DNA of 64,000 bases from Actinomyces sp. Marseille-P3109 (GTDB taxonomy: Bacteria; Actinomycetota; Actinomycetes; Actinomycetales; Actinomycetaceae). The number at the start of each line of letters is the position of its first letter. Position 1 is the stretch's first letter. Shown here piece by piece: positions 1 through 64,000 of this stretch. The stretch spans positions 983,144 to 1,047,143 of the forward strand of contig NZ_OOHN01000008.1 in assembly GCF_900323545.1 (NCBI RefSeq), in the 5' to 3' direction. The notes under the pieces were generated by a model. It saw only the letters and a list, made by a program, of their open reading frames with translations, did no database searches and was not told the origin of the DNA. The translations under genes and the position numbers were made by a program.

Positions 1-50
1 CGGACACCAAGGTGGGGACTGAGACGGACGTCGTGGAGGCCAAGGCCTGA
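1..50 (+). CDS. C-terminal end of an unidentified protein (partial)
   Basis: A frame open from the left edge reads DTKVGTETDVVEAKA and stops with TGA at 48-50. It is followed 34 bases later by a strong hairpin terminator on the same strand, which supports a real gene end here. Too little is present to name the product. The downstream LacI regulator is convergent with it, so a sugar-related function is possible but is not shown. Confidence 0.45.
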   Translation, partial: DTKVGTETDVVEAKA

Positions 51-83
51 GAGGCCGAGCAGCCTTCTGTGACAGGTACGTGT

Positions 84-121
84 CGTGAGGCCCCGACCTT
101 GTGAAAGGTCGGGGCCTCACG
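84..121 (+). terminator. Intrinsic terminator hairpin
   Basis: A perfect inverted repeat of about 17 bp (arms 84-100 and 105-121) encloses a four-base loop, GTGA. It lies just after the stop codon at 50 and before the stop of the convergent LacI gene at 139. The stem is GC-rich and is followed by a T-containing run rather than a pure T tract. It could serve both strands. Confidence 0.85.
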
Positions 122-138
122 GTCCTTCTGACGGCTCT

Positions 139-1167
139 TTATGCGGTGCGACCGGGCACAAGCCTGACATCCATGGGGGAGGGAACGCGTGGGCCCTGGC
201 TGGGGCGGTCGGAGTGGTCATCGTCCGGGGAGGTTGAGGCGGCGTCCCCGATCTGGTCGATGAGCAGTTCGACGGCTGCGCGGGCCAGCTCGGCGATGGG
301 CTGCTGGATGGTGGTCAGCGCCGGCAGAGCCCGGCGCATCGCGACGGTGCCGTCAAAACCGACCACCTTGAAGTCATCGGGAACCCTCAGACCCCGTTCG
401 GAGGCCCACTCGATCACCTGCGCCGCGGTGAGGTCATCGGTGGCGAAGACCGCGTCGATATCCCCGGAGACAAGATCGAGACGCTCACGGATGAGACCGG
501 GGCGCTCGGCGTCGGGCGTGTTGAACTCGACAGTGAGGACGACCGGCTCGATATCGGCCTGCTGGAGCACCTGACGATATCCCTTCTCCCGCAGGTTGTG
601 GGTTCCGGTGCGGGACGTCAGCAGTGCGGGACGACGCGCCCCTCGCTTGAGCAAGTGCTCGGCGGCGATACGTCCACCGGCCTCGTTGTCGCAGCAGACG
701 TTGGGAACGGTGGTGGAGAGGTCCCGGTCGACACTGACCATGGGCAGGTGAATGGAGCTGTAGTCGGCCAGGCCGTCGTTGTGGGCGCTGGAGATGATCC
801 CGTCCACCCGGTGGGAGACCAGGAGATCGAGGTACTCGCGCTCTCGCTCGGCCTTGCCCATGGAGTTGCAGACGAAGGTCCTGTACCCATGGTCGGCCAG
901 GAAGTCCTCGACATGCTCCGTGAGCTCACCGAAGAAGGGCAGTGCAACGGTGGGGACGATGAGCCCGATCGACTGCGTCGACTTGCCGTGCAGGGCCCGG
1001 GCGATCTGATTGGGGCGGTAGTTGAGCTGCGCGATCGCCTCGGCCACCCGCTCCCGTGTCTCCTGGGAGAGGTAGCCGCGGTTGTTGAGCACGCGGGAGA
1101 CTGTAGTCAGCGAGACGCCTGCAGTCTGGGCAACATCTGCCAGTGTGGGTTCGCGGTGTGACTCCAC
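139..1167 (-). CDS. LacI-family transcriptional regulator
   Basis: This is a DNA-binding repressor or activator that responds to a sugar or related ligand. The N-terminus (PTLADVAQTAGVSLTTVSRV, residues 7-26) is the canonical LacI helix-turn-helix, followed by the hinge segment (YRPNQIARAL). The remainder is a periplasmic-binding-protein-like ligand domain (IGLIVPT, VDGIISSA, VVGFDG). Translation starts at GTG 1167 behind a GAGG motif. The C-terminus carries an acidic, serine-rich insert around residues 308-325 before the final VRLVPGRTA; this is unusual but not disruptive. The family is certain, but the ligand cannot be read from the sequence. No matching sugar operon lies downstream; the target may be upstream of the window. 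Confidence 0.93.
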   Translation of the reverse strand: MESHREPTLADVAQTAGVSLTTVSRVLNNRGYLSQETRERVAEAIAQLNYRPNQIARALHGKSTQSIGLIVPTVALPFFGELTEHVEDFLADHGYRTFVCNSMGKAEREREYLDLLVSHRVDGIISSAHNDGLADYSSIHLPMVSVDRDLSTTVPNVCCDNEAGGRIAAEHLLKRGARRPALLTSRTGTHNLREKGYRQVLQQADIEPVVLTVEFNTPDAERPGLIRERLDLVSGDIDAVFATDDLTAAQVIEWASERGLRVPDDFKVVGFDGTVAMRRALPALTTIQQPIAELARAAVELLIDQIGDAASTSPDDDHSDRPSQGPRVPSPMDVRLVPGRTA

Positions 1168-1277
1168 TAGTGGGTCCTCGAGCTCCTTGGTCGTTCACGG
1201 TCGGTGCGATCTGCCATCAAGCATATGCCTCGAGGGGGTCAATACCCAACTGACCTGCGTAAACGTGGAGTCAAGAG

Positions 1278-1901
1278 TTACGCGCTCGGCAGGATCTCAG
1301 CGTAGAAGGAGATCATGGCGCGGGCCATCTGGGCGTGGCCGGCGTCGTCGGGATGGATGCCGTCGATGGCCAGCAGGTCCTTGTCGCCGCTGATCGTCGC
1401 GGTCAGGGCGTCGGTCGAGGTCAGCCCCAAAGAAGTGGCCTCCTCGTGGACGAGCCGGCGGATGGCCTGGAAGCGGGGCCCGATCTCCAGGGAGGGGAAG
1501 TACGGGGCAATGATGACCGGTACGCCCCGCAGCCGGGTGGAGATGAAGGTGAGGTCGTGGTCGATGGCCTGCTCGACCAGCTCACGCTGGGAGGGCAGGA
1601 AGGCGGCGTCGTTCAGACCCAGGCTGATCGTGACGACGTCGGGCTCGCAGCGCAGGACCGCCTCCAACCAGGTGCTGTCCCGGCACGACGGCGAACGCTG
1701 ACCACCGGGCAGATGGCCACCGCGTCGAGCGAAGAACCCAAGCCCGTCCGCCGCCAGGTTCACCTCCCGCCACCGCTGATGCTCGCACACCAGCGAGGTC
1801 CAGCGGTTACGCGGGTGGCTCAGCGCCTGCCAGCCGGTGGTCACGGAGTCGCCGAGGAAGACGGCGGTGGGGAAGTGGTCGGAGTTCGGGATCGTGGACA
1901 C
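1278..1901 (-). CDS. SGNH/GDSL-type esterase or lipase
   Basis: The 207-residue protein has the SGNH hydrolase blocks: GDSV at residues 18-21 with the nucleophile serine, a central glycine (AADGLGF), GLND as block III, and DGIHPDDAGH as the terminal Asp-x-x-His block. No signal peptide is visible, so it is probably cytoplasmic. Family members hydrolyse acyl esters on lipids, sugars or thioesters, and the substrate cannot be inferred. The gene lies upstream of, and in the same direction as, the LacI gene, separated by 110 bases with no obvious hairpin. Co-transcription is possible. Confidence 0.85.
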   Translation of the reverse strand: MSTIPNSDHFPTAVFLGDSVTTGWQALSHPRNRWTSLVCEHQRWREVNLAADGLGFFARRGGHLPGGQRSPSCRDSTWLEAVLRCEPDVVTISLGLNDAAFLPSQRELVEQAIDHDLTFISTRLRGVPVIIAPYFPSLEIGPRFQAIRRLVHEEATSLGLTSTDALTATISGDKDLLAIDGIHPDDAGHAQMARAMISFYAEILPSA

Positions 1902-1946
1902 GCCTCACGACTGTAGTTCTCCAGGCCGGAAGGAGCCAGCGCAGAC

Positions 1947-2705
1947 TCAGGCCGACTCGCCCGGTCCGGTCACCCGAGCCGGCTCTTTCTCATCCGCCTC
2001 ATCCACCGGCTTCGTCCTTTCAGTCAGGACGCCGTCGTGCATGACCAGGACCCGGTCGCAGACGGGAAGGAGGCGTTCATCATGGGTGACCATGACCGTG
2101 GCCTTACCCAGCTCGTGGGTCTGATCGGCCAGCAGATGGGCGACGTCCTGGGCACGCCGGGTGTCCAGGGCGGCGGTCGGCTCGTCAGCGAGAATGATGT
2201 CCGGGTCGTGGTACAGGGCAACGGCGATGGCGGCGCGCTGGCGCTCACCGCCGGAGAGCTCAGAGGGATAGGCGTGTGCTCGCTGAGAGATACCGAGCGA
2301 GTCCAGGAGATGGTCCCGCCTGTCAGTGTCGCTCTTCGTGCGGGTGACTCGGTCATGCAGGCCGAACTGGTCGTTGAGCCTCAGAAAGGGAACCAGTCCG
2401 GAGGCCTGGAGAACGAAACCGATGCGTCGGAGCCTGATCCCGGCCCGGCGCTTCTCCGGCAGGGCGGAGAACGGCTCACCCGAGATGGTGACGGTGCCGC
2501 TGGAGGGGGTGCGCAGGCCGCCCATGATGGTCAGGAGCGTGGACTTTCCTGAACCGGACGGGCCCAGGATCCCGACCAGCTCACCGGCGCGCAGCTGGAG
2601 ATCGGTGCTGCGCAGCGCATGAACGGTCTCATCGCCCTGACGGTAGTCCCGGGTCACTGAGTCCAGGGTCATGACCGTGGTCGCGACTGTTTCCGACGTG
2701 GTCAT
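1947..2705 (-). CDS. ABC transporter ATP-binding protein, MacB/HrtA-like
   Basis: This is the ATPase subunit of an exporter, working with the permease whose stop codon overlaps its start. Walker A is GPSGSGKST (residues 48-56), the signature LSGGERQR begins at 150, and Walker B is IILADEPTAALD from 170, followed by the H-loop MVTHDE. The Q-loop reads FVLQASGLVPFL. The C-terminal tail after residue 235 is charged and poorly conserved. The size and signature place it with the LolD/MacB/HrtA group that partners FtsX-fold permeases. The substrate is unproven; heme is one possibility, based on the partner's resemblance to HrtB. Confidence 0.9.
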   Translation of the reverse strand: MTTSETVATTVMTLDSVTRDYRQGDETVHALRSTDLQLRAGELVGILGPSGSGKSTLLTIMGGLRTPSSGTVTISGEPFSALPEKRRAGIRLRRIGFVLQASGLVPFLRLNDQFGLHDRVTRTKSDTDRRDHLLDSLGISQRAHAYPSELSGGERQRAAIAVALYHDPDIILADEPTAALDTRRAQDVAHLLADQTHELGKATVMVTHDERLLPVCDRVLVMHDGVLTERTKPVDEADEKEPARVTGPGESA

Positions 2706-3814
2706 GAGATGGCCTCCACGGGGTCGATGCGGGAGACGACCCGCACGGAGATGAGACCGCCGATGACCGATACGAGGACGAAGGCGGCAGCGATGAGAAG
2801 ATCAAGGAGGCCGGAGAGCCTGAAGGGCACAGCACTGGGCAGGACCAATGAGGTCACTACCGTCAGAAGCAGCCCGATGCCGATACCGGCGACCGACAGT
2901 ATGAGCGTCTGGGCGCAGCCGGACCGAATGAGGTAGCCCGTGGGCACGCCACGTGCCTTGAGGATCCCCAGCACCGGCCTCTTCTGCAGGGTGAGCACGT
3001 AGACGAAGATGCCCAGCACCGTGGAGGCGATGACGATCAATGAGCCGATCATGAGGCTGAAGGTCAGGACCTGTGCCGAGTAGCCGGGCAGTGTCTGGAT
3101 AAGCTGCTCACTGGTGAGGACCGTCAGGCCCGCCTTCTGAGCCGACTCCATGGCCGCGCCGTCACCGGTGAGGTCGGCCTTGAACACGACGGCGGAGACC
3201 GCGGGGGACAGGCTGGTGGGGCCGTACTGACTCAGGGCCTGTCCGTCCAGAGTGACCACCGGGGCCGACTGGAAGGTCGTGTCGTGGGTGAAGCCGACGA
3301 TCGTCCAGTCATGATCGGATCCCAGGAGTCGGATCGTGTCCCCGACTTCGAGCCCTTTAGCCTTCAGGGAGTCGTCCACGAGGACCTCCCTACCGGGATC
3401 CGAGATCGCTCGTCCGCTGGCCACGGCCGGGCTGAGCCCTCCGTCCAGATCGATGCCGAAGGCGAAGACGTCGTCCCGCAACGCCTCACCGTCCTCATCC
3501 TTGACACCCTGCGCCTGTGCGACAGCTGCGGTGCTCATGAGGGTCGATGCCGTGGTTCCGTTCTCTTTGGCCAGGTCCTTGGCGGTGCTCAGCTGCTCGT
3601 CACTCAGCCGTGAGGCGGAGAGGTTCTCGTTGGAGGCGTCGGTGATGGCGATGCTCGCCGAGTTCCAGCCGTCGATTCCGGCACGGTAGAGATGAGCCAG
3701 GCCGACGGCCAGCGACGCCAAGAAAAATGTGAGGTACGCTACTAGTACGATGATGGACGTGATGAGTCCGAAACGAACGGGCTCGTGGCGGATCTCGCGC
3801 AGCGCGAGGAACAT
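2702..3814 (-). CDS. ABC transporter permease, FtsX fold (HrtB/DevC-like)
   Basis: The 370-residue protein has one N-terminal membrane helix (about residues 15-42), a large extracytoplasmic domain (about 45-245) and three C-terminal helices, the layout of FtsX/MacB-type permeases with four helices. The opening MFLALREIRHEPVRFG and the following segment resemble, from memory, heme-efflux HrtB and DevC proteins. The stop overlaps the start of the ATPase gene (ATGA), so the two are translationally coupled. The gene is divergent from the UvrA-like gene; the 210-base gap contains an inverted repeat that may be the operator. Assignment to a transporter pair is firm; the heme role is a guess. Confidence 0.87.
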   Translation of the reverse strand: MFLALREIRHEPVRFGLITSIIVLVAYLTFFLASLAVGLAHLYRAGIDGWNSASIAITDASNENLSASRLSDEQLSTAKDLAKENGTTASTLMSTAAVAQAQGVKDEDGEALRDDVFAFGIDLDGGLSPAVASGRAISDPGREVLVDDSLKAKGLEVGDTIRLLGSDHDWTIVGFTHDTTFQSAPVVTLDGQALSQYGPTSLSPAVSAVVFKADLTGDGAAMESAQKAGLTVLTSEQLIQTLPGYSAQVLTFSLMIGSLIVIASTVLGIFVYVLTLQKRPVLGILKARGVPTGYLIRSGCAQTLILSVAGIGIGLLLTVVTSLVLPSAVPFRLSGLLDLLIAAAFVLVSVIGGLISVRVVSRIDPVEAIS

Positions 3815-3991
3815 GGGGCTCCCTGAGGAAATAGTCGGCAGGCGGGCCGGCCGGCGCGCTCTGGGAAGGGTACACGGCGCACGCGTGGCGCGCCTGGTCG
3901 TGCCGTGTTCCCGCGGTGGGCGTGCCTGAAGGAAGATGGGGAAGGGGGAGGTGTGGGATCCCGGGGCGCATGTCGTCTCCGCGAGAATGAC

Positions 3992-4005
3992 ATAATGTGC
4001 ATTAT
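3992..4005. promoter_or_regulatory. Inverted repeat in the divergent promoter region
   Basis: ATAATG and CATTAT are separated by two bases, forming a compact dyad in an AT-rich patch between the exporter permease (start 3814) and the UvrA-like gene (start 4025). Its location suits an operator for a TetR- or MarR-type repressor controlling either gene. No such regulator is encoded next to it, so the binding protein is unknown. Confidence 0.45.
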
Positions 4006-4024
4006 CGGCGATAGGTGGGATTGA

Positions 4025-6452
<2,428 letters not shown>

Positions 6453-6466
<14 letters not shown>

Positions 6467-7739
6467 GACAAAGGGCTATGGACACGCCGAAGCGGTACAG
6501 ACCTACCGGATCCGCCCGGCGATCATGGCGGACTCCTCGGCCATCCGCAAGATCCGCAATGTCGCCGTGCGGGAGTCCCTGGCCATCTGGACCAACATCG
6601 AGCAGGACTCTGCTGGGGCCGAGGCATGGCTTGCCCCCATGGTCCAGCGCGGAACGGCTCTCGTTGCCCATGTCAGTGGCAAGCCGCAGGACGTCGTCGG
6701 CTTCGCGGTCGCCGGCCCCTGGCACTCCTATGAGGGCTACGCCCGCACGGTCGAGAACTCGATCTACCTGAGCCCAGCTGCTCAGGGGCATGGCCTCGGT
6801 TCCAGGCTTCTGGCCGCACTGATCGAGGCCTCGCGGGAGGCCGGGGACCGCACCATGATCGCTCTCATCGAGGCGGGCAACACGGCCTCGATTCACCTGC
6901 ATGAGCGCTATGGTTTCAACACTGTCGGGACCATCCCGCAGGCCGGCGAGAAGCTCGGACGGCTCCTCGACCTGACCCTCATGAGCCGGTCCCTGAAAGG
7001 ACCCACGATGCATAGCAACCAGCAACCCGTCTGCAACAGCCGCTTCCGGCAGGTGGGCGCTACCGAGCCCATCCAGCTTCAGCCGGAGGAGCCTGCGGTC
7101 ACTCAGTGGCAGGTCAGCGCAATCGCCGACCTCGTCACGCATCTGCTGAGCCTTGTCGGAGCCCCGGAGGGACGGCCGGCGATCATCGCCGTCGACGGGC
7201 GTGGTGGATCCGGCAAGACCACGCTCACCACAGCACTGGCCACGGCCGTCCCCGGTGCGCAAGCCTTCCACCTTGACGACCTCATCTGGAACGAGCCGCT
7301 CTACGACTGGGACCAGCTGTACGTCGACACCCTGACCCAGTTGCGTCAGGCCGGCAGCCTCGATCTCGTCCCGGACAAGTGGCGGGAGCACGGGCGCGAG
7401 GGCTCCATCCGGATCCCAGCCGGCTCTCCCCTGGTCCTCGTCGAGGGAACCGGAGCCGGCCTGGGCGCAGTCAGCAGCCTCATCGACGCGCACGTGTGGG
7501 TCCAGACCGGAGACGACGTGGCCGAGCGCCGCGGCATCATCCGCGACATCGAGGAGGGCGTCAACGGCGACGCCGAGGAGTCAGTGCGCTTCTGGCACTG
7601 GTGGATGGCAGGCGAGCGCCTCTTCTTCGCCAAGGACCGACCCTGGGAGCGCGCCGACGTCATCGTCTCCGGCGACGCCCCGGCCGGTGTGGAACCGGGA
7701 GAGGTCGCCTGGATCCCGGGGACGCTCCTCCCCCGCTGA
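6453..7739 (+). CDS. GNAT N-acetyltransferase fused to a P-loop (uridine-kinase-like) protein
   Basis: Residues ~15-180 form a GNAT acetyltransferase of the phosphinothricin-acetyltransferase type, with the acetyl-CoA loop QGHGLGSR near 111-118 and the HERYGF C-terminal motif. Residues ~215-428 form a nucleoside-kinase-like P-loop domain with GRGGSGKTT at 249-257 and an acidic FHLDDLIW motif. ATG 6453 is preferred to ATG 6447 because the latter abuts the Shine-Dalgarno sequence. The first 14 bases overlap the UvrA-like gene. An internal ATG at 7008 is preceded by AAAGGA at a six-base spacing, so the kinase part may also be made alone. The acceptor of the acetyl group and the kinase substrate are unknown. 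Confidence 0.85.
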
Positions 7740-7783
7740 GGCACGAGGGGCCACCGAGCCGCCCCGTTGCTCAGGCCGGGCTC

Positions 7784-8905
7784 TCAGTCCCCCAGTGCCG
7801 TCCCCACGGCGCGTGCGGCCTGGATCCACTCGTGGTCGGCCGGCACGAACTTGGTATGTCCGGCCACATCCTTGAGGGGAACCAGTGCGGTGCCGTGGCC
7901 GCGGTCGGCCACCATGACACCGTACTTGCCCTCGGCGATCGCATTGGCGCCGGCCACCCCCAGGCGCGTGCCCAGCAGGCGGTCGGCCCCGCAGGGCGAG
8001 CCGCCCCGCTGGACGTACCCCAGGATGGGGACGCGAGCCTCCAGGCCGGTGAGGCTCTCCAGCTGCTCGGCCAGGGTAAAGGTGTTGGCGCGGTGGGAGG
8101 CCTCCAGGCGCTTGACGCCCCGCTTGGCCATCGCCTTGCGCTCGGGGCTGGAAGCGTCCTTGACCAGGGCTCGGGCGTGCTCCAGCTCTGCGTGATCCGT
8201 CACCGATAGCGCACCCTCGGCCACGGCCACCACCGAGAAGGATGATCCGTGGGATCGGCGTCGCTCGATCTTGTCCGCGATCGCGTCCACCGAGTACGGG
8301 ATCTCGGGCAGCAGGATGACATCAGCCCCGCCTGCGATCCCCGCTCCCAGGGCCAGCCACCCGGCTCGGTGCCCCATGATCTCGGTGAGGATGATGCGGT
8401 GGTGGGAGTGCGCCGTCGAGTGCAGCCGGTCCACGGCCTCCGTGGCGATCTCCAGGGCCGTGGCGAAGCCGAAGGAGGAATCGGTGTGGACGATGTCGTT
8501 GTCGATGGTCTTGGGCAGGTGGATGACGTTGAGGCCGGCGTCCATGAGGCGCTTGGCGTTCTTGGCGGTCCCACCCCCGCCGAGGCACACGAGTGTGTCG
8601 ATCCCGTCCTTCTCGCAGTTCTCCACGATGGTGGGCACCATGTCGCGCGGCTCGCCGTCCACCATCATGCGATGCACCTTGTCCCGGCTGGTTCCCAGCA
8701 TGGTGCCGCCGGTGGTGAGGATTCCGGACAGGGCGGCGGCGTCCAGCTCGATGAAACGGTTCTCGGCCAGACCTCGCATGCCGTCACGAAAGCCGATGAG
8801 CTCCCATCCGTGCTGCTGGATCGCAGCCTTCCCGAATCCCCGAATCGCCGCGTTGAGTCCCGGGGCGTCGCCGCCCGCTGTGAGAATGCCGATGCGCTGA
8901 GCCAT
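7784..8905 (-). CDS. pfkA: 6-phosphofructokinase, probably pyrophosphate-dependent
   Basis: The protein phosphorylates fructose 6-phosphate in glycolysis. The family motifs are clear: TAGGDAPGLNAAIRG near the N-terminus, PKTIDND at 131-137 with the catalytic aspartate at 135, and EIMGHRAGWLA. The two positions that decide the phosphoryl donor differ from E. coli PfkA: GGDGS becomes GGGGT (109-113), and the glycine before TIDND becomes lysine (K132). That lysine is typical of pyrophosphate-linked and clade-III enzymes. PPi-dependent PFK activity has been reported biochemically in Actinomyces naeslundii, which fits. The gene is convergent with the GNAT-kinase gene and divergent from rbpA. Confidence 0.9.
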   Translation of the reverse strand: MAQRIGILTAGGDAPGLNAAIRGFGKAAIQQHGWELIGFRDGMRGLAENRFIELDAAALSGILTTGGTMLGTSRDKVHRMMVDGEPRDMVPTIVENCEKDGIDTLVCLGGGGTAKNAKRLMDAGLNVIHLPKTIDNDIVHTDSSFGFATALEIATEAVDRLHSTAHSHHRIILTEIMGHRAGWLALGAGIAGGADVILLPEIPYSVDAIADKIERRRSHGSSFSVVAVAEGALSVTDHAELEHARALVKDASSPERKAMAKRGVKRLEASHRANTFTLAEQLESLTGLEARVPILGYVQRGGSPCGADRLLGTRLGVAGANAIAEGKYGVMVADRGHGTALVPLKDVAGHTKFVPADHEWIQAARAVGTALGD

Positions 8906-9068
8906 GGGGCCAAGTATGCCGCGGTTCCTCGTGACCTACACGCCGTACCCGCTGGTGCCCGCGGTGAGAACCACGAGGACGCCGCCGATTCCCCATCGAC
9001 TCCGCCCAGCGTCATCGCCTGTTTTAACAACCGGTATCATCGTCACCCGGATCGCGTCGAGATCGGTG

Positions 9069-9094
9069 GGAACAATTCGCCCTCCTCCGGTGTT
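9069..9094 (+). promoter_or_regulatory. Candidate SigR-type (thiol-stress) promoter of rbpA
   Basis: GGAAC at 9069-9073 and GTT at 9092-9094 are separated by 18 bases, matching the actinobacterial SigR/SigH consensus GGAAT-N18-GTT at all but one position. It lies about 90 bases before the rbpA start. Streptomyces rbpA is a known SigR target, so the location is biologically sensible. The match is short and could arise by chance. Confidence 0.45.
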
Positions 9095-9182
9095 GACGCA
9101 TCGGTGCCCTGAGCTGCGCGGGACGCATGCGCCGCCAGGGACGGGGCACCGGCGAGAGACGAGCCACGAGGAGGCCACAAGC

Positions 9183-9542
9183 ATGGCAGACCGCGCACTG
9201 CGGGGCATGACCATCGGCGCGAAGTCGATGGAGTCGGAGGACGGCGTCGAGTTCGCTGAGCGGATGATCGTCAGCTACGAGTGCCCGATGGCGCACGTGA
9301 CCAGGATCCCGATGTCGACTGAGGCCGAGGTGCCCCCCACGTGGGAGTGCCCCGAGTGCGGGCAGCCCGCCGCCAGGCGCGGTGAGGAAGAGCCCGAGCC
9401 CGACGAGCCCAAGAAGACCCCCCGCACCCACTGGGACATGCTCCTGGAGCGCCGCAAGGTCGAGGAGCTCGAGGTTCTCCTCAACGAGCGCCTTGAGGCG
9501 CTGCGCAGCGGCGAGGTCTACCGCGAGCGAGTCAGCGGCTGA
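9183..9542 (+). CDS. rbpA: RNA polymerase-binding protein RbpA
   Basis: This 119-residue actinobacterial transcription factor binds the sigma-A holoenzyme and stabilises the open complex. It shows the N-terminal MADRALRGMTIGAKSME tail, the structured core with YECPMAH...WECPECG that supplies cysteines and a histidine for metal binding, the basic linker, and the C-terminal sigma-interacting helix (HWDMLLERRKVEELEVLLNE, about residues 80-99). ATG 9183 is chosen over upstream starts because it gives the canonical N-terminus and follows GAGGCC. It is monocistronic: a strong hairpin lies 27 bases after its stop. Confidence 0.97.
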   Translation: MADRALRGMTIGAKSMESEDGVEFAERMIVSYECPMAHVTRIPMSTEAEVPPTWECPECGQPAARRGEEEPEPDEPKKTPRTHWDMLLERRKVEELEVLLNERLEALRSGEVYRERVSG

Positions 9543-9568
9543 CCGTCCTGAAGACCCGTGTGGACCAG

Positions 9569-9605
9569 ATCGAAAGGGCCACCCTTCGTGGGTGGCCCTT
9601 TCGAT
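9569..9605. terminator. Bidirectional intrinsic terminator
   Basis: A perfect 16-bp stem (9569-9584 with 9590-9605) encloses the loop TTCGT. It stands between the convergent ends of rbpA and the polyprenol-phosphate mannosyltransferase gene. The stem contains AAAG on one arm and CTTT on the other, giving short T-rich stretches in both directions. Confidence 0.92.
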
Positions 9606-9639
9606 GTCTTTCTTGGAGGACGACGCCAGGTGATGTAGG

Positions 9640-10515
9640 TCAGGAGCGTTTCTGGCGCGATGACGCTGACGGGCGTCGCTGGTAGCCGGTCGCGGTCCGG
9701 CGGCGCCTGTCGCGAGCGGCACGCAGGCGGCTTCCGGCGATCTTGGCGGCGTCGAGCAGCTGGCCGGAGCGCTTGGCGACGCCCCAGCGGGTCACCAGGG
9801 ACAGCTCCTCGGTGAAGATCCCCCCGGAGAGCTTGGACTGCCCGGCCTCCCGTTCCAGGAAGGTGATGGGCATCTCCACGATACGGCCCCCGACCTCATC
9901 GACGAGCTTGGTCATGTTGACCTGGAACCCGTAGCCGAGGGCCTCGACCTTGCTCAGGTCCATACGGCGCAGGATGGAGGCACGGAAGACCCGGAAACCG
10001 GCGGTCGCGTCCTTGACCCGCAGTCCCAGCATGGCGTTGATGTAGAGGTTGCCGGCCTTGGACAGGGCCACGCGCTTGGCGTCCCAGCCCTCGGTGGCGC
10101 CGCCGGAGACCCATCGCGACCCGATGACGAGGTCGGGCTCGTCAGCCATCTCAGCGCGCTGGATGAGCAGGGCAAGGTCCTCGGCCCGGTGGGAGCCGTC
10201 GGCATCCATCTCGACGATGAGCTCGTAGCCGGCCGCCAGTGCCCAGGAGAATCCGGCGAGGTAGGCCGGCCCCAACCCGTTCTTCTCCGAACGGTGCAGG
10301 ACGTGGATCTGGGAGTCCTCATCGGCGCGCGTGTCGGCGTAGTCACCGGTGCCGTCGGGGGAACCGTCGTCGACGACGAGAATGTCCGCCTCGGGAGTGT
10401 GCTCGCGGACCCGGTCCAGTGCCGTGGGCAGGGACTCGATCTCGTTGTAGGTCGGGATGACGACGAGTGCCTTCACTTCTCTCTCCATGGTTGGGGTGTG
10501 GGGCGCAGAGGCCAC
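9640..10515 (-). CDS. Polyprenol monophosphomannose synthase (glycosyltransferase family 2)
   Basis: The enzyme transfers mannose from GDP-mannose to polyprenyl phosphate, giving the lipid donor for mannosylation of proteins and glycolipids on the outer side of the membrane. GT-2 motifs are present: VVIPTYNE near residue 18, VDDGSPDGTGD, and the DxD-type EMDADGSH. The C-terminal tail is very basic and probably contacts the membrane. There is no membrane helix, as in the soluble domain of mycobacterial Ppm1. GTG 10515 is the longest start; ATG 10488 gives a shorter and equally plausible N-terminus. It lies 26 bases behind lnt in the same direction. Confidence 0.92.
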   Translation of the reverse strand: MASAPHTPTMEREVKALVVIPTYNEIESLPTALDRVREHTPEADILVVDDGSPDGTGDYADTRADEDSQIHVLHRSEKNGLGPAYLAGFSWALAAGYELIVEMDADGSHRAEDLALLIQRAEMADEPDLVIGSRWVSGGATEGWDAKRVALSKAGNLYINAMLGLRVKDATAGFRVFRASILRRMDLSKVEALGYGFQVNMTKLVDEVGGRIVEMPITFLEREAGQSKLSGGIFTEELSLVTRWGVAKRSGQLLDAAKIAGSRLRAARDRRRRTATGYQRRPSASSRQKRS

Positions 10516-10541
10516 CTGAGACGCCCTGAGGGTATCTGAGA

Positions 10542-12191
10542 TCAGCGTCGACGCCGGTGAACCCGAGCCGTCGTCTTCCTGCGCAGGCGCACCTGTTCCA
10601 GGATACCGGCGCTGAGCAGCAGACCTGCTCCGACGAGGATGACGATGCCGGGGGCGAAGCCGAGCCGGTCGGCGACGGTCTGGGAGCTGCGCAGCGGGAC
10701 GTCAGCCACGAGGCTCGCCTGCGTGTAGGGCCGGGTCACCTGCTCGACCTCGCCATGGGGATTGATGATCGCCGTGTAGCCGACGGTGGAGGCCTGGATG
10801 ACGCTGCGACCGTGGACCACCGCCTGGACACGGCCCTGAGCCAGCTGCTGGGCGGCCTCGCCGGAGTCGAGGAAGGAGGCGTTGTTCGTCGGGATGACGA
10901 TGGCCTGCCCGCCCTGCTTGACGCCGGTGCGCAGGGCATCGTCGTAGGCGACCTCGAAGCAGATCCCCATCGCGAAGGTGACCTCTCGGCCCTGAGTAAC
11001 GGCGGGAACCGTCAGCGTGCTGGGGCCGGTGCCGGGCAGCATGTCGACGCCGACACGGTCGACCTGGGTGGTCAGGCGTCGCACGAGGGAACGGGCGGGA
11101 ATGTATTCGGCGAAGGGTACGGGCAGGTGCTTGCGGTAGTAGGCATGAGTCGTCTCCCCGGAGACGTCTCCGGGATTCCACACGAGGACGTCGTTGTAGC
11201 GGATGTCGTCGACGAAGGGCACGGCGCCCACGAGCACCGGCGCCTGGACGGCCTGGGCGGCCTCATCGACGATGGCCGCCGAGGCCGGGTAGTCGCGCGG
11301 ATCCAGGTCCGCGGAGTTCTCCGGCCAGATGACCATGTCGAGGTTTCCGGAGCCGACGTCGCCGGCCAGCTTTTTCGTGGCCTCGGCGTGGTTACCGGTC
11401 ACCTCCAGGGCGCGGTTGAAGGCGTCCTCGAAGTCGGTGGCCACGTTGCCCTGGACGGCTCCGACGCGAACAGTGCCGTTCTGGGCACGCGCGTCCAGCG
11501 GCAGCAGCCGCGGTGCCACAAGCAGAGCCGCGGCGAGTACCACGGAGACGACTACGGGGACGGCGCGGCGTTCATGGATGGACCGAGCCGCGTGGGCCGC
11601 GCATGCTGCGGCCAGCGCCACCAGCAGCCCCACCCCGGCACTGCCGACATAGGCCGCAGCCGGCAGGATCGGGGCGTCGGCCATGGCGAAGGCCAAGCGC
11701 CCGAAAGGGAAACCGCCCAGCGGCCAGACGGATCGCAGCTCCTCGGCCCCCGACCACAACAGCGCGAAGGCGAGAACACTCCGGGCGCCGGCGGGCACCC
11801 GGCGCAGCAGGTTCCGGCCGCCGGAGGCGCCCTCAAGCTGTGGGAGGCGGCTCACCAGGGCCCAGGCCCCGCCGAGACCGGCCAGGTAGAGCGACTCGAA
11901 GACCGTCAGCGCGATCCAGCCGATCGGGTTGCCCATGCCCACCATCGTGAAGTGCAGCAGGGGAGTGAACAGGCCGAAGCCGTAGAGCAGCCCCAGACCG
12001 ACGCCCGCCCAGAAACCACGGCCGCGGATGAGCAGCATGAACGCCCCGACCCCGATGAGGGCCGACCACCATAGGTTCATCGGAGGAAAAGCGGTGTAGG
12101 TGGACAGACCCGCCAGCAGCGCCATGGCTGCGGGGACTGATCGGCGAAACCAACGGGTGGACCAGGAGGGCACTGTCACGCGATGAAGCAT
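10542..12191 (-). CDS. lnt: Apolipoprotein N-acyltransferase
   Basis: This integral membrane enzyme N-acylates the terminal cysteine of lipoproteins. The N-terminal half contains several membrane helices; the periplasmic nitrilase-like domain follows, with the catalytic glutamate in VIWPENSADLDP, a lysine further on, and the nucleophile cysteine in GICFEVAYDD. A final membrane helix and a basic tail end the protein. The gene is separate from the downstream mannosyltransferase, whereas mycobacterial Ppm1 joins the two in one chain. ATG 12191 lies within a TATGCT -10-like sequence, so GTG 12179 may be the true start of a leaderless mRNA. Confidence 0.92.
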   Translation of the reverse strand: MLHRVTVPSWSTRWFRRSVPAAMALLAGLSTYTAFPPMNLWWSALIGVGAFMLLIRGRGFWAGVGLGLLYGFGLFTPLLHFTMVGMGNPIGWIALTVFESLYLAGLGGAWALVSRLPQLEGASGGRNLLRRVPAGARSVLAFALLWSGAEELRSVWPLGGFPFGRLAFAMADAPILPAAAYVGSAGVGLLVALAAACAAHAARSIHERRAVPVVVSVVLAAALLVAPRLLPLDARAQNGTVRVGAVQGNVATDFEDAFNRALEVTGNHAEATKKLAGDVGSGNLDMVIWPENSADLDPRDYPASAAIVDEAAQAVQAPVLVGAVPFVDDIRYNDVLVWNPGDVSGETTHAYYRKHLPVPFAEYIPARSLVRRLTTQVDRVGVDMLPGTGPSTLTVPAVTQGREVTFAMGICFEVAYDDALRTGVKQGGQAIVIPTNNASFLDSGEAAQQLAQGRVQAVVHGRSVIQASTVGYTAIINPHGEVEQVTRPYTQASLVADVPLRSSQTVADRLGFAPGIVILVGAGLLLSAGILEQVRLRRKTTARVHRRRR

Positions 12192-12262
12192 ACGGGCAAT
12201 GCGACGTTGTCTCGCCTGGTAGGCAGCAGTGAGCGGTGGTGTGGAACCGGACTCACGCAGTG

Positions 12263-13753
12263 TCAGTCGTTATGGCGCTCCTGTGTTCCCAGGAGCCGGT
12301 GGTACAGCGGGTGGCAGGCGCCCAGGGCGAGGCCCGTGATCACCAAACCGACGGTGATGACACCGACTACCAGCGGAGACGCACCGGACATCGGAGAAGT
12401 CCCCATCAGGAGCGAGCCCATGACGATGCCCAGACCCGCACCGCCCAGAACGGCGAGGAGGAGCGGTGTGTAGGCCTCCATCCACATGACGCGCAGGCCG
12501 TAGCCTGCAGGGGCGCCCATGCGGTGCAGGCTGCGGGACTGCTCCGCGCGCTCGATGGTTCCTGAGGCCTGGGTGATGAGGATGGAGGTGGCCGTCAGGG
12601 CGAACCCGAAGGCCAGGGTGATGACGGCCCCCTTGTCAACGTCCCACAGGATGCTGTAAACGAAGGACTCGGCCGAATCGGCTTCCGTCGTCGTCATGGC
12701 GCTCAGCCCCAGTGGCATGAGTGACATGAAACCACCGATGAAGGCCAGCAGCCCCATGGCGGAGACCCGGTGCCACGTCACGGTGGGGGCTGCCTGGATC
12801 CGGCGAGCGGTCCAACGCATGACCGGGCCGCGTAGCCGGGCGAGCCCTCGGGAGAGCAGCTGCGTGAACCATGACCCGGCCAGGTCGAAGACGGCAATGA
12901 GTGCCACGATCATGACGCACACGATGATGAAACGATACTGCTGCGGTACCGACCTGATGATCTGTGGGGCACCGAACAGCGTCACGAGGAACACGATGAC
13001 GCGCCAGACGCCGGCGCGCGGTCCGTTGGTTCGTCGTGAGACGCCCAGAGGGGAGATCCGCACCTGGCGCAGCCCCCGCCATGCCGAGACCTGGCCGACC
13101 GCGAGGACTCCCACCAGGACGGCGGCCAGGAACCGTAGCGGCAACACCATCTCACTGGCAGTGATCCGGGTTCCCATGACGGTGAGGCTGCTCCAGGCGG
13201 GAAGGGTGACCAGGTAGGCTGCGGTGCCAATGACTGCACCTACCACCGACTGGACAAGGGCGTCCAGCAGGGACATTCGGGTGACGTCGGCCCCGGACAG
13301 GCCCATCAGGCGCAGAACAGCCAGGCGCCTCTCACGGCTGCGCGCCCCCAGGACCGCGGCGCTGGAGGCCAGCCCCACCATGGCTGGCACCAGCATGGCG
13401 CAGGCCAGAACGGACATGCTGAGGTACTGCGAAGCCATGAAGTCGAAGCCGTAGCCCGCGTTCTTGGCCGCGGCCTCCCATACCGGAACCCGTTCCGGGT
13501 GCGTTCCACGGCTGTAGAGCATCCAGGTACCCCCGGCGACGGTCAGGGCTGCACAGGTGGCCACGGTGTATGCCAAAACGCTGGCCAGGTACAGCAGCGT
13601 CTCCCCCTCGTGGGAGGTGAGACGTGCGCGGGTCAGACGCGCGGTGAGGCGGGCGAGAACCGCGGGACCGGGTCGGGAGACCGCAACGCGGGATGAGCCT
13701 GTCGCAGGCACAGCGGCAGAGCTGGGAACCGAGGCGGTCATCGACGTGCTCAT
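12263..13753 (-). CDS. ABC transporter permease, FtsX-like
   Basis: The 496-residue membrane protein has roughly eight to ten hydrophobic segments and two FtsX-like repeats, one centred on residues 60-210 and the other on 320-485. This is the arrangement of BceB/MacB-related actinobacterial permeases without a large extracellular domain. Its start overlaps the stop of the ATPase gene (ATGA). The neighbouring divergent histidine kinase and response regulator suggest a peptide or antibiotic detoxification module under two-component control. The substrate is unknown. Confidence 0.88.
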   Translation of the reverse strand: MSTSMTASVPSSAAVPATGSSRVAVSRPGPAVLARLTARLTRARLTSHEGETLLYLASVLAYTVATCAALTVAGGTWMLYSRGTHPERVPVWEAAAKNAGYGFDFMASQYLSMSVLACAMLVPAMVGLASSAAVLGARSRERRLAVLRLMGLSGADVTRMSLLDALVQSVVGAVIGTAAYLVTLPAWSSLTVMGTRITASEMVLPLRFLAAVLVGVLAVGQVSAWRGLRQVRISPLGVSRRTNGPRAGVWRVIVFLVTLFGAPQIIRSVPQQYRFIIVCVMIVALIAVFDLAGSWFTQLLSRGLARLRGPVMRWTARRIQAAPTVTWHRVSAMGLLAFIGGFMSLMPLGLSAMTTTEADSAESFVYSILWDVDKGAVITLAFGFALTATSILITQASGTIERAEQSRSLHRMGAPAGYGLRVMWMEAYTPLLLAVLGGAGLGIVMGSLLMGTSPMSGASPLVVGVITVGLVITGLALGACHPLYHRLLGTQERHND

Positions 13754-14481
13754 CGGGCGACCTCCGGCTCTGCGGCTTGCATGGAACCACGGGCTGTGCT
13801 GGCGTTCAGGCGGCGGTCCGAGTGGACCAGTCCGTCACGGATCTCGATAAGGCGTGAGCACCAGCGAGCAACATTGACGTCGTGAGTCACCACGACCAGC
13901 GTCGCGCCGGCCATGGAGGCGGCCGCTGTCAGCAGCTGCATCATCTCGTGACCGGTTGCCTGGTCCAGTGCTCCGGAGGGCTCGTCGGCGAAGATGGCAC
14001 GGGGACTACCCACCAGCGCCCGGGCGATCGCAACCCGCTGGGCCTGACCGCCGGACATCTGCGCAGGGTGCCGCCCCCTGAGATCCGCCAGGCCGAGCCG
14101 TGCGAGCACCTCATCGGCGGCGCGCAGTGCCGAACGCGTCGGTGTTCCGGTAAGCATGAGCGGAAGGGCCACGTTCTCCCGAGCCGGCAGCTCGGGGATG
14201 AGCTGGCTGTCCTGAAAGACGAATCCCAGCTCGCGCAGTCGCAGATGGGATCGCTGCGCATCAGTGAGACGGGAGATCTCGGTGCCCCCGAAGCCTACGC
14301 TCCCCTGGTCCGGGACGAGGACTCCGGACAGGCAGTGCAGCAGGGTCGACTTGCCCGAGCCCGAGGGCCCCATGATCGCGACGCTCTCACCTGCGGAGAC
14401 GTTGATAGTCAGGCCGGCCAGAGCCGTCACCGTACCGAAGCGCTTGACAATGTCGCTGGTGGTGATCAGTGGTGTGCTCAT
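13750..14481 (-). CDS. ABC transporter ATP-binding protein (LolD/BceA-like)
   Basis: The 243-residue ATPase has Walker A GPSGSGKST, the Q-loop FVFQDSQLIPEL, signature MSGGQAQRVAIARAL, Walker B AIFADEPSGALD and H-loop VVTHD. The start is ATG 14481, encoding MSTPLITTSDIVKRFG; the frame is open 61 codons further upstream, but that extension has no family similarity and crosses into the promoter of the divergent kinase. It is translationally coupled to the permease and probably energises export or removal of a membrane-active compound. Confidence 0.93.
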   Translation of the reverse strand: MSTPLITTSDIVKRFGTVTALAGLTINVSAGESVAIMGPSGSGKSTLLHCLSGVLVPDQGSVGFGGTEISRLTDAQRSHLRLRELGFVFQDSQLIPELPARENVALPLMLTGTPTRSALRAADEVLARLGLADLRGRHPAQMSGGQAQRVAIARALVGSPRAIFADEPSGALDQATGHEMMQLLTAAASMAGATLVVVTHDVNVARWCSRLIEIRDGLVHSDRRLNASTARGSMQAAEPEVAR

Positions 14482-14536
14482 GGCTCTTATTTCATCGTTT
14501 TCTCGACGCGATCGCGATAGTGCTCGCACTGCTGAT

Positions 14537-14558
14537 GAGGTAGTGCTGGGTATACCTC
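14537..14558. promoter_or_regulatory. Inverted repeat between the exporter and its two-component system
   Basis: GAGGTA and TACCTC are separated by ten bases in the gap between the ATPase start (14481) and the kinase start (about 14618). A dimeric response regulator such as the NarL-type protein encoded downstream could bind here and control both directions. The arms are only six bases, so this is suggestive at best. Confidence 0.3.
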
Positions 14559-14617
14559 TCGGGTAGTTGGTGCCCAGCCTGACGCCTCTGGCGAACGGGA
14601 CACGGTACCTTGGGATC

Positions 14618-15406
14618 GTGCAGCTCAGGTTCTCTCCGCGACGGCTCGGCAAGGCCAGATCCACACATGAGGCCGTTGCCGCCCGGAGGATCGCCGAGTT
14701 GACGGCCTCCCGTCGGGAGATCGTCGCGGCCTACGAGGTTGAGCGCCGCCGTATCGAGCGAGATCTGCACGACGGCGCTCAGCAGCGCCTCGTCGTCGGA
14801 CTCATGAAGCTTGGCGAGGCCCAGCTCTCCCCCGCTGTCACCGCGGATCCCGCACTCGCCGCTCTTCTGGGCGAGGCCAAGGCGGCCATCGCCGGCGGGC
14901 TCGAGTCGCTGCGCACCACGGTGCGCGGTATCCACCCCCAGGTGCTCACCGACCTCGGTCTGGAAGCAGCCCTGACAGAAGCGGTGGATCGAGTTGACAA
15001 GACCGGCCGGACCGTGAGGATCGTCTGTCCGCACCCCCTGCCGACGGTGCCCGAGGGCGTCCTCGCCGCGGCCTACTTCTTCGCCCTGGAGGCGATGACC
15101 AACGCGCTCAAGCACGCTCCCGGTGCTGCGGTCACCATCCTGCTGACCGTGGACGACAAGCTGAGAGTCTGTGTCGTTGACACCGGGCCCGGCGGGGCCT
15201 ACCTCCGGCCGGGTCACGGTCTGGCGGGGATGAGAGAGCGGCTCGCGGCCTTCGGCGGAGGGCTCATGCTGTCCAGTCCCCCAGGTGGGCCGACCCAGGT
15301 CGCGGCGCACCTGCCGCTGCTCCTGGCCCGCGGGGAGAGCGGCATCGGCTCAGACGGCATGGACAGTGCGAGCAGCACTGGCATCTCGGATGGGCAGGAG
15401 CGATGA
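14618..15406 (+). CDS. Soluble histidine kinase, HisKA_3 family
   Basis: The kinase is about 262 residues from GTG 14618. The phospho-acceptor motif ERDLHDGAQQRL places the histidine at residue 51; N-box ALEAMTNALKHA and G-box GHGLAGMRERL follow. It has no membrane helix and no sensory domain, unlike typical NarX/LiaS-type kinases, so it must sense through a partner, perhaps the adjacent ABC exporter. The frame is open back to 14567, but those residues do not resemble a kinase N-terminus. The stop overlaps the start of the response regulator (ATGA). Confidence 0.9.
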   Translation: MQLRFSPRRLGKARSTHEAVAARRIAELTASRREIVAAYEVERRRIERDLHDGAQQRLVVGLMKLGEAQLSPAVTADPALAALLGEAKAAIAGGLESLRTTVRGIHPQVLTDLGLEAALTEAVDRVDKTGRTVRIVCPHPLPTVPEGVLAAAYFFALEAMTNALKHAPGAAVTILLTVDDKLRVCVVDTGPGGAYLRPGHGLAGMRERLAAFGGGLMLSSPPGGPTQVAAHLPLLLARGESGIGSDGMDSASSTGISDGQER

Positions 15407-16089
15407 CCATGGCCCCCTCACTGGTGCTCGCCGATGACTCGGCCCTGCTGCGCGAGGGGTTGGCGGGCCTGCTGGAGCGCCAGGGCTACGACGTCGTCGC
15501 CCGGGAGAGCAGCGCGCCGGCACTCGTCCAGCGCATCGACCACCTGGACAGCCAGGGGCACCTGCCCGATGCCGTCATCACGGACGTCCGCATGCCGCCG
15601 ACCATGAGGAACGACGGACTGGAGGCCGCGCTGGACATTCGGCGCCGTCACCCAGCCGTGGCCATCATGGTGCTCAGCCAGTACGTGTCGGCGACCTACG
15701 CCCAGCGGCTCCTCGCCTCCGAGGCCCCGGCAGACGCCGGTGGGACGGGGTACCTGCTCAAGGACAGGGTCTCGGAGGTCGCGGACTTCCTGGGCTCCCT
15801 GCGAGTGGTCCTGGCCGGAGGCATGGTGACCGACCCGGAGGTGGCCCGGGCCGTGGTGCGCAGCTCTCGCTCAGGGCTGGCGGATCTGACGCCGCGCGAG
15901 CTCGAGGTCCTCGAGCTCATGGCTCGGGGGCTGTCGAACAGTCAGATCTCGGCGCAGATGGTTGTGTCGGGGGCAGCGGTCGCCAAGCACGTCTCGGCGA
16001 TCTTCCTCAAGCTGGGGCTGGACCCCTCCGAGGAGAACCGGCGGGTGCGCGCCATCCTCGCCTTCCTCGGTGATGGGCTCAGCCGGTAG
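15403..16089 (+). CDS. Response regulator, NarL/LuxR family
   Basis: The receiver domain spans residues 5-140, with acidic residues near 11-12, phospho-acceptor aspartate 61 in VITDVRMP, and the conserved lysine in YLLKD. A LuxR-type helix-turn-helix ends the protein (LTPRELEVLELMARGLSNSQIS). It is the cognate partner of the preceding kinase, to which it is translationally coupled, and probably controls the divergent ABC exporter. The gene is convergent with the DUF808 gene, with only three bases between stops. Confidence 0.94.
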   Translation: MTMAPSLVLADDSALLREGLAGLLERQGYDVVARESSAPALVQRIDHLDSQGHLPDAVITDVRMPPTMRNDGLEAALDIRRRHPAVAIMVLSQYVSATYAQRLLASEAPADAGGTGYLLKDRVSEVADFLGSLRVVLAGGMVTDPEVARAVVRSSRSGLADLTPRELEVLELMARGLSNSQISAQMVVSGAAVAKHVSAIFLKLGLDPSEENRRVRAILAFLGDGLSR

Positions 16090-16092
16090 CCC

Positions 16093-17013
16093 TCAATGGG
16101 TGGCTCGACGGCGCGCCAGGGCGTGGTGCACAGGCTGCCAGGCCAGGGCCAGCACCGTGCCGATGACCGCCCCGATGAGGCAGGACATGGCAGTCCCGGT
16201 GATCCAGGACAGGACCGGGTTGTGGATGAGCTCCTCGGCCCACTCGATGGCATGGTGCAACGGGTGGAGGCCGAACTTGGCGAGGTTCACTGCCAGGATA
16301 TGGCCACCGACCCACAGCATCGCCACGGTGCCGACGAACCCGATGCTGCGGAAGAGCGCCGGTGCTGACTTCACGATCGCACGGCCGAGAGCCCGGACAG
16401 CACTCGTGCGGCCCTTTCCGGCCAGGTGCACTCCGGCGTCGTCGAGCTTGATGAGGGCGGCGACCAGGCCGTAGACGGCGAAGGTGATGAGCAGGGCGAT
16501 GAGGACGAGGACGATGATGCGCCGCATGGAGGACTGCCCCTCCACCTCGGCCAGGGCCAGCAGCATGATCTCGGTGGACAGGATGAAGTCGGTGGTCGTG
16601 GCCTGACGGACGATCTGGTCCTCGTCGACCGGTCCGGTGTCCTCCTGCGCGTGCGAGCCGCAGCCGAAGCGCTCGAGGACCTTCTCACCGCCCTCGAAGC
16701 ACAGGTAGGCGCCACCGATGACGAGCGCGACCGGCAGGAGCGCAGGCGCTACCGCCGTCAGCAGCAGACCGATCGGCAGGATGATGAGGAGCTTGTTGCG
16801 AAGCGAGCCCAACGTGATCCGCTTGATGATCGGCAGCTCGCGGTCCGGGGTGATACCGGTGACGTACTGGGGCGTGGTGGCGACATCGTCGACGGCGGCC
16901 GCCGACACCTTCGCGGAGGTCTTGACGGCCGCCGAGGCCGTGTCGTCAACAGTGGACAGCGTCAGCTTGGCGAGCGTGGCGATGTCATCGAGAAGGGCGA
17001 AGAAGCCAGACAT
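16093..17013 (-). CDS. DUF808 (YedI-type) membrane protein
   Basis: The protein has 306 residues. It opens with SGFFALLDDIATLAKLTL, shows the family segment KITLGSLRNKLLIILP-like (here KRITLGSLRNKL), and contains about six hydrophobic helices, including a C-terminal cluster. The family is widespread and its biochemical function is not established. The gene stands alone, convergent with the response regulator and separated from helY by about 110 bases. Confidence 0.88.
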   Translation of the reverse strand: MSGFFALLDDIATLAKLTLSTVDDTASAAVKTSAKVSAAAVDDVATTPQYVTGITPDRELPIIKRITLGSLRNKLLIILPIGLLLTAVAPALLPVALVIGGAYLCFEGGEKVLERFGCGSHAQEDTGPVDEDQIVRQATTTDFILSTEIMLLALAEVEGQSSMRRIIVLVLIALLITFAVYGLVAALIKLDDAGVHLAGKGRTSAVRALGRAIVKSAPALFRSIGFVGTVAMLWVGGHILAVNLAKFGLHPLHHAIEWAEELIHNPVLSWITGTAMSCLIGAVIGTVLALAWQPVHHALARRRATH

Positions 17014-17121
17014 AGGGGCATGGGTCCTGTCGTTCGAGGTGTCGGCCGGAACGAGACTACTAGTCGCGGCCTGTCAGAGGCGGCTGGAAGATGAGCGGAG
17101 GACGCATGGAGGGCGCACGCC

Positions 17122-20076
17122 TCACACCGCCGACCAGCTCACCACTCCCCGGTTGAGATCCAGGGAGGCCTCTGCGGCCCGCATCGACAGGTTGGTCACC
17201 GCCCTGGCCTGCTCGGGGGTGGCATCCGGCGGCGGTGAGAGGCTGGCGATCTGACCGACGACGTCGAGCAGCTGCTTGCACCAGCGCACGAAGTCCCCGG
17301 CCGTCAGCTCAGTGGCGTCGAGGATGTCCGCGAGCTGCGCGCCGTCGCACCAGGCCTGAACGGCTCCGGCCAGAGCCGGCTCCGCCCCCGAGGAGGCCTC
17401 GATACGGGCCAGGGACTCCAGGTCATGGATCCGGTGCGAGACCCCCAGCTGTGCGCGCAGGCACTGGCCGAGGCGGGACCCGGGCGCCACTGGCAGCCCG
17501 ATCGACTGCGCACTCAGGCGTGGCTCGTAGACGCAGGCGCTCAGCGCGCCGGCCAGTTCGCTGGCACTGAGGCTCTCAAAGATGCTCGTGCGCAGGCACT
17601 CGGCGATGAGCAGGTCCCGCTCGGCGTAGATCCGGGCCAGCACCTTGCCGGCACCGGTGACCCGCAGCTCGCGCTCCGGGTGCCCCCGGTCCACCGGCCG
17701 TAGATAGCCCAGTTCGAGCAGCACCTCGCACACGGCGTCGAAGAGGCGGGCGATAGTGCCGGTACGGGTCTCGATGCGCCGCTGGAGGCGCTCGGCCTCG
17801 GCCTTGGCCCGCGACCACCTGCGACCCACCCGGGCGTGCTCCTCCCGGTCGGGGCACCCGTGACAGGGGTGGGAGCGCATCTCGTGGCGCAGCCGCTCAA
17901 GGTTCTCGATAGCGCTGTCACGGCGGGCCTGCGCACGGCTGGAGCGGGTACGCGTGCGCCTCGTACCGTCCTCAAGGTCCCCGGAGCGCAGGGCGTCCAC
18001 CAGGCGCTGGACGAGCCGGTCCCGGTCTCGGGGCCGGTGAGGGTCCACGGAGTCGGCCACCCGCAGCGCGCCCACGCGCATGACGCCGTCCGGTGCCGTG
18101 TCCGGGGTCAGGGCGACGACCCGCGAGTCCTCCCCAAGTACCGTGATGGTGGGTGTCCCGGTTCGGTCCGCACCGACCTCCAGGACGATGCCGTGGCGGC
18201 GGCGCCTACCCTTGCGGAAGACGATCACGTCGCCGCGCCCCAACGCGCTCATCGTCCGCCCCGTCTCACTGCGGCGTGCGGCGGTCTTGTCCCGTGACAG
18301 GTCCGCCTCGGCGTCGGCGATGGTCTGGCGCAGGGCCGCGTACTCGCGGAAGTCGCCCAGGCGGCAGGTCATGTCCTTCTCCAGGCCCTCCAGACTGCGT
18401 CGCTTGCGGCGCGCCTGGGCAGCCAGCTCCACAACGCCGCGGTCGGCCTGGAACTGGGCGAAGGACTCCTCAAGCACCTCACGCGCCCGCGCCCGCGGCA
18501 TGCGCTCGAGCAGGTTCACGGCCATGTTGTATGTCGGACGGAAGGCGGAGACCAGAGGGTAGGTGCGCCGGGAGGCCAGCGAGGACACCGTGGCGGGCTC
18601 GACGTCGTCGGCGGCCAGGACGACGGCGTGCCCTTCGACGTCGATACCGCGGCGCCCTGCCCGACCGGTGAGCTGGGTGTACTCCCCCGGGCTGAGGGTG
18701 ACGTGGGCCGACCCGTTCCACTTGCGCAGCGACTCCAGGACCACCGTGCGCGCGGGCATGTTGATGCCCAGCGCCAGGGTCTCGGTGGCGTAGACGACCT
18801 TGACCAGGCCCGCGCTGAAGAGCTCCTCGACCGTCTCCTTGAACACCGGCAGCAGTCCCGCGTGGTGGGCTGCGACACCGCGCTCCAGGGCGTGGACCCA
18901 GAAGTGGAAGCCCAGAACCCCAAGGTCGCCGGCCGGGATGTCGGCGGTGCGCCGCTCGATCACCTTTCGGATGCGGGCCGCCTCCGCCTCGGTGGTCAGG
19001 TCCACCCCAGCGCTCACCACCTGGTGGACGGCCTGCTCGCACCCTGCCCGGGAGAAGACGAAGACGATGGCGGGCAGCAGTCTCGCCTCCCCCAGGGCCT
19101 TGACGACCTGCAGCCGCGAGGGAGGCTTCAGCCGCGCCGTGCGGGCACCGCCCTCGCCGCGGCGGGGAGCGCGTCCCCCGCCCGCGGAGCGCTTCCAGGG
19201 CTGCTGGTCCCGAGCGGAGCCGCCACCGCGGCTGCGGTAGCTGTTCTTGGAGGCACCCCCGGACGCCGCCGCACGGCGGGCCTGCTTGACGGCCTTGAGC
19301 AGCTCGGGGTTGAGCGGAGGCTGCACAGACTGATCTGAGCGCTGTGGCTGCTCCGACTGCGCCGTATCGGACTCAGCGGGCTCGGCGACATCCACAGGAC
19401 GGGAGTACAGGGGCAGGAGCCGGCGTCCGACCATCATGTGCTGAGTCAGCGGGACGGGGCGCTCCTCGGAGACGACGACGGCGGTCCTGCCCCGCACCTG
19501 GCCGAGCCAGTCGCCGAACTCCTCGGCGTTGGACACCGTGGCGGACAGGGAGATCACCTGGACCTCGGCCGGCAGGTGGATGATGACCTCCTCCCACACC
19601 GGGCCGCGGAAGCGGTCGGCGAGGTAGTGAACCTCGTCCATGACCACGAATCCCAGCCGATTCAGGTCACGTGAGCCCGAGTAGAGCATGTTGCGCAGCA
19701 CCTCGGTGGTCATGACCACGACCTCCGCATGGGGGTTGACCGAGATGTCACCGGTGAGCAGCCCCACCTTCTCCTCGCCGTGGCGGGCCACGAGGTCCAG
19801 GTACTTCTGATTGCTCAGTGCTTTGATCGGCGTGGTGTAGAAGGTCTTGAGGCCCCGGACCAGGCCCAGGTGGACGGCGAACTCCCCCACCACCGTCTTG
19901 CCTGCGCCCGTCGGAGCCGCGACGAGGACTCCCTCGCCTCTCTCGACGGCGGTGCAGGCCTCCTCCTGGAAGGGGTCGAGCGGGAAGTCGTAGCCCCGGG
20001 CGAAGCGGGCGAGCTCACTGCTGGCGGCGGCCTGTCGACGACGAGATGCGGCATAGCGCTCGGCTGGTGAGCTCAT
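17122..20076 (-). CDS. helY: DEAD/DEAH-box RNA helicase HelY (Ski2/Mtr4-like)
   Basis: This 984-residue superfamily 2 helicase has APTGAGKT (Walker A, residues 54-61), DEVH (147-150), SLSATVSN (motif III) and the QLTGRAGRRGID motif VI. A basic, glycine-rich insert lies around residues 250-320 between the two RecA folds, and the C-terminal third matches the DSHCT-type helical region. The family is thought to act in RNA processing. It is the last gene of the pafB-pafC-tatA-tatC-dagK-helY run, an order conserved with Mycobacterium apart from the dagK insertion. Confidence 0.95.
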   Translation of the reverse strand: MSSPAERYAASRRRQAAASSELARFARGYDFPLDPFQEEACTAVERGEGVLVAAPTGAGKTVVGEFAVHLGLVRGLKTFYTTPIKALSNQKYLDLVARHGEEKVGLLTGDISVNPHAEVVVMTTEVLRNMLYSGSRDLNRLGFVVMDEVHYLADRFRGPVWEEVIIHLPAEVQVISLSATVSNAEEFGDWLGQVRGRTAVVVSEERPVPLTQHMMVGRRLLPLYSRPVDVAEPAESDTAQSEQPQRSDQSVQPPLNPELLKAVKQARRAAASGGASKNSYRSRGGGSARDQQPWKRSAGGGRAPRRGEGGARTARLKPPSRLQVVKALGEARLLPAIVFVFSRAGCEQAVHQVVSAGVDLTTEAEAARIRKVIERRTADIPAGDLGVLGFHFWVHALERGVAAHHAGLLPVFKETVEELFSAGLVKVVYATETLALGINMPARTVVLESLRKWNGSAHVTLSPGEYTQLTGRAGRRGIDVEGHAVVLAADDVEPATVSSLASRRTYPLVSAFRPTYNMAVNLLERMPRARAREVLEESFAQFQADRGVVELAAQARRKRRSLEGLEKDMTCRLGDFREYAALRQTIADAEADLSRDKTAARRSETGRTMSALGRGDVIVFRKGRRRRHGIVLEVGADRTGTPTITVLGEDSRVVALTPDTAPDGVMRVGALRVADSVDPHRPRDRDRLVQRLVDALRSGDLEDGTRRTRTRSSRAQARRDSAIENLERLRHEMRSHPCHGCPDREEHARVGRRWSRAKAEAERLQRRIETRTGTIARLFDAVCEVLLELGYLRPVDRGHPERELRVTGAGKVLARIYAERDLLIAECLRTSIFESLSASELAGALSACVYEPRLSAQSIGLPVAPGSRLGQCLRAQLGVSHRIHDLESLARIEASSGAEPALAGAVQAWCDGAQLADILDATELTAGDFVRWCKQLLDVVGQIASLSPPPDATPEQARAVTNLSMRAAEASLDLNRGVVSWSAV

Positions 20077-20097
20077 GGGGACACCCTACGGGCCGGA

Positions 20098-21069
20098 TCA
20101 ACCCTGAGCCGGCAGGAGCAGCCGCACGGCGTCGGGGACGGCCTCAAGACGCAAGGGCAGCTCTGCCAGCGGCTCGCCGTCGGCGAAGGGGTGCGGAGGT
20201 GGGCGAAGACCCCGGTCACGGCCGGTGCGCTCGTCCAGCGCCTCGATGATGACGCTGCGACTGCGCTCGACGTGGACGGCCGGATCGGTCAGGTGCGTGC
20301 CCTGTGAGAGCCGACGGAACAGGGCAACCAGGTGGGCTCGGCTCACGGGATCCAGGCGCAGGACCTCCAGCAGGCCGTCGGCGGAGTCGGCCTCGGGCGC
20401 CAGGTCCATGCCTCCGCCGATGTAGCGGGTGTTGGCCACCGCCAGCAGAAGCGCGGGCCCTTCCCAGGATCCGTTGTCGGTGGTGACCCGGTAGCCGTAG
20501 GGCGCCAGCGCGGTGAGCTCGGCCGTGAGGGCGCGCAGATAGCGTCCCTCGTGGGCCGGCCAGGTCAGGGTGTTGGCGCGGGCGTTGACAGCGGCGTCCA
20601 GTCCGGCACTCACCACCGCCAGGGACCAGCGACGCTGCGGGGCGAGCAGGGTTCCGTCCGGGCGGGAGGCGTAGATCGCGTCGGTTGCCGCGATCGTGCC
20701 GTCACCGGACAGCGTCTGGTCGATGAGGCGGGCGGAGGCGGCCGGATCCCTGCTGGGCAGGCCGAAGTGCCTGGCGATGTCGTTACCGGTGCCGGTGGCC
20801 ACGATGCCCAGCGGCACGCCCGTCGTGGCGACGATGTCCACTCCTAGGTGCACCATGCCGTCTCCGCCGACGACGACCAGCGCCTCAACGTTCCGGTGCG
20901 GTCCGTCTCCCAGGAGGGCCCCGCCGGCACGGCGCGCCTGCTCGTACGAACTGCCGCGCACGTGGAGAACCTCGTGGCCGGCCTCGCTCAGGACTTGGCG
21001 GGCGACGTCGTCGGCGGCCGCATGACGGCCGCGTCCGGAGGAGGGATTGGACAGCAGGGCGATGCGCAT
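20098..21069 (-). CDS. Diacylglycerol/lipid kinase, DagK family
   Basis: The protein has the DAGK catalytic fold with NPSSGRG near the N-terminus, the nucleotide loop VVGGDGMVHLG and the GTGNDIARHFGLP motif. At 323 residues it is the usual size of soluble bacterial DgkB/YegS-type lipid kinases, which recycle diacylglycerol to phosphatidic acid. It sits between tatC and helY, with gaps of 57 and 21 bases, so it probably belongs to the same transcript. A TATCAT sequence eight bases before its ATG could also be a -10 element for its own short-leader mRNA. Confidence 0.92.
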   Translation of the reverse strand: MRIALLSNPSSGRGRHAAADDVARQVLSEAGHEVLHVRGSSYEQARRAGGALLGDGPHRNVEALVVVGGDGMVHLGVDIVATTGVPLGIVATGTGNDIARHFGLPSRDPAASARLIDQTLSGDGTIAATDAIYASRPDGTLLAPQRRWSLAVVSAGLDAAVNARANTLTWPAHEGRYLRALTAELTALAPYGYRVTTDNGSWEGPALLLAVANTRYIGGGMDLAPEADSADGLLEVLRLDPVSRAHLVALFRRLSQGTHLTDPAVHVERSRSVIIEALDERTGRDRGLRPPPHPFADGEPLAELPLRLEAVPDAVRLLLPAQG

Positions 21070-21126
21070 GAGGAAGAATGATAAGAAAGCAGTGGGAAGA
21101 ACGATGGAGCCCGATGGTGCCGGGCG

Positions 21127-21951
21127 CTACTCGGCCAGGGCGGCCTCCAGCTCGGCGTCGAGCTCGGCGCGCTTCTTCTCCACCCGCTTGTCATGCCGGA
21201 CCGAGATGAAGCAGGCCAGGAAGTACAGACCGGTCACTGGAAGGGCCATGAAGATCATGGACCAGGGGTCCGGCAGCGGGTTGGCGAAGGCCATGAAGGT
21301 GAAGATGGCAACAACGGCCCAGCGCCAGCCCTTGAGCATCGTGGCGCCCTTCATGAGTCCCAGCATGTTGAGTGCGACGAGGAGCTCGGGCAGGAGGAAG
21401 GCGATTCCGAAGACGAGAACCAGCCTCATGACGAAGGCCAGGTAGACACCCGCGTTAATGAAGCCCCCGGTGGGTCCACTGGGGATGAAGCTGGTGAGAA
21501 TGGCGACTGCATGCGGCATGATCCACATGCCCAAGGCGGCGCCGGCGGAGAAGAGCAGCAGTCCCACAACGCCGTAGACCCAGGTGTAGACCTTCTCCTT
21601 GCGGGTCATGCCCGGCCCCACGAAGGCCCAGAACTCGTACATCCACAGCGGCGCGGAGAACAGGACGCCGAGCCAGATGGAGACCTTGAGCCTCATGTCG
21701 AAAGAGGCCAGGACCGTGTCGAAGTTCAGGATGAGGTTGGCGCCGCGGGCATTGGCGGTATCGATCGGTCGGGTGATGAGGGAGAAGGCCTGATCGTAGA
21801 GCACATAGCCCACAACCGACATGACCAGGACGCCCAGGGCCGAGATGAAGAGCCGGTTGCGCAGCTCACGCAGGTGGTCCCCGATGGACATGCGTGCCTC
21901 GGGGTTGTCCTTGCGCCTCGATCGCTTGATCCGAGGGAGCTTGGGCACCAC
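21127..21951 (-). CDS. tatC: Sec-independent protein translocase TatC
   Basis: The 274-residue protein has six membrane helices and the N-terminal family signature MSIGDHLRELRNRLFIS at residues 21-37, which forms part of the twin-arginine signal receptor. It works with TatA to export folded proteins. A long basic-acidic tail follows the last helix. The gene follows tatA after 42 bases. A twin-arginine substrate appears in this window: the lipoprotein at 31812-32870 has SRRHLLAG. Confidence 0.97.
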   Translation of the reverse strand: MVPKLPRIKRSRRKDNPEARMSIGDHLRELRNRLFISALGVLVMSVVGYVLYDQAFSLITRPIDTANARGANLILNFDTVLASFDMRLKVSIWLGVLFSAPLWMYEFWAFVGPGMTRKEKVYTWVYGVVGLLLFSAGAALGMWIMPHAVAILTSFIPSGPTGGFINAGVYLAFVMRLVLVFGIAFLLPELLVALNMLGLMKGATMLKGWRWAVVAIFTFMAFANPLPDPWSMIFMALPVTGLYFLACFISVRHDKRVEKKRAELDAELEAALAE

Positions 21952-21993
21952 GGCCTCCTTCGTCTCCAGGTCACCGGCTCTCGCCGGACGACG

Positions 21994-22257
21994 TCACTTC
22001 TGGGAAGAGCCCTCGGTGTTCTGAGCGGTCTGACCGGACTGGGTGGGCTCGGTGTAGTAAGTGCCCTCCTGGGGCTGCTGCTGGATCTGGGCGGCGGGCT
22101 TCTTGTCGTCGTCCTCGTCGCGCAGCTCCTTGACCTCCTTCTTGAAGACCTTCATGGACTGGCCCACGCTGCGGGCGATGTCAGGAAGCTTGCTGGAACC
22201 GAAGATCAGCAGGACGAGGACAAGCAGAACGACAATGTGTGTCGGTGTGAACTTCAC
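21994..22257 (-). CDS. tatA: Sec-independent protein translocase TatA
   Basis: The 87-residue protein has a short N-terminal membrane helix (HIVVLLVLVLLIFGSSKLP) with the conserved FGSSKLP hinge, then an amphipathic helix (DIARSVGQSMKVFKKEVKE) and a polar tail. This is the classic TatA/E form, and it oligomerises to form the protein-conducting path with TatC downstream. The tail is rich in Q, P and T. Confidence 0.96.
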   Translation of the reverse strand: MKFTPTHIVVLLVLVLLIFGSSKLPDIARSVGQSMKVFKKEVKELRDEDDDKKPAAQIQQQPQEGTYYTEPTQSGQTAQNTEGSSQK

Positions 22258-22353
22258 GGCGCTGCTCCTTGTGGATAGGGGGCAATCGATACGGGCTGAG
22301 TGTAGCCTCCCTGGCGGGCGCCTCTGAACGAGGGCCCTGCGGGTTCTCCCTAA

Positions 22354-22369
22354 GGCGGACGGATCCGCC
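22354..22369 (-). terminator. Small hairpin between pafC and tatA
   Basis: GGCGGA and TCCGCC flank a CGGA loop just after the pafC stop. The stem is only six pairs and lacks a T tract, so it may be a weak terminator or processing site within the paf-tat operon rather than a real end. Confidence 0.35.
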
Positions 22370-22370
22370 C

Positions 22371-23408
22371 TCAGCCTCCTCCTGCACTGATGTCATATGA
22401 GGTCAGGGCCTGTTTGGCGGTTGCTGCGGCGTCCTGGGCGAGATCCGCGGGCTCGACGGTGATGAGGTGCCGACCGGCCGAGAGGATCAGCCCGATGAGC
22501 CAGGCCCGGTCACGTCCCTCCACAACGATCCTGAGACTGCCGTCCGCAGTCTCTTCCTGGGAGACACAGGGAATCTGCTCCACGAGCCAGCGGCCTGTCG
22601 GACGCAGCCTCAGTGTGGCGCGGGGCTTGTCCCCCACGGAGTGATCGATGTGAGGTTGGTTCTTTCTGCGTGAGGCGCGATGACGGACGGCAGGAACGTC
22701 GAGCACCTCGATCGACGTGATCCGGTCCAGCCGGAAACTGCGCTCGGCCTTGGCGCTGAGGCACCAGGCCACGAGAGTCATATGTGATCCGTCACTTTTC
22801 AGGGTGATGGGGTCAACGTCTCGCTCGGAGGGAGTGTCGGTGGCGGAGACGTAGGCCAGGTGAAGTCGGCGCCTGTCCCGCAGTGCGGAGCGTACGGAGG
22901 CCAGGACCTGGGCCGTATGGCCGGAACGATCGGCATGCTCGGAGACCAGGCCGGTTGAAGGGCCGGCCTCCGAATCGGCCTGCGTGTCAGCGTCGTCGGT
23001 GGAAGCGCCTGCGGTGAGCAGGTCGGTGACCGCCTGCCGGGTGGAGGCGATCACGGGTGCGGAGGCCTCGTCGTCAGCGAGGAGATCGGCCAGGACCTTG
23101 AGGGCCATGAGCAGAGAGATCGCCTCCTGCCGAGTGAGGCCGACCGGGCGGTCCAGTCCCAGTGGCTCGGACAGGCGCAGGCGCCCGGCATCGAAGTCGG
23201 CGGCGTCGAAGTCCACGAGGTCCCCGTGCAGGCCTCCGGGAAGGCCGGAGACCCATAGCGTGTTGACGTCCCGCTCAATGACGGCCGGTGTGACGCCGAA
23301 GTGCCTGGCGGCCTCCTGGATGGACACTCCGGGGTTATCCGCGACCCAGGCGGGCAGGGCGAGCAGCCGTGTGAGCTGGTCGGATGTGGAGACGCGCGGC
23401 ATCGTCAT
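22371..23408 (-). CDS. pafC: WYL-domain regulator PafC
   Basis: The protein has 345 residues: an N-terminal winged helix (LTRLLALPAWVADNPGVSIQ, about residues 12-31), a linker and a C-terminal WYL domain (about 165-245, with HMTLVAWCLSAKAERSFRLDRI) and a WCX extension. In mycobacteria PafB and PafC form a heterodimer that switches on the LexA-independent DNA-damage response. It overlaps the end of pafB by four bases and precedes tatA, the order known from Mycobacterium. No pafA ligase gene is next to it here. Confidence 0.92.
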   Translation of the reverse strand: MTMPRVSTSDQLTRLLALPAWVADNPGVSIQEAARHFGVTPAVIERDVNTLWVSGLPGGLHGDLVDFDAADFDAGRLRLSEPLGLDRPVGLTRQEAISLLMALKVLADLLADDEASAPVIASTRQAVTDLLTAGASTDDADTQADSEAGPSTGLVSEHADRSGHTAQVLASVRSALRDRRRLHLAYVSATDTPSERDVDPITLKSDGSHMTLVAWCLSAKAERSFRLDRITSIEVLDVPAVRHRASRRKNQPHIDHSVGDKPRATLRLRPTGRWLVEQIPCVSQEETADGSLRIVVEGRDRAWLIGLILSAGRHLITVEPADLAQDAAATAKQALTSYDISAGGG

Positions 23409-24442
23409 TCCCCTTCCGGTGCCGTGAGCGCGGCAGCACCTCGCAGGTGGGCCAGGACATCCTCGCGCAGGGAAGGCGGGGTGAGGACCACTGCGGCGTC
23501 CCCGAGGGCGGCCACCGTGCCGGCGAAGGAGAAGGGATCCTCGTACTCGACGGCGATGAGGTCGTGTCCCTCCAGGTGTGCGGGCAGGTCTGCTTGCGAG
23601 GCCTGAACCGGATCGAGGTGGGCTCCGGCCAGACGCAGCCCCAGGGCGCGTCCCGGAAGCACGGCGAGATGTGCCCGCCGGCGGGGCGGGGTGCTGGCGG
23701 GCATTCGGGTGAAGGCCCCGGGGTGCCCATGGACGGTCACCGGCCCCGCAATGCGGGCCAGGCGGAAGGTCAGCGTCCTGGTGGCGGTTCCTTCCGGTTC
23801 CTCTGGATCCGTGGTGCTGTCCGTGTCGCGGGTGCCGGTGGGCTCGACGGCGTCGAGGTACCAGGCGCCCTCGTTCAGGCGCAAGTGGTGGGGCTCGACG
23901 GTACGGGCCCGGGTGCTGCCCGAGCGGGCGGAGACGTAGTCGAAGGTGACCAGGCGGCGCTCGTCGACCGCGGCGACGAGCGCCTCGGGGATCTCCTCGC
24001 CGGACAGGTCCGCCGTGAGAGCCGGCAGGCTTGCGGAGCTGCTTCCCACCGGTCCCTCGCTGACGGCGCGCAGCTTGGTCAGGGCCCTCCTGGCGGTGGC
24101 GGGCAGGTCGCCGTCGCGCCAGGCGGAGGCGGCCAGGCTCAGGCAGGCGGCCTGCTCCGCGCTCAGGTGCAGCGCGGGCAGGGCGTAGTCCCCCTCATCG
24201 ATGCGGTAGCGGGGCTCCTCGGGGCGTCCGGTGGTGGTCACATCGATGCCGAGCTCGCGCAGCGTGTCCTTGTCCCGCTCGAACTTGCGGCGCGCCGAGT
24301 CCGGGTTAGTGGCAGGACTTCTTGAGGAGTATCCCGGCACGCTGTCGATGAGCTCCTCTGCGCTCAGACCGGTGGTGGTGTTGCGCAGGGTGAGCAGGAG
24401 GCTCACCAGGCGCTCCTCGGTACTGCGGGTCTGCTGGCTCAC
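23405..24442 (-). CDS. pafB: WYL-domain regulator PafB
   Basis: The start is GTG 24442 (MSQQTRSTEERLVSLLLTL); the frame is open another 37 codons, but that part overlaps the promoter of the divergent DUF3866 gene and lacks similarity. The 345-residue protein begins with a winged helix and carries the WYL core around residues 180-255 (VTFDYVSARSGSTRARTVEPHHLRL region, with WYLDAVE). It is the partner of PafC in DNA-damage control, and the two are the same length and translationally coupled. Confidence 0.92.
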   Translation of the reverse strand: MSQQTRSTEERLVSLLLTLRNTTTGLSAEELIDSVPGYSSRSPATNPDSARRKFERDKDTLRELGIDVTTTGRPEEPRYRIDEGDYALPALHLSAEQAACLSLAASAWRDGDLPATARRALTKLRAVSEGPVGSSSASLPALTADLSGEEIPEALVAAVDERRLVTFDYVSARSGSTRARTVEPHHLRLNEGAWYLDAVEPTGTRDTDSTTDPEEPEGTATRTLTFRLARIAGPVTVHGHPGAFTRMPASTPPRRRAHLAVLPGRALGLRLAGAHLDPVQASQADLPAHLEGHDLIAVEYEDPFSFAGTVAALGDAAVVLTPPSLREDVLAHLRGAAALTAPEGE

Positions 24443-24498
24443 GGTCCCCCAGCCTAGGAGAATCGGGCGGCATGCGGCTTGTGGCGCGCGTGCCCCGA

Positions 24499-24504
24499 TA
24501 GTCT
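24499..24504 (+). promoter_or_regulatory. -10 element giving a leaderless DUF3866 mRNA
   Basis: TAGTCT (TANNNT) ends six bases before ATG 24511, so transcription should begin at or next to the A of the start codon. No Shine-Dalgarno sequence precedes this ATG. The same geometry occurs before hisE (30592). No convincing -35 sequence is visible. Confidence 0.5.
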
Positions 24505-24510
24505 GCCGCC

Positions 24511-25683
24511 ATGATGTGGCGCGACGGCGTAGTGAGCGGGACCAGGGCGGCATGGGGCCCCGAGGGGCGCTCGTGCGCAGAGCTGGACGTGGAGATCATC
24601 GGGGCGCCAAGCGGCGCGCACAGCCTGCCTCCCGGCCAGCGGGTCCGTGCGGTCGCCTATGAGGCCCTCACCGGGGTTCCCGCCGCTGGGGAGCGGGTGA
24701 GGCTGGAGGTCTCAGCCCTCGACCGGGCCCTTGGCACGGGCGGGCACGCCATGGTCAGTGCCCGCCTGGACGTTCTGCCCGCCGACCCGCCGCGCGAGGG
24801 CCACCTCGTCAAGGCCCGTTACATGCCCGACCAGGTCATGGTCACCGGCGTCGACGAGCAGGGCACCGACCATCACGGCCTGCTGTCCCAGCCGATCGGC
24901 AGCCTCGACCTGGGGGGGATGCCGGTGGTGGTGGCCGACCTGCACTCGAGCCTGCCGGCCGTGCTCGCCGGGCTGCGCTCCCCCGACGATCAGGAGCAGC
25001 CGCGCATCGTCTACATCATGACTGATGGCGGAGCCCTGCCCCTGGCCTACTCACGCGTTGTCGCCGCCCTGCGTGAGGCCGGGTGGTTGTCCGGGACCGT
25101 GACGGCCGGACAGGCCTGGGGCGGTGACATCGAGGCGGTCAGCATCCACAACGCGCTCCTGGCGGCCCGGCACGTTCTGCACGCCGACGCCGCCATCGTC
25201 ATCCAGGGGCCCGGGAACCTGGGCACCGAGACGCCCTGGGGGTTCTCGGGAGTGGCCTGCGGGGACGCGGTCAACGCCATCGCCGCGCTGGGCGGGCGCC
25301 CGGTGGCCTGCCTGCGCGTCTCCCAGGCCGATGCCCGTCCCCGCCACCGGGGCGTCTCCCACCACTCGATGACGGCTTACGGGCGGGTCGCGCTGGCGGG
25401 GGCCGACGTCGTCGTCCCCGACCTGGAGGGCCCGTTGGGGGCGCAGGTGCGTCAGGAGGCCGAGGCCCTGTGCGCGCCCCGGCCGGGTGCCGCGCAGCAC
25501 CGGCTGGTCGAGGTTCCCTCCAACGGGCTCCTGGAGCAGCTGCGCGCAGCCGAGGCGGAGACCGGAGTGAGGATGTCCACCATGCGGCGGGGCTTGGATG
25601 AGGACACGGCCGCCTTCATCGCCGCGGCGGCGGCCGGTCGCCATGTCCGCCGGATCCTGGATGCGGAGGCGGTGAATGGCTGA
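24511..25683 (+). CDS. DUF3866 family protein
   Basis: The 390-residue protein is soluble and alanine- and glycine-rich, with conserved stretches VKARYMPDQVMV, LHSSLPAVLAG, IVYIMTDGGALPLAYSR, GNLGTETPWGFSGVACGDAV and RHRGVSHHSMTAYGR. It is a conserved actinobacterial family of unknown function, often found near pafBC. The glycine-rich segment around residues 230-255 could bind a nucleotide, but no standard motif is present. Its last bases overlap the start of the histidine kinase gene. Confidence 0.85.
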   Translation: MMWRDGVVSGTRAAWGPEGRSCAELDVEIIGAPSGAHSLPPGQRVRAVAYEALTGVPAAGERVRLEVSALDRALGTGGHAMVSARLDVLPADPPREGHLVKARYMPDQVMVTGVDEQGTDHHGLLSQPIGSLDLGGMPVVVADLHSSLPAVLAGLRSPDDQEQPRIVYIMTDGGALPLAYSRVVAALREAGWLSGTVTAGQAWGGDIEAVSIHNALLAARHVLHADAAIVIQGPGNLGTETPWGFSGVACGDAVNAIAALGGRPVACLRVSQADARPRHRGVSHHSMTAYGRVALAGADVVVPDLEGPLGAQVRQEAEALCAPRPGAAQHRLVEVPSNGLLEQLRAAEAETGVRMSTMRRGLDEDTAAFIAAAAAGRHVRRILDAEAVNG

Positions 25684-27109
25684 CGTAGCTGCACCGGTTG
25701 ATGAAGCGGTGTTGCCACTGGCGACGAACCTGTCTGCGGCCTACGACTGGCGCGCACGGCACCGGACCGTACCGACGCGAGGAAGCCGCTGGTCGCGATA
25801 CGCCGTCCCAGTCGTGGACCTGGCCCTGGGCGCCGTCTTCCTCATCTTCGGCCTCGAATCGGTCACCTTCATCCTCCGCTTCGGCGCCTACGCCGTCTAC
25901 GTCGCGGACTTCGCCCTGTGTCTGGCGCTGGCGCTGACGCAGTTCGGCCGGTTGCGCCTCCTGCGCGCCTCCTTCATTGCGACCTACACCATGCTGGCGG
26001 CCTACGCGATCCTCGTGGCCCTCTCCCCGGTCAACCTCGGCCTCAACCCGATCATCGCCACGGCTATCACCAGCCTCTACACCGTCACCCGCTGGGAGCC
26101 CGATCGGCGCTGGGGCACCGCGGCGCTCCTGCTGGCACTGGCGGGTGCCCTGGTCAACCCGGTCACCCTCGCCAGCTACTCCAGAGCTCACGGATCCGGC
26201 GCCGACCCGACGACGAGCTCCGGCTGGGACGGGACCATCCTTCTGGTCAGAACACTCACCAGCATGGTCTTCGTCGGTGCCGTTGTCCTGACCTACCTGC
26301 TGGCCTCCTACCGGCGCCGAGTCGCCGAGAACCAGGCCCGCGACGTCGGCATTGCCGCGGCCCAGGCGGTTGCGGCCGAGCGCCTCAGCCTGGCCCGAGA
26401 GCTCCACGACCTCGTGGGCCACAGCCTCACCACGATCAAGGTGCAGGCCGCCACCGGCCTGGCCCTGGGCGGCGAGGAACGGCTGCGCAGCACCCTGACC
26501 ACCGTGCGCGACACGGCCGACGCCTCCCTGATCTCCGTGCGCCAGCTCGTCTCAGTCCTGCGCTCCGACGCCGGTGAGATCACCCCTGTGGCGGACCTGC
26601 GCACCATCCCGGTCCTCATTGAGACCACCCGCGGATCGGGCGCCAGGATCAACGCCGTGCTGCCCGGGCCAGAAGTGCTGGAGCGCTGCAACGAGGGATG
26701 GTCTGCGATACAACGCCTCACCCTCGTCCGGCTTGTCGGGGAGGCCCTCACCAACGCCGTCAGGCACGGCTCCGGCCAGGTCGAGGTGGGCCTGATGATC
26801 TCCCACAGTTCCTCTGCCACGTCCGCCACTGCCCCGGCCTCCTGCCACCTTCGCGTCGCCAACCCGGTGTCCGAGGCCCTCGAGCACTCGCCCTTCGGCG
26901 GCAGCGGACTCATCGGTCTGGAGGAGCGTCTCAGGCTCGTAGGCGGAACCATGACCCATGGCGTCCAACGTGATGACGAGGGCCGAAGCTTCTTCACCCT
27001 CGACGTCGACTTCCCGGTGGCACCGCTCGAGCTGCCCGCGAGCGCCACGGTCCCGGGCCGGCACTCAGGTGAGATGACCGGCGAGACAGGATCAGGAGAC
27101 TGCAGATGA
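25676..27109 (+). CDS. Sensor histidine kinase, HisKA_3 family, membrane-bound
   Basis: The 477-residue kinase has five or six membrane helices between residues 40 and 210 and then the dimerisation/phospho-acceptor motif LARELHDLVGHSL with histidine 244. The N-box LVGEALTNAVRHG and G-box GSGLIGLEERLRLVGG complete the ATPase domain. There is no large extracellular loop, so it is an intramembrane-sensing type. Its start overlaps the DUF3866 stop, and its end overlaps the response regulator (ATGA). The ABC exporter downstream is the likely target. Confidence 0.93.
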   Translation: MADVAAPVDEAVLPLATNLSAAYDWRARHRTVPTRGSRWSRYAVPVVDLALGAVFLIFGLESVTFILRFGAYAVYVADFALCLALALTQFGRLRLLRASFIATYTMLAAYAILVALSPVNLGLNPIIATAITSLYTVTRWEPDRRWGTAALLLALAGALVNPVTLASYSRAHGSGADPTTSSGWDGTILLVRTLTSMVFVGAVVLTYLLASYRRRVAENQARDVGIAAAQAVAAERLSLARELHDLVGHSLTTIKVQAATGLALGGEERLRSTLTTVRDTADASLISVRQLVSVLRSDAGEITPVADLRTIPVLIETTRGSGARINAVLPGPEVLERCNEGWSAIQRLTLVRLVGEALTNAVRHGSGQVEVGLMISHSSSATSATAPASCHLRVANPVSEALEHSPFGGSGLIGLEERLRLVGGTMTHGVQRDDEGRSFFTLDVDFPVAPLELPASATVPGRHSGEMTGETGSGDCR

Positions 27110-27852
27110 CCCCCGGTGCGATCAGGGTCGCCGTCGTCGACGACCAGCCGCTGCTGGTCAGCGCCTTCAGCGCTCTCGTGGACGCGCAACCCGATATGGA
27201 GGTTGTGCTGGAAGCGGTCAACGGGCGCCAGGGAGTCGATAGCCTCACCGCCCGGGCTCGTGATCCTCAAGGCGGAATCGACCTGGTGCTCATGGATCTG
27301 CGGATGCCGGTCCTGGACGGGGTCAGTGCCATTCGTGAGCTGCGCACCACGCCGGCCACCACCGCCTTGCGGATCCTGGTTCTGACCACCTTCGATGATG
27401 ACGACCTCGTCCTGGCGGCTCTGGGCGCCGGCGCTCACGGTTTCCTCCTCAAGGACGCCGAGCCGATGACGCTGCTGGAGGCGATCCGCATCGTCGCCCG
27501 CGGCGGGTCCTGGCTGGACCCGGCCGTCACCGGCACCGTTCTGGCGCACCTTGATGCAGGTACCGGATCTGGTGCCCCGCAGTCGCCAACCTCGCCGTCG
27601 AGACCGACTGATGGCGCCGTGCCCGTCGTCGGGGCACCGTCGGGACCCTACGCGCCCTTAACCGGACGGGAGAACGCCGTCCTGGCCCTCGTGTGCCAGG
27701 GTATGAGCAACGCCCGGATCGGCGAGCGGCTCTACGTCGCCGAGTCGACGGTCAAGTCCCACGTCAAGTCCATCCTGGGCAAGACCGGCTGCCACAACCG
27801 GATCGAACTCGTCATCTACGCCCTGACCACGGGACTCGTCCAGCCGCGGTAG
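27106..27852 (+). CDS. Response regulator, NarL/LuxR family
   Basis: The receiver domain carries DD at residues 12-13, phospho-acceptor aspartate 64 (VLMDLRMP) and the lysine in GFLLKDA. A proline- and serine-rich linker of about 35 residues separates it from the LuxR helix-turn-helix (LTGRENAVLALVCQGMSNARIG...). The linker is longer than usual. It is the partner of the preceding kinase. Confidence 0.94.
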   Translation: MTPGAIRVAVVDDQPLLVSAFSALVDAQPDMEVVLEAVNGRQGVDSLTARARDPQGGIDLVLMDLRMPVLDGVSAIRELRTTPATTALRILVLTTFDDDDLVLAALGAGAHGFLLKDAEPMTLLEAIRIVARGGSWLDPAVTGTVLAHLDAGTGSGAPQSPTSPSRPTDGAVPVVGAPSGPYAPLTGRENAVLALVCQGMSNARIGERLYVAESTVKSHVKSILGKTGCHNRIELVIYALTTGLVQPR

Positions 27853-27853
27853 T

Positions 27854-27873
27854 TCTCCTCCCCAGGGAGGAGA
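27854..27873 (+). promoter_or_regulatory. Inverted repeat after the response regulator
   Basis: TCTCCTCCC and GGGAGGAGA are separated by only two bases, immediately after the regulator stop and about 80 bases before the ABC gene. As a hairpin it would need a larger loop (seven or eight pairs). It could be a weak terminator or an operator for the response regulator. Confidence 0.35.
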
Positions 27874-27950
27874 CACGGCGTCGGTGACGGCCACCGGCCG
27901 TATCCCTGGTGGGGATCCGCCGAGGTACCGGTGCGCACGAGCATGGGGCC

Positions 27951-28742
27951 ATGACAGCCACCGCAACAGCATCACCTCTCCCCTCCCCCACCCACGGCGC
28001 CGGTATCACCCCCGGGCTGAGACTGACGGGGGTCTCGAAGTCCTTCGGCCGCCAGCATGTGCTCTCCGATCTGGACCTGTTGGCCTACCCGGGCCGTGTC
28101 TACGGGCTGCTCGGCCTCAACGGCGCCGGCAAGTCCACCGCCTTCAACATCGCCCTGGGTCTGCTGAGACCCGACGCCGGCCGCGTGGAGATCCAGGGCG
28201 TTCCGTTTTCCCGTCACAGCCTGGCCCGGGTGGGCGCCTCCATTAACGGCCCCGCCCTCTTCCCCCAGTTGTCAGCACGGCGCAACCTGCTCGTCCACTG
28301 CCGCCTGACCGGCACCTCCCCGCAGGCCATCACCCCGCTCCTGGAGCGTGTAGGGCTGACCGGAGTCGGCCGGAAGCGTGCCGGCTCCTTCTCCACGGGC
28401 ATGAAGGTGCGTCTGTCGCTGGCCATGGCGCTTCTGACCGACCCGGAGGTCCTCATCCTCGATGAGCCCCAGAATGGCCTGGATCCTCAGGGCATTATCG
28501 AGCTGCGCGACCTCGTGCGGAACCTGGCCGACGAGGGCCGCACCGTCATCGTCTCCAGTCATCAGCTCGGCGAGATCGCCCGCATGAGCGACGACATCGG
28601 GGTCCTGTCCACCGGGCGCCTCGTCTACGAGGGGCCGCTGGCCGACTTCGCCGACGCCGACGACGAACGGGCCATGGAGAAGGCGTTCCTGGCGGCGGTC
28701 ACCGGAGGCGGACGCCGCACCGGGACGGAGGTGTGCGCATGA
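27951..28742 (+). CDS. ABC transporter ATP-binding protein, BcrA-like
   Basis: The ATPase has Walker A GLNGAGKST, the altered signature FSTGMKVRLSLA typical of the BcrA/lantibiotic-immunity group, and Walker B VLILDEPQNGLD. ATG 27951 (MTATATASP) is preferred to the open frame upstream. The stop overlaps the permease start (ATGA). It probably exports an antibiotic or peptide, controlled by the two-component system just upstream. Confidence 0.92.
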   Translation: MTATATASPLPSPTHGAGITPGLRLTGVSKSFGRQHVLSDLDLLAYPGRVYGLLGLNGAGKSTAFNIALGLLRPDAGRVEIQGVPFSRHSLARVGASINGPALFPQLSARRNLLVHCRLTGTSPQAITPLLERVGLTGVGRKRAGSFSTGMKVRLSLAMALLTDPEVLILDEPQNGLDPQGIIELRDLVRNLADEGRTVIVSSHQLGEIARMSDDIGVLSTGRLVYEGPLADFADADDERAMEKAFLAAVTGGGRRTGTEVCA

Positions 28743-30421
28743 GCACCGTTGTGCAGCCGCAGCCCCGGGTGAAGGTGCAGGGGAAGGCAGAAGTGGGAGT
28801 GAGCCTGTGGGACCTGGTGCGTGCCGAGCTCACCCGCAGTCGGCGCACCTTCACCTGGGGCGTCATCGGGGCGACGCTCATCTTCACCGTTCACACCATC
28901 ATCCTGGCGAACGCCTCGATCTCCTCGGGCGTGGTCACAGAGCTGCAGTGGAACGGCAATGCTCTGGCGTGGATGCATATGTATGCCGGGGCCTTCGCGG
29001 TACCTCTGGGGCTGCTGACCGGGGCGATGGCCCAGTGGCGTGAGCGGCGGTGGCGTCAGGGCGGGACGGCCTGGCGCGCCGTCGAGCCGCGCCGGGTGGC
29101 GGCTGCCCGCCTCGTAGTGCTGAGCCTGTCAGCGCTGGCCTGCCAGGTGGCACTGGTCGCCCCGGTGGTGGGGCACGCTCTGATCGTTGGCAGCGGCTGG
29201 GGCCCCTGGGACAGGTACCTGCTGTTCGCCACCTACATGTGGATCGTCGTCACCGGGGCCTGCGCCTGGGGCATGGCAGCCTTCCGCGTGCTGCGAGTCA
29301 TCGCCGTCGGGATCGCCCCTGTCCTCGGCTTCGTCTGGTCCGTGGTGGGCGTGGTCCAGGCCGAGCGGAGCGACTGGTGGATGTTCCCGTGGACCTGGAC
29401 GGCCAGGGTCCCGTTGCCCCTGCTGGGTGTTCACGGCAGCAGCGTGCTGCTCGAGGCGGACTCGCCGGTGTGGGGCTACCCGCTCCTGCCCGGGTTCCTG
29501 CTGACGGCCGCCCTGACGTTGGCCGGCATCGGCCTGTCCGTTCTTGGCGGCACATCTGGGGGTGCTGAGTCCTCGGCGTGGTTCGTCGTCGGGCTCAGAC
29601 GCTTGCTTCCCGGTGGACAGGCCACCGACGCTCAGCCGAAGACCATCTCGGTACAGGCCTCGGCGCAGGCTCCGACGTCGCCGCCCCGGAGTACCGCGCA
29701 GTTCCGTGCTACGCCCACCACCCGCATGGCCCGTACTCCCGGGCCGCGCAGTGCCGTCCTGGCGATGGCCGGCGTCCTGCCCTGGATCGTGTGGGCGGTC
29801 CTGGCGACCCTGCTGCTCGCCTTCCTGGGTGTCCTCCACACCGTGTATCCACCCGGGTACGGGCAGAGCTTCCTCGAGCTCATGGGAGCGCCGGTTGCCG
29901 CGGCCCTCGTCGGCATCACGGTGTGGGGACGCCTCCAGCCCGCCTGGCGTACGCTCATCACCCGCCGAGGGGGCGGGGGCATCCTGGCCTCAGCTGCGGT
30001 CCTGAGTGGCTTCTTCCTCATCCCGGTCCTGGTCGTCTCCTGGATCGTGACCGTCCTCGGTGACACTCTGACCCGCAACGATCCGAGCCTGCCGGGCCTG
30101 GCCGGTCCCGTCTACGGGCTCATGGTGATGCCCGCGGTGGCCTTCATGATCGCGGCCGTCAGTCTGGCGGTGGCTCTGAGCACCCGGATCGTCGTGGCGA
30201 TCGTCCTCAACGTCATCCTGGTGATCATGGGGCTGCTCATCGGCGGCAATGACGTCCTGGCGGTCACCTGGCTGTGGCGGCTGGCCCCCTGGAGCTGGAT
30301 CGCCGTGGCCCACCAGTTCCCCGAGCGCTGGATGACGATCGTCGTCCTCAGTCTGCTCATCGGATCGGTGGCGATAGGGGCCGCGGTCCTTGGATCCAGG
30401 CGCGCCGCCATCCGGGACTGA
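28739..30421 (+). CDS. ABC transporter permease (ABC-2-like)
   Basis: The protein has about 560 residues with at least twelve hydrophobic segments in two halves: residues 35-270, a polar alanine/serine/threonine-rich linker around 290-340, and 340-560. The two-half layout suggests a fused pair of six-helix permease domains. It is coupled to the preceding ATPase. ATG 28739 matches the overlap and is chosen over GTG 28733. The sequence alone does not show a substrate. Confidence 0.85.
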   Translation: MSTVVQPQPRVKVQGKAEVGVSLWDLVRAELTRSRRTFTWGVIGATLIFTVHTIILANASISSGVVTELQWNGNALAWMHMYAGAFAVPLGLLTGAMAQWRERRWRQGGTAWRAVEPRRVAAARLVVLSLSALACQVALVAPVVGHALIVGSGWGPWDRYLLFATYMWIVVTGACAWGMAAFRVLRVIAVGIAPVLGFVWSVVGVVQAERSDWWMFPWTWTARVPLPLLGVHGSSVLLEADSPVWGYPLLPGFLLTAALTLAGIGLSVLGGTSGGAESSAWFVVGLRRLLPGGQATDAQPKTISVQASAQAPTSPPRSTAQFRATPTTRMARTPGPRSAVLAMAGVLPWIVWAVLATLLLAFLGVLHTVYPPGYGQSFLELMGAPVAAALVGITVWGRLQPAWRTLITRRGGGGILASAAVLSGFFLIPVLVVSWIVTVLGDTLTRNDPSLPGLAGPVYGLMVMPAVAFMIAAVSLAVALSTRIVVAIVLNVILVIMGLLIGGNDVLAVTWLWRLAPWSWIAVAHQFPERWMTIVVLSLLIGSVAIGAAVLGSRRAAIRD

Positions 30422-30591
30422 GCCGGTCTGGGACAACCGATCCCAGTGACCACAGAGCCGTACCGACGCATCGGGCGGGGTATCTCTTGAAGAGGGAAGC
30501 CATCCCGCCCGAGGCGACGGCGGTGAGCGCCGAGGACCTGCTCGGGTCCCACGTAGGTCAACGGTCGCTCGGTAGCCCGTCCGCTTTCCGA

Positions 30592-30597
30592 TAGCCT
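30592..30597 (+). promoter_or_regulatory. -10 element giving a leaderless hisE mRNA
   Basis: TAGCCT ends six bases before ATG 30604, placing the expected transcription start on the start codon itself. The AGGGAT between them is too close to act as a normal Shine-Dalgarno site. The spacing is identical to that before the DUF3866 gene. Confidence 0.5.
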
Positions 30598-30603
30598 AGG
30601 GAT

Positions 30604-30867
30604 ATGAAGACCTTCGAGGACCTTTTCACCGAGCTGCAGCACAAGGCGGCCACCCGACCCGAGGGCTCCGGGACGGTGGAGGAGCTGGATCGCGGGGTCC
30701 ACTTCATCGGCAAGAAGCTCGTCGAGGAGGCCGCCGAGGCCTGGATGGCCTGCGAGCACGAGTCCGATGAGGCCGCCTGCGAGGAGATCAGCCAGCTGCT
30801 CTACCACGTCCAGGTCATGGTGGTCGCCAAGGGCTACAGCCTCCAGGACGTCTACCGCTACCTGTAA
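30604..30867 (+). CDS. hisE: Phosphoribosyl-ATP pyrophosphatase
   Basis: The 87-residue MazG-fold enzyme carries out the second step of histidine synthesis, hydrolysing phosphoribosyl-ATP to phosphoribosyl-AMP. It shows [13 protein letters not shown] and [14 protein letters not shown], whose glutamates bind magnesium. It is a stand-alone HisE, not fused to HisI. hisG follows after 57 bases in the same direction, the usual actinobacterial pair. Confidence 0.96.
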
Positions 30868-30924
30868 GCCTCGAATCCCCTCACACCTCCTACTCGACCT
30901 CCTCACCACAGATCAGGAACCGCC

Positions 30925-31770
30925 GTGCTGCGTATCGCCGTCCCCAACAAGGGCTCGCTGTCCGAGCCCGCCATCACCATGCTCTCCGAGGCGGGCTACC
31001 GCACCCGCCGCACGGGGCGCGAGCTCGTGCTCGTCGACGAGGCCAACGACGTCGAGCTGTTCTTCCTGCGTCCGCGCGACATCGCCGTGTACGTCGGCCA
31101 GGGCACCGTGCACGCAGGCATCACCGGACGTGACCTGCTGCTGGACTCCGGGGTCGACGCCGTCGAGCACCTGCCCCTGGGCTTCGCCCGCTCCACCTTC
31201 CGCTTCGCCGCTCCCAAGGGCACGATGACTTCCCTGGCCGATGTCGCCGGGCGGCGCGTGGCCACCTCCTACGACGTCCTGGTGCGCAGCTACCTGGCCT
31301 CCCAAGGTGTGGATGCCCAGACCGTTCACCTCGACGGCGCCGTGGAGTCCTCCGTCCAGCTGGGCGTGGCCGACCTCATCGCCGACGTCGTCGAGACCGG
31401 CACGACGCTGCGAGCAGCAGGTCTGGAGACCTTCGGCGCCCCGATTCTCATCAGCGAGGCGGTGCTCATCACCACCGAGCAGTATCGTGGTGAGCCCGGA
31501 CTGGCCACCCTCGTGCGTCGCCTGGAGGGGGTGCTGCGCGCCCGCGCCTACGTGCTCGTGGACTACGACATCCCCATGAACAAGTTGCACCTGGCGGCGG
31601 CCCTCACTCCGGGTATCGAGTCCCCCACCGTCTCTCCGCTGCAGAACCCCGACTGGGTGGCGGTGCGCGCCATGGTTCCGAGGGTGGACATGAACCGGGT
31701 CATGGACGAGCTCTACGAGGTCGGGGCGCGCGCCATCCTCGTGTCCTCACTGCTGGCCTGCCGACTGTAG
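30925..31770 (+). CDS. hisG: ATP phosphoribosyltransferase, long form
   Basis: This is the first enzyme of histidine synthesis, joining ATP and PRPP. It begins at GTG 30925 with [15 protein letters not shown]. It shows the binding motifs [12 protein letters not shown] and the PRPP loop [14 protein letters not shown]. At 281 residues it is the long, homohexameric form with a C-terminal ACT-like domain (about 200-281) that gives histidine feedback control. It is convergent with the substrate-binding protein gene. Confidence 0.97.
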
Positions 31771-31811
31771 CCGGCTATTCCGACGGCCGCCTCGAGCTGC
31801 TCCTCTGATGG

Positions 31812-32870
31812 CTACTGCCCCAGAGGTACGCACACATCGGCCGCCTGGGGCGTCTTCGTGTCCCCCAGGAGCTTGTGGGAGGAGAGGAACTCGATCATCG
31901 GGGTGAAGTCATCGACTCGCACCGAGCCGATGGGATGAGAGCCGTCACCGCTGACCAGCTTGCCGGTGGCCACGGCGACCTCTCGTGCGCGGGCTGCCTG
32001 AGTGGCGTCCACCAGGTCCTGCACGTGCTCCTTGGACGCATCGACCGCAGCGTCGGGATCCTTGACGAATGCCGTCATCCCCTCGATCGAGGCCTTGACC
32101 GCTGACTGAAGATCCTGGCGACGGGACTCCAGCACGGAGTGGCTCGTCACCAGTGAGACTCCGATGAGAGGGACCTGATCGGCGACCTGAATAGTGCGCA
32201 CGGCCGTTCCGGACTGACCGACCTGGATCGCGTCGTTGTTGGAGAAGCCGACGACGGCGTCGACCTTGCCGCCGACCAGTGCCGCCTGCTGGGTGTAGCC
32301 GATGTCCTGGATCGTCAGGTCGGACTCGGTCAGGGAGGCCGTGTCCATGGCCAGCTGGAGGGCGTACCAGGTCTCCCCCTTGCGTCCCGGTGTGCCGACG
32401 GTCTTGCCCTTCAGGTCCGCCGGAGTGTTGATTGAGGAGTCCTCGGGCACGATGAGGCAGGCCGGGTAGGACTGGTAGTAGCCACCGACGACGACGAGGT
32501 CGCTCCCGTTGGAGACGGCCACTACCGCCTCGTCGGCACCTGCGACGACCAGCTGCTCCTGTCCGCTTTGAAGGGCGTCGAAGAGTCCCTCCTGCGCGCC
32601 GTGGTGGCGTAGCTCCACACCCGTGGCGTACTTACCGTCCTTCGTGGCCATGTAGAAGGGGGCGAACTGGATGTTCGGTGTGTAGGTCAGGCCGATGGTC
32701 AGTGCACCGCCGCCTCCGGAGGCCGAGGCGGAGGCTGCGCGGCTGGCGGTTCCCGAGGAGCAGGCGGCGAGCATGCCGGTCCCGGTCAGCGCCAGACTGC
32801 CGGCCAGCAGGTGGCGGCGCGAGAGAGCCGGGTGGGAGAAGCCGGTGCGAGTAATGGTGGTGAGGGCCAT
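31812..32870 (-). CDS. ABC transporter substrate-binding lipoprotein, NMT1/THI5-like (RibY-type)
   Basis: The 352-residue protein has a twin-arginine-like signal (SRRHLLAGSLALTG) ending in the lipobox LAAC at about residue 36, then a NMT1/SsuA-type binding domain (LTIGLTYTPNIQFAPFYMATKDG, about residues 56-78, near ligand contacts; LKGKTVGTP; VDAVVGFSNND). Such domains bind pyrimidines, thiamine precursors, sulfonates or flavins. The FMN riboswitch upstream of the permease gene points to riboflavin or a precursor, as proposed for RibXY. AGGA precedes its ATG. It is probably co-transcribed with the permease, 48 bases upstream. Confidence 0.88.
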   Translation of the reverse strand: MALTTITRTGFSHPALSRRHLLAGSLALTGTGMLAACSSGTASRAASASASGGGGALTIGLTYTPNIQFAPFYMATKDGKYATGVELRHHGAQEGLFDALQSGQEQLVVAGADEAVVAVSNGSDLVVVGGYYQSYPACLIVPEDSSINTPADLKGKTVGTPGRKGETWYALQLAMDTASLTESDLTIQDIGYTQQAALVGGKVDAVVGFSNNDAIQVGQSGTAVRTIQVADQVPLIGVSLVTSHSVLESRRQDLQSAVKASIEGMTAFVKDPDAAVDASKEHVQDLVDATQAARAREVAVATGKLVSGDGSHPIGSVRVDDFTPMIEFLSSHKLLGDTKTPQAADVCVPLGQ

Positions 32871-32918
32871 GATGTTTCCTAATTCTTCAGAAGGTGAGGA
32901 GCTGGGACTGCGAGGTGC

Positions 32919-33833
32919 TCAGGTAATGTTCCTGCCGCGTAGGGCGTCCACGGTGCGGCTGCGTCGCTCGAGCTCGTGGAGTTCCCAGTGGATGGAGGTG
33001 GCCAGGACGCACAGGAGGGTGATCGTGGCGAACACGCCGGTGGTATCACCCCGGCTCTGCTGCGTGGAGAGCACTGTCCCCAGGCCTTCGCCGCCCATGA
33101 TGAGCTCGCCGACGACCGCGCCGGTGACTGACAGCGTGAAGCCGGTGCGCAGCCCGGTGTAGATCGCGGGCAGGGCCATGGGAAGCTCCATGTGGATGAG
33201 CATGCTCAGACCGTGGGCGCCGTCGAGCCGGGCTGCGTCCATGACATCGGCGTCCAGACTGCGCAGTCCCAGCAGCACCGTGATCGTGATGGGGAAGAAG
33301 ACCATGAAGGCGCACAGGACCACGACCGGCAGGGTTCCGTAGCCGATCCACAGGACTAGCAGGGGAGCCACGGCGACGCCGGGAACCGCCTGGCTCGCGG
33401 CGACGTAGGGCAGGACGGCGCGTGAGAACAGCCGCCAGCGGTACAGCCCCCAGGCCAGGGGCAGGGCGAAGACGGCGGCCAGAAGACATCCGAGCAGAGC
33501 CTCGCGCAGCGTTACCCAGGCCTTCCACCCCAGCCCCACCTGGGTCAGGTTCAGCCACAGGCGCTCGACGACGGCGAGAGGACTGGGCAGGAAGATCTCG
33601 GGGACGGAGCCGGAGGTGGTGGCAACCTGCCAGATGATCAGTAGAGCGGCGCCCAAACCGATGGCCGGCCAGGGCCCGTGCTGCTCGGCGGCGCGGATGC
33701 GACGTCGGCGTTGGGCCGGCGGCCTGGACGAGGAAGCCAACGAAGAGGGTGGGGGCTCAGACGAATCGCTGGATGCGACGGCACGGAGCGACTGGGCGTG
33801 CGTGACCTTGCCGGCGGGGCTGGGGCTGTACAC
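32919..33833 (-). CDS. ABC transporter permease (SsuC/RibX-type) under an FMN riboswitch
   Basis: The start is GTG 33833 because GGAGGA lies seven bases before it; the frame is open a further 27 codons with no such signal. The 304-residue protein has a polar N-terminus of about 55 residues and then six membrane helices; the EAA-type ATPase-contact loop is DAARLDGAHGLSMLIHMELP (about 205-224). It is the membrane subunit for the lipoprotein encoded next. No ATPase gene is adjacent, so it must borrow one or use an unlinked subunit. Together the pair match the riboswitch-linked RibX/RibY flavin transporters. Confidence 0.88.
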   Translation of the reverse strand: MYSPSPAGKVTHAQSLRAVASSDSSEPPPSSLASSSRPPAQRRRRIRAAEQHGPWPAIGLGAALLIIWQVATTSGSVPEIFLPSPLAVVERLWLNLTQVGLGWKAWVTLREALLGCLLAAVFALPLAWGLYRWRLFSRAVLPYVAASQAVPGVAVAPLLVLWIGYGTLPVVVLCAFMVFFPITITVLLGLRSLDADVMDAARLDGAHGLSMLIHMELPMALPAIYTGLRTGFTLSVTGAVVGELIMGGEGLGTVLSTQQSRGDTTGVFATITLLCVLATSIHWELHELERRSRTVDALRGRNIT

Positions 33834-34016
33834 GGCGGTCTCCTCCCGGGTCCTTCCGGGAACGAGTGCCCCGGACTGCACCGGGGTCCGCCCGTGCGTC
33901 GTCGATCGGCGCACACACGTGCTGGGTGCCCGCGCAGTCCGGCACTCGACCGACCCTGTGAGGTCGTGGAGCCGAGGCCGCCATTCTGCGGTACGGGGTC
34001 TCCCCCGCTGGGCACC

Positions 34017-34165
34017 ACGTGCATCCTCCCATCCGGACTTTCACCGTCGGTGCCGGAGTTCCACCGGCTCAACCGCTGAATTCCTGACTGCGTGAGGCAG
34101 TCAGGGCACGAGCGGGTCGCGGACTGTTACCGCCGGTTCGGACTTTCACCGACCCCGGAGCACGT
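34017..34165 (-). promoter_or_regulatory. FMN riboswitch (RFN element)
   Basis: Read on the minus strand, this has every conserved block of the FMN aptamer: P1 arms ACGTGC/GCACGT at the two ends; GGTCGGTGAAAGTCC then ACCGGCGGTAACAGTCC with CGCGACCCGC; a variable P3 hairpin (CTGACTG/CAGTCAG); GAGCCGGTGGAACTCCGG; and CCGACGGTGAAAGTCCGGAT with GGGAGGATGC. It lies about 180 bases upstream of the permease start, whose Shine-Dalgarno sequence is strong, so control could be by attenuation or by masking of translation. FMN would be expected to turn the transporter off. Confidence 0.97.
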
Positions 34166-34176
34166 TGCTGGCAGTC

Positions 34177-34182
34177 AGCATA
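34177..34182 (-). promoter_or_regulatory. -10 promoter element for the riboswitch transcript
   Basis: TATGCT on the minus strand lies 12 bases before the riboswitch P1 arm, so transcription would begin just ahead of the aptamer. It is between the glycerate kinase stop (34238) and the aptamer, the only space available for this promoter. A -35 sequence is not clear. Confidence 0.55.
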
Positions 34183-34237
34183 CAACGCGGATGGTCCTAC
34201 GGCGATACCCTTCACTTCTCAATGGTTATGTGCGCGC

Positions 34238-35398
34238 TCACAGGATGTCGTTCGAAGCGTGGTTCGAGTGGGCATCACCGGCGGAAAAGTGACGCACAGC
34301 GTCCGCAACCGCCCGGCGCAGACGATCCGGGCCCCGCTGCAAAGACGTCTCCAACGGCTCCGAAGAATCGGAGATCTGGATGATGTCCTGGGCTCCCAGG
34401 TCGGCCAGACGACGTCGAGCCCGGGCATCGGTCCTGACCCGTCCGGCGAAGACCATGGAGGGTACACCGCACTCCCGGGCCAGGTGGAGCACTCCACTGA
34501 CCGCCTTGCCGTCCAAGGACTGCCTGTCCAGCGCCCCCTCGCCCGTCATCAGCAGGTCGGCTGACTCCAGTCGTTCACGCAGCCCTACAACCCGAGTCAG
34601 TTGGTCGATGCCGGCGGTGATCTCCGCCCCGAGTACGGCGGCCAGGGCGAAGGCTGCACCGCCGGCCGCACCGGTGCCTGGATGGGAAACCCACTGGCTC
34701 AGGCCCAGGACGCAGGCCAGGCGCGTCATCTCACCGTCGACCTGTGCAATGGCCGGCCCGGTCAGTCCCTTTTGCGGGCCGAAGACGGCAGCCGCACCGT
34801 GGGGACCCGTGAGCGGATTCGTCACGTCACCGGCCACCGTGATGCTCACGCCCTCAAGCCGCCGTCGAGCCGGCTCAACCTCGATCCGCTGGATGCGAGA
34901 GAACTCTGCGGGGATTGGTTCCGCCTTGTGTCCCTGCTCGTCAAGGCACCTGGCTCCTAGCGCCACAAGCATCCCCAGGCCCATGTCGTTGGAGGCCGAT
35001 CCGCCCAGTCCGATGAGCAGTGAGCGGGCCCCGGCGTCGACCGAGGCGGTGATGACGCGGCCCAGCCCGGTGGTCGAGGAGCTCATGACGTCCCGCTCCC
35101 CCGGCGCGATGTGCTCCAGTCCCACGCTGGAGGCCAGGTCGATGACGGCGCGATCGCCGTCGAGCCCGAAACCCGCCATCCGGGGGCGGCCCAGGGCGTC
35201 GACGGTGGTCACCTCCTGCCACGAGCAGCCCCAGGCCGTGGTGACGGCCTCGGCGAAGCCCTCCCCGCCGTCAGAGACCGGGACCTGGTCCACCACGCAC
35301 GACGGCAGTGCGTCTCGCGCTCCGGCCGTCATGGCCCGGGCCGCTCGGACAGCCGTCATGGACTCCTTGAAGGAGTCGGGGGCGACGACGATCCTCAT
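34238..35398 (-). CDS. Glycerate kinase, GlxK/GarK family
   Basis: The enzyme phosphorylates D-glycerate to 2-phosphoglycerate. It opens with MRIVVAPDSFKESMTA and has the family motifs VPVSDGGEGFA, LIGLGGSASNDMGLGML, GPHGAAAVFGPQKG and MTGEGALDRQSLDGKA. ATG 35398 starts the standard N-terminus; GTG 35404 is also possible. It is about 387 residues, a usual size. It follows the symporter gene after about 27 bases in the same direction and is probably in its operon, though the functional link is not obvious. Confidence 0.95.
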   Translation of the reverse strand: MRIVVAPDSFKESMTAVRAARAMTAGARDALPSCVVDQVPVSDGGEGFAEAVTTAWGCSWQEVTTVDALGRPRMAGFGLDGDRAVIDLASSVGLEHIAPGERDVMSSSTTGLGRVITASVDAGARSLLIGLGGSASNDMGLGMLVALGARCLDEQGHKAEPIPAEFSRIQRIEVEPARRRLEGVSITVAGDVTNPLTGPHGAAAVFGPQKGLTGPAIAQVDGEMTRLACVLGLSQWVSHPGTGAAGGAAFALAAVLGAEITAGIDQLTRVVGLRERLESADLLMTGEGALDRQSLDGKAVSGVLHLARECGVPSMVFAGRVRTDARARRRLADLGAQDIIQISDSSEPLETSLQRGPDRLRRAVADAVRHFSAGDAHSNHASNDIL

Positions 35399-35425
35399 GG
35401 GCACGGCACGGTCCGCCTCGCCCGG

Positions 35426-36919
35426 CTATGAACGGGAGGCGGTGACGGCGGCCTCGAACTCCTGGGAGATCTCCTCCGAGGGCCGGCTCGTGCGAGACAC
35501 GGCCCAGGCCACGGCCAGGTTGCCCAGGAAACCCGGCACGATCTCATAGAGCTCGAAGATGTCACCCGGCCCTCCGGAGACGTTCCCCCAGACCATGACG
35601 ATGACGGCACCGGTGATCATGCCGGCGAAGGCACCCATGGCGCTCAGACGCCTCCAGTACAGGGACAGCAGGACGGTCGGCCCGAAGGAGGCCCCGAAAC
35701 CGGCCCAGGCGAAGGCCACGAGGTCGAGGATCGTCTTGCTGGGGTTCCAGGCCATGACGGCCGCAACCAGGGCGATCGCGAAGACCGCCATGCGCGAGTA
35801 GAGCACCATCCGGTTACCGCTGATCTCGTTGGTCCGGGTACGGGCGATAGAGCCGTACAGGTCCTCGATGAGTGCCGAGGAGGTGACGAGCAGCTGGGAG
35901 GAGATCGTCGACATGATCGCGGCGAGGATGGCGGCCAGCATGAATCCGGCGACCAGCGGGTGGAAGAGCAGCTTTCCCAGCGTGATGAAGACGGTCTCCG
36001 GGTCCGCCAGCTTGCTCTTGTCGTGCTGGTAGACGGCCACGCCGGCGACTGCGGTGCCGGCCGCGCCGAGGACGGCGAAGAGCATCCAGCCGATCCCGAT
36101 GACACAGCCGGCCACAGCCTCCTTGGGCCTGCGGATGGCCATGAAGCGGACGATGATGTGCGGCTGGCCGAAGTAGCCCAGGCCCCAGGCCAGAGCCGAG
36201 ATGACTCCGATGATCGTCGTCGTCGGGCCCCAGAGGGCCCAGTAGTGGGGGTCGACCTCGGAGACGGCCTTGACCAGGTTGGACGGTCCGCCGACGTGCA
36301 TGACCCCGGCGATGGGCACCATGATCAGGGCGGCCACCATCATGAGTCCTTGGATGAAGTCGGTGTAGGACACGGCCAGGAACCCGCCGATGAGCGTGTA
36401 GACCACCGTGATGGCGGCGACGATGACCATGCCCAGGTGGTAGTCCATCCCGAAGGAGGACTCGAAGAACCGTCCGCCGGCGACCATGCCGGAGGAGACG
36501 TAGAAGGTGAAGTAGACCAGGATGATGAGACCGCTGGACCAGCGCAGCAGCCGGCGGGTGTCGTGCAGGCGGTTGTCCAGGAAGCTGGGGACAGTGATGG
36601 AGTTGTTGGCGACCTCGGTGTAGGCGCGCAGGCGGGGGGCGACGAGCAGCCAGTTCGCCAGGGCCCCGATCGTCAGGCCGACGGCGATCCATCCCCCGAC
36701 CAGGCCGCTGGCGTACAGGGCACCTGGTAGTCCCATGAGCAGCCACCCCGACATGTCCGAGGCTCCGGCGGACAGGGCCGCCACCCAGGGATTGAGGTCT
36801 CGGTCGGCGAGCATGTAGTCGTCGAAGTTGTCCGTTCGCAGATAGGCCCAGCCTCCGATGGCGAGCATGGCCACGAAGTAGACGATCATTGCGATCGCCT
36901 GATAGGTAGCGTCAGTCAT
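35426..36919 (-). CDS. putP: Sodium/proline symporter, PutP type (SSS family)
   Basis: The 497-residue protein has about thirteen membrane helices of the sodium:solute symporter fold. It shows ASDMSGWLLMGLPGALYASG (sodium-binding TM2), RVLRAYTEVANNSITVPSFL-like substrate region, GLGYFGQPHIIVRFMAIR and AAILAAIMSTISSQLLVTSS, the signature of PutP. It imports proline with sodium. GAGGACAC precedes its ATG by eight bases. Proline and arginine metabolism are connected, but the arc genes are 19 kb away. Confidence 0.94.
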   Translation of the reverse strand: MTDATYQAIAMIVYFVAMLAIGGWAYLRTDNFDDYMLADRDLNPWVAALSAGASDMSGWLLMGLPGALYASGLVGGWIAVGLTIGALANWLLVAPRLRAYTEVANNSITVPSFLDNRLHDTRRLLRWSSGLIILVYFTFYVSSGMVAGGRFFESSFGMDYHLGMVIVAAITVVYTLIGGFLAVSYTDFIQGLMMVAALIMVPIAGVMHVGGPSNLVKAVSEVDPHYWALWGPTTTIIGVISALAWGLGYFGQPHIIVRFMAIRRPKEAVAGCVIGIGWMLFAVLGAAGTAVAGVAVYQHDKSKLADPETVFITLGKLLFHPLVAGFMLAAILAAIMSTISSQLLVTSSALIEDLYGSIARTRTNEISGNRMVLYSRMAVFAIALVAAVMAWNPSKTILDLVAFAWAGFGASFGPTVLLSLYWRRLSAMGAFAGMITGAVIVMVWGNVSGGPGDIFELYEIVPGFLGNLAVAWAVSRTSRPSEEISQEFEAAVTASRS

Positions 36920-36991
36920 TCATGTGTCCTCACATCATTCAGCGGCGAGACATATCGCGGCCGGCTGCGCGCGACAGAACCAGGGTCTCCG

Positions 36992-37525
36992 CTATTTTCT
37001 TGCATGGGCTCGGTCCCACTGCGCATGCAGCACGATCGCGACCGCATAGTCGCCGTCATGGCTCAGAGAAACCGGCCAGCACTCAGGGGTCAATACCTCC
37101 TGTCCAAGACTGTTTTCAACGCCGTGGGCAATAGCGCCGTTCAGACGCAGGGACGGCCGTCCCCATCGATCGGTGACAAGCTCAATCTCACGCCAGTCGA
37201 CGTCCTCGGCAAGGATAACCGGAGAAGCACTGTGCCCGCGACCTTCGGCGTACTGTGCGTGCGCCTGGCTCCAGGCCTTGATGAAGGCCTCCTTGGCCGC
37301 CCACCTCGCCGCCAGGTGCTGTGCCGGACGCGATCCCTTTTCTTGTGCTCGACGATGGGTATCACGGAGCTCACGCGCAGTAAAGGCCTGCTGCGCGAAG
37401 ACGGTGCCGGGCTGATCGAGCTGGGTCTCGAAGTCCGGAATATGCACCAGGTCCGTGCCCACCGCCAGAACGGTTGCCCCGGCGGAAGTCTTCGGCATGT
37501 CCGGAAACTGCGGCTCAGTCGTCAT
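36992..37525 (-). CDS. acpS: Holo-[acyl-carrier-protein] synthase
   Basis: This phosphopantetheinyl transferase activates the ACP domain of the fatty acid synthase. It shows VGTDLVHIPDFE near the N-terminus (magnesium-binding aspartate), LAARWAAKEAFIKAW and SLSHDGDYAVAIVLH. At 177 residues it is longer than E. coli AcpS (126), with an N-terminal extension and an insert, as in other FAS-I actinobacteria. It lies directly downstream of fas, as in Mycobacterium, but a strong hairpin separates them, so it may have its own promoter. Confidence 0.93.
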   Translation of the reverse strand: MTTEPQFPDMPKTSAGATVLAVGTDLVHIPDFETQLDQPGTVFAQQAFTARELRDTHRRAQEKGSRPAQHLAARWAAKEAFIKAWSQAHAQYAEGRGHSASPVILAEDVDWREIELVTDRWGRPSLRLNGAIAHGVENSLGQEVLTPECWPVSLSHDGDYAVAIVLHAQWDRAHARK

Positions 37526-37592
37526 GGAACCCTCATGAAGTAAAACTTACGAATCATTGACGCACATCCTTTGACAATTCCACGTGAGCACA

Positions 37593-37642
37593 ACAGGGCC
37601 GGTTCTACAGACGCTGGATACCGTCTGTAGAACCGGCCCTGT
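37593..37642 (-). terminator. Intrinsic terminator after fas
   Basis: Two perfectly complementary 21-base arms (37593-37613 and 37622-37642) enclose an eight-base loop. It starts 18 bases after the fas stop and ends before the acpS start at 37525. It should end most fas transcripts, with acpS read by read-through or from a promoter between 37526 and 37592. Confidence 0.88.
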
Positions 37643-37659
37643 CCGCTATCGTGATGAAC

Positions 37660-40600
37660 TCACTCGCCGGCGTGGTAGACGCCGTCGGCGCCCAGGCGCG
37701 CGTCGGGGTCGAGCAGCATGGCGGCCTCGACCTCGTGCGGGTCGCGCTGCTTGGACTCCTCGCCCAGGCGACGGCCCTGAACCGGCTCGAACAGCGGAGC
37801 CCGACCGATCATGCCGGCGCGACGGCGCCGGGTGCCTGCGGCCAGGCGGGCGTTGGCGGAGGCCAGCCAGGCGTCGACCGCCTCCTGGCCCGCGGCCTGA
37901 CGCAGCGCGGCCTCGAAGGCGCCGGGGTGCACGATCGCGATGAGACCCGAGACGTGCCCGAAGCCCAACGAGGTCAGCAGTCCCGCACGCACCGGACCGG
38001 CGCCGGGGACGCGCCCGTCCTCGCCGCCGCGACCGGCCAGGCGGATGGGGCGACGTGGCCACACCCAGAAGGAGTCCTTGGCCAGCGGGACGTCGACGAC
38101 GTCCAGGGAGGCGTTACCGGGAGCCACGCCGGAGGCGAGGATCTCGGTGAGGCCCGCGACCTGGAAGACCGCGGCACCGCCCTTGGCGTGACCGGTGATG
38201 GTCTTCTGTGAGACCGCCACCAGTGAGTTGCCCTCGGAGCGTCCCAGGGCACGAGCCAGGCGCGTGTGCAGCTCGGACTCGTTGGGGTCGTTGGCCCCGG
38301 TGGAGGTGTCGTGCTTGGAGACCAGCGCGATGTCGTCGGCCTCCACGCCCAGGGCGGCCAGGGCCTTGGCCAGGCGCGAACTGCGCCCGCCGCGGCCTGC
38401 GGCCAGAGCCCCCAGGCCGGGAGCCGGGATCGAGGTGTGGGCGCCGTCGGCGTAGGAGGAGACGAAACCGACCACGCCGGCGACCGGCAGGCCCAGCTGG
38501 GCCGCCACCGATCCGCGGGCCAGGATCACCGTGCCGCCGCCCTCGGCCTCCACGAAGCCGCCGCGACGGCGGTCGTTAGCGCGTGAGAAGTGCCGGTCGG
38601 AGATGCCCTTGGCCCGCATGGCCGCGGCCTCCGCGGTGGCGTTCATGTTGCCGAAGCCGACGACGGACTCGATCGAGATGTCATCGATGGCGCCGGCAAC
38701 GACGACGTCGGCCTTGCCCAGGGCGATCTTGTCCCAGCCCTCCTCGATGGAGACGGCCGCGGTGGCGCAGGCGCTCACCGGCTGGACCATGGCGCCGTAG
38801 CCGCCGATGTAGGACTGCATGACGTGGGCGGCCACGACGTTGGGCAGGGCCTCCTGGAGGATGTCGCTGGGACGCTCCTCACCCAGGAACCGGCCGACGA
38901 ACATCTTGCGCATCGACTCCATACCGCCGAACCCGGTTCCCTGCGTGGAGGCCACGTCGGAGGGGTGGACGGCCTTGAGCAGCTCGGCCGGGGTGAAGCC
39001 GGCCGACAGGAAGGCGTCGACGGCGGTGACCAGGTTCCACGAGGCGATCGGGTCCATGCCCTGTGTCATCGAGGCGGGGATGCCCCAGCGCTCCGGGTCG
39101 AAGTCGCGCGGGAACTGGCCACCGACCGTGCGCGACAGGGCAGCACGGCGCGGCACCCGGGCCAGCGAGCCGGCCAGGCGGGTGACGGTCCACTCTCCGG
39201 TCTCGGCGTCGGGCACCACGAGCGTGTGCTCGGGGTCGGAGACCTCGATGGTACGGGCCGTGGCCTCGTCGGGAACCGACAGGGTGATGTCGCGGTCGAG
39301 GTAGACGGTGACCTCCTCATCGGCGATCGGCGCGATGACACCGTCGTCAACGAACTCGCGGATACCGCAGCGGGCCACGACCTCGTCGCGGTAACGGTCC
39401 AGGATGTCGGACTCCTCGACCAGCTCGCCGTCGGTGTCGTACCAGCCGGCCTTGGGGCTGTCCTGCCAGGTGAGCAAACCCATGCCCCAGGCGAGCTCGA
39501 GGACGCCGGCGGCGGTCAGGTCGACGTCCTCCCCGCCGCTCATGCCCAGCTCGGCCTCGCGGCGCGTGCGGCCCGAGCCCCAGGTGGAGACCTCGCCGGT
39601 GGAGATGATGACGACCAGGTCATCGAGGTCGGCGCTCACCTCGCCCCACTGGGGGGCGGTGGGCTGGGTCGGGACCACCGGGGTGGGCAGGGCCTTGATG
39701 ACGGCCGGAGCCTCGCTCTCCTGGGTGGGTGCGGCCGCCTGGGCGGCGGCGCTCTCACGCAGGGCCACCAGGTCGATGTCGTCACCCAGCCCGCCGGTGA
39801 GGTCGGCGTCCACGGGAGCCTCAGCGGCGCGGGTACGCACCTCGGTGGTGCACAGGTCGATCAGCTCGGAGGCGATCTCCTCGGTGGCCCAGGTGCGGAC
39901 CCCGGCGGCCTCGACGGCGGCAACGAGCGGGTCGTTGCCACCCATGAGGCCGGTCCCCCTGACCCAGCCGATGCGCGGGTGGGCCAGGGTGACGCGCTGG
40001 GCCCAGACCCGTTCGGAGGACCAGCGGTTGGCGATCGCGTCCAGGGCGGACTTGACCTCGCCGTAGGCGCCGTCACCGCCGAAGGTGCCTCGGTTCGGGG
40101 AACCTGGCAGCACCACGTGGAGGCGGTGGTCGACGTGGGTGTCGGTGCCGATCGCGCTCAGGGCCGCGATGGTGCGCTCCACCGACCACAGCAGCAGACG
40201 GGTCTGGGACTCCGCGGCGGGGCCGGCGTCGGCCAGCGTGCCGGAGACGCGCGGTGCGGCGAAGGGGAACAGGAGGGTGGGAACCAGGGCCTCCTTGACG
40301 ACCTTGGTGGAGCCGCCGGAGGTGACCACCTGGTCATTGCCGATCCACTCTGCCAGGGCGTCGACATCGCGGTAGGAGGACAGGTTCGCGGGAACCATCC
40401 ACAGCTTGGCGCCGGCCGCGGCGTGCTCGCGGTAGAGGGTGGTGGCGAACTCCAGGCGCTCGTGGGTCAGGCGCGAGCTGGTGGCCACCACGGTGGCCCC
40501 TCCTGCCAAGAGCTCGCCGACGACGGCAGCGGCGATGGACCCGGGGGCCACACCGGTGACGACGGCGACGTCCTCGGACCAGCGGACCGTGGGGTCACCG

Positions 40601-43600
40601 GCCCGTGGCGCCTCCGGGGCTGCCTGCGCGATCCCGGTCAGGAGTGCGGCGCGCTCGGCGGCGTCGGCCAGCTCGGAGCCCTTCACCTGCTTCGCCCACC
40701 AGGTGGCGTGGTCGGCCACCGCCTGTCCCAGGCCCACGAAGCGCTCGGGCGCCAGGAGGTGGCGGGAGGCGTCCAGGTTGGTCTCGCCGGAACCGAGGCG
40801 GGCGACGTCCTCGCGGGCCGTGGCCCAGCGGTCGTCGATGAGGACGGCGCGCTCGGCGGTGAAGGCCGGGGTGACGGACTTGACCCATCCGGCGCCGAGC
40901 TCGGCGTCCAGGGCCGCCAGGGCGGCGCGGGTTCGGGCGGCCTCGTCGTCGGCGTCAGCTGGGACAGTGGCCTTCTCGGCCAGGCCCAGGGCGTCCAGGA
41001 GGGTGCGGGCCGTGGTGGCCAGAACGCCCTCATCGCCGGTGACGCTCTGGGCGAAGGCGTCCAGAGCGGCGGAGTCGACGACCGCTCCGCCGGCGCCACC
41101 GGCGCTCGGCTTGGAGACGGCCACGCCGTGGTCGGCGGCGACGGCCTGAACTGCGGCGTCGATGAGCGTGTCGACGGCGCCGGCACTGGTCAGCGGGGCC
41201 GAGGACCCCAGGGAGGCCAGATCCTCGCCGCGCATCGAGGAGCCCTCACGGGTACCCAGGAACAGGGCGGCGGTCACATGGGAGACCCAGCCCTGTCCCA
41301 GGCCCCAGGTGCCGGTGACGCGGTCGGCGATCCGTGAGGCGCGCACGCCCGAGGGGCCCAGGAGACGGCCCAGACCCACGCGGATGGCCTCGGTGAGGAC
41401 GGGGCCGAAGGCCTTGTAACCGGGGGCGCCCTTGGCGACCGTGGCCGCCAGGGCGGTCATGTCGGCGTCGGCGGCGCCGTCGATGGAGGCGAGCTCGAGC
41501 TCGGTTCCCAGGTCCATGAGGAGCTGGTTACGGCGCGAGGAGACCCCGTTGGTGAGCGTCTCGGTGGTGTCGGTGGCGCCGATCTGCTCGGGGCGGATGC
41601 GCGAGGCGTGGGCCAGCAGCACCGTCAGAGCGTCGGTCGCCCCGAAGGCCAGGTCATCGACCGGCCCGCCGGCGGCCGGAGCCGCAGGAGCGGGTGCGGC
41701 CTCGGCCGCGGGGGCCGGGGACGGCGTGGCGGCAGCCGCCTCTGCAGGGGCGCCGGCCTCGGCGGCGGGCTCCTGCGTGGCCGGGACGTCGAACTCCGGC
41801 TCGGTGAGCTCCACGGCGGGGTCGGTGTCGGTGGCCAGGACCCGGGCCTCGTCGCGGCGCGCGTTGTGCACGGTGACGTGGCGCCCGGCGTGCTGGGGCA
41901 GGCGCAGGGTGTTGGTGGCCAGGTTCGCCAGGGTGGGCGAGCCTGCCAGGCCCACCTCGATGATGCGCTCGATCCCCAGGCCGCCCTCGTTCGGGGAGGC
42001 CAGCAGGACCTCCTGGGTCTCGATCCAGCGCACCGGGGAGGCGAACTGCCAGGCCAGGAGCTCGACGAGCAGGACGCGGGCCAGCTCGGTGGGGCGCTTC
42101 GCCCAGGAGTCCCAGTCGGCCAGGATCTCCTTGACGGGCTCGGAGGGCACGACCTCGAGGATCGAGCGAGCGAAGTCCTGGGTCAGCGCGAACGGACGGG
42201 CCACGAGGTTGGGCACGTAGTGGCCCACGAGGCGCTCGATGTCCAGGTCGTCGGGGACGAGCTCGAGCAGGCGGCCGCGGAACTCCGGGACACCGGGGCG
42301 CAGCACCTCGGAGTGGAAGGGCACATCGATGCCGGGCACGAACATGAAGGGGTTCTTGCCCCCACGGGCCTTGGCCTTGGCTCGGGCGTCCGCGGCCAGG
42401 GCGTCCAGGCCCTTGATCGTGCCGGCCACGGCGTACTGGACCCCGGCCAGGTTGTGGTTGACGATCTGGAGGAACTCGCCGGTCTCCTGGGAGATCGACT
42501 GCACGTAGGCCTCGACCTCGTCGGCCTTGAGCCCTGCCTGGTTGGGGCGCAGGGCGCCCATGCGGTAGTTCGAGGCGCCGTCGGCGTCGCGGGGCACCAG
42601 TGAGTGCATGGTGGAGCCGCGCTGGAAGACGATCGAGATCGTCGTCTCCACGGGCATGACGCGCCCGTAGGCGCTCAGGGCCGTGTACTCGCCCAGGGAG
42701 TGGCCGGCGAAGGCGGCGTTATCCACCAGGGCACCGGCCTCGGCCAGGCGCGCGGTGGTTGCCATGGCCACGGTGGCCAGGGCCACCTGGGTGAACTGGG
42801 TGAGGTTGAGCAGGCCCTCGGGGTGGCGGTAGGTGATGCCGCGGGCGGTCATCTCGGTGGGGTTGTCACGCACCAGGTTGATGACGGAGAAGCCCAGCTC
42901 GGCGCGGGTGTGGGCGTCGGCCCGCTCCCAGACCGCGCGGGCGGCCTTGGAGGAGCTCATCTCATCCAGGCCCATGCCGGGGGTCTGGATGCCCTGGCCG
43001 GGGTAGACGTAAGCGGTTGGTTCGGGCGTCGTCACGGCGGTGCCGCGGGAGACGACCTCGCCGTTGATGCGGCACACGACCTCCAGAACGTAGCCGCCGC
43101 CGACCACCAGGCCGGTGCGCTCCACGGTGATCTCGACGTCGTCGCCCAGCTCCACCGGTCCGGTCATGACGTAGGTCCAGCCGGCCAGGACGTGGCGGGA
43201 GCCGTCGGCGGCGGTGGAGGCCGCCACCTGCTGCGCGGTGGCCGACAGCCACATGCCGTGGACGAGCGGAGCGTCCATGCCGGCCACGTGGGCGGCGTTG
43301 TAGGAGGTGTGGATCGGGTTGAAGTCGCCGGTGACCCGAGCGAAGGCCGTCATGTCCGCCGGCGCGGTGACGGTGGTACGGCGCAGGATGCGGCGGGCGG
43401 CGGGGGCGGTCTCGCGTCCGGTGCCACCGGCGAGCTCGGGTGCGCTGGGCACGGCGTTGCCCGAGGCACGGCCGCGGATGGCGAAGCGCTCGCGCATCAG
43501 TGCCACGAGGGTGCCGTCGCCGGCGTCGGTCAGCTCCAGGCGCACGTCAACGACGCGGCCGGCACTGGACTCCTCCAGGGCAGCGACCCAGCCGGTGACG

Positions 43601-46600
43601 TTGATCGTGGGGCTGGTGGTGGCCGCAGCCGCCTGGAGCTGGTGGAGGGTGAGGTGCAGGTCGATGGTGTGGTCCAGGTGGACCGCACCGAGCAGCCCCT
43701 CGATGAGCGGCATGCCGTCCTCGACGACGCTGCCCAGGGCGGCGTAGACCACCGGCCAGCAGGGGCCGAGGAGGGCGTCGGGGACGAACGGGGCGGCCGA
43801 GAGGTCCACCGGCAGCGCGTCGGCCGTCACCGAGGCGTGGTCGTGACCCAGGGTGCTCGCCAGCGTGAAGGAGCCGTGGATGGTGCCGAACGGCTGGGTG
43901 GCGGGACGCCCCAGGGCGTCCGTGGCTCCGGCCTGCGCGGGGCGGACCTCGGGCAGGTGGTCGACGTCGTCACCGGTGATGGACACAGCTCCCACACCGG
44001 CGGTGGCGCGCAGCAGGTCGTTCATCGTCTCACTGATGCGCTCGGGGTCGACCAGCGGGGCGGCACCGTCCCAGGCGCGGGCCAGCCGCAGCGGCACCAC
44101 AAGACGGCGCACCGCGTGGATGTCGTCGCCGCCGGGGGTACCATCCCAGTGGGTGTCGAGGCGGATGTCGAGGTCGTAGGCGTCCTCGGCGACGTCCGGG
44201 CGGGCGACGACGTTGTAGGCGTCGTCACCCAGGACGATGGCCGGGTTGACGGTCAGGTGACCGTTCCACAGGACGTGGGGGGCGACCTGGACGAGCTCCT
44301 TGGCGTCGGCCACAGGGGCGGCCAGCGCCCCGTCGGCCACGGCGGGGGCGGCGCCCAGGCGGCCGGCTGCCTCCTGCTCGCCGGTGCCGGCGTCGTGGAG
44401 GGCCTCGACGGCGGCGGTCTCGAAGCGGCCCAGCAGCTCACCGACGGGTTCGTTGATGGTGGTGATGCCGGCGACGGCCACGGGACCGGGGATGATGCGC
44501 ACCTGGTCGGCGGTGTAGCGCGGGTCCTGGGACTGCCACAGGGAGTCGGTGCCCCACCAGCGCAGGATGTCGGCGTCGACCACGGGCACGAAGGGCACGG
44601 GCTTGGGGTGCTTGCGGCACAGGTCGACGAACCAGGCGGCGTCGACGGGCTCCACGAGGGTGGAGGCAGCCGACGGGTAGCGCTCGGCCAGGGCGGCCAG
44701 GGCGGAGTCGGAGTCGATAACGGCGTCGTAGTCGGCGAAGAGTGTGGGGATCTCGCCGTGGTCCGCCCGGCTCAGGCGGGCCTCGACGCGGTGCAGCAGG
44801 TCGATGAAGCGGTCGTACCAGCCCTCGTCGGCCCAGTCGGCGCGGGTGGCGGGGCGACCCTCGTGCGGGGCGACGCACAGCTCGGCATAACGGGTGGCCC
44901 ACTCGAGGTAGGTCATCTCCTCGACGTCGCCGAAGTAGGGCTTGGCGGTTCTGGCCAGGGCGTCGATCATCTCCTGACGGCGAGCGGCCATGGCGGCCTC
45001 GTCACCGGCGAGCTCCTGGATGAGGCGCGAGGCGCGGGCCGAGGAGTTGTCGATCTCGTAGAGATCGGCACGCAGGTGGGACAGGCCGGAGGTCATACCG
45101 CCGATGGACTCCCCGGAGGCGACCCAGCCGCCCTCGACCCCGGAGTCCTCGGGGATTCCGGGGGTGTCGACGAGGAGCTGCTTGACGTCGTCGTTGGTCT
45201 TGGCCTCCAGACAGGTCATGGCGGCGGTGCCGATCATGACGCCGTCGACGGGGGCGGCGGCCGTGCCGTAGGCCTCTGCCCAGCGGCCGGTGAGGTAGTC
45301 GGCTGCACGGGTGGGCGTACCGATTCCGCCTCCGACGACGAGCACGACGTTGGTGACGGCGCGGATGGCGTCGTAGGTGGCCAGGAGCATGGTGTCCAGG
45401 TCCTCCCACGAGTGGTGGCCACCGGCGTGTCCGTCCTCGATCTGGATGATGACGGGGCTGTCGGGCACGGCGCGCGCGATGGCCAGCACCTGGCGGATCT
45501 GGTCCACGGTGCCGGGCTTGAAGGCGATGTAGGGGAAGCCCTCGGCGTGGAGGCGCTCGAGCAGGGCGGTGGCCTCGTCGAGCTCAGGGATGCCTGCGGA
45601 GATGGTGATGCCGTCGATGGGGGCGCCGCCGGCGCGGGCCTTGGACAGCAGACGCTGGGTACCCAGGTGCAGGTTCCACAGGTAGCGGTCCATGAACATG
45701 GCGTTGAAGGCCGCGGTGCGGCCCGGCTCGAGCGCCTCCTCCAGGCCCTCGAGGTTCTCGGCCAGGACGGCGGGGGTGGTCTGCCCACCACCGGCGAGCT
45801 CGGCCCAGTAGCCGGCGTTGGCGGCCGCCGCCACGATGGCGGGGTCCACGGTGGTGGGGGTCATCCCGGCCAGGAGGACGGCGCTGCGGCCGGTCAGGCG
45901 GGTGAAGGCCGTGTCCAGGGTGAGGCGGCCGTCGGGCAGGCGGGTGATGCGCGGGGCGAAGCGGGAGCGGTCGACGCTGGGCTGCGGGGCGACGCCGGCG
46001 CGGTCGAGGTCGTCGATGGCCTTGGCAGTCCCCGCGGGCACGACCGTGGTGCCGGTGCCGGCCACGACGCCCTCGGTGAGACGGACCAGCACGTTGCCCG
46101 GACCCAGGTCCAGGACGGTGCGCACTGGTTCGGCCGAGCCGATGCCCAGGGCGCCGGTGACCAGACCGGGCCAGTCGACCGGGTCGATGAGCACGGCGGT
46201 GGCCAGGTCGCGGGCGAGCTTTCCATCCAGGCCGCAGTCGGCCGCCCAGGCGGCGACGTCGTCGACGGCGTTGGCCAGCAGCGGGGTGTGGAAGGGAACC
46301 GAGGTGGTGAGGAACTCGGTGACCGGGGCCAGGACGGCGCCGCCGCGGCGGCGGTTCTTGCGGGCCTTGGCGCTGCGGGCGGCGGCCGCCTCCAGGGCGG
46401 TGACGACGCGCTCGAGGTCGGCGGGTCGCCCGGAGAGGATATGAGCCTGGAGCCCGTTGGTGACCCCCACGGAGATCCTCTCGGAGCCGGGGACCCGGGC
46501 CAGGACGGCGTCGAGCACGCTGCGGGTCACGCCGCGCACCGAGAGCATGGGGGTGGACTCCCCCACCGTACCCAGGTCGAGGCGGCGGGTGGTGCGGGTG

Positions 46601-47247
46601 GCCGCGGCGCCGATGAGGCGGGCGATGGCGTGGACCTCGATGATCCTCTCGCGGTCCGAGGCCCGCACGGCCTCGAGGAGGCTGACTCCCAGGACGCCCT
46701 GGGAGTGGCCGATGGCGCCCACCGGGGCGTGGGTGACGGTGTTGATGCCGGCTGCCGGAAGCGAGGCCAGGGCGGCGTGCTGGGCCATGAGAATGCCGGG
46801 CACGGAGACGTCGGCACCGTCGGCGGTGGTGCGGTGCTGGGGCACGACCGGCGCGGCCGCATCGTCGAGGAGCCTTGACCCGCGCGGGGTCACGGTGAGC
46901 AGATCGGTGGCCACGGGAGCCAGGCGCTCGGACACGGCCCGGTCCACGGCCACGACGTCGTCGGCCAGCGCCTGGTCCAAGGAGACGAGGTCGGCGAGCG
47001 TCTGGCGCCAGGGGGTGGCCTGGCCACCGAAGGTGATGATGTAGGGCTCGCCTCCGCTCAGGCGCTCAGCGATCGTGGTCGCGGGGCTGGGGGCTTGCGA
47101 GGTCGTGTGCACGATAGTGGTGTCCTTCGGTGTTGCGACGGCGTGGTCGGAGAGCTCAGAACGGGTACCAGAACTGAGGTCGGATGAGGCTGGGGCGTCA
47201 GGCCGCAAGCCGGGGTCGGAGTGGGATTCAGAGGGGGATGTTGTCAT
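37660..47247 (-). CDS. fas: Type I fatty acid synthase (multidomain FAS-I)
   Basis: One chain of about 3,195 residues makes long-chain acyl-CoA from acetyl- and malonyl-CoA. Domain order follows the mycobacterial enzyme, by approximate residue: acetyltransferase (GHSQGV, ~181), enoyl reductase (LLAGMTPTTVDP, ~460, and GGHHSWEDLD), dehydratase (HGMWLSATAQQ, ~1330), malonyl/palmitoyl transferase (GHSLGEYTAL, ~1514), ACP (GVSSRRNQ, ~1900, with the pantetheine serine), ketoreductase (VVTGVAPGSIA, ~2230), ketosynthase (SACATAAVS, ~2825, catalytic cysteine). All active-site motifs are intact. ATG 47247 overlaps the accD stop; GTG 47112, behind AAGGA, is an alternative nearer the length of the mycobacterial N-terminus. 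Confidence 0.96.
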   Translation of the reverse strand: MTTSPSESHSDPGLRPDAPASSDLSSGTRSELSDHAVATPKDTTIVHTTSQAPSPATTIAERLSGGEPYIITFGGQATPWRQTLADLVSLDQALADDVVAVDRAVSERLAPVATDLLTVTPRGSRLLDDAAAPVVPQHRTTADGADVSVPGILMAQHAALASLPAAGINTVTHAPVGAIGHSQGVLGVSLLEAVRASDRERIIEVHAIARLIGAAATRTTRRLDLGTVGESTPMLSVRGVTRSVLDAVLARVPGSERISVGVTNGLQAHILSGRPADLERVVTALEAAAARSAKARKNRRRGGAVLAPVTEFLTTSVPFHTPLLANAVDDVAAWAADCGLDGKLARDLATAVLIDPVDWPGLVTGALGIGSAEPVRTVLDLGPGNVLVRLTEGVVAGTGTTVVPAGTAKAIDDLDRAGVAPQPSVDRSRFAPRITRLPDGRLTLDTAFTRLTGRSAVLLAGMTPTTVDPAIVAAAANAGYWAELAGGGQTTPAVLAENLEGLEEALEPGRTAAFNAMFMDRYLWNLHLGTQRLLSKARAGGAPIDGITISAGIPELDEATALLERLHAEGFPYIAFKPGTVDQIRQVLAIARAVPDSPVIIQIEDGHAGGHHSWEDLDTMLLATYDAIRAVTNVVLVVGGGIGTPTRAADYLTGRWAEAYGTAAAPVDGVMIGTAAMTCLEAKTNDDVKQLLVDTPGIPEDSGVEGGWVASGESIGGMTSGLSHLRADLYEIDNSSARASRLIQELAGDEAAMAARRQEMIDALARTAKPYFGDVEEMTYLEWATRYAELCVAPHEGRPATRADWADEGWYDRFIDLLHRVEARLSRADHGEIPTLFADYDAVIDSDSALAALAERYPSAASTLVEPVDAAWFVDLCRKHPKPVPFVPVVDADILRWWGTDSLWQSQDPRYTADQVRIIPGPVAVAGITTINEPVGELLGRFETAAVEALHDAGTGEQEAAGRLGAAPAVADGALAAPVADAKELVQVAPHVLWNGHLTVNPAIVLGDDAYNVVARPDVAEDAYDLDIRLDTHWDGTPGGDDIHAVRRLVVPLRLARAWDGAAPLVDPERISETMNDLLRATAGVGAVSITGDDVDHLPEVRPAQAGATDALGRPATQPFGTIHGSFTLASTLGHDHASVTADALPVDLSAAPFVPDALLGPCWPVVYAALGSVVEDGMPLIEGLLGAVHLDHTIDLHLTLHQLQAAAATTSPTINVTGWVAALEESSAGRVVDVRLELTDAGDGTLVALMRERFAIRGRASGNAVPSAPELAGGTGRETAPAARRILRRTTVTAPADMTAFARVTGDFNPIHTSYNAAHVAGMDAPLVHGMWLSATAQQVAASTAADGSRHVLAGWTYVMTGPVELGDDVEITVERTGLVVGGGYVLEVVCRINGEVVSRGTAVTTPEPTAYVYPGQGIQTPGMGLDEMSSSKAARAVWERADAHTRAELGFSVINLVRDNPTEMTARGITYRHPEGLLNLTQFTQVALATVAMATTARLAEAGALVDNAAFAGHSLGEYTALSAYGRVMPVETTISIVFQRGSTMHSLVPRDADGASNYRMGALRPNQAGLKADEVEAYVQSISQETGEFLQIVNHNLAGVQYAVAGTIKGLDALAADARAKAKARGGKNPFMFVPGIDVPFHSEVLRPGVPEFRGRLLELVPDDLDIERLVGHYVPNLVARPFALTQDFARSILEVVPSEPVKEILADWDSWAKRPTELARVLLVELLAWQFASPVRWIETQEVLLASPNEGGLGIERIIEVGLAGSPTLANLATNTLRLPQHAGRHVTVHNARRDEARVLATDTDPAVELTEPEFDVPATQEPAAEAGAPAEAAAATPSPAPAAEAAPAPAAPAAGGPVDDLAFGATDALTVLLAHASRIRPEQIGATDTTETLTNGVSSRRNQLLMDLGTELELASIDGAADADMTALAATVAKGAPGYKAFGPVLTEAIRVGLGRLLGPSGVRASRIADRVTGTWGLGQGWVSHVTAALFLGTREGSSMRGEDLASLGSSAPLTSAGAVDTLIDAAVQAVAADHGVAVSKPSAGGAGGAVVDSAALDAFAQSVTGDEGVLATTARTLLDALGLAEKATVPADADDEAARTRAALAALDAELGAGWVKSVTPAFTAERAVLIDDRWATAREDVARLGSGETNLDASRHLLAPERFVGLGQAVADHATWWAKQVKGSELADAAERAALLTGIAQAAPEAPRAGDPTVRWSEDVAVVTGVAPGSIAAAVVGELLAGGATVVATSSRLTHERLEFATTLYREHAAAGAKLWMVPANLSSYRDVDALAEWIGNDQVVTSGGSTKVVKEALVPTLLFPFAAPRVSGTLADAGPAAESQTRLLLWSVERTIAALSAIGTDTHVDHRLHVVLPGSPNRGTFGGDGAYGEVKSALDAIANRWSSERVWAQRVTLAHPRIGWVRGTGLMGGNDPLVAAVEAAGVRTWATEEIASELIDLCTTEVRTRAAEAPVDADLTGGLGDDIDLVALRESAAAQAAAPTQESEAPAVIKALPTPVVPTQPTAPQWGEVSADLDDLVVIISTGEVSTWGSGRTRREAELGMSGGEDVDLTAAGVLELAWGMGLLTWQDSPKAGWYDTDGELVEESDILDRYRDEVVARCGIREFVDDGVIAPIADEEVTVYLDRDITLSVPDEATARTIEVSDPEHTLVVPDAETGEWTVTRLAGSLARVPRRAALSRTVGGQFPRDFDPERWGIPASMTQGMDPIASWNLVTAVDAFLSAGFTPAELLKAVHPSDVASTQGTGFGGMESMRKMFVGRFLGEERPSDILQEALPNVVAAHVMQSYIGGYGAMVQPVSACATAAVSIEEGWDKIALGKADVVVAGAIDDISIESVVGFGNMNATAEAAAMRAKGISDRHFSRANDRRRGGFVEAEGGGTVILARGSVAAQLGLPVAGVVGFVSSYADGAHTSIPAPGLGALAAGRGGRSSRLAKALAALGVEADDIALVSKHDTSTGANDPNESELHTRLARALGRSEGNSLVAVSQKTITGHAKGGAAVFQVAGLTEILASGVAPGNASLDVVDVPLAKDSFWVWPRRPIRLAGRGGEDGRVPGAGPVRAGLLTSLGFGHVSGLIAIVHPGAFEAALRQAAGQEAVDAWLASANARLAAGTRRRRAGMIGRAPLFEPVQGRRLGEESKQRDPHEVEAAMLLDPDARLGADGVYHAGE

Positions 47248-48859
47248 GCTTCTTGGGCGAGTCGGGGCGGGCGTCGTTCTTGGCGCGCAGCGCGGCCAGT
47301 GAGTCGACGATGACGCTGCGGGTGTCCTCGGGGGCGATGACGGCGTCGATCTCCCCGATGGCCACGGCCTTGTCCGGGTTGATGACGGCGTCGGTGTACT
47401 CGGCGACGAGCCGCTCGTGCTCGGCGGCGGCGGCCTCCTTGCCCTGCTCGTCGTGAACCTTGGCCAGGTCGCGGCGGTGGATGATGCCGACGGCGCCGGC
47501 GGCGCCCAGGACGGCGATCTCGGCTCCCGGCCAGCAGAAGTTGAGGTCGGCGCCGATGGCCTTGGATCCCATGACGATGTAGGCGCCACCGTAGGCCTTG
47601 CGCAGGACAATTGTCACCAGGGGCACGGTGGCGGTGGCGTAGGCGTTGATGACCTTTGCTCCGCGGCGGATGATGCCGGCGTGCTCCTGCTCGGCGCCGG
47701 GCCGGTAGCCGGGAACGTCGACGAAGGTGACCACCGGCAGCCCGAAGGCATCGCAGAAGCGCACGAAGCGGGCGAGCTTCTCGGAGGCGTCGACATCCAG
47801 GGTGCCGGCGTCCACCAGCGGCTGGTTGGCGACGATCCCCACGGGGTGGCCCTCGAAGCAGGCAAAGCCGACCACGACGTTGGCGGCGAACTCCTCCTGA
47901 ACCTGGACGAGCTCACCGTGGTCGACGACCGCCGAGACCACCTCGACGACGTCGTAGGCCTGGCGGGTGGAGGCCGGGACGATCTCGCCGACGCTGCGGG
48001 CGGCCTCGGCATCGGCCTGGGCGTCGGTGTCGTCGTAGGCGTACATGGGAGCATCGAGCTCGGCAGAGGAGGGCAGATAGGCCAGGAAGTTGCGCACCTG
48101 CCCCAGGGCGTCCTCCTCATCGTCGGCCACGTAGTGGACGACGCCGGAGACCGAGCCGTGGATCTGTGCGCCGCCCAGGTCCTCGGCGCTGATCTGCTCA
48201 CCGGTTGTGGCGCGCACGACGTCGGGACCGGTGACGAACATGTGGGAGGCCTGGCGGGTGGCGATGACGAAGTCGGTCAGCGCCGGGCTGTAGACGGCGC
48301 CGCCGGCGCAGGGACCCAGGATGACGCTGATCTGCGGGACCAGGCCGGAGGCGGCGCAGGTGCGGTTGAAGATGCGCCCGTACTGACGCAGGGCACCCAC
48401 GCCCTCCTGGATCTTGGCGCCGCCGGAGTCGATGAGCCCGATGACGGGGATGCGCAGGCGCAGGGCATCGTCCAGGAGTCGGACGATCTTGTCCCCCTCG
48501 ATGGTGCCCAGGGCGCCTCCGGAGACGGAGAAGTCCTGGGAGTAGACGGCCACCTGACGGCCGTCGATCTGTCCGAAGCCGGTCACGACGCCGGAGGGGC
48601 GGGCCTTCTCCCCCGCTCCGGAGCCGGTGTAGCGGCCGATCTCCAGGAAGGTGGAGTCGTCGAGCAGGTCGTTGATGCGCTCCCGGGCGGTGCGCTTGCC
48701 CTTGGCGTGCTGCCGGGAGGCGGCGCGCTCCTCGGCCTCACGGTCGACGCGGGCGATGCGCTGGCGGAAGGCCGAGGTCGAGGGCGAGTCCGCCATCGTG
48801 GCGCCCTGTGACGGCGCTCCGGCTGCGGTGCTGGCACCAGTGCTGGAGTCGGTGCTCAC
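47228..48859 (-). CDS. accD: Acyl-CoA carboxylase beta (carboxyltransferase) subunit
   Basis: The 543-residue carboxyltransferase transfers CO2 from biotin to acetyl- or propionyl-CoA. It has both halves of the crotonase-like fold: GGALGTIEGDKIVRLLDDAL and SGGAKIQEGVGALRQYGRIF in the first, and FVDVPGYRPGAEQEHAGIIRRGAK and GGAYIVMGSK in the second. It is translationally linked to the alpha subunit gene (three bases between them) and overlaps the start of fas. Given this context malonyl-CoA supply for FAS-I is the likely job, although the family also includes propionyl-CoA carboxylases. Confidence 0.94.
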   Translation of the reverse strand: MSTDSSTGASTAAGAPSQGATMADSPSTSAFRQRIARVDREAEERAASRQHAKGKRTARERINDLLDDSTFLEIGRYTGSGAGEKARPSGVVTGFGQIDGRQVAVYSQDFSVSGGALGTIEGDKIVRLLDDALRLRIPVIGLIDSGGAKIQEGVGALRQYGRIFNRTCAASGLVPQISVILGPCAGGAVYSPALTDFVIATRQASHMFVTGPDVVRATTGEQISAEDLGGAQIHGSVSGVVHYVADDEEDALGQVRNFLAYLPSSAELDAPMYAYDDTDAQADAEAARSVGEIVPASTRQAYDVVEVVSAVVDHGELVQVQEEFAANVVVGFACFEGHPVGIVANQPLVDAGTLDVDASEKLARFVRFCDAFGLPVVTFVDVPGYRPGAEQEHAGIIRRGAKVINAYATATVPLVTIVLRKAYGGAYIVMGSKAIGADLNFCWPGAEIAVLGAAGAVGIIHRRDLAKVHDEQGKEAAAAEHERLVAEYTDAVINPDKAVAIGEIDAVIAPEDTRSVIVDSLAALRAKNDARPDSPKKHDNIPL

Positions 48860-48862
48860 GGT

Positions 48863-50707
48863 TCAGGCCTCCTCAGAGTCGTTCTCGGGGGTGCTCATGC
48901 GCACCAGGACATCACCGGCGGAGACGGTGCGACCGGCACTGACGGGGATCTCCGAGATGGTCCCGTCGCTCAGGGCGTGGACGTAGTTCTCCATCTTCAT
49001 GGACTCCAGGACCACGAGCAGATCGCCCTGGAAGACCTGCTGGCCGGGCTCGACGCAGATACGGGTGACGATGGCCTGCATGGGGGCGGCGATGACGCCG
49101 GGCTCGGAGAAGGTGGCCTCGTTGTCACCGGAGGTGGTGCCGCGGGGTGAGCGTGCGGCGCCACCGGAGCGGCCACGCAGCGGCTGGGCCCGGTTGCTGC
49201 GCTGGCTGAAGCTGCGCGCCGGGTTGGTGGGGGCGAGGATCCCGTCGGGCAGGGTCAGCTGCATCCGCCGGCCGTTGAGCTCGATGATGTAGCTGGAACG
49301 GGTACGCGGGTTGGCGACCGCCTCACAGGCGGCTTGAGAGCCGTCCGACTGCGACGACGCGGCCTCGGCCAGGTCAGGCAGCACCTCGTTCTCGATCCAC
49401 CGTGTGGTCACTGTCAGGCGGCCGGCCTCGTCCGGGGTGGTGAAGGCGGAGCGCTCCAGGACCTCCGCGTGCAGGGCCGTGCACACGGTGACGCCTTCGA
49501 CGACCGTCTCGCGCAGGGCTCGCCGGGCGCGGGCGATGGCCTGCTCCCGGTTGGAACCGGTGACGACGATCTTGGCGAGCATCGGGTCGAACATGGGGGT
49601 GACGACGTCGCCCTCGGTGACACCGGACTCGATGCGGATGCCGGGGCCGGCCGGCCAGCGCAGGCGCGTGATGGCACCGGTGGAGGGAGCCAGGCTGCGG
49701 GAGGGGTCCTCGCAGGTGATGCGCAGCTCCAGGCTGTGGCCGCGGGGCTCGTTGAACTCACTGAGGTGGCCGCCCTCGGCAATGCGCAGCTGGACCTCGA
49801 CCAGGTCGGTGCCGGTGACCTCCTCGGAGACGCAGTGCTCCACCTGAAGGCGGGGGTTGACCTCCAGGAACCACAGGTCGCCCTCGGGGGTCAGGAGGAA
49901 CTCGCACGTGGCCACCCCGACGTAGTCGACCGTCTCCAGGAGGCGGCGGGATGCCTCGACGAGACGGTCGTGGACGCCCTCGGGCAGGAAGGGGGCCGGA
50001 GCCTCCTCAAGGAGCTTCTGGTTGCGTCGCTGCAGGGAGCAGTCGCGGGTGGAGACAACGGCGAAACCACCGTGGGAGTCGCGGGCGCACTGGGTCTCGA
50101 TATGGCGCGCAGCGGTGACGAAGCGCTCCAGGATGAGGGTGCCACCGCCCAGTGCCGCGGACTCGAAGGCGGGGGTGGACCTGACCTCGTCGTCATTGTG
50201 CAGGACGGTGATACCGCGTCCGCCTCCGCCGTCGGTGCGTTTGAGGGCGACTGGGTAGCCGTGGGTGGCGGCGAAGCTGATAACGGTATCGGCATCGGTG
50301 ACCGAGTCGGTGATGCCGGGTACCGGGGCGACCTTGGCCCGCTCAGCGGTGGCGCGGGCGCTCATCTTGTCGCCGAGGGAGTCCATGGCCTCGGGCGAGG
50401 GACCAACCCAGGTGATGCCGGCTTCGATGATCGAGCGGGCGAAATCGGCGTTCTCGGACAGGAACCCGTAACCGGGGTGGACGGCGTCGGCGCCGGTGGC
50501 ACGGGCCAGCTCGAGGACTGCGGCTGCGTCGGTGTAGGACGAGCCCTCGGGCAGCGCGTAGGCCTCGTCGGCGAGCTCGGCCGCCGGGCTCATCAGGTCC
50601 TCAGGCGTGTACGGGAGGATCGACATCGCCCCGAGGTCGCGGGCGGTTCGCACGATACGCAGTGCGATCTCACCGCGGTTGGCGATGAGGATGCGGGAGA
50701 GGGTCAC
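48863..50707 (-). CDS. accA: Acyl-CoA carboxylase alpha subunit (biotin carboxylase plus biotin carrier)
   Basis: The N-terminal biotin carboxylase (residues 1-450) has RILIANRGEIALRI, VHPGYGFLSENA, the ATP-grasp glycine loop DGGGGRGI and EVNPRLQVEH. The C-terminal biotinyl domain (about 540-605) has ESMKMEN with the biotinylated lysine. GTG 50707 is chosen because AAGGAG lies seven bases upstream; the frame could also begin at TTG 50710. It is the first gene of the carboxylase-fas unit, so the operator-like repeats upstream may control lipid synthesis as a whole. Confidence 0.95.
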   Translation of the reverse strand: MTLSRILIANRGEIALRIVRTARDLGAMSILPYTPEDLMSPAAELADEAYALPEGSSYTDAAAVLELARATGADAVHPGYGFLSENADFARSIIEAGITWVGPSPEAMDSLGDKMSARATAERAKVAPVPGITDSVTDADTVISFAATHGYPVALKRTDGGGGRGITVLHNDDEVRSTPAFESAALGGGTLILERFVTAARHIETQCARDSHGGFAVVSTRDCSLQRRNQKLLEEAPAPFLPEGVHDRLVEASRRLLETVDYVGVATCEFLLTPEGDLWFLEVNPRLQVEHCVSEEVTGTDLVEVQLRIAEGGHLSEFNEPRGHSLELRITCEDPSRSLAPSTGAITRLRWPAGPGIRIESGVTEGDVVTPMFDPMLAKIVVTGSNREQAIARARRALRETVVEGVTVCTALHAEVLERSAFTTPDEAGRLTVTTRWIENEVLPDLAEAASSQSDGSQAACEAVANPRTRSSYIIELNGRRMQLTLPDGILAPTNPARSFSQRSNRAQPLRGRSGGAARSPRGTTSGDNEATFSEPGVIAAPMQAIVTRICVEPGQQVFQGDLLVVLESMKMENYVHALSDGTISEIPVSAGRTVSAGDVLVRMSTPENDSEEA

Positions 50708-50848
50708 CAAGAGTCTCCTTGCCTGGACGATGGGGTTTGCGGCGGGGCCCTACCTTGGGCCGGGGTGGCGGATCCGTGCCTTCCCTACAAGCGCAGGTCG
50801 ACAGATCCGCTAGACGACGACGTTACGTGGTCAGAGCACCACATTCCA

Positions 50849-50979
50849 TTTGTGGAAACCTCACAAAGACCGGGAGTTGCGTTGGTGCAACAACCGAGAC
50901 CCCAGCAATGCTGCGGCATAACGGGTGCCTCGCAAAGGCACCTTTCGCCACTTGAAGGTCTTTGAGGTTTCCCACAAGG
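50849..50979. promoter_or_regulatory. Long inverted repeat in the acc-fas promoter region
   Basis: In the 388-base gap before the carboxylase gene, 50849-50871 (TTTGTGGAAACCTCACAAA then GACC) is almost the reverse complement of 50957-50979 (GGTC then TTTGAGGTTTCCCACAAGG). The first copy is itself a dyad, TTTGTG-N7-CACAAA. Between them, 50924-50942 can form a seven-pair hairpin (GGTGCCT/AGGCACC). Two related sites about 100 bases apart suggest binding sites for a regulator of fatty acid synthesis. The rest of the gap shows no gene. Confidence 0.5.
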
Positions 50980-51095
50980 CCTACTGAGTGCGACATCTCG
51001 CTGCACCGCTAGTCACATCTACCTCATGAGCATCTCCTTTCTCAGAAGTGGGTCGGAGCGCCAATCGTCGTCGAGCATCGACGATCAGCGAGATC

Positions 51096-51764
51096 TCAGT
51101 GCCGGTGGGAGGATGCCGCCTTGCGCAGCTCACGGACGGCGGCCAGGGCGTCGTCGGCCCGGTAGACCGCCGAGCCGGCGACGAAGACGTCGGCTCCCGC
51201 CTCCGCTGCGCGCTCAATCGTCTGAGCGGTGATGCCACCATCCACCTGCACACGCAGGTCGAGCCCCCCGGCCCCGACCAGCTCGCGGGCACGGCGGATC
51301 TTGGCCAGCATCGACTCGATGAAGGACTGGCCGCCGAAGCCCGGTTCCACGGTCATGAGCAGGAGGAGGTCGAACTCCCCCAGGACGCCGGCAACGGCTC
51401 CCAGGGGGGTGGCGGGCCTCAACGCGATTCCTGCGCCGGCGCCGAGCCGGTGAAGCTCGCGCGCCAGGCGCACCGGGGCGGTGGTGGCCTCGGCGTGGGG
51501 GGTGACGATCTGGCAGCCGGCCTCTGCGTAGGCCGGGGCCCAGCGGTCGGCGTCGCGGATCATGAGATGGGCGTCCACGGGCAGCGTGGTGTGGGCCAGC
51601 ACCGCCTCGACCACCGGCAGCCCCCAGGACAGGTTGGGCACGAAGTAGTTGTCCATGACGTCGACGTGGATCCCGTCCGCACCGTCAGTACCTGTGACCC
51701 GGTCGAGCTCGTCGGCCAGGTGGGCGATGTCGCAGTTGAGGATCGAGGGATGGATGGCCGTCAT
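51096..51764 (-). CDS. rpe: Ribulose-phosphate 3-epimerase
   Basis: The 222-residue TIM-barrel enzyme interconverts ribulose 5-phosphate and xylulose 5-phosphate. It shows [24 protein letters not shown] with metal-binding His and Asp, [19 protein letters not shown] and VQVDGGI. ATG 51764 is chosen because GAGGAG lies seven bases before it and it gives the family N-terminus; 26 further in-frame codons upstream are not conserved. It is the last gene of the fmt-rsmB-rpe run, an order common in actinobacteria. Confidence 0.96.
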
Positions 51765-51804
51765 CGGGATGCTCCTCATGATGTGCTCATGGTGTCGTCG
51801 TGTG

Positions 51805-53403
51805 TTAGCTGGTGCGTCGCAGCAGGGCGCAGAACATCGCATCGGTTCCGTCGAGGTGGGGCCAGAGCTGGAGCATCTCGCGCTCGGCGCCGGCCGGCGG
51901 CTGGGGCGCCAGCCTGGTGGCGAGGTCCCCGGCGTGCAGGATCTCCGTGTTCAGGCCCTCACTCCGCAGGAGACGGGTGACGTCTCGCACCACGAGGCTC
52001 GTCTCCAGGGCGTGCGGTGAGCAGGTTACGTAGGTCACCACTCCGCCGCGCCGCACGGCGCGCAGCGCACTGGCCAACAACTCGCGCTGAAGCTCGGCCA
52101 GGACGGTGACGTCCTGCGGCCTCCGGCGCCACCGGGCCTCCGGCCGACGACGCAGCGAACCGAGACCCGTGCAGGGCGCGTCGACCAGCACCCGGTCGTA
52201 GGCTGCCGCTTCATCGCGCCCGATGCCTCGTCCGTCCCCGCAGCGCACCCGGGCCACGTCGCGTGGAACTGCGCGCAGGGCGGAGCGCACCAGATCGGCC
52301 CGGTGAGGGCTCACCTCGTTGGCGAGCAGGTGAGCGCCCTTCTGGGCGGCCCGCGCGGCCAGCAGCGCAGCCTTGCCCCCGGGACCGGCGCACAGGTCGA
52401 GCCAGCGCTCGTCGCGGCCCTCGAGCGGGGCCTCAGCGGCGATGAGCGCCACCAGTTGGCTGCCCTCGTCCTCGACCCCGGCACGGGAGTCTCGGATCGC
52501 CTCGATCCTGCCGGGGTCTCCCCCGTCCATGACAACGGCGAGAGGACTGATTCGCCCCAGGCGGGGCTCGACGTCGTGGACCCGGTCGGCCTTGCGGGCA
52601 GCCTTTGCCAGGGCCTCAGGGGAGATGAGACCGGGTCGGGCGCACAGGGTCACCTCGGGGTCGGCGTTGTCGGCGACCAGGAGCGCCTCCAGCTCCTCGG
52701 CGCTGCGACCGTGCTTGACCAGGGCCTGGCGCAGCGCCTTGACGATCCACTCGGGGTGGGACTGGGTACGGGCCAGGGCGACCGTCTCATCGGGGGCGTC
52801 CCGGCCCAGAAGGACCAGCCACGCCTCCAGGTCCTGACCGCTGAGCCGGCGCATGATCGCGTTGACGAAGGTGGCGGAGCCGCGCCCGCAGGAGTCGGCC
52901 GCCAGGTCCACGGTGGTGCTCACGGCGGCGTGCTGGGCCACGCGCATCCCCATGAGCTGGTGGGCCCCCAGACGCAGGACATCGAGCACGGCCGGATCGA
53001 TCTGCTCCAGGGGTCGGTCCGTGCAGGTGGCGATCATGGCGTCGTAGCGTCCCTGCAAGCGCAGAGTTCCGTAGGTCAGGGCGGTGGCGAATCCGGCGTC
53101 ACGCCGGTCCATGTCGGCGGAGTCCAGCAGCTCGGGCAGGAGGAGGTTGGCGAAGGCGTCGTCCCGGCGCACCCGGGTGAGTACCTCCAGCGCCACCCGG
53201 CGCGCCGGATCCGACCGCCGTTGAGGCGAACGCGGGCGCGCACTCGCCCGTGCGCCGTCCGGCTTGCGGGTGCGTCGTCCTCGGTCATGCCCGCTCTTTC
53301 GGTCGCCTTGAACGCTACGGCCGCCGTGTCGTCGTCCGACTCCGCCGCTGCGGCGCTCACTGTGACCGCCTGGTGCACCCCGGCGTGCCGATCGCTCGCC
53401 CAT
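51805..53403 (-). CDS. rsmB: RsmB/NOP2-type rRNA (cytosine-C5) methyltransferase
   Basis: The 532-residue enzyme has an arginine-rich unstructured N-terminus (about 65 residues), a NusB-like RNA-binding domain ([20 protein letters not shown], about 68-87, onward), and an SAM-dependent methyltransferase domain with [32 protein letters not shown] (motif IV cysteine) and [11 protein letters not shown] (motif VI cysteine). By analogy it modifies 16S rRNA near C967. Its ATG overlaps the fmt stop, so the genes are coupled. Confidence 0.93.
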
Positions 53404-54377
53404 CAGCTCAGCCTCTCATTGTCGCCGGTCTCAGGGGCCGGAGCTCCCAGGACGGTGCCCACTTCCGGGCGGGCTCCACGGGCCCAGGCGTCGGCGGGCA
53501 TCCAGCTGCGTCCTGCGGGTGCCACCCGCCCCAGGCGGACCGCGCAGCCCCCGGTCCCCACGAGGACCTCGCGCTTGGAGGCGCGCACCTGACCGGGCAG
53601 GAGATCCGTCACCTCGGGGACGGGGGTGACCGGTCCCAGGCGGAACCTGGCGCCGAGGTAGCTGGTGTGAGCCCCCGGGGCCGGAGTCACGCCCCGGATC
53701 CGACGATCGACCGTCAGAGCCGGGTCCTCCCAGCGGACCCGCCCGTCCGCGGTGGAGAGCATCGGAGCCAAGGTGGCCAGCGCCCCGTCCTGCGGCTCGG
53801 GCTGGACGGCTCCCTCCTCTACCTGCCGCAGGACGTCGAGGACCAGGGGGGCGCCAGCACGCGCCAGGCGCTCCAGGAGGTCGCCGCTGGTGTCGCTCGC
53901 ACCGATCGCCTCGGTGATGCGGCCGTAGACGGGGCCGGTGTCGAGCCCCTCCTCGAGGCGGAACACGCAGGCCCCGGTGACCTCCTCTCCGGCGATGATC
54001 GCGCGTTGGACGGGGGCCGCTCCGCGCCATGCCGGCAGCAGGGAGAAGTGGAGGTTCAGCCACCCGTGCTCGGGCACGTCCAGCATGTCGGCCGGAACCA
54101 GGCGCCCGTAGGCGACCACGACGGCGACGTCCGCCTTGAGCTCACGCACCCAGGTGCGCACCTCGTCGGCCGCCTCACCCTTGAGGGTGGAGGGGGTTCG
54201 CACGTCGAGCCCGGCCTCGCGGGCCACGGCGGCCACCGGTGAGGGGTGCAGTGTGCGACCGCGGCCCCTGCGGGCGTCAGCGCGGGTGAGCACTCCGACG
54301 ACGTCGTGCTCACTGGCGATCAGGGCCTCCAGGGTGGGGAGGGCTACCTCGGGGGTTCCGGCGAACAGCACACGCAT
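53403..54377 (-). CDS. fmt: Methionyl-tRNA formyltransferase
   Basis: The enzyme formylates initiator methionyl-tRNA with 10-formyl-THF. It has FAGTPEVALPTLEAL, the catalytic block NLHFSLLPAWRGAAPVQRAI (about residues 110-129, with Asn, His and the SLLP motif) and the LDTGPVYG loop; the C-terminal OB-like tRNA-binding domain follows residue 210. ATG 54377 (MRVLFAGTPE) is the conserved start, three codons inside the open frame. It heads the fmt-rsmB-rpe operon. Confidence 0.96.
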   Translation of the reverse strand: MRVLFAGTPEVALPTLEALIASEHDVVGVLTRADARRGRGRTLHPSPVAAVAREAGLDVRTPSTLKGEAADEVRTWVRELKADVAVVVAYGRLVPADMLDVPEHGWLNLHFSLLPAWRGAAPVQRAIIAGEEVTGACVFRLEEGLDTGPVYGRITEAIGASDTSGDLLERLARAGAPLVLDVLRQVEEGAVQPEPQDGALATLAPMLSTADGRVRWEDPALTVDRRIRGVTPAPGAHTSYLGARFRLGPVTPVPEVTDLLPGQVRASKREVLVGTGGCAVRLGRVAPAGRSWMPADAWARGARPEVGTVLGAPAPETGDNERLS

Positions 54378-54416
54378 GAGCCCCATGCTACGGCCCTGCG
54401 TTGCACAAGCCGGGGT

Positions 54417-55064
54417 TCATCGTTGGCGCGGCGCAGGAAGAAGACCCAGCTCGACGAGCTCGGCCCGCAGGCGTCCCGCCCCGGTGAAGTGGTGGGTGCG
54501 CAGGCCGAGGTCGCCCGCGGCTCGGATGTTGGGGGCCGAGTCGTCAACGAACAGGGTGCTGCGGGCCTGCAGTCCGTAGCGCTGAAGGAGCAGCTCGAAG
54601 ATGGCGGCATCGGGCTTGGCCAGGTGCTCGCGCCCGGAGACCACGATGCCGGTGAAGCGCTCGAGCTGAGGCACCAGGAGTCGGGCCTGCTCGAAGGGCT
54701 CGGCATCGAAGTTGGTCAGGCCGTACAGCGGCACTCCTGCCTCGAGCAGGTCGTTGAGCAGGGCCGCCATCCCGGGAACGGGGCCGGTCAGTGAGGAGGG
54801 GAAGCGCTCGCGATACAGGGAGAGGATTTCTGTCCAGTCGGGGCGGTCGGGATGAGTGCGAGCGTAGTCGCTGAGCACCTGCTCGAAGGGCTGCCCCAGA
54901 TCCAGCCGCTCGTTCCAGGCGAGGAACCCGCCGTCGGTCGCGAACTCGTCCCAGGCATCGAGGGGCACGTATCCGGCCACAGCGGCCACCGGGTCCCAGG
55001 TGTACAGGACGTTGCCGTAGTCGAGGACCACCGCGTTCACGGGGCCGGTGGGAGGTGCGGTCAT
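54417..55064 (-). CDS. HAD-superfamily hydrolase (YihX-like)
   Basis: The 215-residue phosphatase-like protein begins VVLDYGNVLYTWDP, the HAD motif I in the DxGN form seen in YihX-type phosphatases. It continues with YGLTNFD (motif II), a lysine in HLAKPD (motif III) and LFVDDSAPNI (motif IV). ATG 55064 is chosen because AAGGA sits eight bases upstream; ATG 55073 is too close to it. It is read away from arcA. The substrate is probably a small sugar phosphate but cannot be read from the sequence. Confidence 0.87.
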   Translation of the reverse strand: MTAPPTGPVNAVVLDYGNVLYTWDPVAAVAGYVPLDAWDEFATDGGFLAWNERLDLGQPFEQVLSDYARTHPDRPDWTEILSLYRERFPSSLTGPVPGMAALLNDLLEAGVPLYGLTNFDAEPFEQARLLVPQLERFTGIVVSGREHLAKPDAAIFELLLQRYGLQARSTLFVDDSAPNIRAAGDLGLRTHHFTGAGRLRAELVELGLLPAPRQR

Positions 55065-55300
55065 GTCCGACATCCTTCCACGGTCCTCGCCCGAGGACCC
55101 CTCCTCGGACCGAGGGCCGGCAGCATTTGTATGACCTCTACCAAGGCCGAAACGGGCCCACCGTAGGCCGGGACGCACCTGAAGGCCCCGCCGACGGCAT
55201 CATCATTTGGTGGGACCAGTATCACGTACCGGCTGCAGAGGTCTGATCACTCCGTCCTGAACTTCCTTCACATCAGGGGCTTCTCAACCACCAATGACTC

Positions 55301-55334
55301 TGGTACGCTCGTACCAATCCGGTACAAGCGTACC
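55301..55334. promoter_or_regulatory. Large dyad operator upstream of arcA
   Basis: Two 14-base sites, GGTACGCTCGTACC (55302-55315) and GGTACAAGCGTACC (55321-55334), are separated by AATCC. Each is a palindrome, and the second is the reverse complement of the first except at one base, giving a nested 33-bp dyad. It lies 75 bases before the arcA start in a 344-base divergent gap that otherwise has no gene. Its size fits a pair of repressor or activator dimers of the TetR/GntR size class; the regulator is not in this window. Confidence 0.75.
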
Positions 55335-55408
55335 ATTTCAATCGTCAGAGCTCGTGATATGTATCATGATCCACGTCAACGACACAGTGCTGTGTCAGAG
55401 AGGGAGTC

Positions 55409-56632
55409 ATGGATCTTTCCGTGGATTCCGAAATCGGGAGGCTTCGGCAGGTCATCCTGCACAGGCCTGGAGGTGAGATGCTCAGGCTCACTCCGCAGAA
55501 CAAGGACCACCTCCTGTTCGACGACGTCCTGTGGCTCGAGCGGGCCCAGGAGGAGCACGATCAGTTCGCACGCGTGCTGACTGATCGCGACGTCGAGGTG
55601 CTCTACCTCGGCGACCTCTTGGCCGAGACCCTTGAGGTGCCCGAGGCCAGGGACTATGTCCTGGACCGGGTCATCAACGAGAACACCAACGGCCCCATTG
55701 CCGCCGAGCCGATGCGGGCCCTGGCTCAGGGGCTGTCCGGAGCCGACCTGGCCGAGATCCTCATCGCCGGCATCACCAAGGCCGAGCTGCTGGAGCGCAC
55801 CTCCTGCCCGGACTCCCTGGTGCTGGCCTCCATGAACGACGACGACCTGCTCCTGGCGCCGTTGCCCAACCACCTGTTCACCCGCGACACGTCGTGCTGG
55901 GTCTACAACGGCGTGTCCATCAACTCGATGACAATGCCGGCCAGGCAGCGCGAGACCATCAACTACGAGGCGATCTACCGCTGGCACCCCCGCTTCGCGA
56001 ACGCCGACTTCCCCGTGTGGTCCGAGGGCACCCAGGCCGGTCCCGCCACTGTCGAGGGTGGAGACGTGCAGATCATCGGCAACGGCGCCGTCCTGGTCGG
56101 GGTCTCGGAGCGCACCACCGCCCAGGGCATCGAGAGGCTCGCCAGCCGGCTCTTCGCCGCGGGGAAGGTCAACCATGTGGTCGCCGTCGAGATGAAGCGG
56201 ACGCGCGCGCAGATGCACCTGGACACGGTCATGACCATGGTCGATGCCGGCACCTTCACCGTCTACGGAGGCCTGGGGATGCTGCCGACACTCACTGTGC
56301 GTCCGGAAGGCGACGGACAGATCAGCGTCACCCGCAACGACCCGGAGGACATGTACCGCGTCATCGCCCAGGCACTGGGCATCGACGACCTCACCGTCCT
56401 CATCACGCCTCAGGACTCCATGGCCGCCGCGCGCGAGCAGTGGGACGATGGTTCCAACTCACTGGCCGTCGCCCCCGGCGTCATCGTCGCCTACGAGCGC
56501 AACGTCAACACCAATGAGTACCTCACCTCCCACGGTATCGAGGTCCTGACGATCCCGGGCTCAGAGGTCGGTCGCGGGCGCGGCGGCCCGCACTGCATGA
56601 GCTGCCCGATCCTGCGGGACCCGGTCGCCTGA
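55409..56632 (+). CDS. arcA: Arginine deiminase
   Basis: The enzyme hydrolyses arginine to citrulline and ammonia, the first step of the ADI route. The 407-residue protein shows [14 protein letters not shown], the EGGDV motif, [12 protein letters not shown] and the C-terminal catalytic-cysteine loop [13 protein letters not shown]. Length and motifs are complete. AGAGGGAG lies close upstream of ATG 55409. It begins the arcA-arcB-arcC unit, which gives ATP and ammonia (acid protection) from arginine. Control is probably through the dyad upstream. Confidence 0.97.
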
Positions 56633-56718
56633 GCCGGTCCCCCATCAGCGCCTTCGGCGTCAATGAAGACAACCCATCACCCACTCAAACACTCAACCAC
56701 CCAGACGAAGGAGTCCTC

Positions 56719-57726
56719 ATGACCCACCCCCTGCACAACCGCAGCTTCCTCAAGGAGCTTGATTTCACTGCCGATGAGTGGAGCATCCTGCTCAAGCTGG
56801 CGGCTCAGCTCAAGGAGGACAAGAAGGCCGGTCGTGAGGTGAAGCGGCTGACCGGCAAGAACATCGCGCTCATCTTCGAGAAGACCTCGACTCGTACGCG
56901 CTGCTCCTTCGAGGTGGCCGCCTATGACCAGGGCGCCCAGGTCACCTACCTGGACCCCTCGGGCTCGCAGATGGGTCACAAGGAGTCGGTGGCGGACACC
57001 GCCCGGGTCCTGGGCCGCTTCTACGACGGCATCGAGTTCCGCGGTAAGAAGCAGGAGCACGTCGAGGCCCTGGCCGAGCTCTCGGGGGTGCCGGTGTGGA
57101 ACGGGCTGACCGACGAGTGGCACCCCACCCAGATGCTCGCCGACCAGTTGACCATGCTGGAGCACACGGGCAAGCCGATCGAGGAGATCTCCTTCGCCTA
57201 CCTGGGGGACGCCCGTAACAACGTGGCCAACTCGCTGCTCATCTCCGCTGCCCTGATGGGGATGGACGTGCGGATGGTGGCGCCCGCAGAGCTGCAGACA
57301 CCTCCTGAGGTGGTGGCCCAGGCCAAGAAGCTGGCGGAGAAGAGCGGAGCCCGTGTCCTCGTCACCGACGACGCCGCTGAGGGTGTCAAGGGAGTCGACT
57401 TCCTATACACCGACGTGTGGGTCTCGATGGGTGAGCCCAAGGAGGTGTGGGACCAGCGCATCGCCCTGCTGCGCCCCTACCAGGTCAACGCCGAGCTGGT
57501 GCAGGCCACCGGTAACCCCGACGTCAAGTTCCTCCACTGCCTACCGGCCTTCCATGATCGCAACACCACCGTGGGTGAGGACATCTTCACCAAGACAGGC
57601 ATGGAGGGCCTGGAGGTGACCGACGACGTCTTCGAGACCGAGCGCAACGTCGCCTTCGACCAGGCGGAGAACCGCATGCACACCATCAAGGCCGTCATGG
57701 TCGCAACCCTCGGAGACTGGGACTGA
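56719..57726 (+). CDS. arcB: Ornithine carbamoyltransferase, catabolic
   Basis: The enzyme converts citrulline and phosphate to ornithine and carbamoyl phosphate in the ADI route. The 335-residue protein has the carbamoyl-phosphate loop [12 protein letters not shown], the [10 protein letters not shown] motif and the HCLPAFHD ornithine-binding loop with its cysteine. It lies 86 bases after arcA and two or three bases before arcC; a good Shine-Dalgarno site (GAAGGAG) precedes ATG 56719. Its position between arcA and arcC supports the catabolic over the biosynthetic role. Confidence 0.96.
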
Positions 57727-57729
57727 GCC

Positions 57730-58710
57730 GTGAGAATTGTTGTTGCCCTCGGCGGAAACGCCTTGCTGCGCAGGGGCGATAAGCCCGACGCCAGCACTCA
57801 GATCCACAATGTCGAGGTGGCGGCTCGTGAGCTGGCGAAGCTGGCAGAGAAGCACGAGCTGGTCCTCACCCACGGCAACGGCCCTCAGGTGGGTGTCCTG
57901 GCCCTGCAGTCCGCTAACGACGAGCGCCTCTCGGAGCCCTACCCCTTCGACACCCTCGGTGCTCAGACCCAGGGCATGATCGGCTACTGGCTGCTTCAGG
58001 CCATGCAGAACGCCCTACCAGGGCGCCATGTGGCCGCGATGGTCAACCAGACCCTGGTCCTGGCCGGCGATCCCGCCTTCTCCAACCCCACAAAGTTCGT
58101 CGGTGAGGTCTACACCAAGGAGGAGGCGGAGAGACTGGCCGAGGAACGGGGCTGGGTGGTCAAGCCCGATGGCGATCACTACCGTCGCGTCGTCGGCTCC
58201 CCCAAGCCGCAACGCGTCATCGAGACCCGCCTGGTGCGCACGCTCCTGGATGCCGGAGCCGTCGTTGTTTGCTCCGGTGGAGGCGGCGTCCCCGTCATCC
58301 GCAGCTCCGAAGGAAAGCTCAAGGGCATCGAGGCCGTCATCGACAAGGACCTCACCGCATCGGTCCTGGCCGAGGCGCTGGAGGCTGATGCGCTTCTCAT
58401 CCTCACCGACGTCGACGGCGTGTTTGAGGACTTCGGAACCGAGAACCAGAAGCAGGTCCCGCGGGCGACGCCGGCAGCGCTGCGCGCGATGGGTCTTCCC
58501 AGTGGATCCATGGGACCAAAGGTCGAGGCAGTGTGCCGATTTGTTGAGCTGACCGGAGACATGGCGGCAATCGGACGTCTTGAGGACGCCGTTTCCATCA
58601 TTGAGGGCCAGGCAGGGACTATCGTGACCCCCGGAGGCAACTACGGTGGTCCCGACGATATTCGTCCCCCGATTCCCGAGCAAATCGACACCCGCATTCG
58701 CAGGGCCTGA
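57730..58710 (+). CDS. arcC: Carbamate kinase
   Basis: The enzyme transfers phosphate from carbamoyl phosphate to ADP, gaining ATP. The 326-residue protein has VALGGNALLRRG, LTHGNGPQVG, VVCSGGGGVPV, IDKDLTASVLA and SGDMAAIGRLED-like (here TGDMAAIGRLED), all typical of ArcC. It starts at GTG 57730, just after the arcB stop. No arginine/ornithine antiporter gene (arcD) follows; a 210-base gap and the amidinotransferase do. Confidence 0.97.
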   Translation: MRIVVALGGNALLRRGDKPDASTQIHNVEVAARELAKLAEKHELVLTHGNGPQVGVLALQSANDERLSEPYPFDTLGAQTQGMIGYWLLQAMQNALPGRHVAAMVNQTLVLAGDPAFSNPTKFVGEVYTKEEAERLAEERGWVVKPDGDHYRRVVGSPKPQRVIETRLVRTLLDAGAVVVCSGGGGVPVIRSSEGKLKGIEAVIDKDLTASVLAEALEADALLILTDVDGVFEDFGTENQKQVPRATPAALRAMGLPSGSMGPKVEAVCRFVELTGDMAAIGRLEDAVSIIEGQAGTIVTPGGNYGGPDDIRPPIPEQIDTRIRRA

Positions 58711-58920
58711 CCAGAGCGACGGCATCGGTCCTTCAAGGAGGTGGTGAGAACCGTCGACCACATATGACCATGCCATGGTTCAGCTATCATTCTTTTACAC
58801 AGTTACTCCTACGGCCACTTTTGAGGTTCCTTCAGAGTAGAATGACAGTGTTGAACCACAGACACACTTACCTGTCTCAATTCACACACCACACAACGAG
58901 CACAAAGGAGTGACTTACTC

Positions 58921-60048
58921 ATGACGAAGATCGTCAACTCTTGGAACGATTTCGACCCGCTCAAGCACGTCATCGTCGGCCGCGCGGACTTCTCGGTTAT
59001 TCCTCCCGAGGAGCCGGCCACCTCCGAGAAGGTGCCGATTGACTCCGAGATGCGCGGCATGTGGGGCCCCCGCCCCACCGCCACCGTCGAGGCCGCCAAC
59101 GAGCAGCTTGACAACTACGTCAAGATCCTCGAGGGACTGGGCGTCAAGGTGGACCGGCCCACGCCGCTGCAGTGGAACCAGGCCATCCAGACGCCTGACT
59201 TCCGCACGGAGTCGGGCTTCACCCAGATGCCCCCGCGCGACATCCTGCTCACCATCGGTGAGGAGATCATGGCCTCGGCCAACTCGTTCCGCTGCCGCTA
59301 CTTCGAGTATCTCGCCTACTGGCCCCTCATGAACCAGTACTTCGAGGAGGACCCGGAGTTCAAGTGGACCCAGGCGCCTCGTCCTCGGCTGACGGACAAG
59401 TCCTACAAGCACAACTACTACGACGAGAAGATCTCCCTGGAGGAGCGCCTCGAGCGCACCGCCGCCAAGGACTTCGTGACCACTGAGTTTGAGCCGATGT
59501 GGGACGCAGCCGACGTCATGCGTGTGGGTAAGGACCTGTTCATCCAGCACGGTCTGACCACCAACCGCAAGGCGATGGAGTGGTTCAAGCGCTACTACCC
59601 CGACCTGCGGGTGCACGCGGTGAACTTCCCCGGCGACCCCTACCCGATCCACATCGACGCCACCTTCGTGCCGCTGCGGCCCGGGCTGATCATCAACAAC
59701 CCGCACCGCCGCCTGCCCGAGGAGCAGCGCAAGATCTTCGAGGCCAACGACTGGCAGATCGTCGACGCCGCTCCCCCGGCCCACGAGGTTCCGCCGCCGC
59801 TGTGCTACTCCTCCGTCTGGCTGTCCATGAACTGCCTCGTCATCGACCACAAGACCGTGTGTGTCGAGGCCAGTGAGGTCCACCAGATGGAGCAGATGGA
59901 CAAGCTGGGCATGAACGTCATCCCGGTCCCCTTCCGTGACGCCTACGCCTTCGGCGGTGGTCTCCACTGCGCGACGGCGGACGTGTACCGCGAGGGTGGC
60001 TGCGAGGACTACTTCCCCAACCAGGTCGCTGACCCGACTCTGGTCTGA
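58921..60048 (+). CDS. Arginine:glycine-type amidinotransferase
   Basis: The 375-residue enzyme belongs to the guanidino-group-modifying superfamily. The catalytic triad can be placed by motif: Asp195 in EPMWDAADVMRVGKDLF, His244 in PIHIDATF, Cys350 in GGGLHCATADVYREGG; the spacings (49 and 106) nearly match human AGAT (254, 303, 407). Such enzymes move the amidino group of arginine to an amine, releasing ornithine. The acceptor is uncertain: glycine, lysine or an aminocyclitol; Ile243 replaces the Met302 of human AGAT. It follows arcC after 210 bases, with AAAGGAG before its ATG and a terminator behind, so it may be an independent unit. Confidence 0.9.
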   Translation: MTKIVNSWNDFDPLKHVIVGRADFSVIPPEEPATSEKVPIDSEMRGMWGPRPTATVEAANEQLDNYVKILEGLGVKVDRPTPLQWNQAIQTPDFRTESGFTQMPPRDILLTIGEEIMASANSFRCRYFEYLAYWPLMNQYFEEDPEFKWTQAPRPRLTDKSYKHNYYDEKISLEERLERTAAKDFVTTEFEPMWDAADVMRVGKDLFIQHGLTTNRKAMEWFKRYYPDLRVHAVNFPGDPYPIHIDATFVPLRPGLIINNPHRRLPEEQRKIFEANDWQIVDAAPPAHEVPPPLCYSSVWLSMNCLVIDHKTVCVEASEVHQMEQMDKLGMNVIPVPFRDAYAFGGGLHCATADVYREGGCEDYFPNQVADPTLV

Positions 60049-60057
60049 TCTCAAAGA

Positions 60058-60098
60058 GTGCGGGGCGGTGGCTCATGGATCGGGCTGCCGCCCCGCAC
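60058..60098 (+). terminator. Terminator-like hairpin after the amidinotransferase gene
   Basis: GTGCGGGGCGG (60058-60068) and CCGCCCCGCAC (60088-60098) form an 11-pair GC-rich stem nine bases after the stop codon, with a 19-base loop. There is no T tract. It would reduce read-through into the EamA gene. Confidence 0.75.
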
Positions 60099-60230
60099 CG
60101 TTCTCGGCTATGCTCAGCGCGGTCCTCGGACTCTCCGTGGAGCTGGTGACGACCGACCTGACCGCATGATGACCGGCAATGATGCCGACCTGCTGTGCAT
60201 GCCGGGAAGAACTCAGGAGACACAACTACC

Positions 60231-61244
60231 ATGTCACAGACTTCGTCCGCTGAATCCTCTGTCACAGAGTACGTGATGAACAAGAAGCTTGGTGCTATTG
60301 CCATGCTTCTCTCCGCCACCGGAATGGGCTTGGTTGGCACCATCAGCCGCGGTACAACCGCCGGTCTCGAGCCCGCCGACAAGTCCGTCATCGGATCGTT
60401 CCTGGCCTTCGGGCGTATGACCGTTGGGCTGCTCGGCTTCATTCTCATCCTCGTTCTCACCAGGAAGATCGGCTTGTTCCGGCGCACCCGCCTGAGCGCA
60501 ACCGTGATCCTGGGAGGAGTGGCCATCGGCCTGTCCCTGGGCTGCTACATCTCCTCGACGTTGATGACGTCGATCGCCAATGCCGTCTTCCTCATCTACA
60601 CAGGACCTCTGTTCTGTGCGCTGCTGGCACGCATTTTCCGCAAGGAGAAGATCAGCGTGCTTTCTGGAATTTTCCTGTCTCTGGTGTTCGTCGGCATGCT
60701 GCTGACCATCGGCATCATCGACTTCAAGAACGGAAGTCTGACCTTCGGGCTGGATCTGTCGGCCTCGTCCCCCGAGTTTCCGCAGAAGAAATTGGGAGAC
60801 CTTCTTGGCCTACTATCAGGAGTCTTCTACGGTCTGGCGATGTTCTTCTATGGATATCGCAAGGACGTTGACTCGGTTGTACGAGGCGTCTGGAACTTCT
60901 TCTGGGCCGCCTCTGCTACATTTGCGATGTCAGTCATTCTGAAGCCATGGCACGGCGTCTCGTCCTTCACCGCCACCAACTGGATGTGGGCAGTCGCCCT
61001 CTTCCTCATCTGCGGCCTGTTCGCGCTGGGATTCCTGGTCGTTGCTGGACGTAATCTTCCCGCTGTGGAGTACTCGACGATCTCCTACTGGGAGTGTCCG
61101 GTCGCCATTCTGTGCGGCCTCATCGTCTGGGGAGAGAAGCTCACTCCTGTGGGAATGGTCGGAGGTCTTCTCATTGTCGGAGGAGGGCTGGCGCCCATCA
61201 TTCTGGACGCCGTCACTCGGAAGTCCCGCTCGTCCGAGGCCTGA
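60231..61244 (+). CDS. EamA/DMT-family transporter
   Basis: The roughly 337-residue membrane protein has about ten helices in two five-helix halves, the drug/metabolite transporter fold: MLLSATGMGLVGTISRG opens the first, and GFLVVAGRNLPAVEYSTISYWECPVAILCGLIVWGE (about residues 265-300) is the typical final EamA segment. ATG 60231 has AGGAG 11 bases before; ATG 60276 (MNKKLGAI) is possible. Family members export amino acids or metabolites. Its position after the amidinotransferase suggests it moves ornithine, arginine or the amidino product, but this is inference. Confidence 0.87.
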   Translation: MSQTSSAESSVTEYVMNKKLGAIAMLLSATGMGLVGTISRGTTAGLEPADKSVIGSFLAFGRMTVGLLGFILILVLTRKIGLFRRTRLSATVILGGVAIGLSLGCYISSTLMTSIANAVFLIYTGPLFCALLARIFRKEKISVLSGIFLSLVFVGMLLTIGIIDFKNGSLTFGLDLSASSPEFPQKKLGDLLGLLSGVFYGLAMFFYGYRKDVDSVVRGVWNFFWAASATFAMSVILKPWHGVSSFTATNWMWAVALFLICGLFALGFLVVAGRNLPAVEYSTISYWECPVAILCGLIVWGEKLTPVGMVGGLLIVGGGLAPIILDAVTRKSRSSEA

Positions 61245-61252
61245 GCACAAAG

Positions 61253-61307
61253 CGTTCCTGTCTGCCCACGACCCGGTGAGAAGCCGGGTCGTGGGCAGAC
61301 AGGAACG
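61253..61307 (+). terminator. Very long perfect hairpin after the EamA gene
   Basis: Arms of 24 bases (61253-61276 and 61284-61307) are perfectly complementary around a seven-base loop. It starts nine bases after the EamA stop. It is the longest perfect hairpin I see in the window. It lacks a following T run, as do many actinobacterial terminators. Confidence 0.88.
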
Positions 61308-61392
61308 AGCGGCAACCGTCCACACAATCTGCAGATACATGAGATCATAGACACCGTCGATACCCACGATGACCGAGCCGGAGCCATAGGCC

Positions 61393-63024
61393 ATGAGTAA
61401 TGTCCACCCAAGAAGCATGAACGACTATCACTCCGATCCCGAACGCAGTCTTGCGCTGAGACGCGCAGCAAAAGCGAGTTTCATCGGAAACTTCATCGAG
61501 TGGTTCGACTATGCCTCGTACGGCTACTTGGCTACCGTCATCGGCCTTGCCTTCTTCCCCGAGGCTGATAAGTCTGTTCGGTTGATGTCGACATATGCAG
61601 TATTCGCCATGTCGTTCATTTTGCGGCCCATCGGAGCTGTTGTCTGGGGAGCCTGGGGAGATCGGTGGGGTCGTCGCTGGGCCCTATCATGGTCGATTCT
61701 CATCATGTCAGGATCGACCTTTTTCATCGGCCTTCTTCCCACATACTCAGCTATAGGTGTGGCAGGCGCCATCAGCCTTCTTCTACTGCGAATGATTCAA
61801 GGGTTCTCCGCATCAGGAGAATACGCGGGCGCTGGAACCTTCCTAGCTGAGTACGCGCCCCCTTCTCGTCGTGGAATATACACGTCTCTGGTTCCTGCGT
61901 CCACTGCATGCGGATTGCTTGCCGGCTCTCTCATGGTCACAGGAATGTTTTCGGTCCTGAGCGACGGAGCGATGAACACGTGGGGATGGCGCATTCCCTT
62001 TCTTTTAGCCGGTCCCCTGGGACTCGTTGGTCGCTACATTCGGGTTCACCTGGAGGACTCCCCTGCCTACCAGGAGATGCGTGCAGAACTACCGCAGGCA
62101 GCAAAGTCGACGAAGTCGACTACTTCTATATTTCAGCGTATGGGCCGTCACCGTCGCGGGATAGTTATATCCCTGGTGGCTGTATTAGTTCACGCAACCG
62201 CGTTTTATGCCATACTTGCATATCTTCCAAGTTATATGCAAAGGGGGCTCGGCTTAGATAGGAGGACCGCTTTTGTTGTCGTCGTATGCGGCATCTTTGC
62301 TTACATCTGTGCAGTCTCCTTTGCTGTTCGCGTAACTGATCAACGAGGACAACGACGAAATCTTATTGTCGCTTTACTGATATTCATTCTGCCCGAATCT
62401 ATTCAGGAGCTTCTAACTAATCATCGCCGGGACACTGCCATCACATTTGGCGTTTCTTGCCTCAATGCAGTTGCCTTCTATATGCTGCTGAGTTACATGC
62501 CAACTTATGTCCACGAAGAACTGGGGTTCTCACAGGATACTGCCACGCTGGCGACGTCTATAATGCTTGTGGTCTACATTGGATCAATATTTATTATGGG
62601 TCATCTGTCCGACTCTTTCGGACGCCGACAGATGCTTATTGCTGCCTGCGTCGCATTTCTCGTGCTGACCATTCCACTTTTCCTTATAATGACCAGGGTT
62701 GCTGGCATGTTCATAGCTGTTGTTCTGTGTCAGATCGTGTTTGCTATCGCTCTGACTGCGAATGATGGAACGCTGGCCACCTTCTTGGCAGAATCCTTCC
62801 CGACCAATGTACGCTACTCCGGTTTCGCTCTGTCCTTTAATGGAGCCAATGCAATTCTTGGGGGAACGACACCATTTATCGTCACCTGGCTCATCAAAGT
62901 CACTGGATCCCCGCTAGCCCCTGCAGTCTATCTTACCGTTATTGCGTTGTTTGCCATGGTGGCTATCTTCATGTCTCGCACGATTCATGGATCAGAACTA
63001 ACCGAGTCAAATACTGGTTCTTGA
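61393..63024 (+). CDS. MFS metabolite:H+ symporter with internally duplicated central region
   Basis: The N-terminal half (FIGNFIEWFDYASYGYLATVIGL, residues 30-52; RPIGAVVWGAWGDRWGRR; SASGEYAGAGTFLAEYAP) is that of ProP/MHS-type symporters for organic acids or osmolytes. Residues 253-326 (HRRGIVISLVAV...DQRGQRRNLIV) and 344-417 (HRRDTAITFGV...DSFGRRQMLIA) align along 74 positions without gaps: the helix 7-8 block with its FY..L.Y.P.Y motif occurs twice. At 543 residues it is about 100 longer than usual, and probably has 14 rather than 12 helices. The frame is intact. The base composition falls in the second half. Function may be altered or lost. Confidence 0.85.
   Translation: MSNVHPRSMNDYHSDPERSLALRRAAKASFIGNFIEWFDYASYGYLATVIGLAFFPEADKSVRLMSTYAVFAMSFILRPIGAVVWGAWGDRWGRRWALSWSILIMSGSTFFIGLLPTYSAIGVAGAISLLLLRMIQGFSASGEYAGAGTFLAEYAPPSRRGIYTSLVPASTACGLLAGSLMVTGMFSVLSDGAMNTWGWRIPFLLAGPLGLVGRYIRVHLEDSPAYQEMRAELPQAAKSTKSTTSIFQRMGRHRRGIVISLVAVLVHATAFYAILAYLPSYMQRGLGLDRRTAFVVVVCGIFAYICAVSFAVRVTDQRGQRRNLIVALLIFILPESIQELLTNHRRDTAITFGVSCLNAVAFYMLLSYMPTYVHEELGFSQDTATLATSIMLVVYIGSIFIMGHLSDSFGRRQMLIAACVAFLVLTIPLFLIMTRVAGMFIAVVLCQIVFAIALTANDGTLATFLAESFPTNVRYSGFALSFNGANAILGGTTPFIVTWLIKVTGSPLAPAVYLTVIALFAMVAIFMSRTIHGSELTESNTGS
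62149..62370 (+). repeat. Central MFS block, copy 1
   Basis: This segment codes for residues 253-326 of the MFS protein. It aligns without gaps to copy 2 (62422-62643). Shared positions include HRR at the start, AFY, Y-P-Y, LG, TA, YI and D-x-x-G-x-R near the end. The two are diverged, so they derive from different paralogues or from an old duplication. Confidence 0.75.
62422..62643 (+). repeat. Central MFS block, copy 2
   Basis: This codes for residues 344-417. Copy 2 keeps the family motif better (SYMPTYV and the GRR loop DSFGRRQ), whereas copy 1 has DQRGQRR. The short segment between the copies (ILPESIQELLTN) resembles the loop that normally precedes helix 7 in a symporter, as if the C-terminal half of a second gene had been joined here. 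Confidence 0.75.
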
Positions 63025-64000
63025 ACATTGACACATGCTGATTATGTGTGTGCCTGTAAATCGGTCCGGATCGTTGGTGATGGTCTGCTCGGCTTGGGTG
63101 GGGGTCGCGGTACTGTCGGTCTGACAGCGACATGGACTCCGATCCCAGGGCGCCACAGGGCCTGTGGTCGTCAAAGACAATGGGCATGGCACTCCACAAC
63201 CGCCCGCCCCAGGGGTGAGGAACTGGTCCTCCGCGGTCAGTCCCAGGGCGTCCGGACCCAGGAAGGTCGTTAGAGCAGAGCGCTAGAAGGTTGTCTCAGG
63301 CATGTCGAGGTCCTCGTGCCGGGTTGTCTTAGCGGCTCTCCGACATCACTGGGCCTTGATCCCCACCTGATGCAGCGACGCCCCCACCAAACCCACCCGA
63401 ACAGATCAATGGGCGCTGGCTACTGCACCCTCAAACGCGAAGAGCCGGTAAACCTGCCGAGTTTGTTTTCTGCCCGGGGCACCGCATGGAGGGGGGCCGA
63501 TGCCTGAGCACACGCTCTGCTCCAGCTGCGCAGGCGTCGGTATCTGCAACATGATCCCGACCAAGAATCCCAGTACCAGGTGACGCAACCAGATGATCGA
63601 CTCAATAGGAGCGCCCGTTGAGAGGCCCAGTGCGTTGATCAAGTGCTTCTCAAGTTCTTTAGACATGTCCCCTCCGCCCCAGAACCATCACTACTGTCAA
63701 CCACCGCAGCTTTGTTCGTCTTCACCATGCGCATGAGGCTTCTGCTTCATTCTCAAAGGTGACGCCCTTGCCGATCTCCAGGAACGAGTAGTTGTCCGTC
63801 GGCTTGCGAGCCACATGAACGGTTACTAATTAGGTCAGCAACCAACCGGCAACACAAATTTTAGTTGTACGACATTACATGTGAAGCATACAATCAACAT
63901 TTGTTGCACGATTCATGTGCCGTCGTCACGCAGATCTTGTTTCAACTGATATTGCAGAGGAAAGTGCGCAGTTCGTAGATTCAGGCGCGCGACGCAAGCA
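63025..64000. other. Gene-poor, lower-GC region without a recognised gene
   Basis: Nearly 1 kb after the MFS gene has no frame that I can assign. Possible short frames on the minus strand are 63406-63666 (opens MSKELEKHLINALG with one hydrophobic stretch, preceded by GGAGGGG) and 63722-63814 (30 codons, GTG start, ARKPTDNYSFLEIGKGVTF). A minus-strand stretch near 63140-63170 reads FDDHRPCGALG, loosely like a transposase C-terminus. A weak hairpin, ACACAT/ATGTGT, follows the MFS stop. From 63830 on the sequence is clearly AT-rich. The region may be decayed mobile or accessory DNA. Confidence 0.5.

Follow-up and report, generated by a model that had tools for sequence, protein, structure and literature searches.

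An arginine deiminase operon with an AGAT-family amidinotransferase in Actinomyces: a possible pathway for life on host creatine

What is the role of an amidinotransferase placed among the genes of the arginine deiminase pathway, a pathway that usually includes an ArcD antiporter, at a locus where none is seen? The window analysed here, a 64,000-nucleotide stretch of the genome of Actinomyces sp. Marseille-P3109, contains a row of six genes, all on the + strand and spanning 55409-63024 in the ORF table, with successive intergenic gaps of 86, 3, 210, 146 and 148 bases. The row begins with the usual three deiminase pathway genes in the usual order, all encoding full-length enzymes: arcA (55409-56632), an arginine deiminase (ADI-1; PF02274, 408 bits) that scores 489.2 bits with TIGR01078, barely over the cut-off of 489.1; arcB (56719-57726), an ornithine carbamoyltransferase (TIGR00658, 424); and arcC (57730-58710), a carbamate kinase (TIGR00746, 370), the last two also above the cut-offs of their models. 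It departs from the known pathway by the addition of an amidinotransferase of the AGAT family (58921-60048) and of betaine-type carriers. An EamA/DMT transporter gene of the type EamA_B follows (60195-61244, PF00892; likelier start ATG 60231), and beyond 61244, where the piece described in the preliminary description ended, lies a gene for a ProP-like MFS transporter of the MHS type (61393-63024). This carrier scores below the cut-offs of both TIGR00883 (388.8 bits against 443.45) and the ProP model (343.7 bits against 544), and it has an additional in-frame stretch that may impair it. The ORF table and the family matches thus confirm the gene order given in the preliminary description. Its remark that an ArcD-type antiporter is lacking holds for the row, where none is present, and for the PF03606 (DcuC/ArcD) profile, which has no match in the whole genome.

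We propose, with a probability of roughly 0.58, that the operon serves life on host creatine. The MHS-type carrier, replaced in relatives by BCCT, SSF or NCS1 carriers, would take up creatine or creatinine, and in the relatives that have a creatininase this enzyme would open creatinine to creatine. The AGAT-family enzyme would then pass the amidino group from creatine on to ornithine, yielding arginine and sarcosine, while ArcA, ArcB and ArcC would convert the arginine into ammonia, CO2 and ATP and give the ornithine back; the EamA protein would export sarcosine. Ornithine would be merely a carrier that stays in the cell and is used again, instead of being exchanged as in the known pathway, and because ArcABC would regenerate it, an arginine/ornithine antiporter would not be needed. 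The genome of the window has no creatininase match, so its substrate would be creatine itself. We also lean, a shade more cautiously, towards the broader reading of a new creatine/creatinine fermentation route that combines a catalytic ornithine pool with the deiminase pathway, releases sarcosine (exported, or reduced with sarcosine reductase), and has spread laterally among bacteria of the mouth, gut, skin and urinary tract.

At E 1e-3, neither Pfam nor NCBIfam contains a family that matches the amidinotransferase. Its nearest solved relative is animal AGAT/GATM: residues 5-365 of 375 align with the human enzyme at 5e-79, and SxtG, HsvA and StrB are weaker matches. The catalytic triad noted earlier (Asp195, His244, Cys350) is indeed intact, as these residues align with human Asp254, His303 and Cys407 and are invariant in all 114 rows of an alignment of the window and the fetched loci; equally invariant are the residues aligned with what we take to be the arginine/ornithine site of human AGAT. 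Human Asn300 and Met302, presumably the marks of a glycine-specific AGAT, are absent from the window enzyme, which has Tyr241 (Tyr in 112 rows, Trp in 2) and Ile243 (Ile in 114/114) in their place, preceded by a one-residue insertion. The proposed direction is opposite to that of the animal enzyme. Animal AGAT is not known to use creatine or sarcosine, which counts against the proposal. Gammaproteobacterial AGAT relatives share the Ile and, with few exceptions, the Tyr as well, yet they lack arc genes and matching carriers, and none of the 15 gammaproteobacterial AGAT genomes tried gave a full-length deiminase match; thus the Tyr/Ile pair does not mark the proposed pathway. We infer the substrate, creatine or possibly guanidinoacetate, from the neighbouring genes.

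The preliminary description linked the amidinotransferase to the arc genes and transporters, and would have considered the link accidental if the neighbourhood were not conserved in relatives. Locus tables built on direct protein matches, from which 10 duplicates were dropped, comprise 109 distinct AGAT loci; in 82 of them a gene for a matching carrier (EamA, MFS or SSF) lies no more than 8 kb from AGAT. Arc genes are present in 54 of these 82 carrier-bearing loci and all three in 41; in 26 of the 109 the flank is shorter than 4 kb on a side, so that absences of neighbours there are not firm. The unit occurs in Actinomyces, Schaalia, Mobiluncus, Cutibacterium, Slackia, Gordonibacter and Neisseria. 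The row is therefore conserved in Actinomycetota, and AGAT is also found with distant arc genes: a distant ArcA (37-39%) adjoins it in Brachyspira (L123) and in the Eggerthellaceae loci of Adlercreutzia (L089) and Phoenicibacter (L075), and ArcB-ArcC lie 3' of it in Crenobacter. This conservation rules out accidental neighbours and argues for a functional link between AGAT, arc genes and transporters. In the gammaproteobacterial AGAT neighbourhoods no clear functional partner was found; EamA-family genes of a different kind lie near some of them (L113, L129, L132).

Evidence on the substrate comes from the relatives. A creatininase is encoded in the row of 22 of the 82 carrier-bearing loci, always with an EamA_A transporter; a BCCT betaine-type carrier accompanies it in 11 of these rows and is found in none without creatininase. 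The count leaves out a weak creatininase-family protein (L130), which is nevertheless labelled as creatininase-positive in the AGAT tree. Two of the creatininases were tested, and they score 339.6 and 314.2 bits with the curated creatininase model (cut-off 235) and match the solved creatininase at 7e-89 and 1e-84, although creatininase-family proteins can act on other substrates. Among 149 relatives, 18 genomes have a creatininase above 300 bits: in 17 AGAT lies within 3 kb by coordinates, and in the last a creatinase takes its place, as it does in the single genome with a creatininase at E 1e-50 among 296 sampled class-wide. Before these counts, 11 of 29 creatininase-family genomes below 82 bits and creatinase matches below 74 bits were dropped. 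Creatinase is absent from all 50 AGAT genomes of the 149 and no creatinase-like ORF is seen in the AGAT loci; the best match in the window's genome reaches 30 bits, against more than 600 for true creatinases. Fisher tests of co-occurrence, which ignore kinship, gave p values of 9e-10 and 1e-8, and the exclusion between AGAT and creatinase is by itself not significant (p 0.17).

A close known counterpart is the creatininase-creatinase pathway (L163, G377). In the classical creatinine breakdown locus L163 the same creatininase is found with creatinase, an NCS1 carrier and a sarcosine oxidase-like protein, and both routes would share an uptake carrier nearby and a step from creatine to sarcosine. 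Creatinase uses water as acceptor and releases urea; AGAT with ornithine would replace it, and nitrogen would leave as ammonia with one ATP made. As for the fate of the product, 5 of the 27 genomes tried have a full-length match to PF07355, the B subunit of glycine/sarcosine/betaine reductase: all four with SSF beside AGAT, and Brachyspira innocens. This search cannot separate glycine from sarcosine reductase.

Arginine deiminase is present in all 50 AGAT genomes, against 57 of the 99 others among the 149 relatives, two weak cases (G049, G140) among 109 deiminase genomes having been dropped before the counts. Within the genus, a count by eye gave 30 of 37 AGAT genomes with a deiminase whose identity to ADI-1 is 60% or more, and 1 of 12 others, the exception (G018) being 89% complete with the gene near a contig end; in the remaining 7 AGAT genomes a distant ADI-2 type is the only deiminase among the matches listed. 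In family members outside the genus, deiminases 53-61% identical to ADI-1 also occur where AGAT is lacking, so that ADI-1 is not tied to AGAT there. A search through the loci, covering 50 of 80 loci and 49 genomes, gave no deiminase match in four AGAT genomes outside gammaproteobacteria (B. innocens, Gudongella and two other Bacillota). The window's genome encodes a second, solitary arginine deiminase, so that ADI-1 is not the sole one of the cell.

The main rival to creatine as amidino donor is guanidinoacetate. The same cycle would then convert guanidinoacetate and ornithine into arginine and glycine, the textbook AGAT reaction in reverse, and the creatininase-family protein would open cyclic glycocyamidine or form a side branch. 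We hold this to be rather unlikely, although a true creatininase is absent from the window and from 33 of the 50 AGAT genomes, and glycine reductase would take glycine just as sarcosine reductase takes sarcosine. The enzyme encoded next to AGAT scores above the cut-off of the creatininase equivalog model, and the positions of human Asn300 and Met302 carry other residues. Near-identical AGATs, moreover, occur both with and without creatininase: the enzymes from L145, which has a creatininase, and L148, which has none, share 99.5% identity, L061 has two identical copies, one in a creatininase-BCCT part and one in an EamA_B part, and creatininase was gained or lost at least 6 times on the AGAT tree.

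Still less probable, in our view, is the direction first suggested for this locus, a second arginine-to-ornithine arm in which the amidino group of arginine passes to glycine, sarcosine or another amine, the product being exported by EamA or MFS or kept as osmolyte or phosphagen, with the deiminase using the remaining arginine. AGAT reactions are near equilibrium, creatininase is also reversible and EamA carriers are often exporters; against this, most carriers of the BCCT, SSF, NCS1 and ProP-like kinds serve uptake. Together with the creatininase, its pairing with degradative enzymes in L163, the absence of creatinase, the reductase subunits of the SSF-type relatives and an ornithine loop closed without a known ArcD, these carriers favour guanidino uptake and amidino transfer to ornithine, so the direction first suggested is probably backwards. 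It is very improbable that the amidinotransferase is a secondary-metabolite enzyme comparable to CyrA, SxtG or StrB, of polyketide or aminocyclitol type. Such enzymes do belong to the AGAT family, a SnoaL-like protein (polyketide cyclase family) that adjoins AGAT in two marine loci, L106 and L111, has a cluster-mate in L114, and a polyketide link has been proposed for Actinobaculum massiliense in a passage of PMC6314084; however, no biosynthetic gene is among the neighbours that could be identified as recurring across the 82 carrier-bearing loci. Full-length AGAT matches among the sampled relatives are 82-100% identical, which resembles core metabolism, while in the class sample the 16 other genomes with a match reach only 26-46%.

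The creatine operon proposed here also has a predicted tandem operator, formed by two exact GGTAC-N4-GTACC palindromes ahead of arcA (55302-55315 and 55321-55334). Its likely binder is the TetR protein encoded at the end of the row, 740 bases beyond the window end (L164). The core GTAC-N4-GTAC stands at the head of the operon in 30 of 45 loci, mostly of Actinomycetaceae, with 48 of its 52 matches within the head stretches; it was not found there in the other 15, nor in the Eggerthellaceae or Neisseriaceae loci. In a search for an operator common to inner genes, the arcA-proximal palindromes alone stood out as an operator-like pair. Across the genome the operator pattern has 8 matches and a reversed-pattern control 3. 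The full 16-base palindrome TGGTAC-N4-GTACCA occurs at one other genomic place (C8:1549687), judged by eye to lie between a proteasome-ATPase-like and a valS-like gene, where it is probably there by chance.

Host waste is rich in creatine and creatinine, the latter being the standard kidney marker. If true, the proposed pathway would provide host-associated bacteria with a host-supplied substitute for arginine yielding ammonia and ATP, would account for arc operons without an antiporter, and would be an extra ammonia source in dental plaque and urine that might affect creatinine levels. Mostly in titles and abstract starts, and in passages of PMC6314084 and PMC8745165, we found no published description of it. 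In A. massiliense, whose row (L067) has no creatininase, a passage of PMC6314084 reports ArcA, ArcB, ArcC and AGAT (01647-01650) as each more than 8-fold up in catheter biofilm relative to culture, its authors noting that effects of urine and biofilm are inseparable. Finally, the public annotation of the amidinotransferase is serine/threonine protein kinase, a misannotation that hides the enzyme and that the proposal, if true, would correct.

The gene row arcA, arcB, arcC, AGAT-family amidinotransferase, EamA transporter and MHS-type MFS transporter spans 55409-63024 on the plus strand of the window, as judged from open reading frames and family matches. It belongs to a 3.1 Mb genome (window on contig C8) whose nearest relatives by protein identity, among the matches listed, are Actinomyces naeslundii, A. 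johnsonii and A. oris. The AGAT (58921-60048, plus strand) matches the solved human AGAT at 5e-79, and has no match in Pfam or NCBIfam at E 1e-3; the public name of close relatives, for example in Cutibacterium acnes and Neisseria animaloris, is 'serine/threonine protein kinase'. The intact Asp195-His244-Cys350 triad noted in the preliminary description is confirmed, being invariant in all 114 aligned rows, as are Asp107, Asp246, Arg263, Ser297 and Ser298, which align with the arginine/ornithine site of the human enzyme. The positions of human Asn300 and Met302 are Tyr241 (Trp in 2 of 114 aligned rows) and Ile243 in the window.

A clue that changes the reading of this operon comes from related rows. 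Within 8 kb of AGAT, a carrier matching EamA, MFS or SSF queries was found at 82 of 109 distinct loci, and in 22 of these 82 rows a creatininase gene lies among the transporters or next to them. For the copies of Neisseria (L101) and of a genome in the window's genus (L040), the NCBI creatininase equivalog model gives 339.6 and 314.2 bits (cut-off 235), and a solved creatininase is matched at 7e-89 and 1e-84, respectively. The EamA_A type is present in 22/22 creatininase rows, and 11 of them have a BCCT carrier, the nearest solved relatives of which transport trimethylamine, choline and betaine; a Peptococcaceae row (L130) combines AGAT with a carrier of the NCS1 family and a creatininase-family protein that matches more weakly. 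True creatininase (above 300 bits) occurs in 18 of 149 relatives, 17 of them with AGAT at most 3 kb away, while the remaining genome (G129) is without AGAT and has creatinase. In a class-wide sample of 296 genomes, overlapping with the relatives, creatininase at E 1e-50 is found in one genome (G377), with creatinase 84 bases off and no AGAT match. As each true creatininase in both samples pairs with creatinase or AGAT, it is as if AGAT stood in for creatinase. Creatinase is present in 5 of the 149 relatives, none with AGAT, an exclusion that alone could be chance (p 0.17, uncorrected for kinship). The G129 locus (L163) is a classical creatinine locus, with creatininase, creatinase, an NCS1 carrier and a sarcosine oxidase-like protein of 861 aa close together.

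We propose a variant of creatine or creatinine breakdown, made of parts already known, in which an amidinotransferase acts where creatinase does in the classical route. Creatine would be imported, and AGAT would convert creatine and ornithine into arginine and sarcosine; ArcA would then turn arginine into citrulline and ammonia, ArcB citrulline and phosphate into ornithine and carbamoyl phosphate, and ArcC carbamoyl phosphate and ADP into ATP, CO2 and ammonia, while sarcosine would leave the cell, in Actinomyces possibly through EamA. Each creatine would thus give one ATP and two ammonia, with ornithine returned. What the sequences show directly are the genes with their order and conservation, the operator and the co-occurrences, while substrate, direction, transporter roles and TetR binding are inferred. 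The usual deiminase pathway comprises three enzymes plus an arginine/ornithine antiporter (PMC7818446), and PMC8745165 gives the enzymes separately. The literature searched, mostly at abstract level and with few subscription journals, yielded no account of creatine or creatinine being broken down by AGAT together with the deiminase pathway. Several points count against this mechanism: creatininase has no match in the window's own genome, the co-occurrence statistics are uncorrected for kinship, and some relatives have AGAT but no deiminase. Moreover, animal AGAT is not known to use creatine.

A tree of the 114 AGAT rows, made with a quick method and open at 34 of its 109 inner branches, shows the presence of creatininase switching 17 times; well-supported branches force at least 6 of these switches. 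Identity is 99.5% between the AGAT of L145, which has creatininase, and that of L148, which lacks it. In row L061, AGAT occurs twice, the two copies showing no difference over 371 residues; one lies ahead of EamA_A, creatininase and BCCT and the other ahead of EamA_B. L139 shares this arrangement (98.1% identity between copies), and L095 also has AGAT in duplicate (99.2% identity), arranged differently. If AGAT uses creatine beside creatininase, such near-identical copies elsewhere, that of the window included, most likely share the substrate.

If creatine does yield sarcosine, some relatives are expected to use it. Among 27 genomes searched, 5 hold B subunits of glycine/sarcosine/betaine reductase (PF07355) at full length, at least two in each (Kistimonas, Gudongella, a Bacillota and both Brachyspira), and two more have weak partial matches. 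The four genomes with an SSF symporter adjoining AGAT are all among the five, and the fifth is B. innocens. None was found in the four Actinomyces genomes of this set, to which the window's own genome does not belong. Since PF07355 does not separate glycine from sarcosine or betaine reductase, these subunits are compatible with glycine too, and conversion of guanidinoacetate to glycine would fit as well as that of creatine to sarcosine.

AGAT is present in 50 of the 149 relatives, with full-length matches 82-100% identical and, in G061, a partial match at a contig end. The 109 loci comprise the best 80, of at least 80, from a scan of named genomes and stretches from further genomes, after removal of 10 verified duplicates; 26 have less than 4 kb of flank on one side. 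Among the 82 carrier-bearing loci, EamA occurs in 70, MFS in 69, TetR in 58, at least one arc gene in 54 and all three in 41, so that the proposed co-location of AGAT with arc and EamA genes proves to be conserved. Distant arc genes adjoin AGAT in Brachyspira (L123), Adlercreutzia (L089), Phoenicibacter (L075) and Crenobacter (L095, L098). The 27 loci without a query-matching carrier are 25 from Pseudomonadota (L103-L109, L111-L119, L121, L122, L125-L129, L131, L132), one from Brachyspira and one from Peptococcaceae, and at least four of them (L110, L113, L129, L132) have EamA-family genes of a different kind nearby. Among the matches listed, AGATs of Gammaproteobacteria and other Pseudomonadota show 72-77% identity and share the window's Ile and, almost invariably, its Tyr; a SnoaL-like neighbour recurs at L106 and L111. 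In the tree, Neisseriaceae copies nest among those of Actinomycetota, thus the unit has probably moved laterally.

Arginine deiminase is found in 50/50 AGAT genomes of the relatives, compared with 57/99 others; within the genus, the distant ADI-2 type is the only one listed for 7 of 37 genomes with AGAT. In a model search through 50 loci, representing 49 genomes, deiminase was matched in all 29 genomes with Actinomycetota, Neisseriaceae or Kistimonas loci (G149-G177; in G162 as fragments at contig ends only) and in Brachyspira G188, and no full-length match was found in B. innocens, three Bacillota and 15/15 carrier-less Pseudomonadota. The deiminase of Cutibacterium namnetense (G153, L073; C1:45394-46607) is read in two pieces that overlap, as a frameshift would produce. 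A solitary second deiminase, 47% identical to ArcA, was observed at L052:4989-6332 (own genome C8:1984838-1986115), with no arcB or arcC seen adjoining it in L052; a count by eye of the matches listed gives full-length copies (43-48% identity) for 40 of the 49 genomes in the genus.

The operator ahead of the row consists of two perfect GGTAC-N4-GTACC palindromes (55302-55315 and 55321-55334, by sequence match), to which the product of a TetR-family gene 740 bases beyond the window end (L164, contig position 1047883-1048650; PF00440, 28.7 bits, cut-off 24) may bind. With the operon head taken as the stretch from 450 bases upstream to 300 bases downstream of the mechanical ORF start, the core GTAC-N4-GTAC is present there in 30 and absent in 15 of 45 loci, mostly Actinomycetaceae, that have sufficient upstream DNA; 48 of its 52 matches in 854,699 bases fall within such stretches. 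It precedes arcB in loci without a listed arcA, and AGAT in L033, which has no arc genes; the operon heads of Eggerthellaceae and Neisseriaceae loci showed no such motif. The full 16-base palindrome TGGTAC-N4-GTACCA has one other site in the window's own genome.

In Actinobaculum massiliense, ArcA, ArcB, ArcC and AGAT (01647-01650) were each more than 8-fold up in urethral catheter biofilm relative to rich culture, and AGAT ranks among the table's more abundant proteins, according to PMC6314084, where the authors place these proteins in a polyketide pathway and state that effects of urine are inseparable from those of biofilm. The same row, without creatininase, is present in strain FC3 (L067).

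The MFS gene of the window (61393-63024, 543 aa) has an extra in-frame stretch at about residues 253-343, absent from 454-aa orthologs. Self-comparison gave no internal match at E 1. Residues 1-333 and 347-543 both align to one ortholog across its residues 256-333, so this part seems to be duplicated within the protein. The 538-aa ortholog of A. naeslundii NCTC 10301 has the same extra in-frame stretch.
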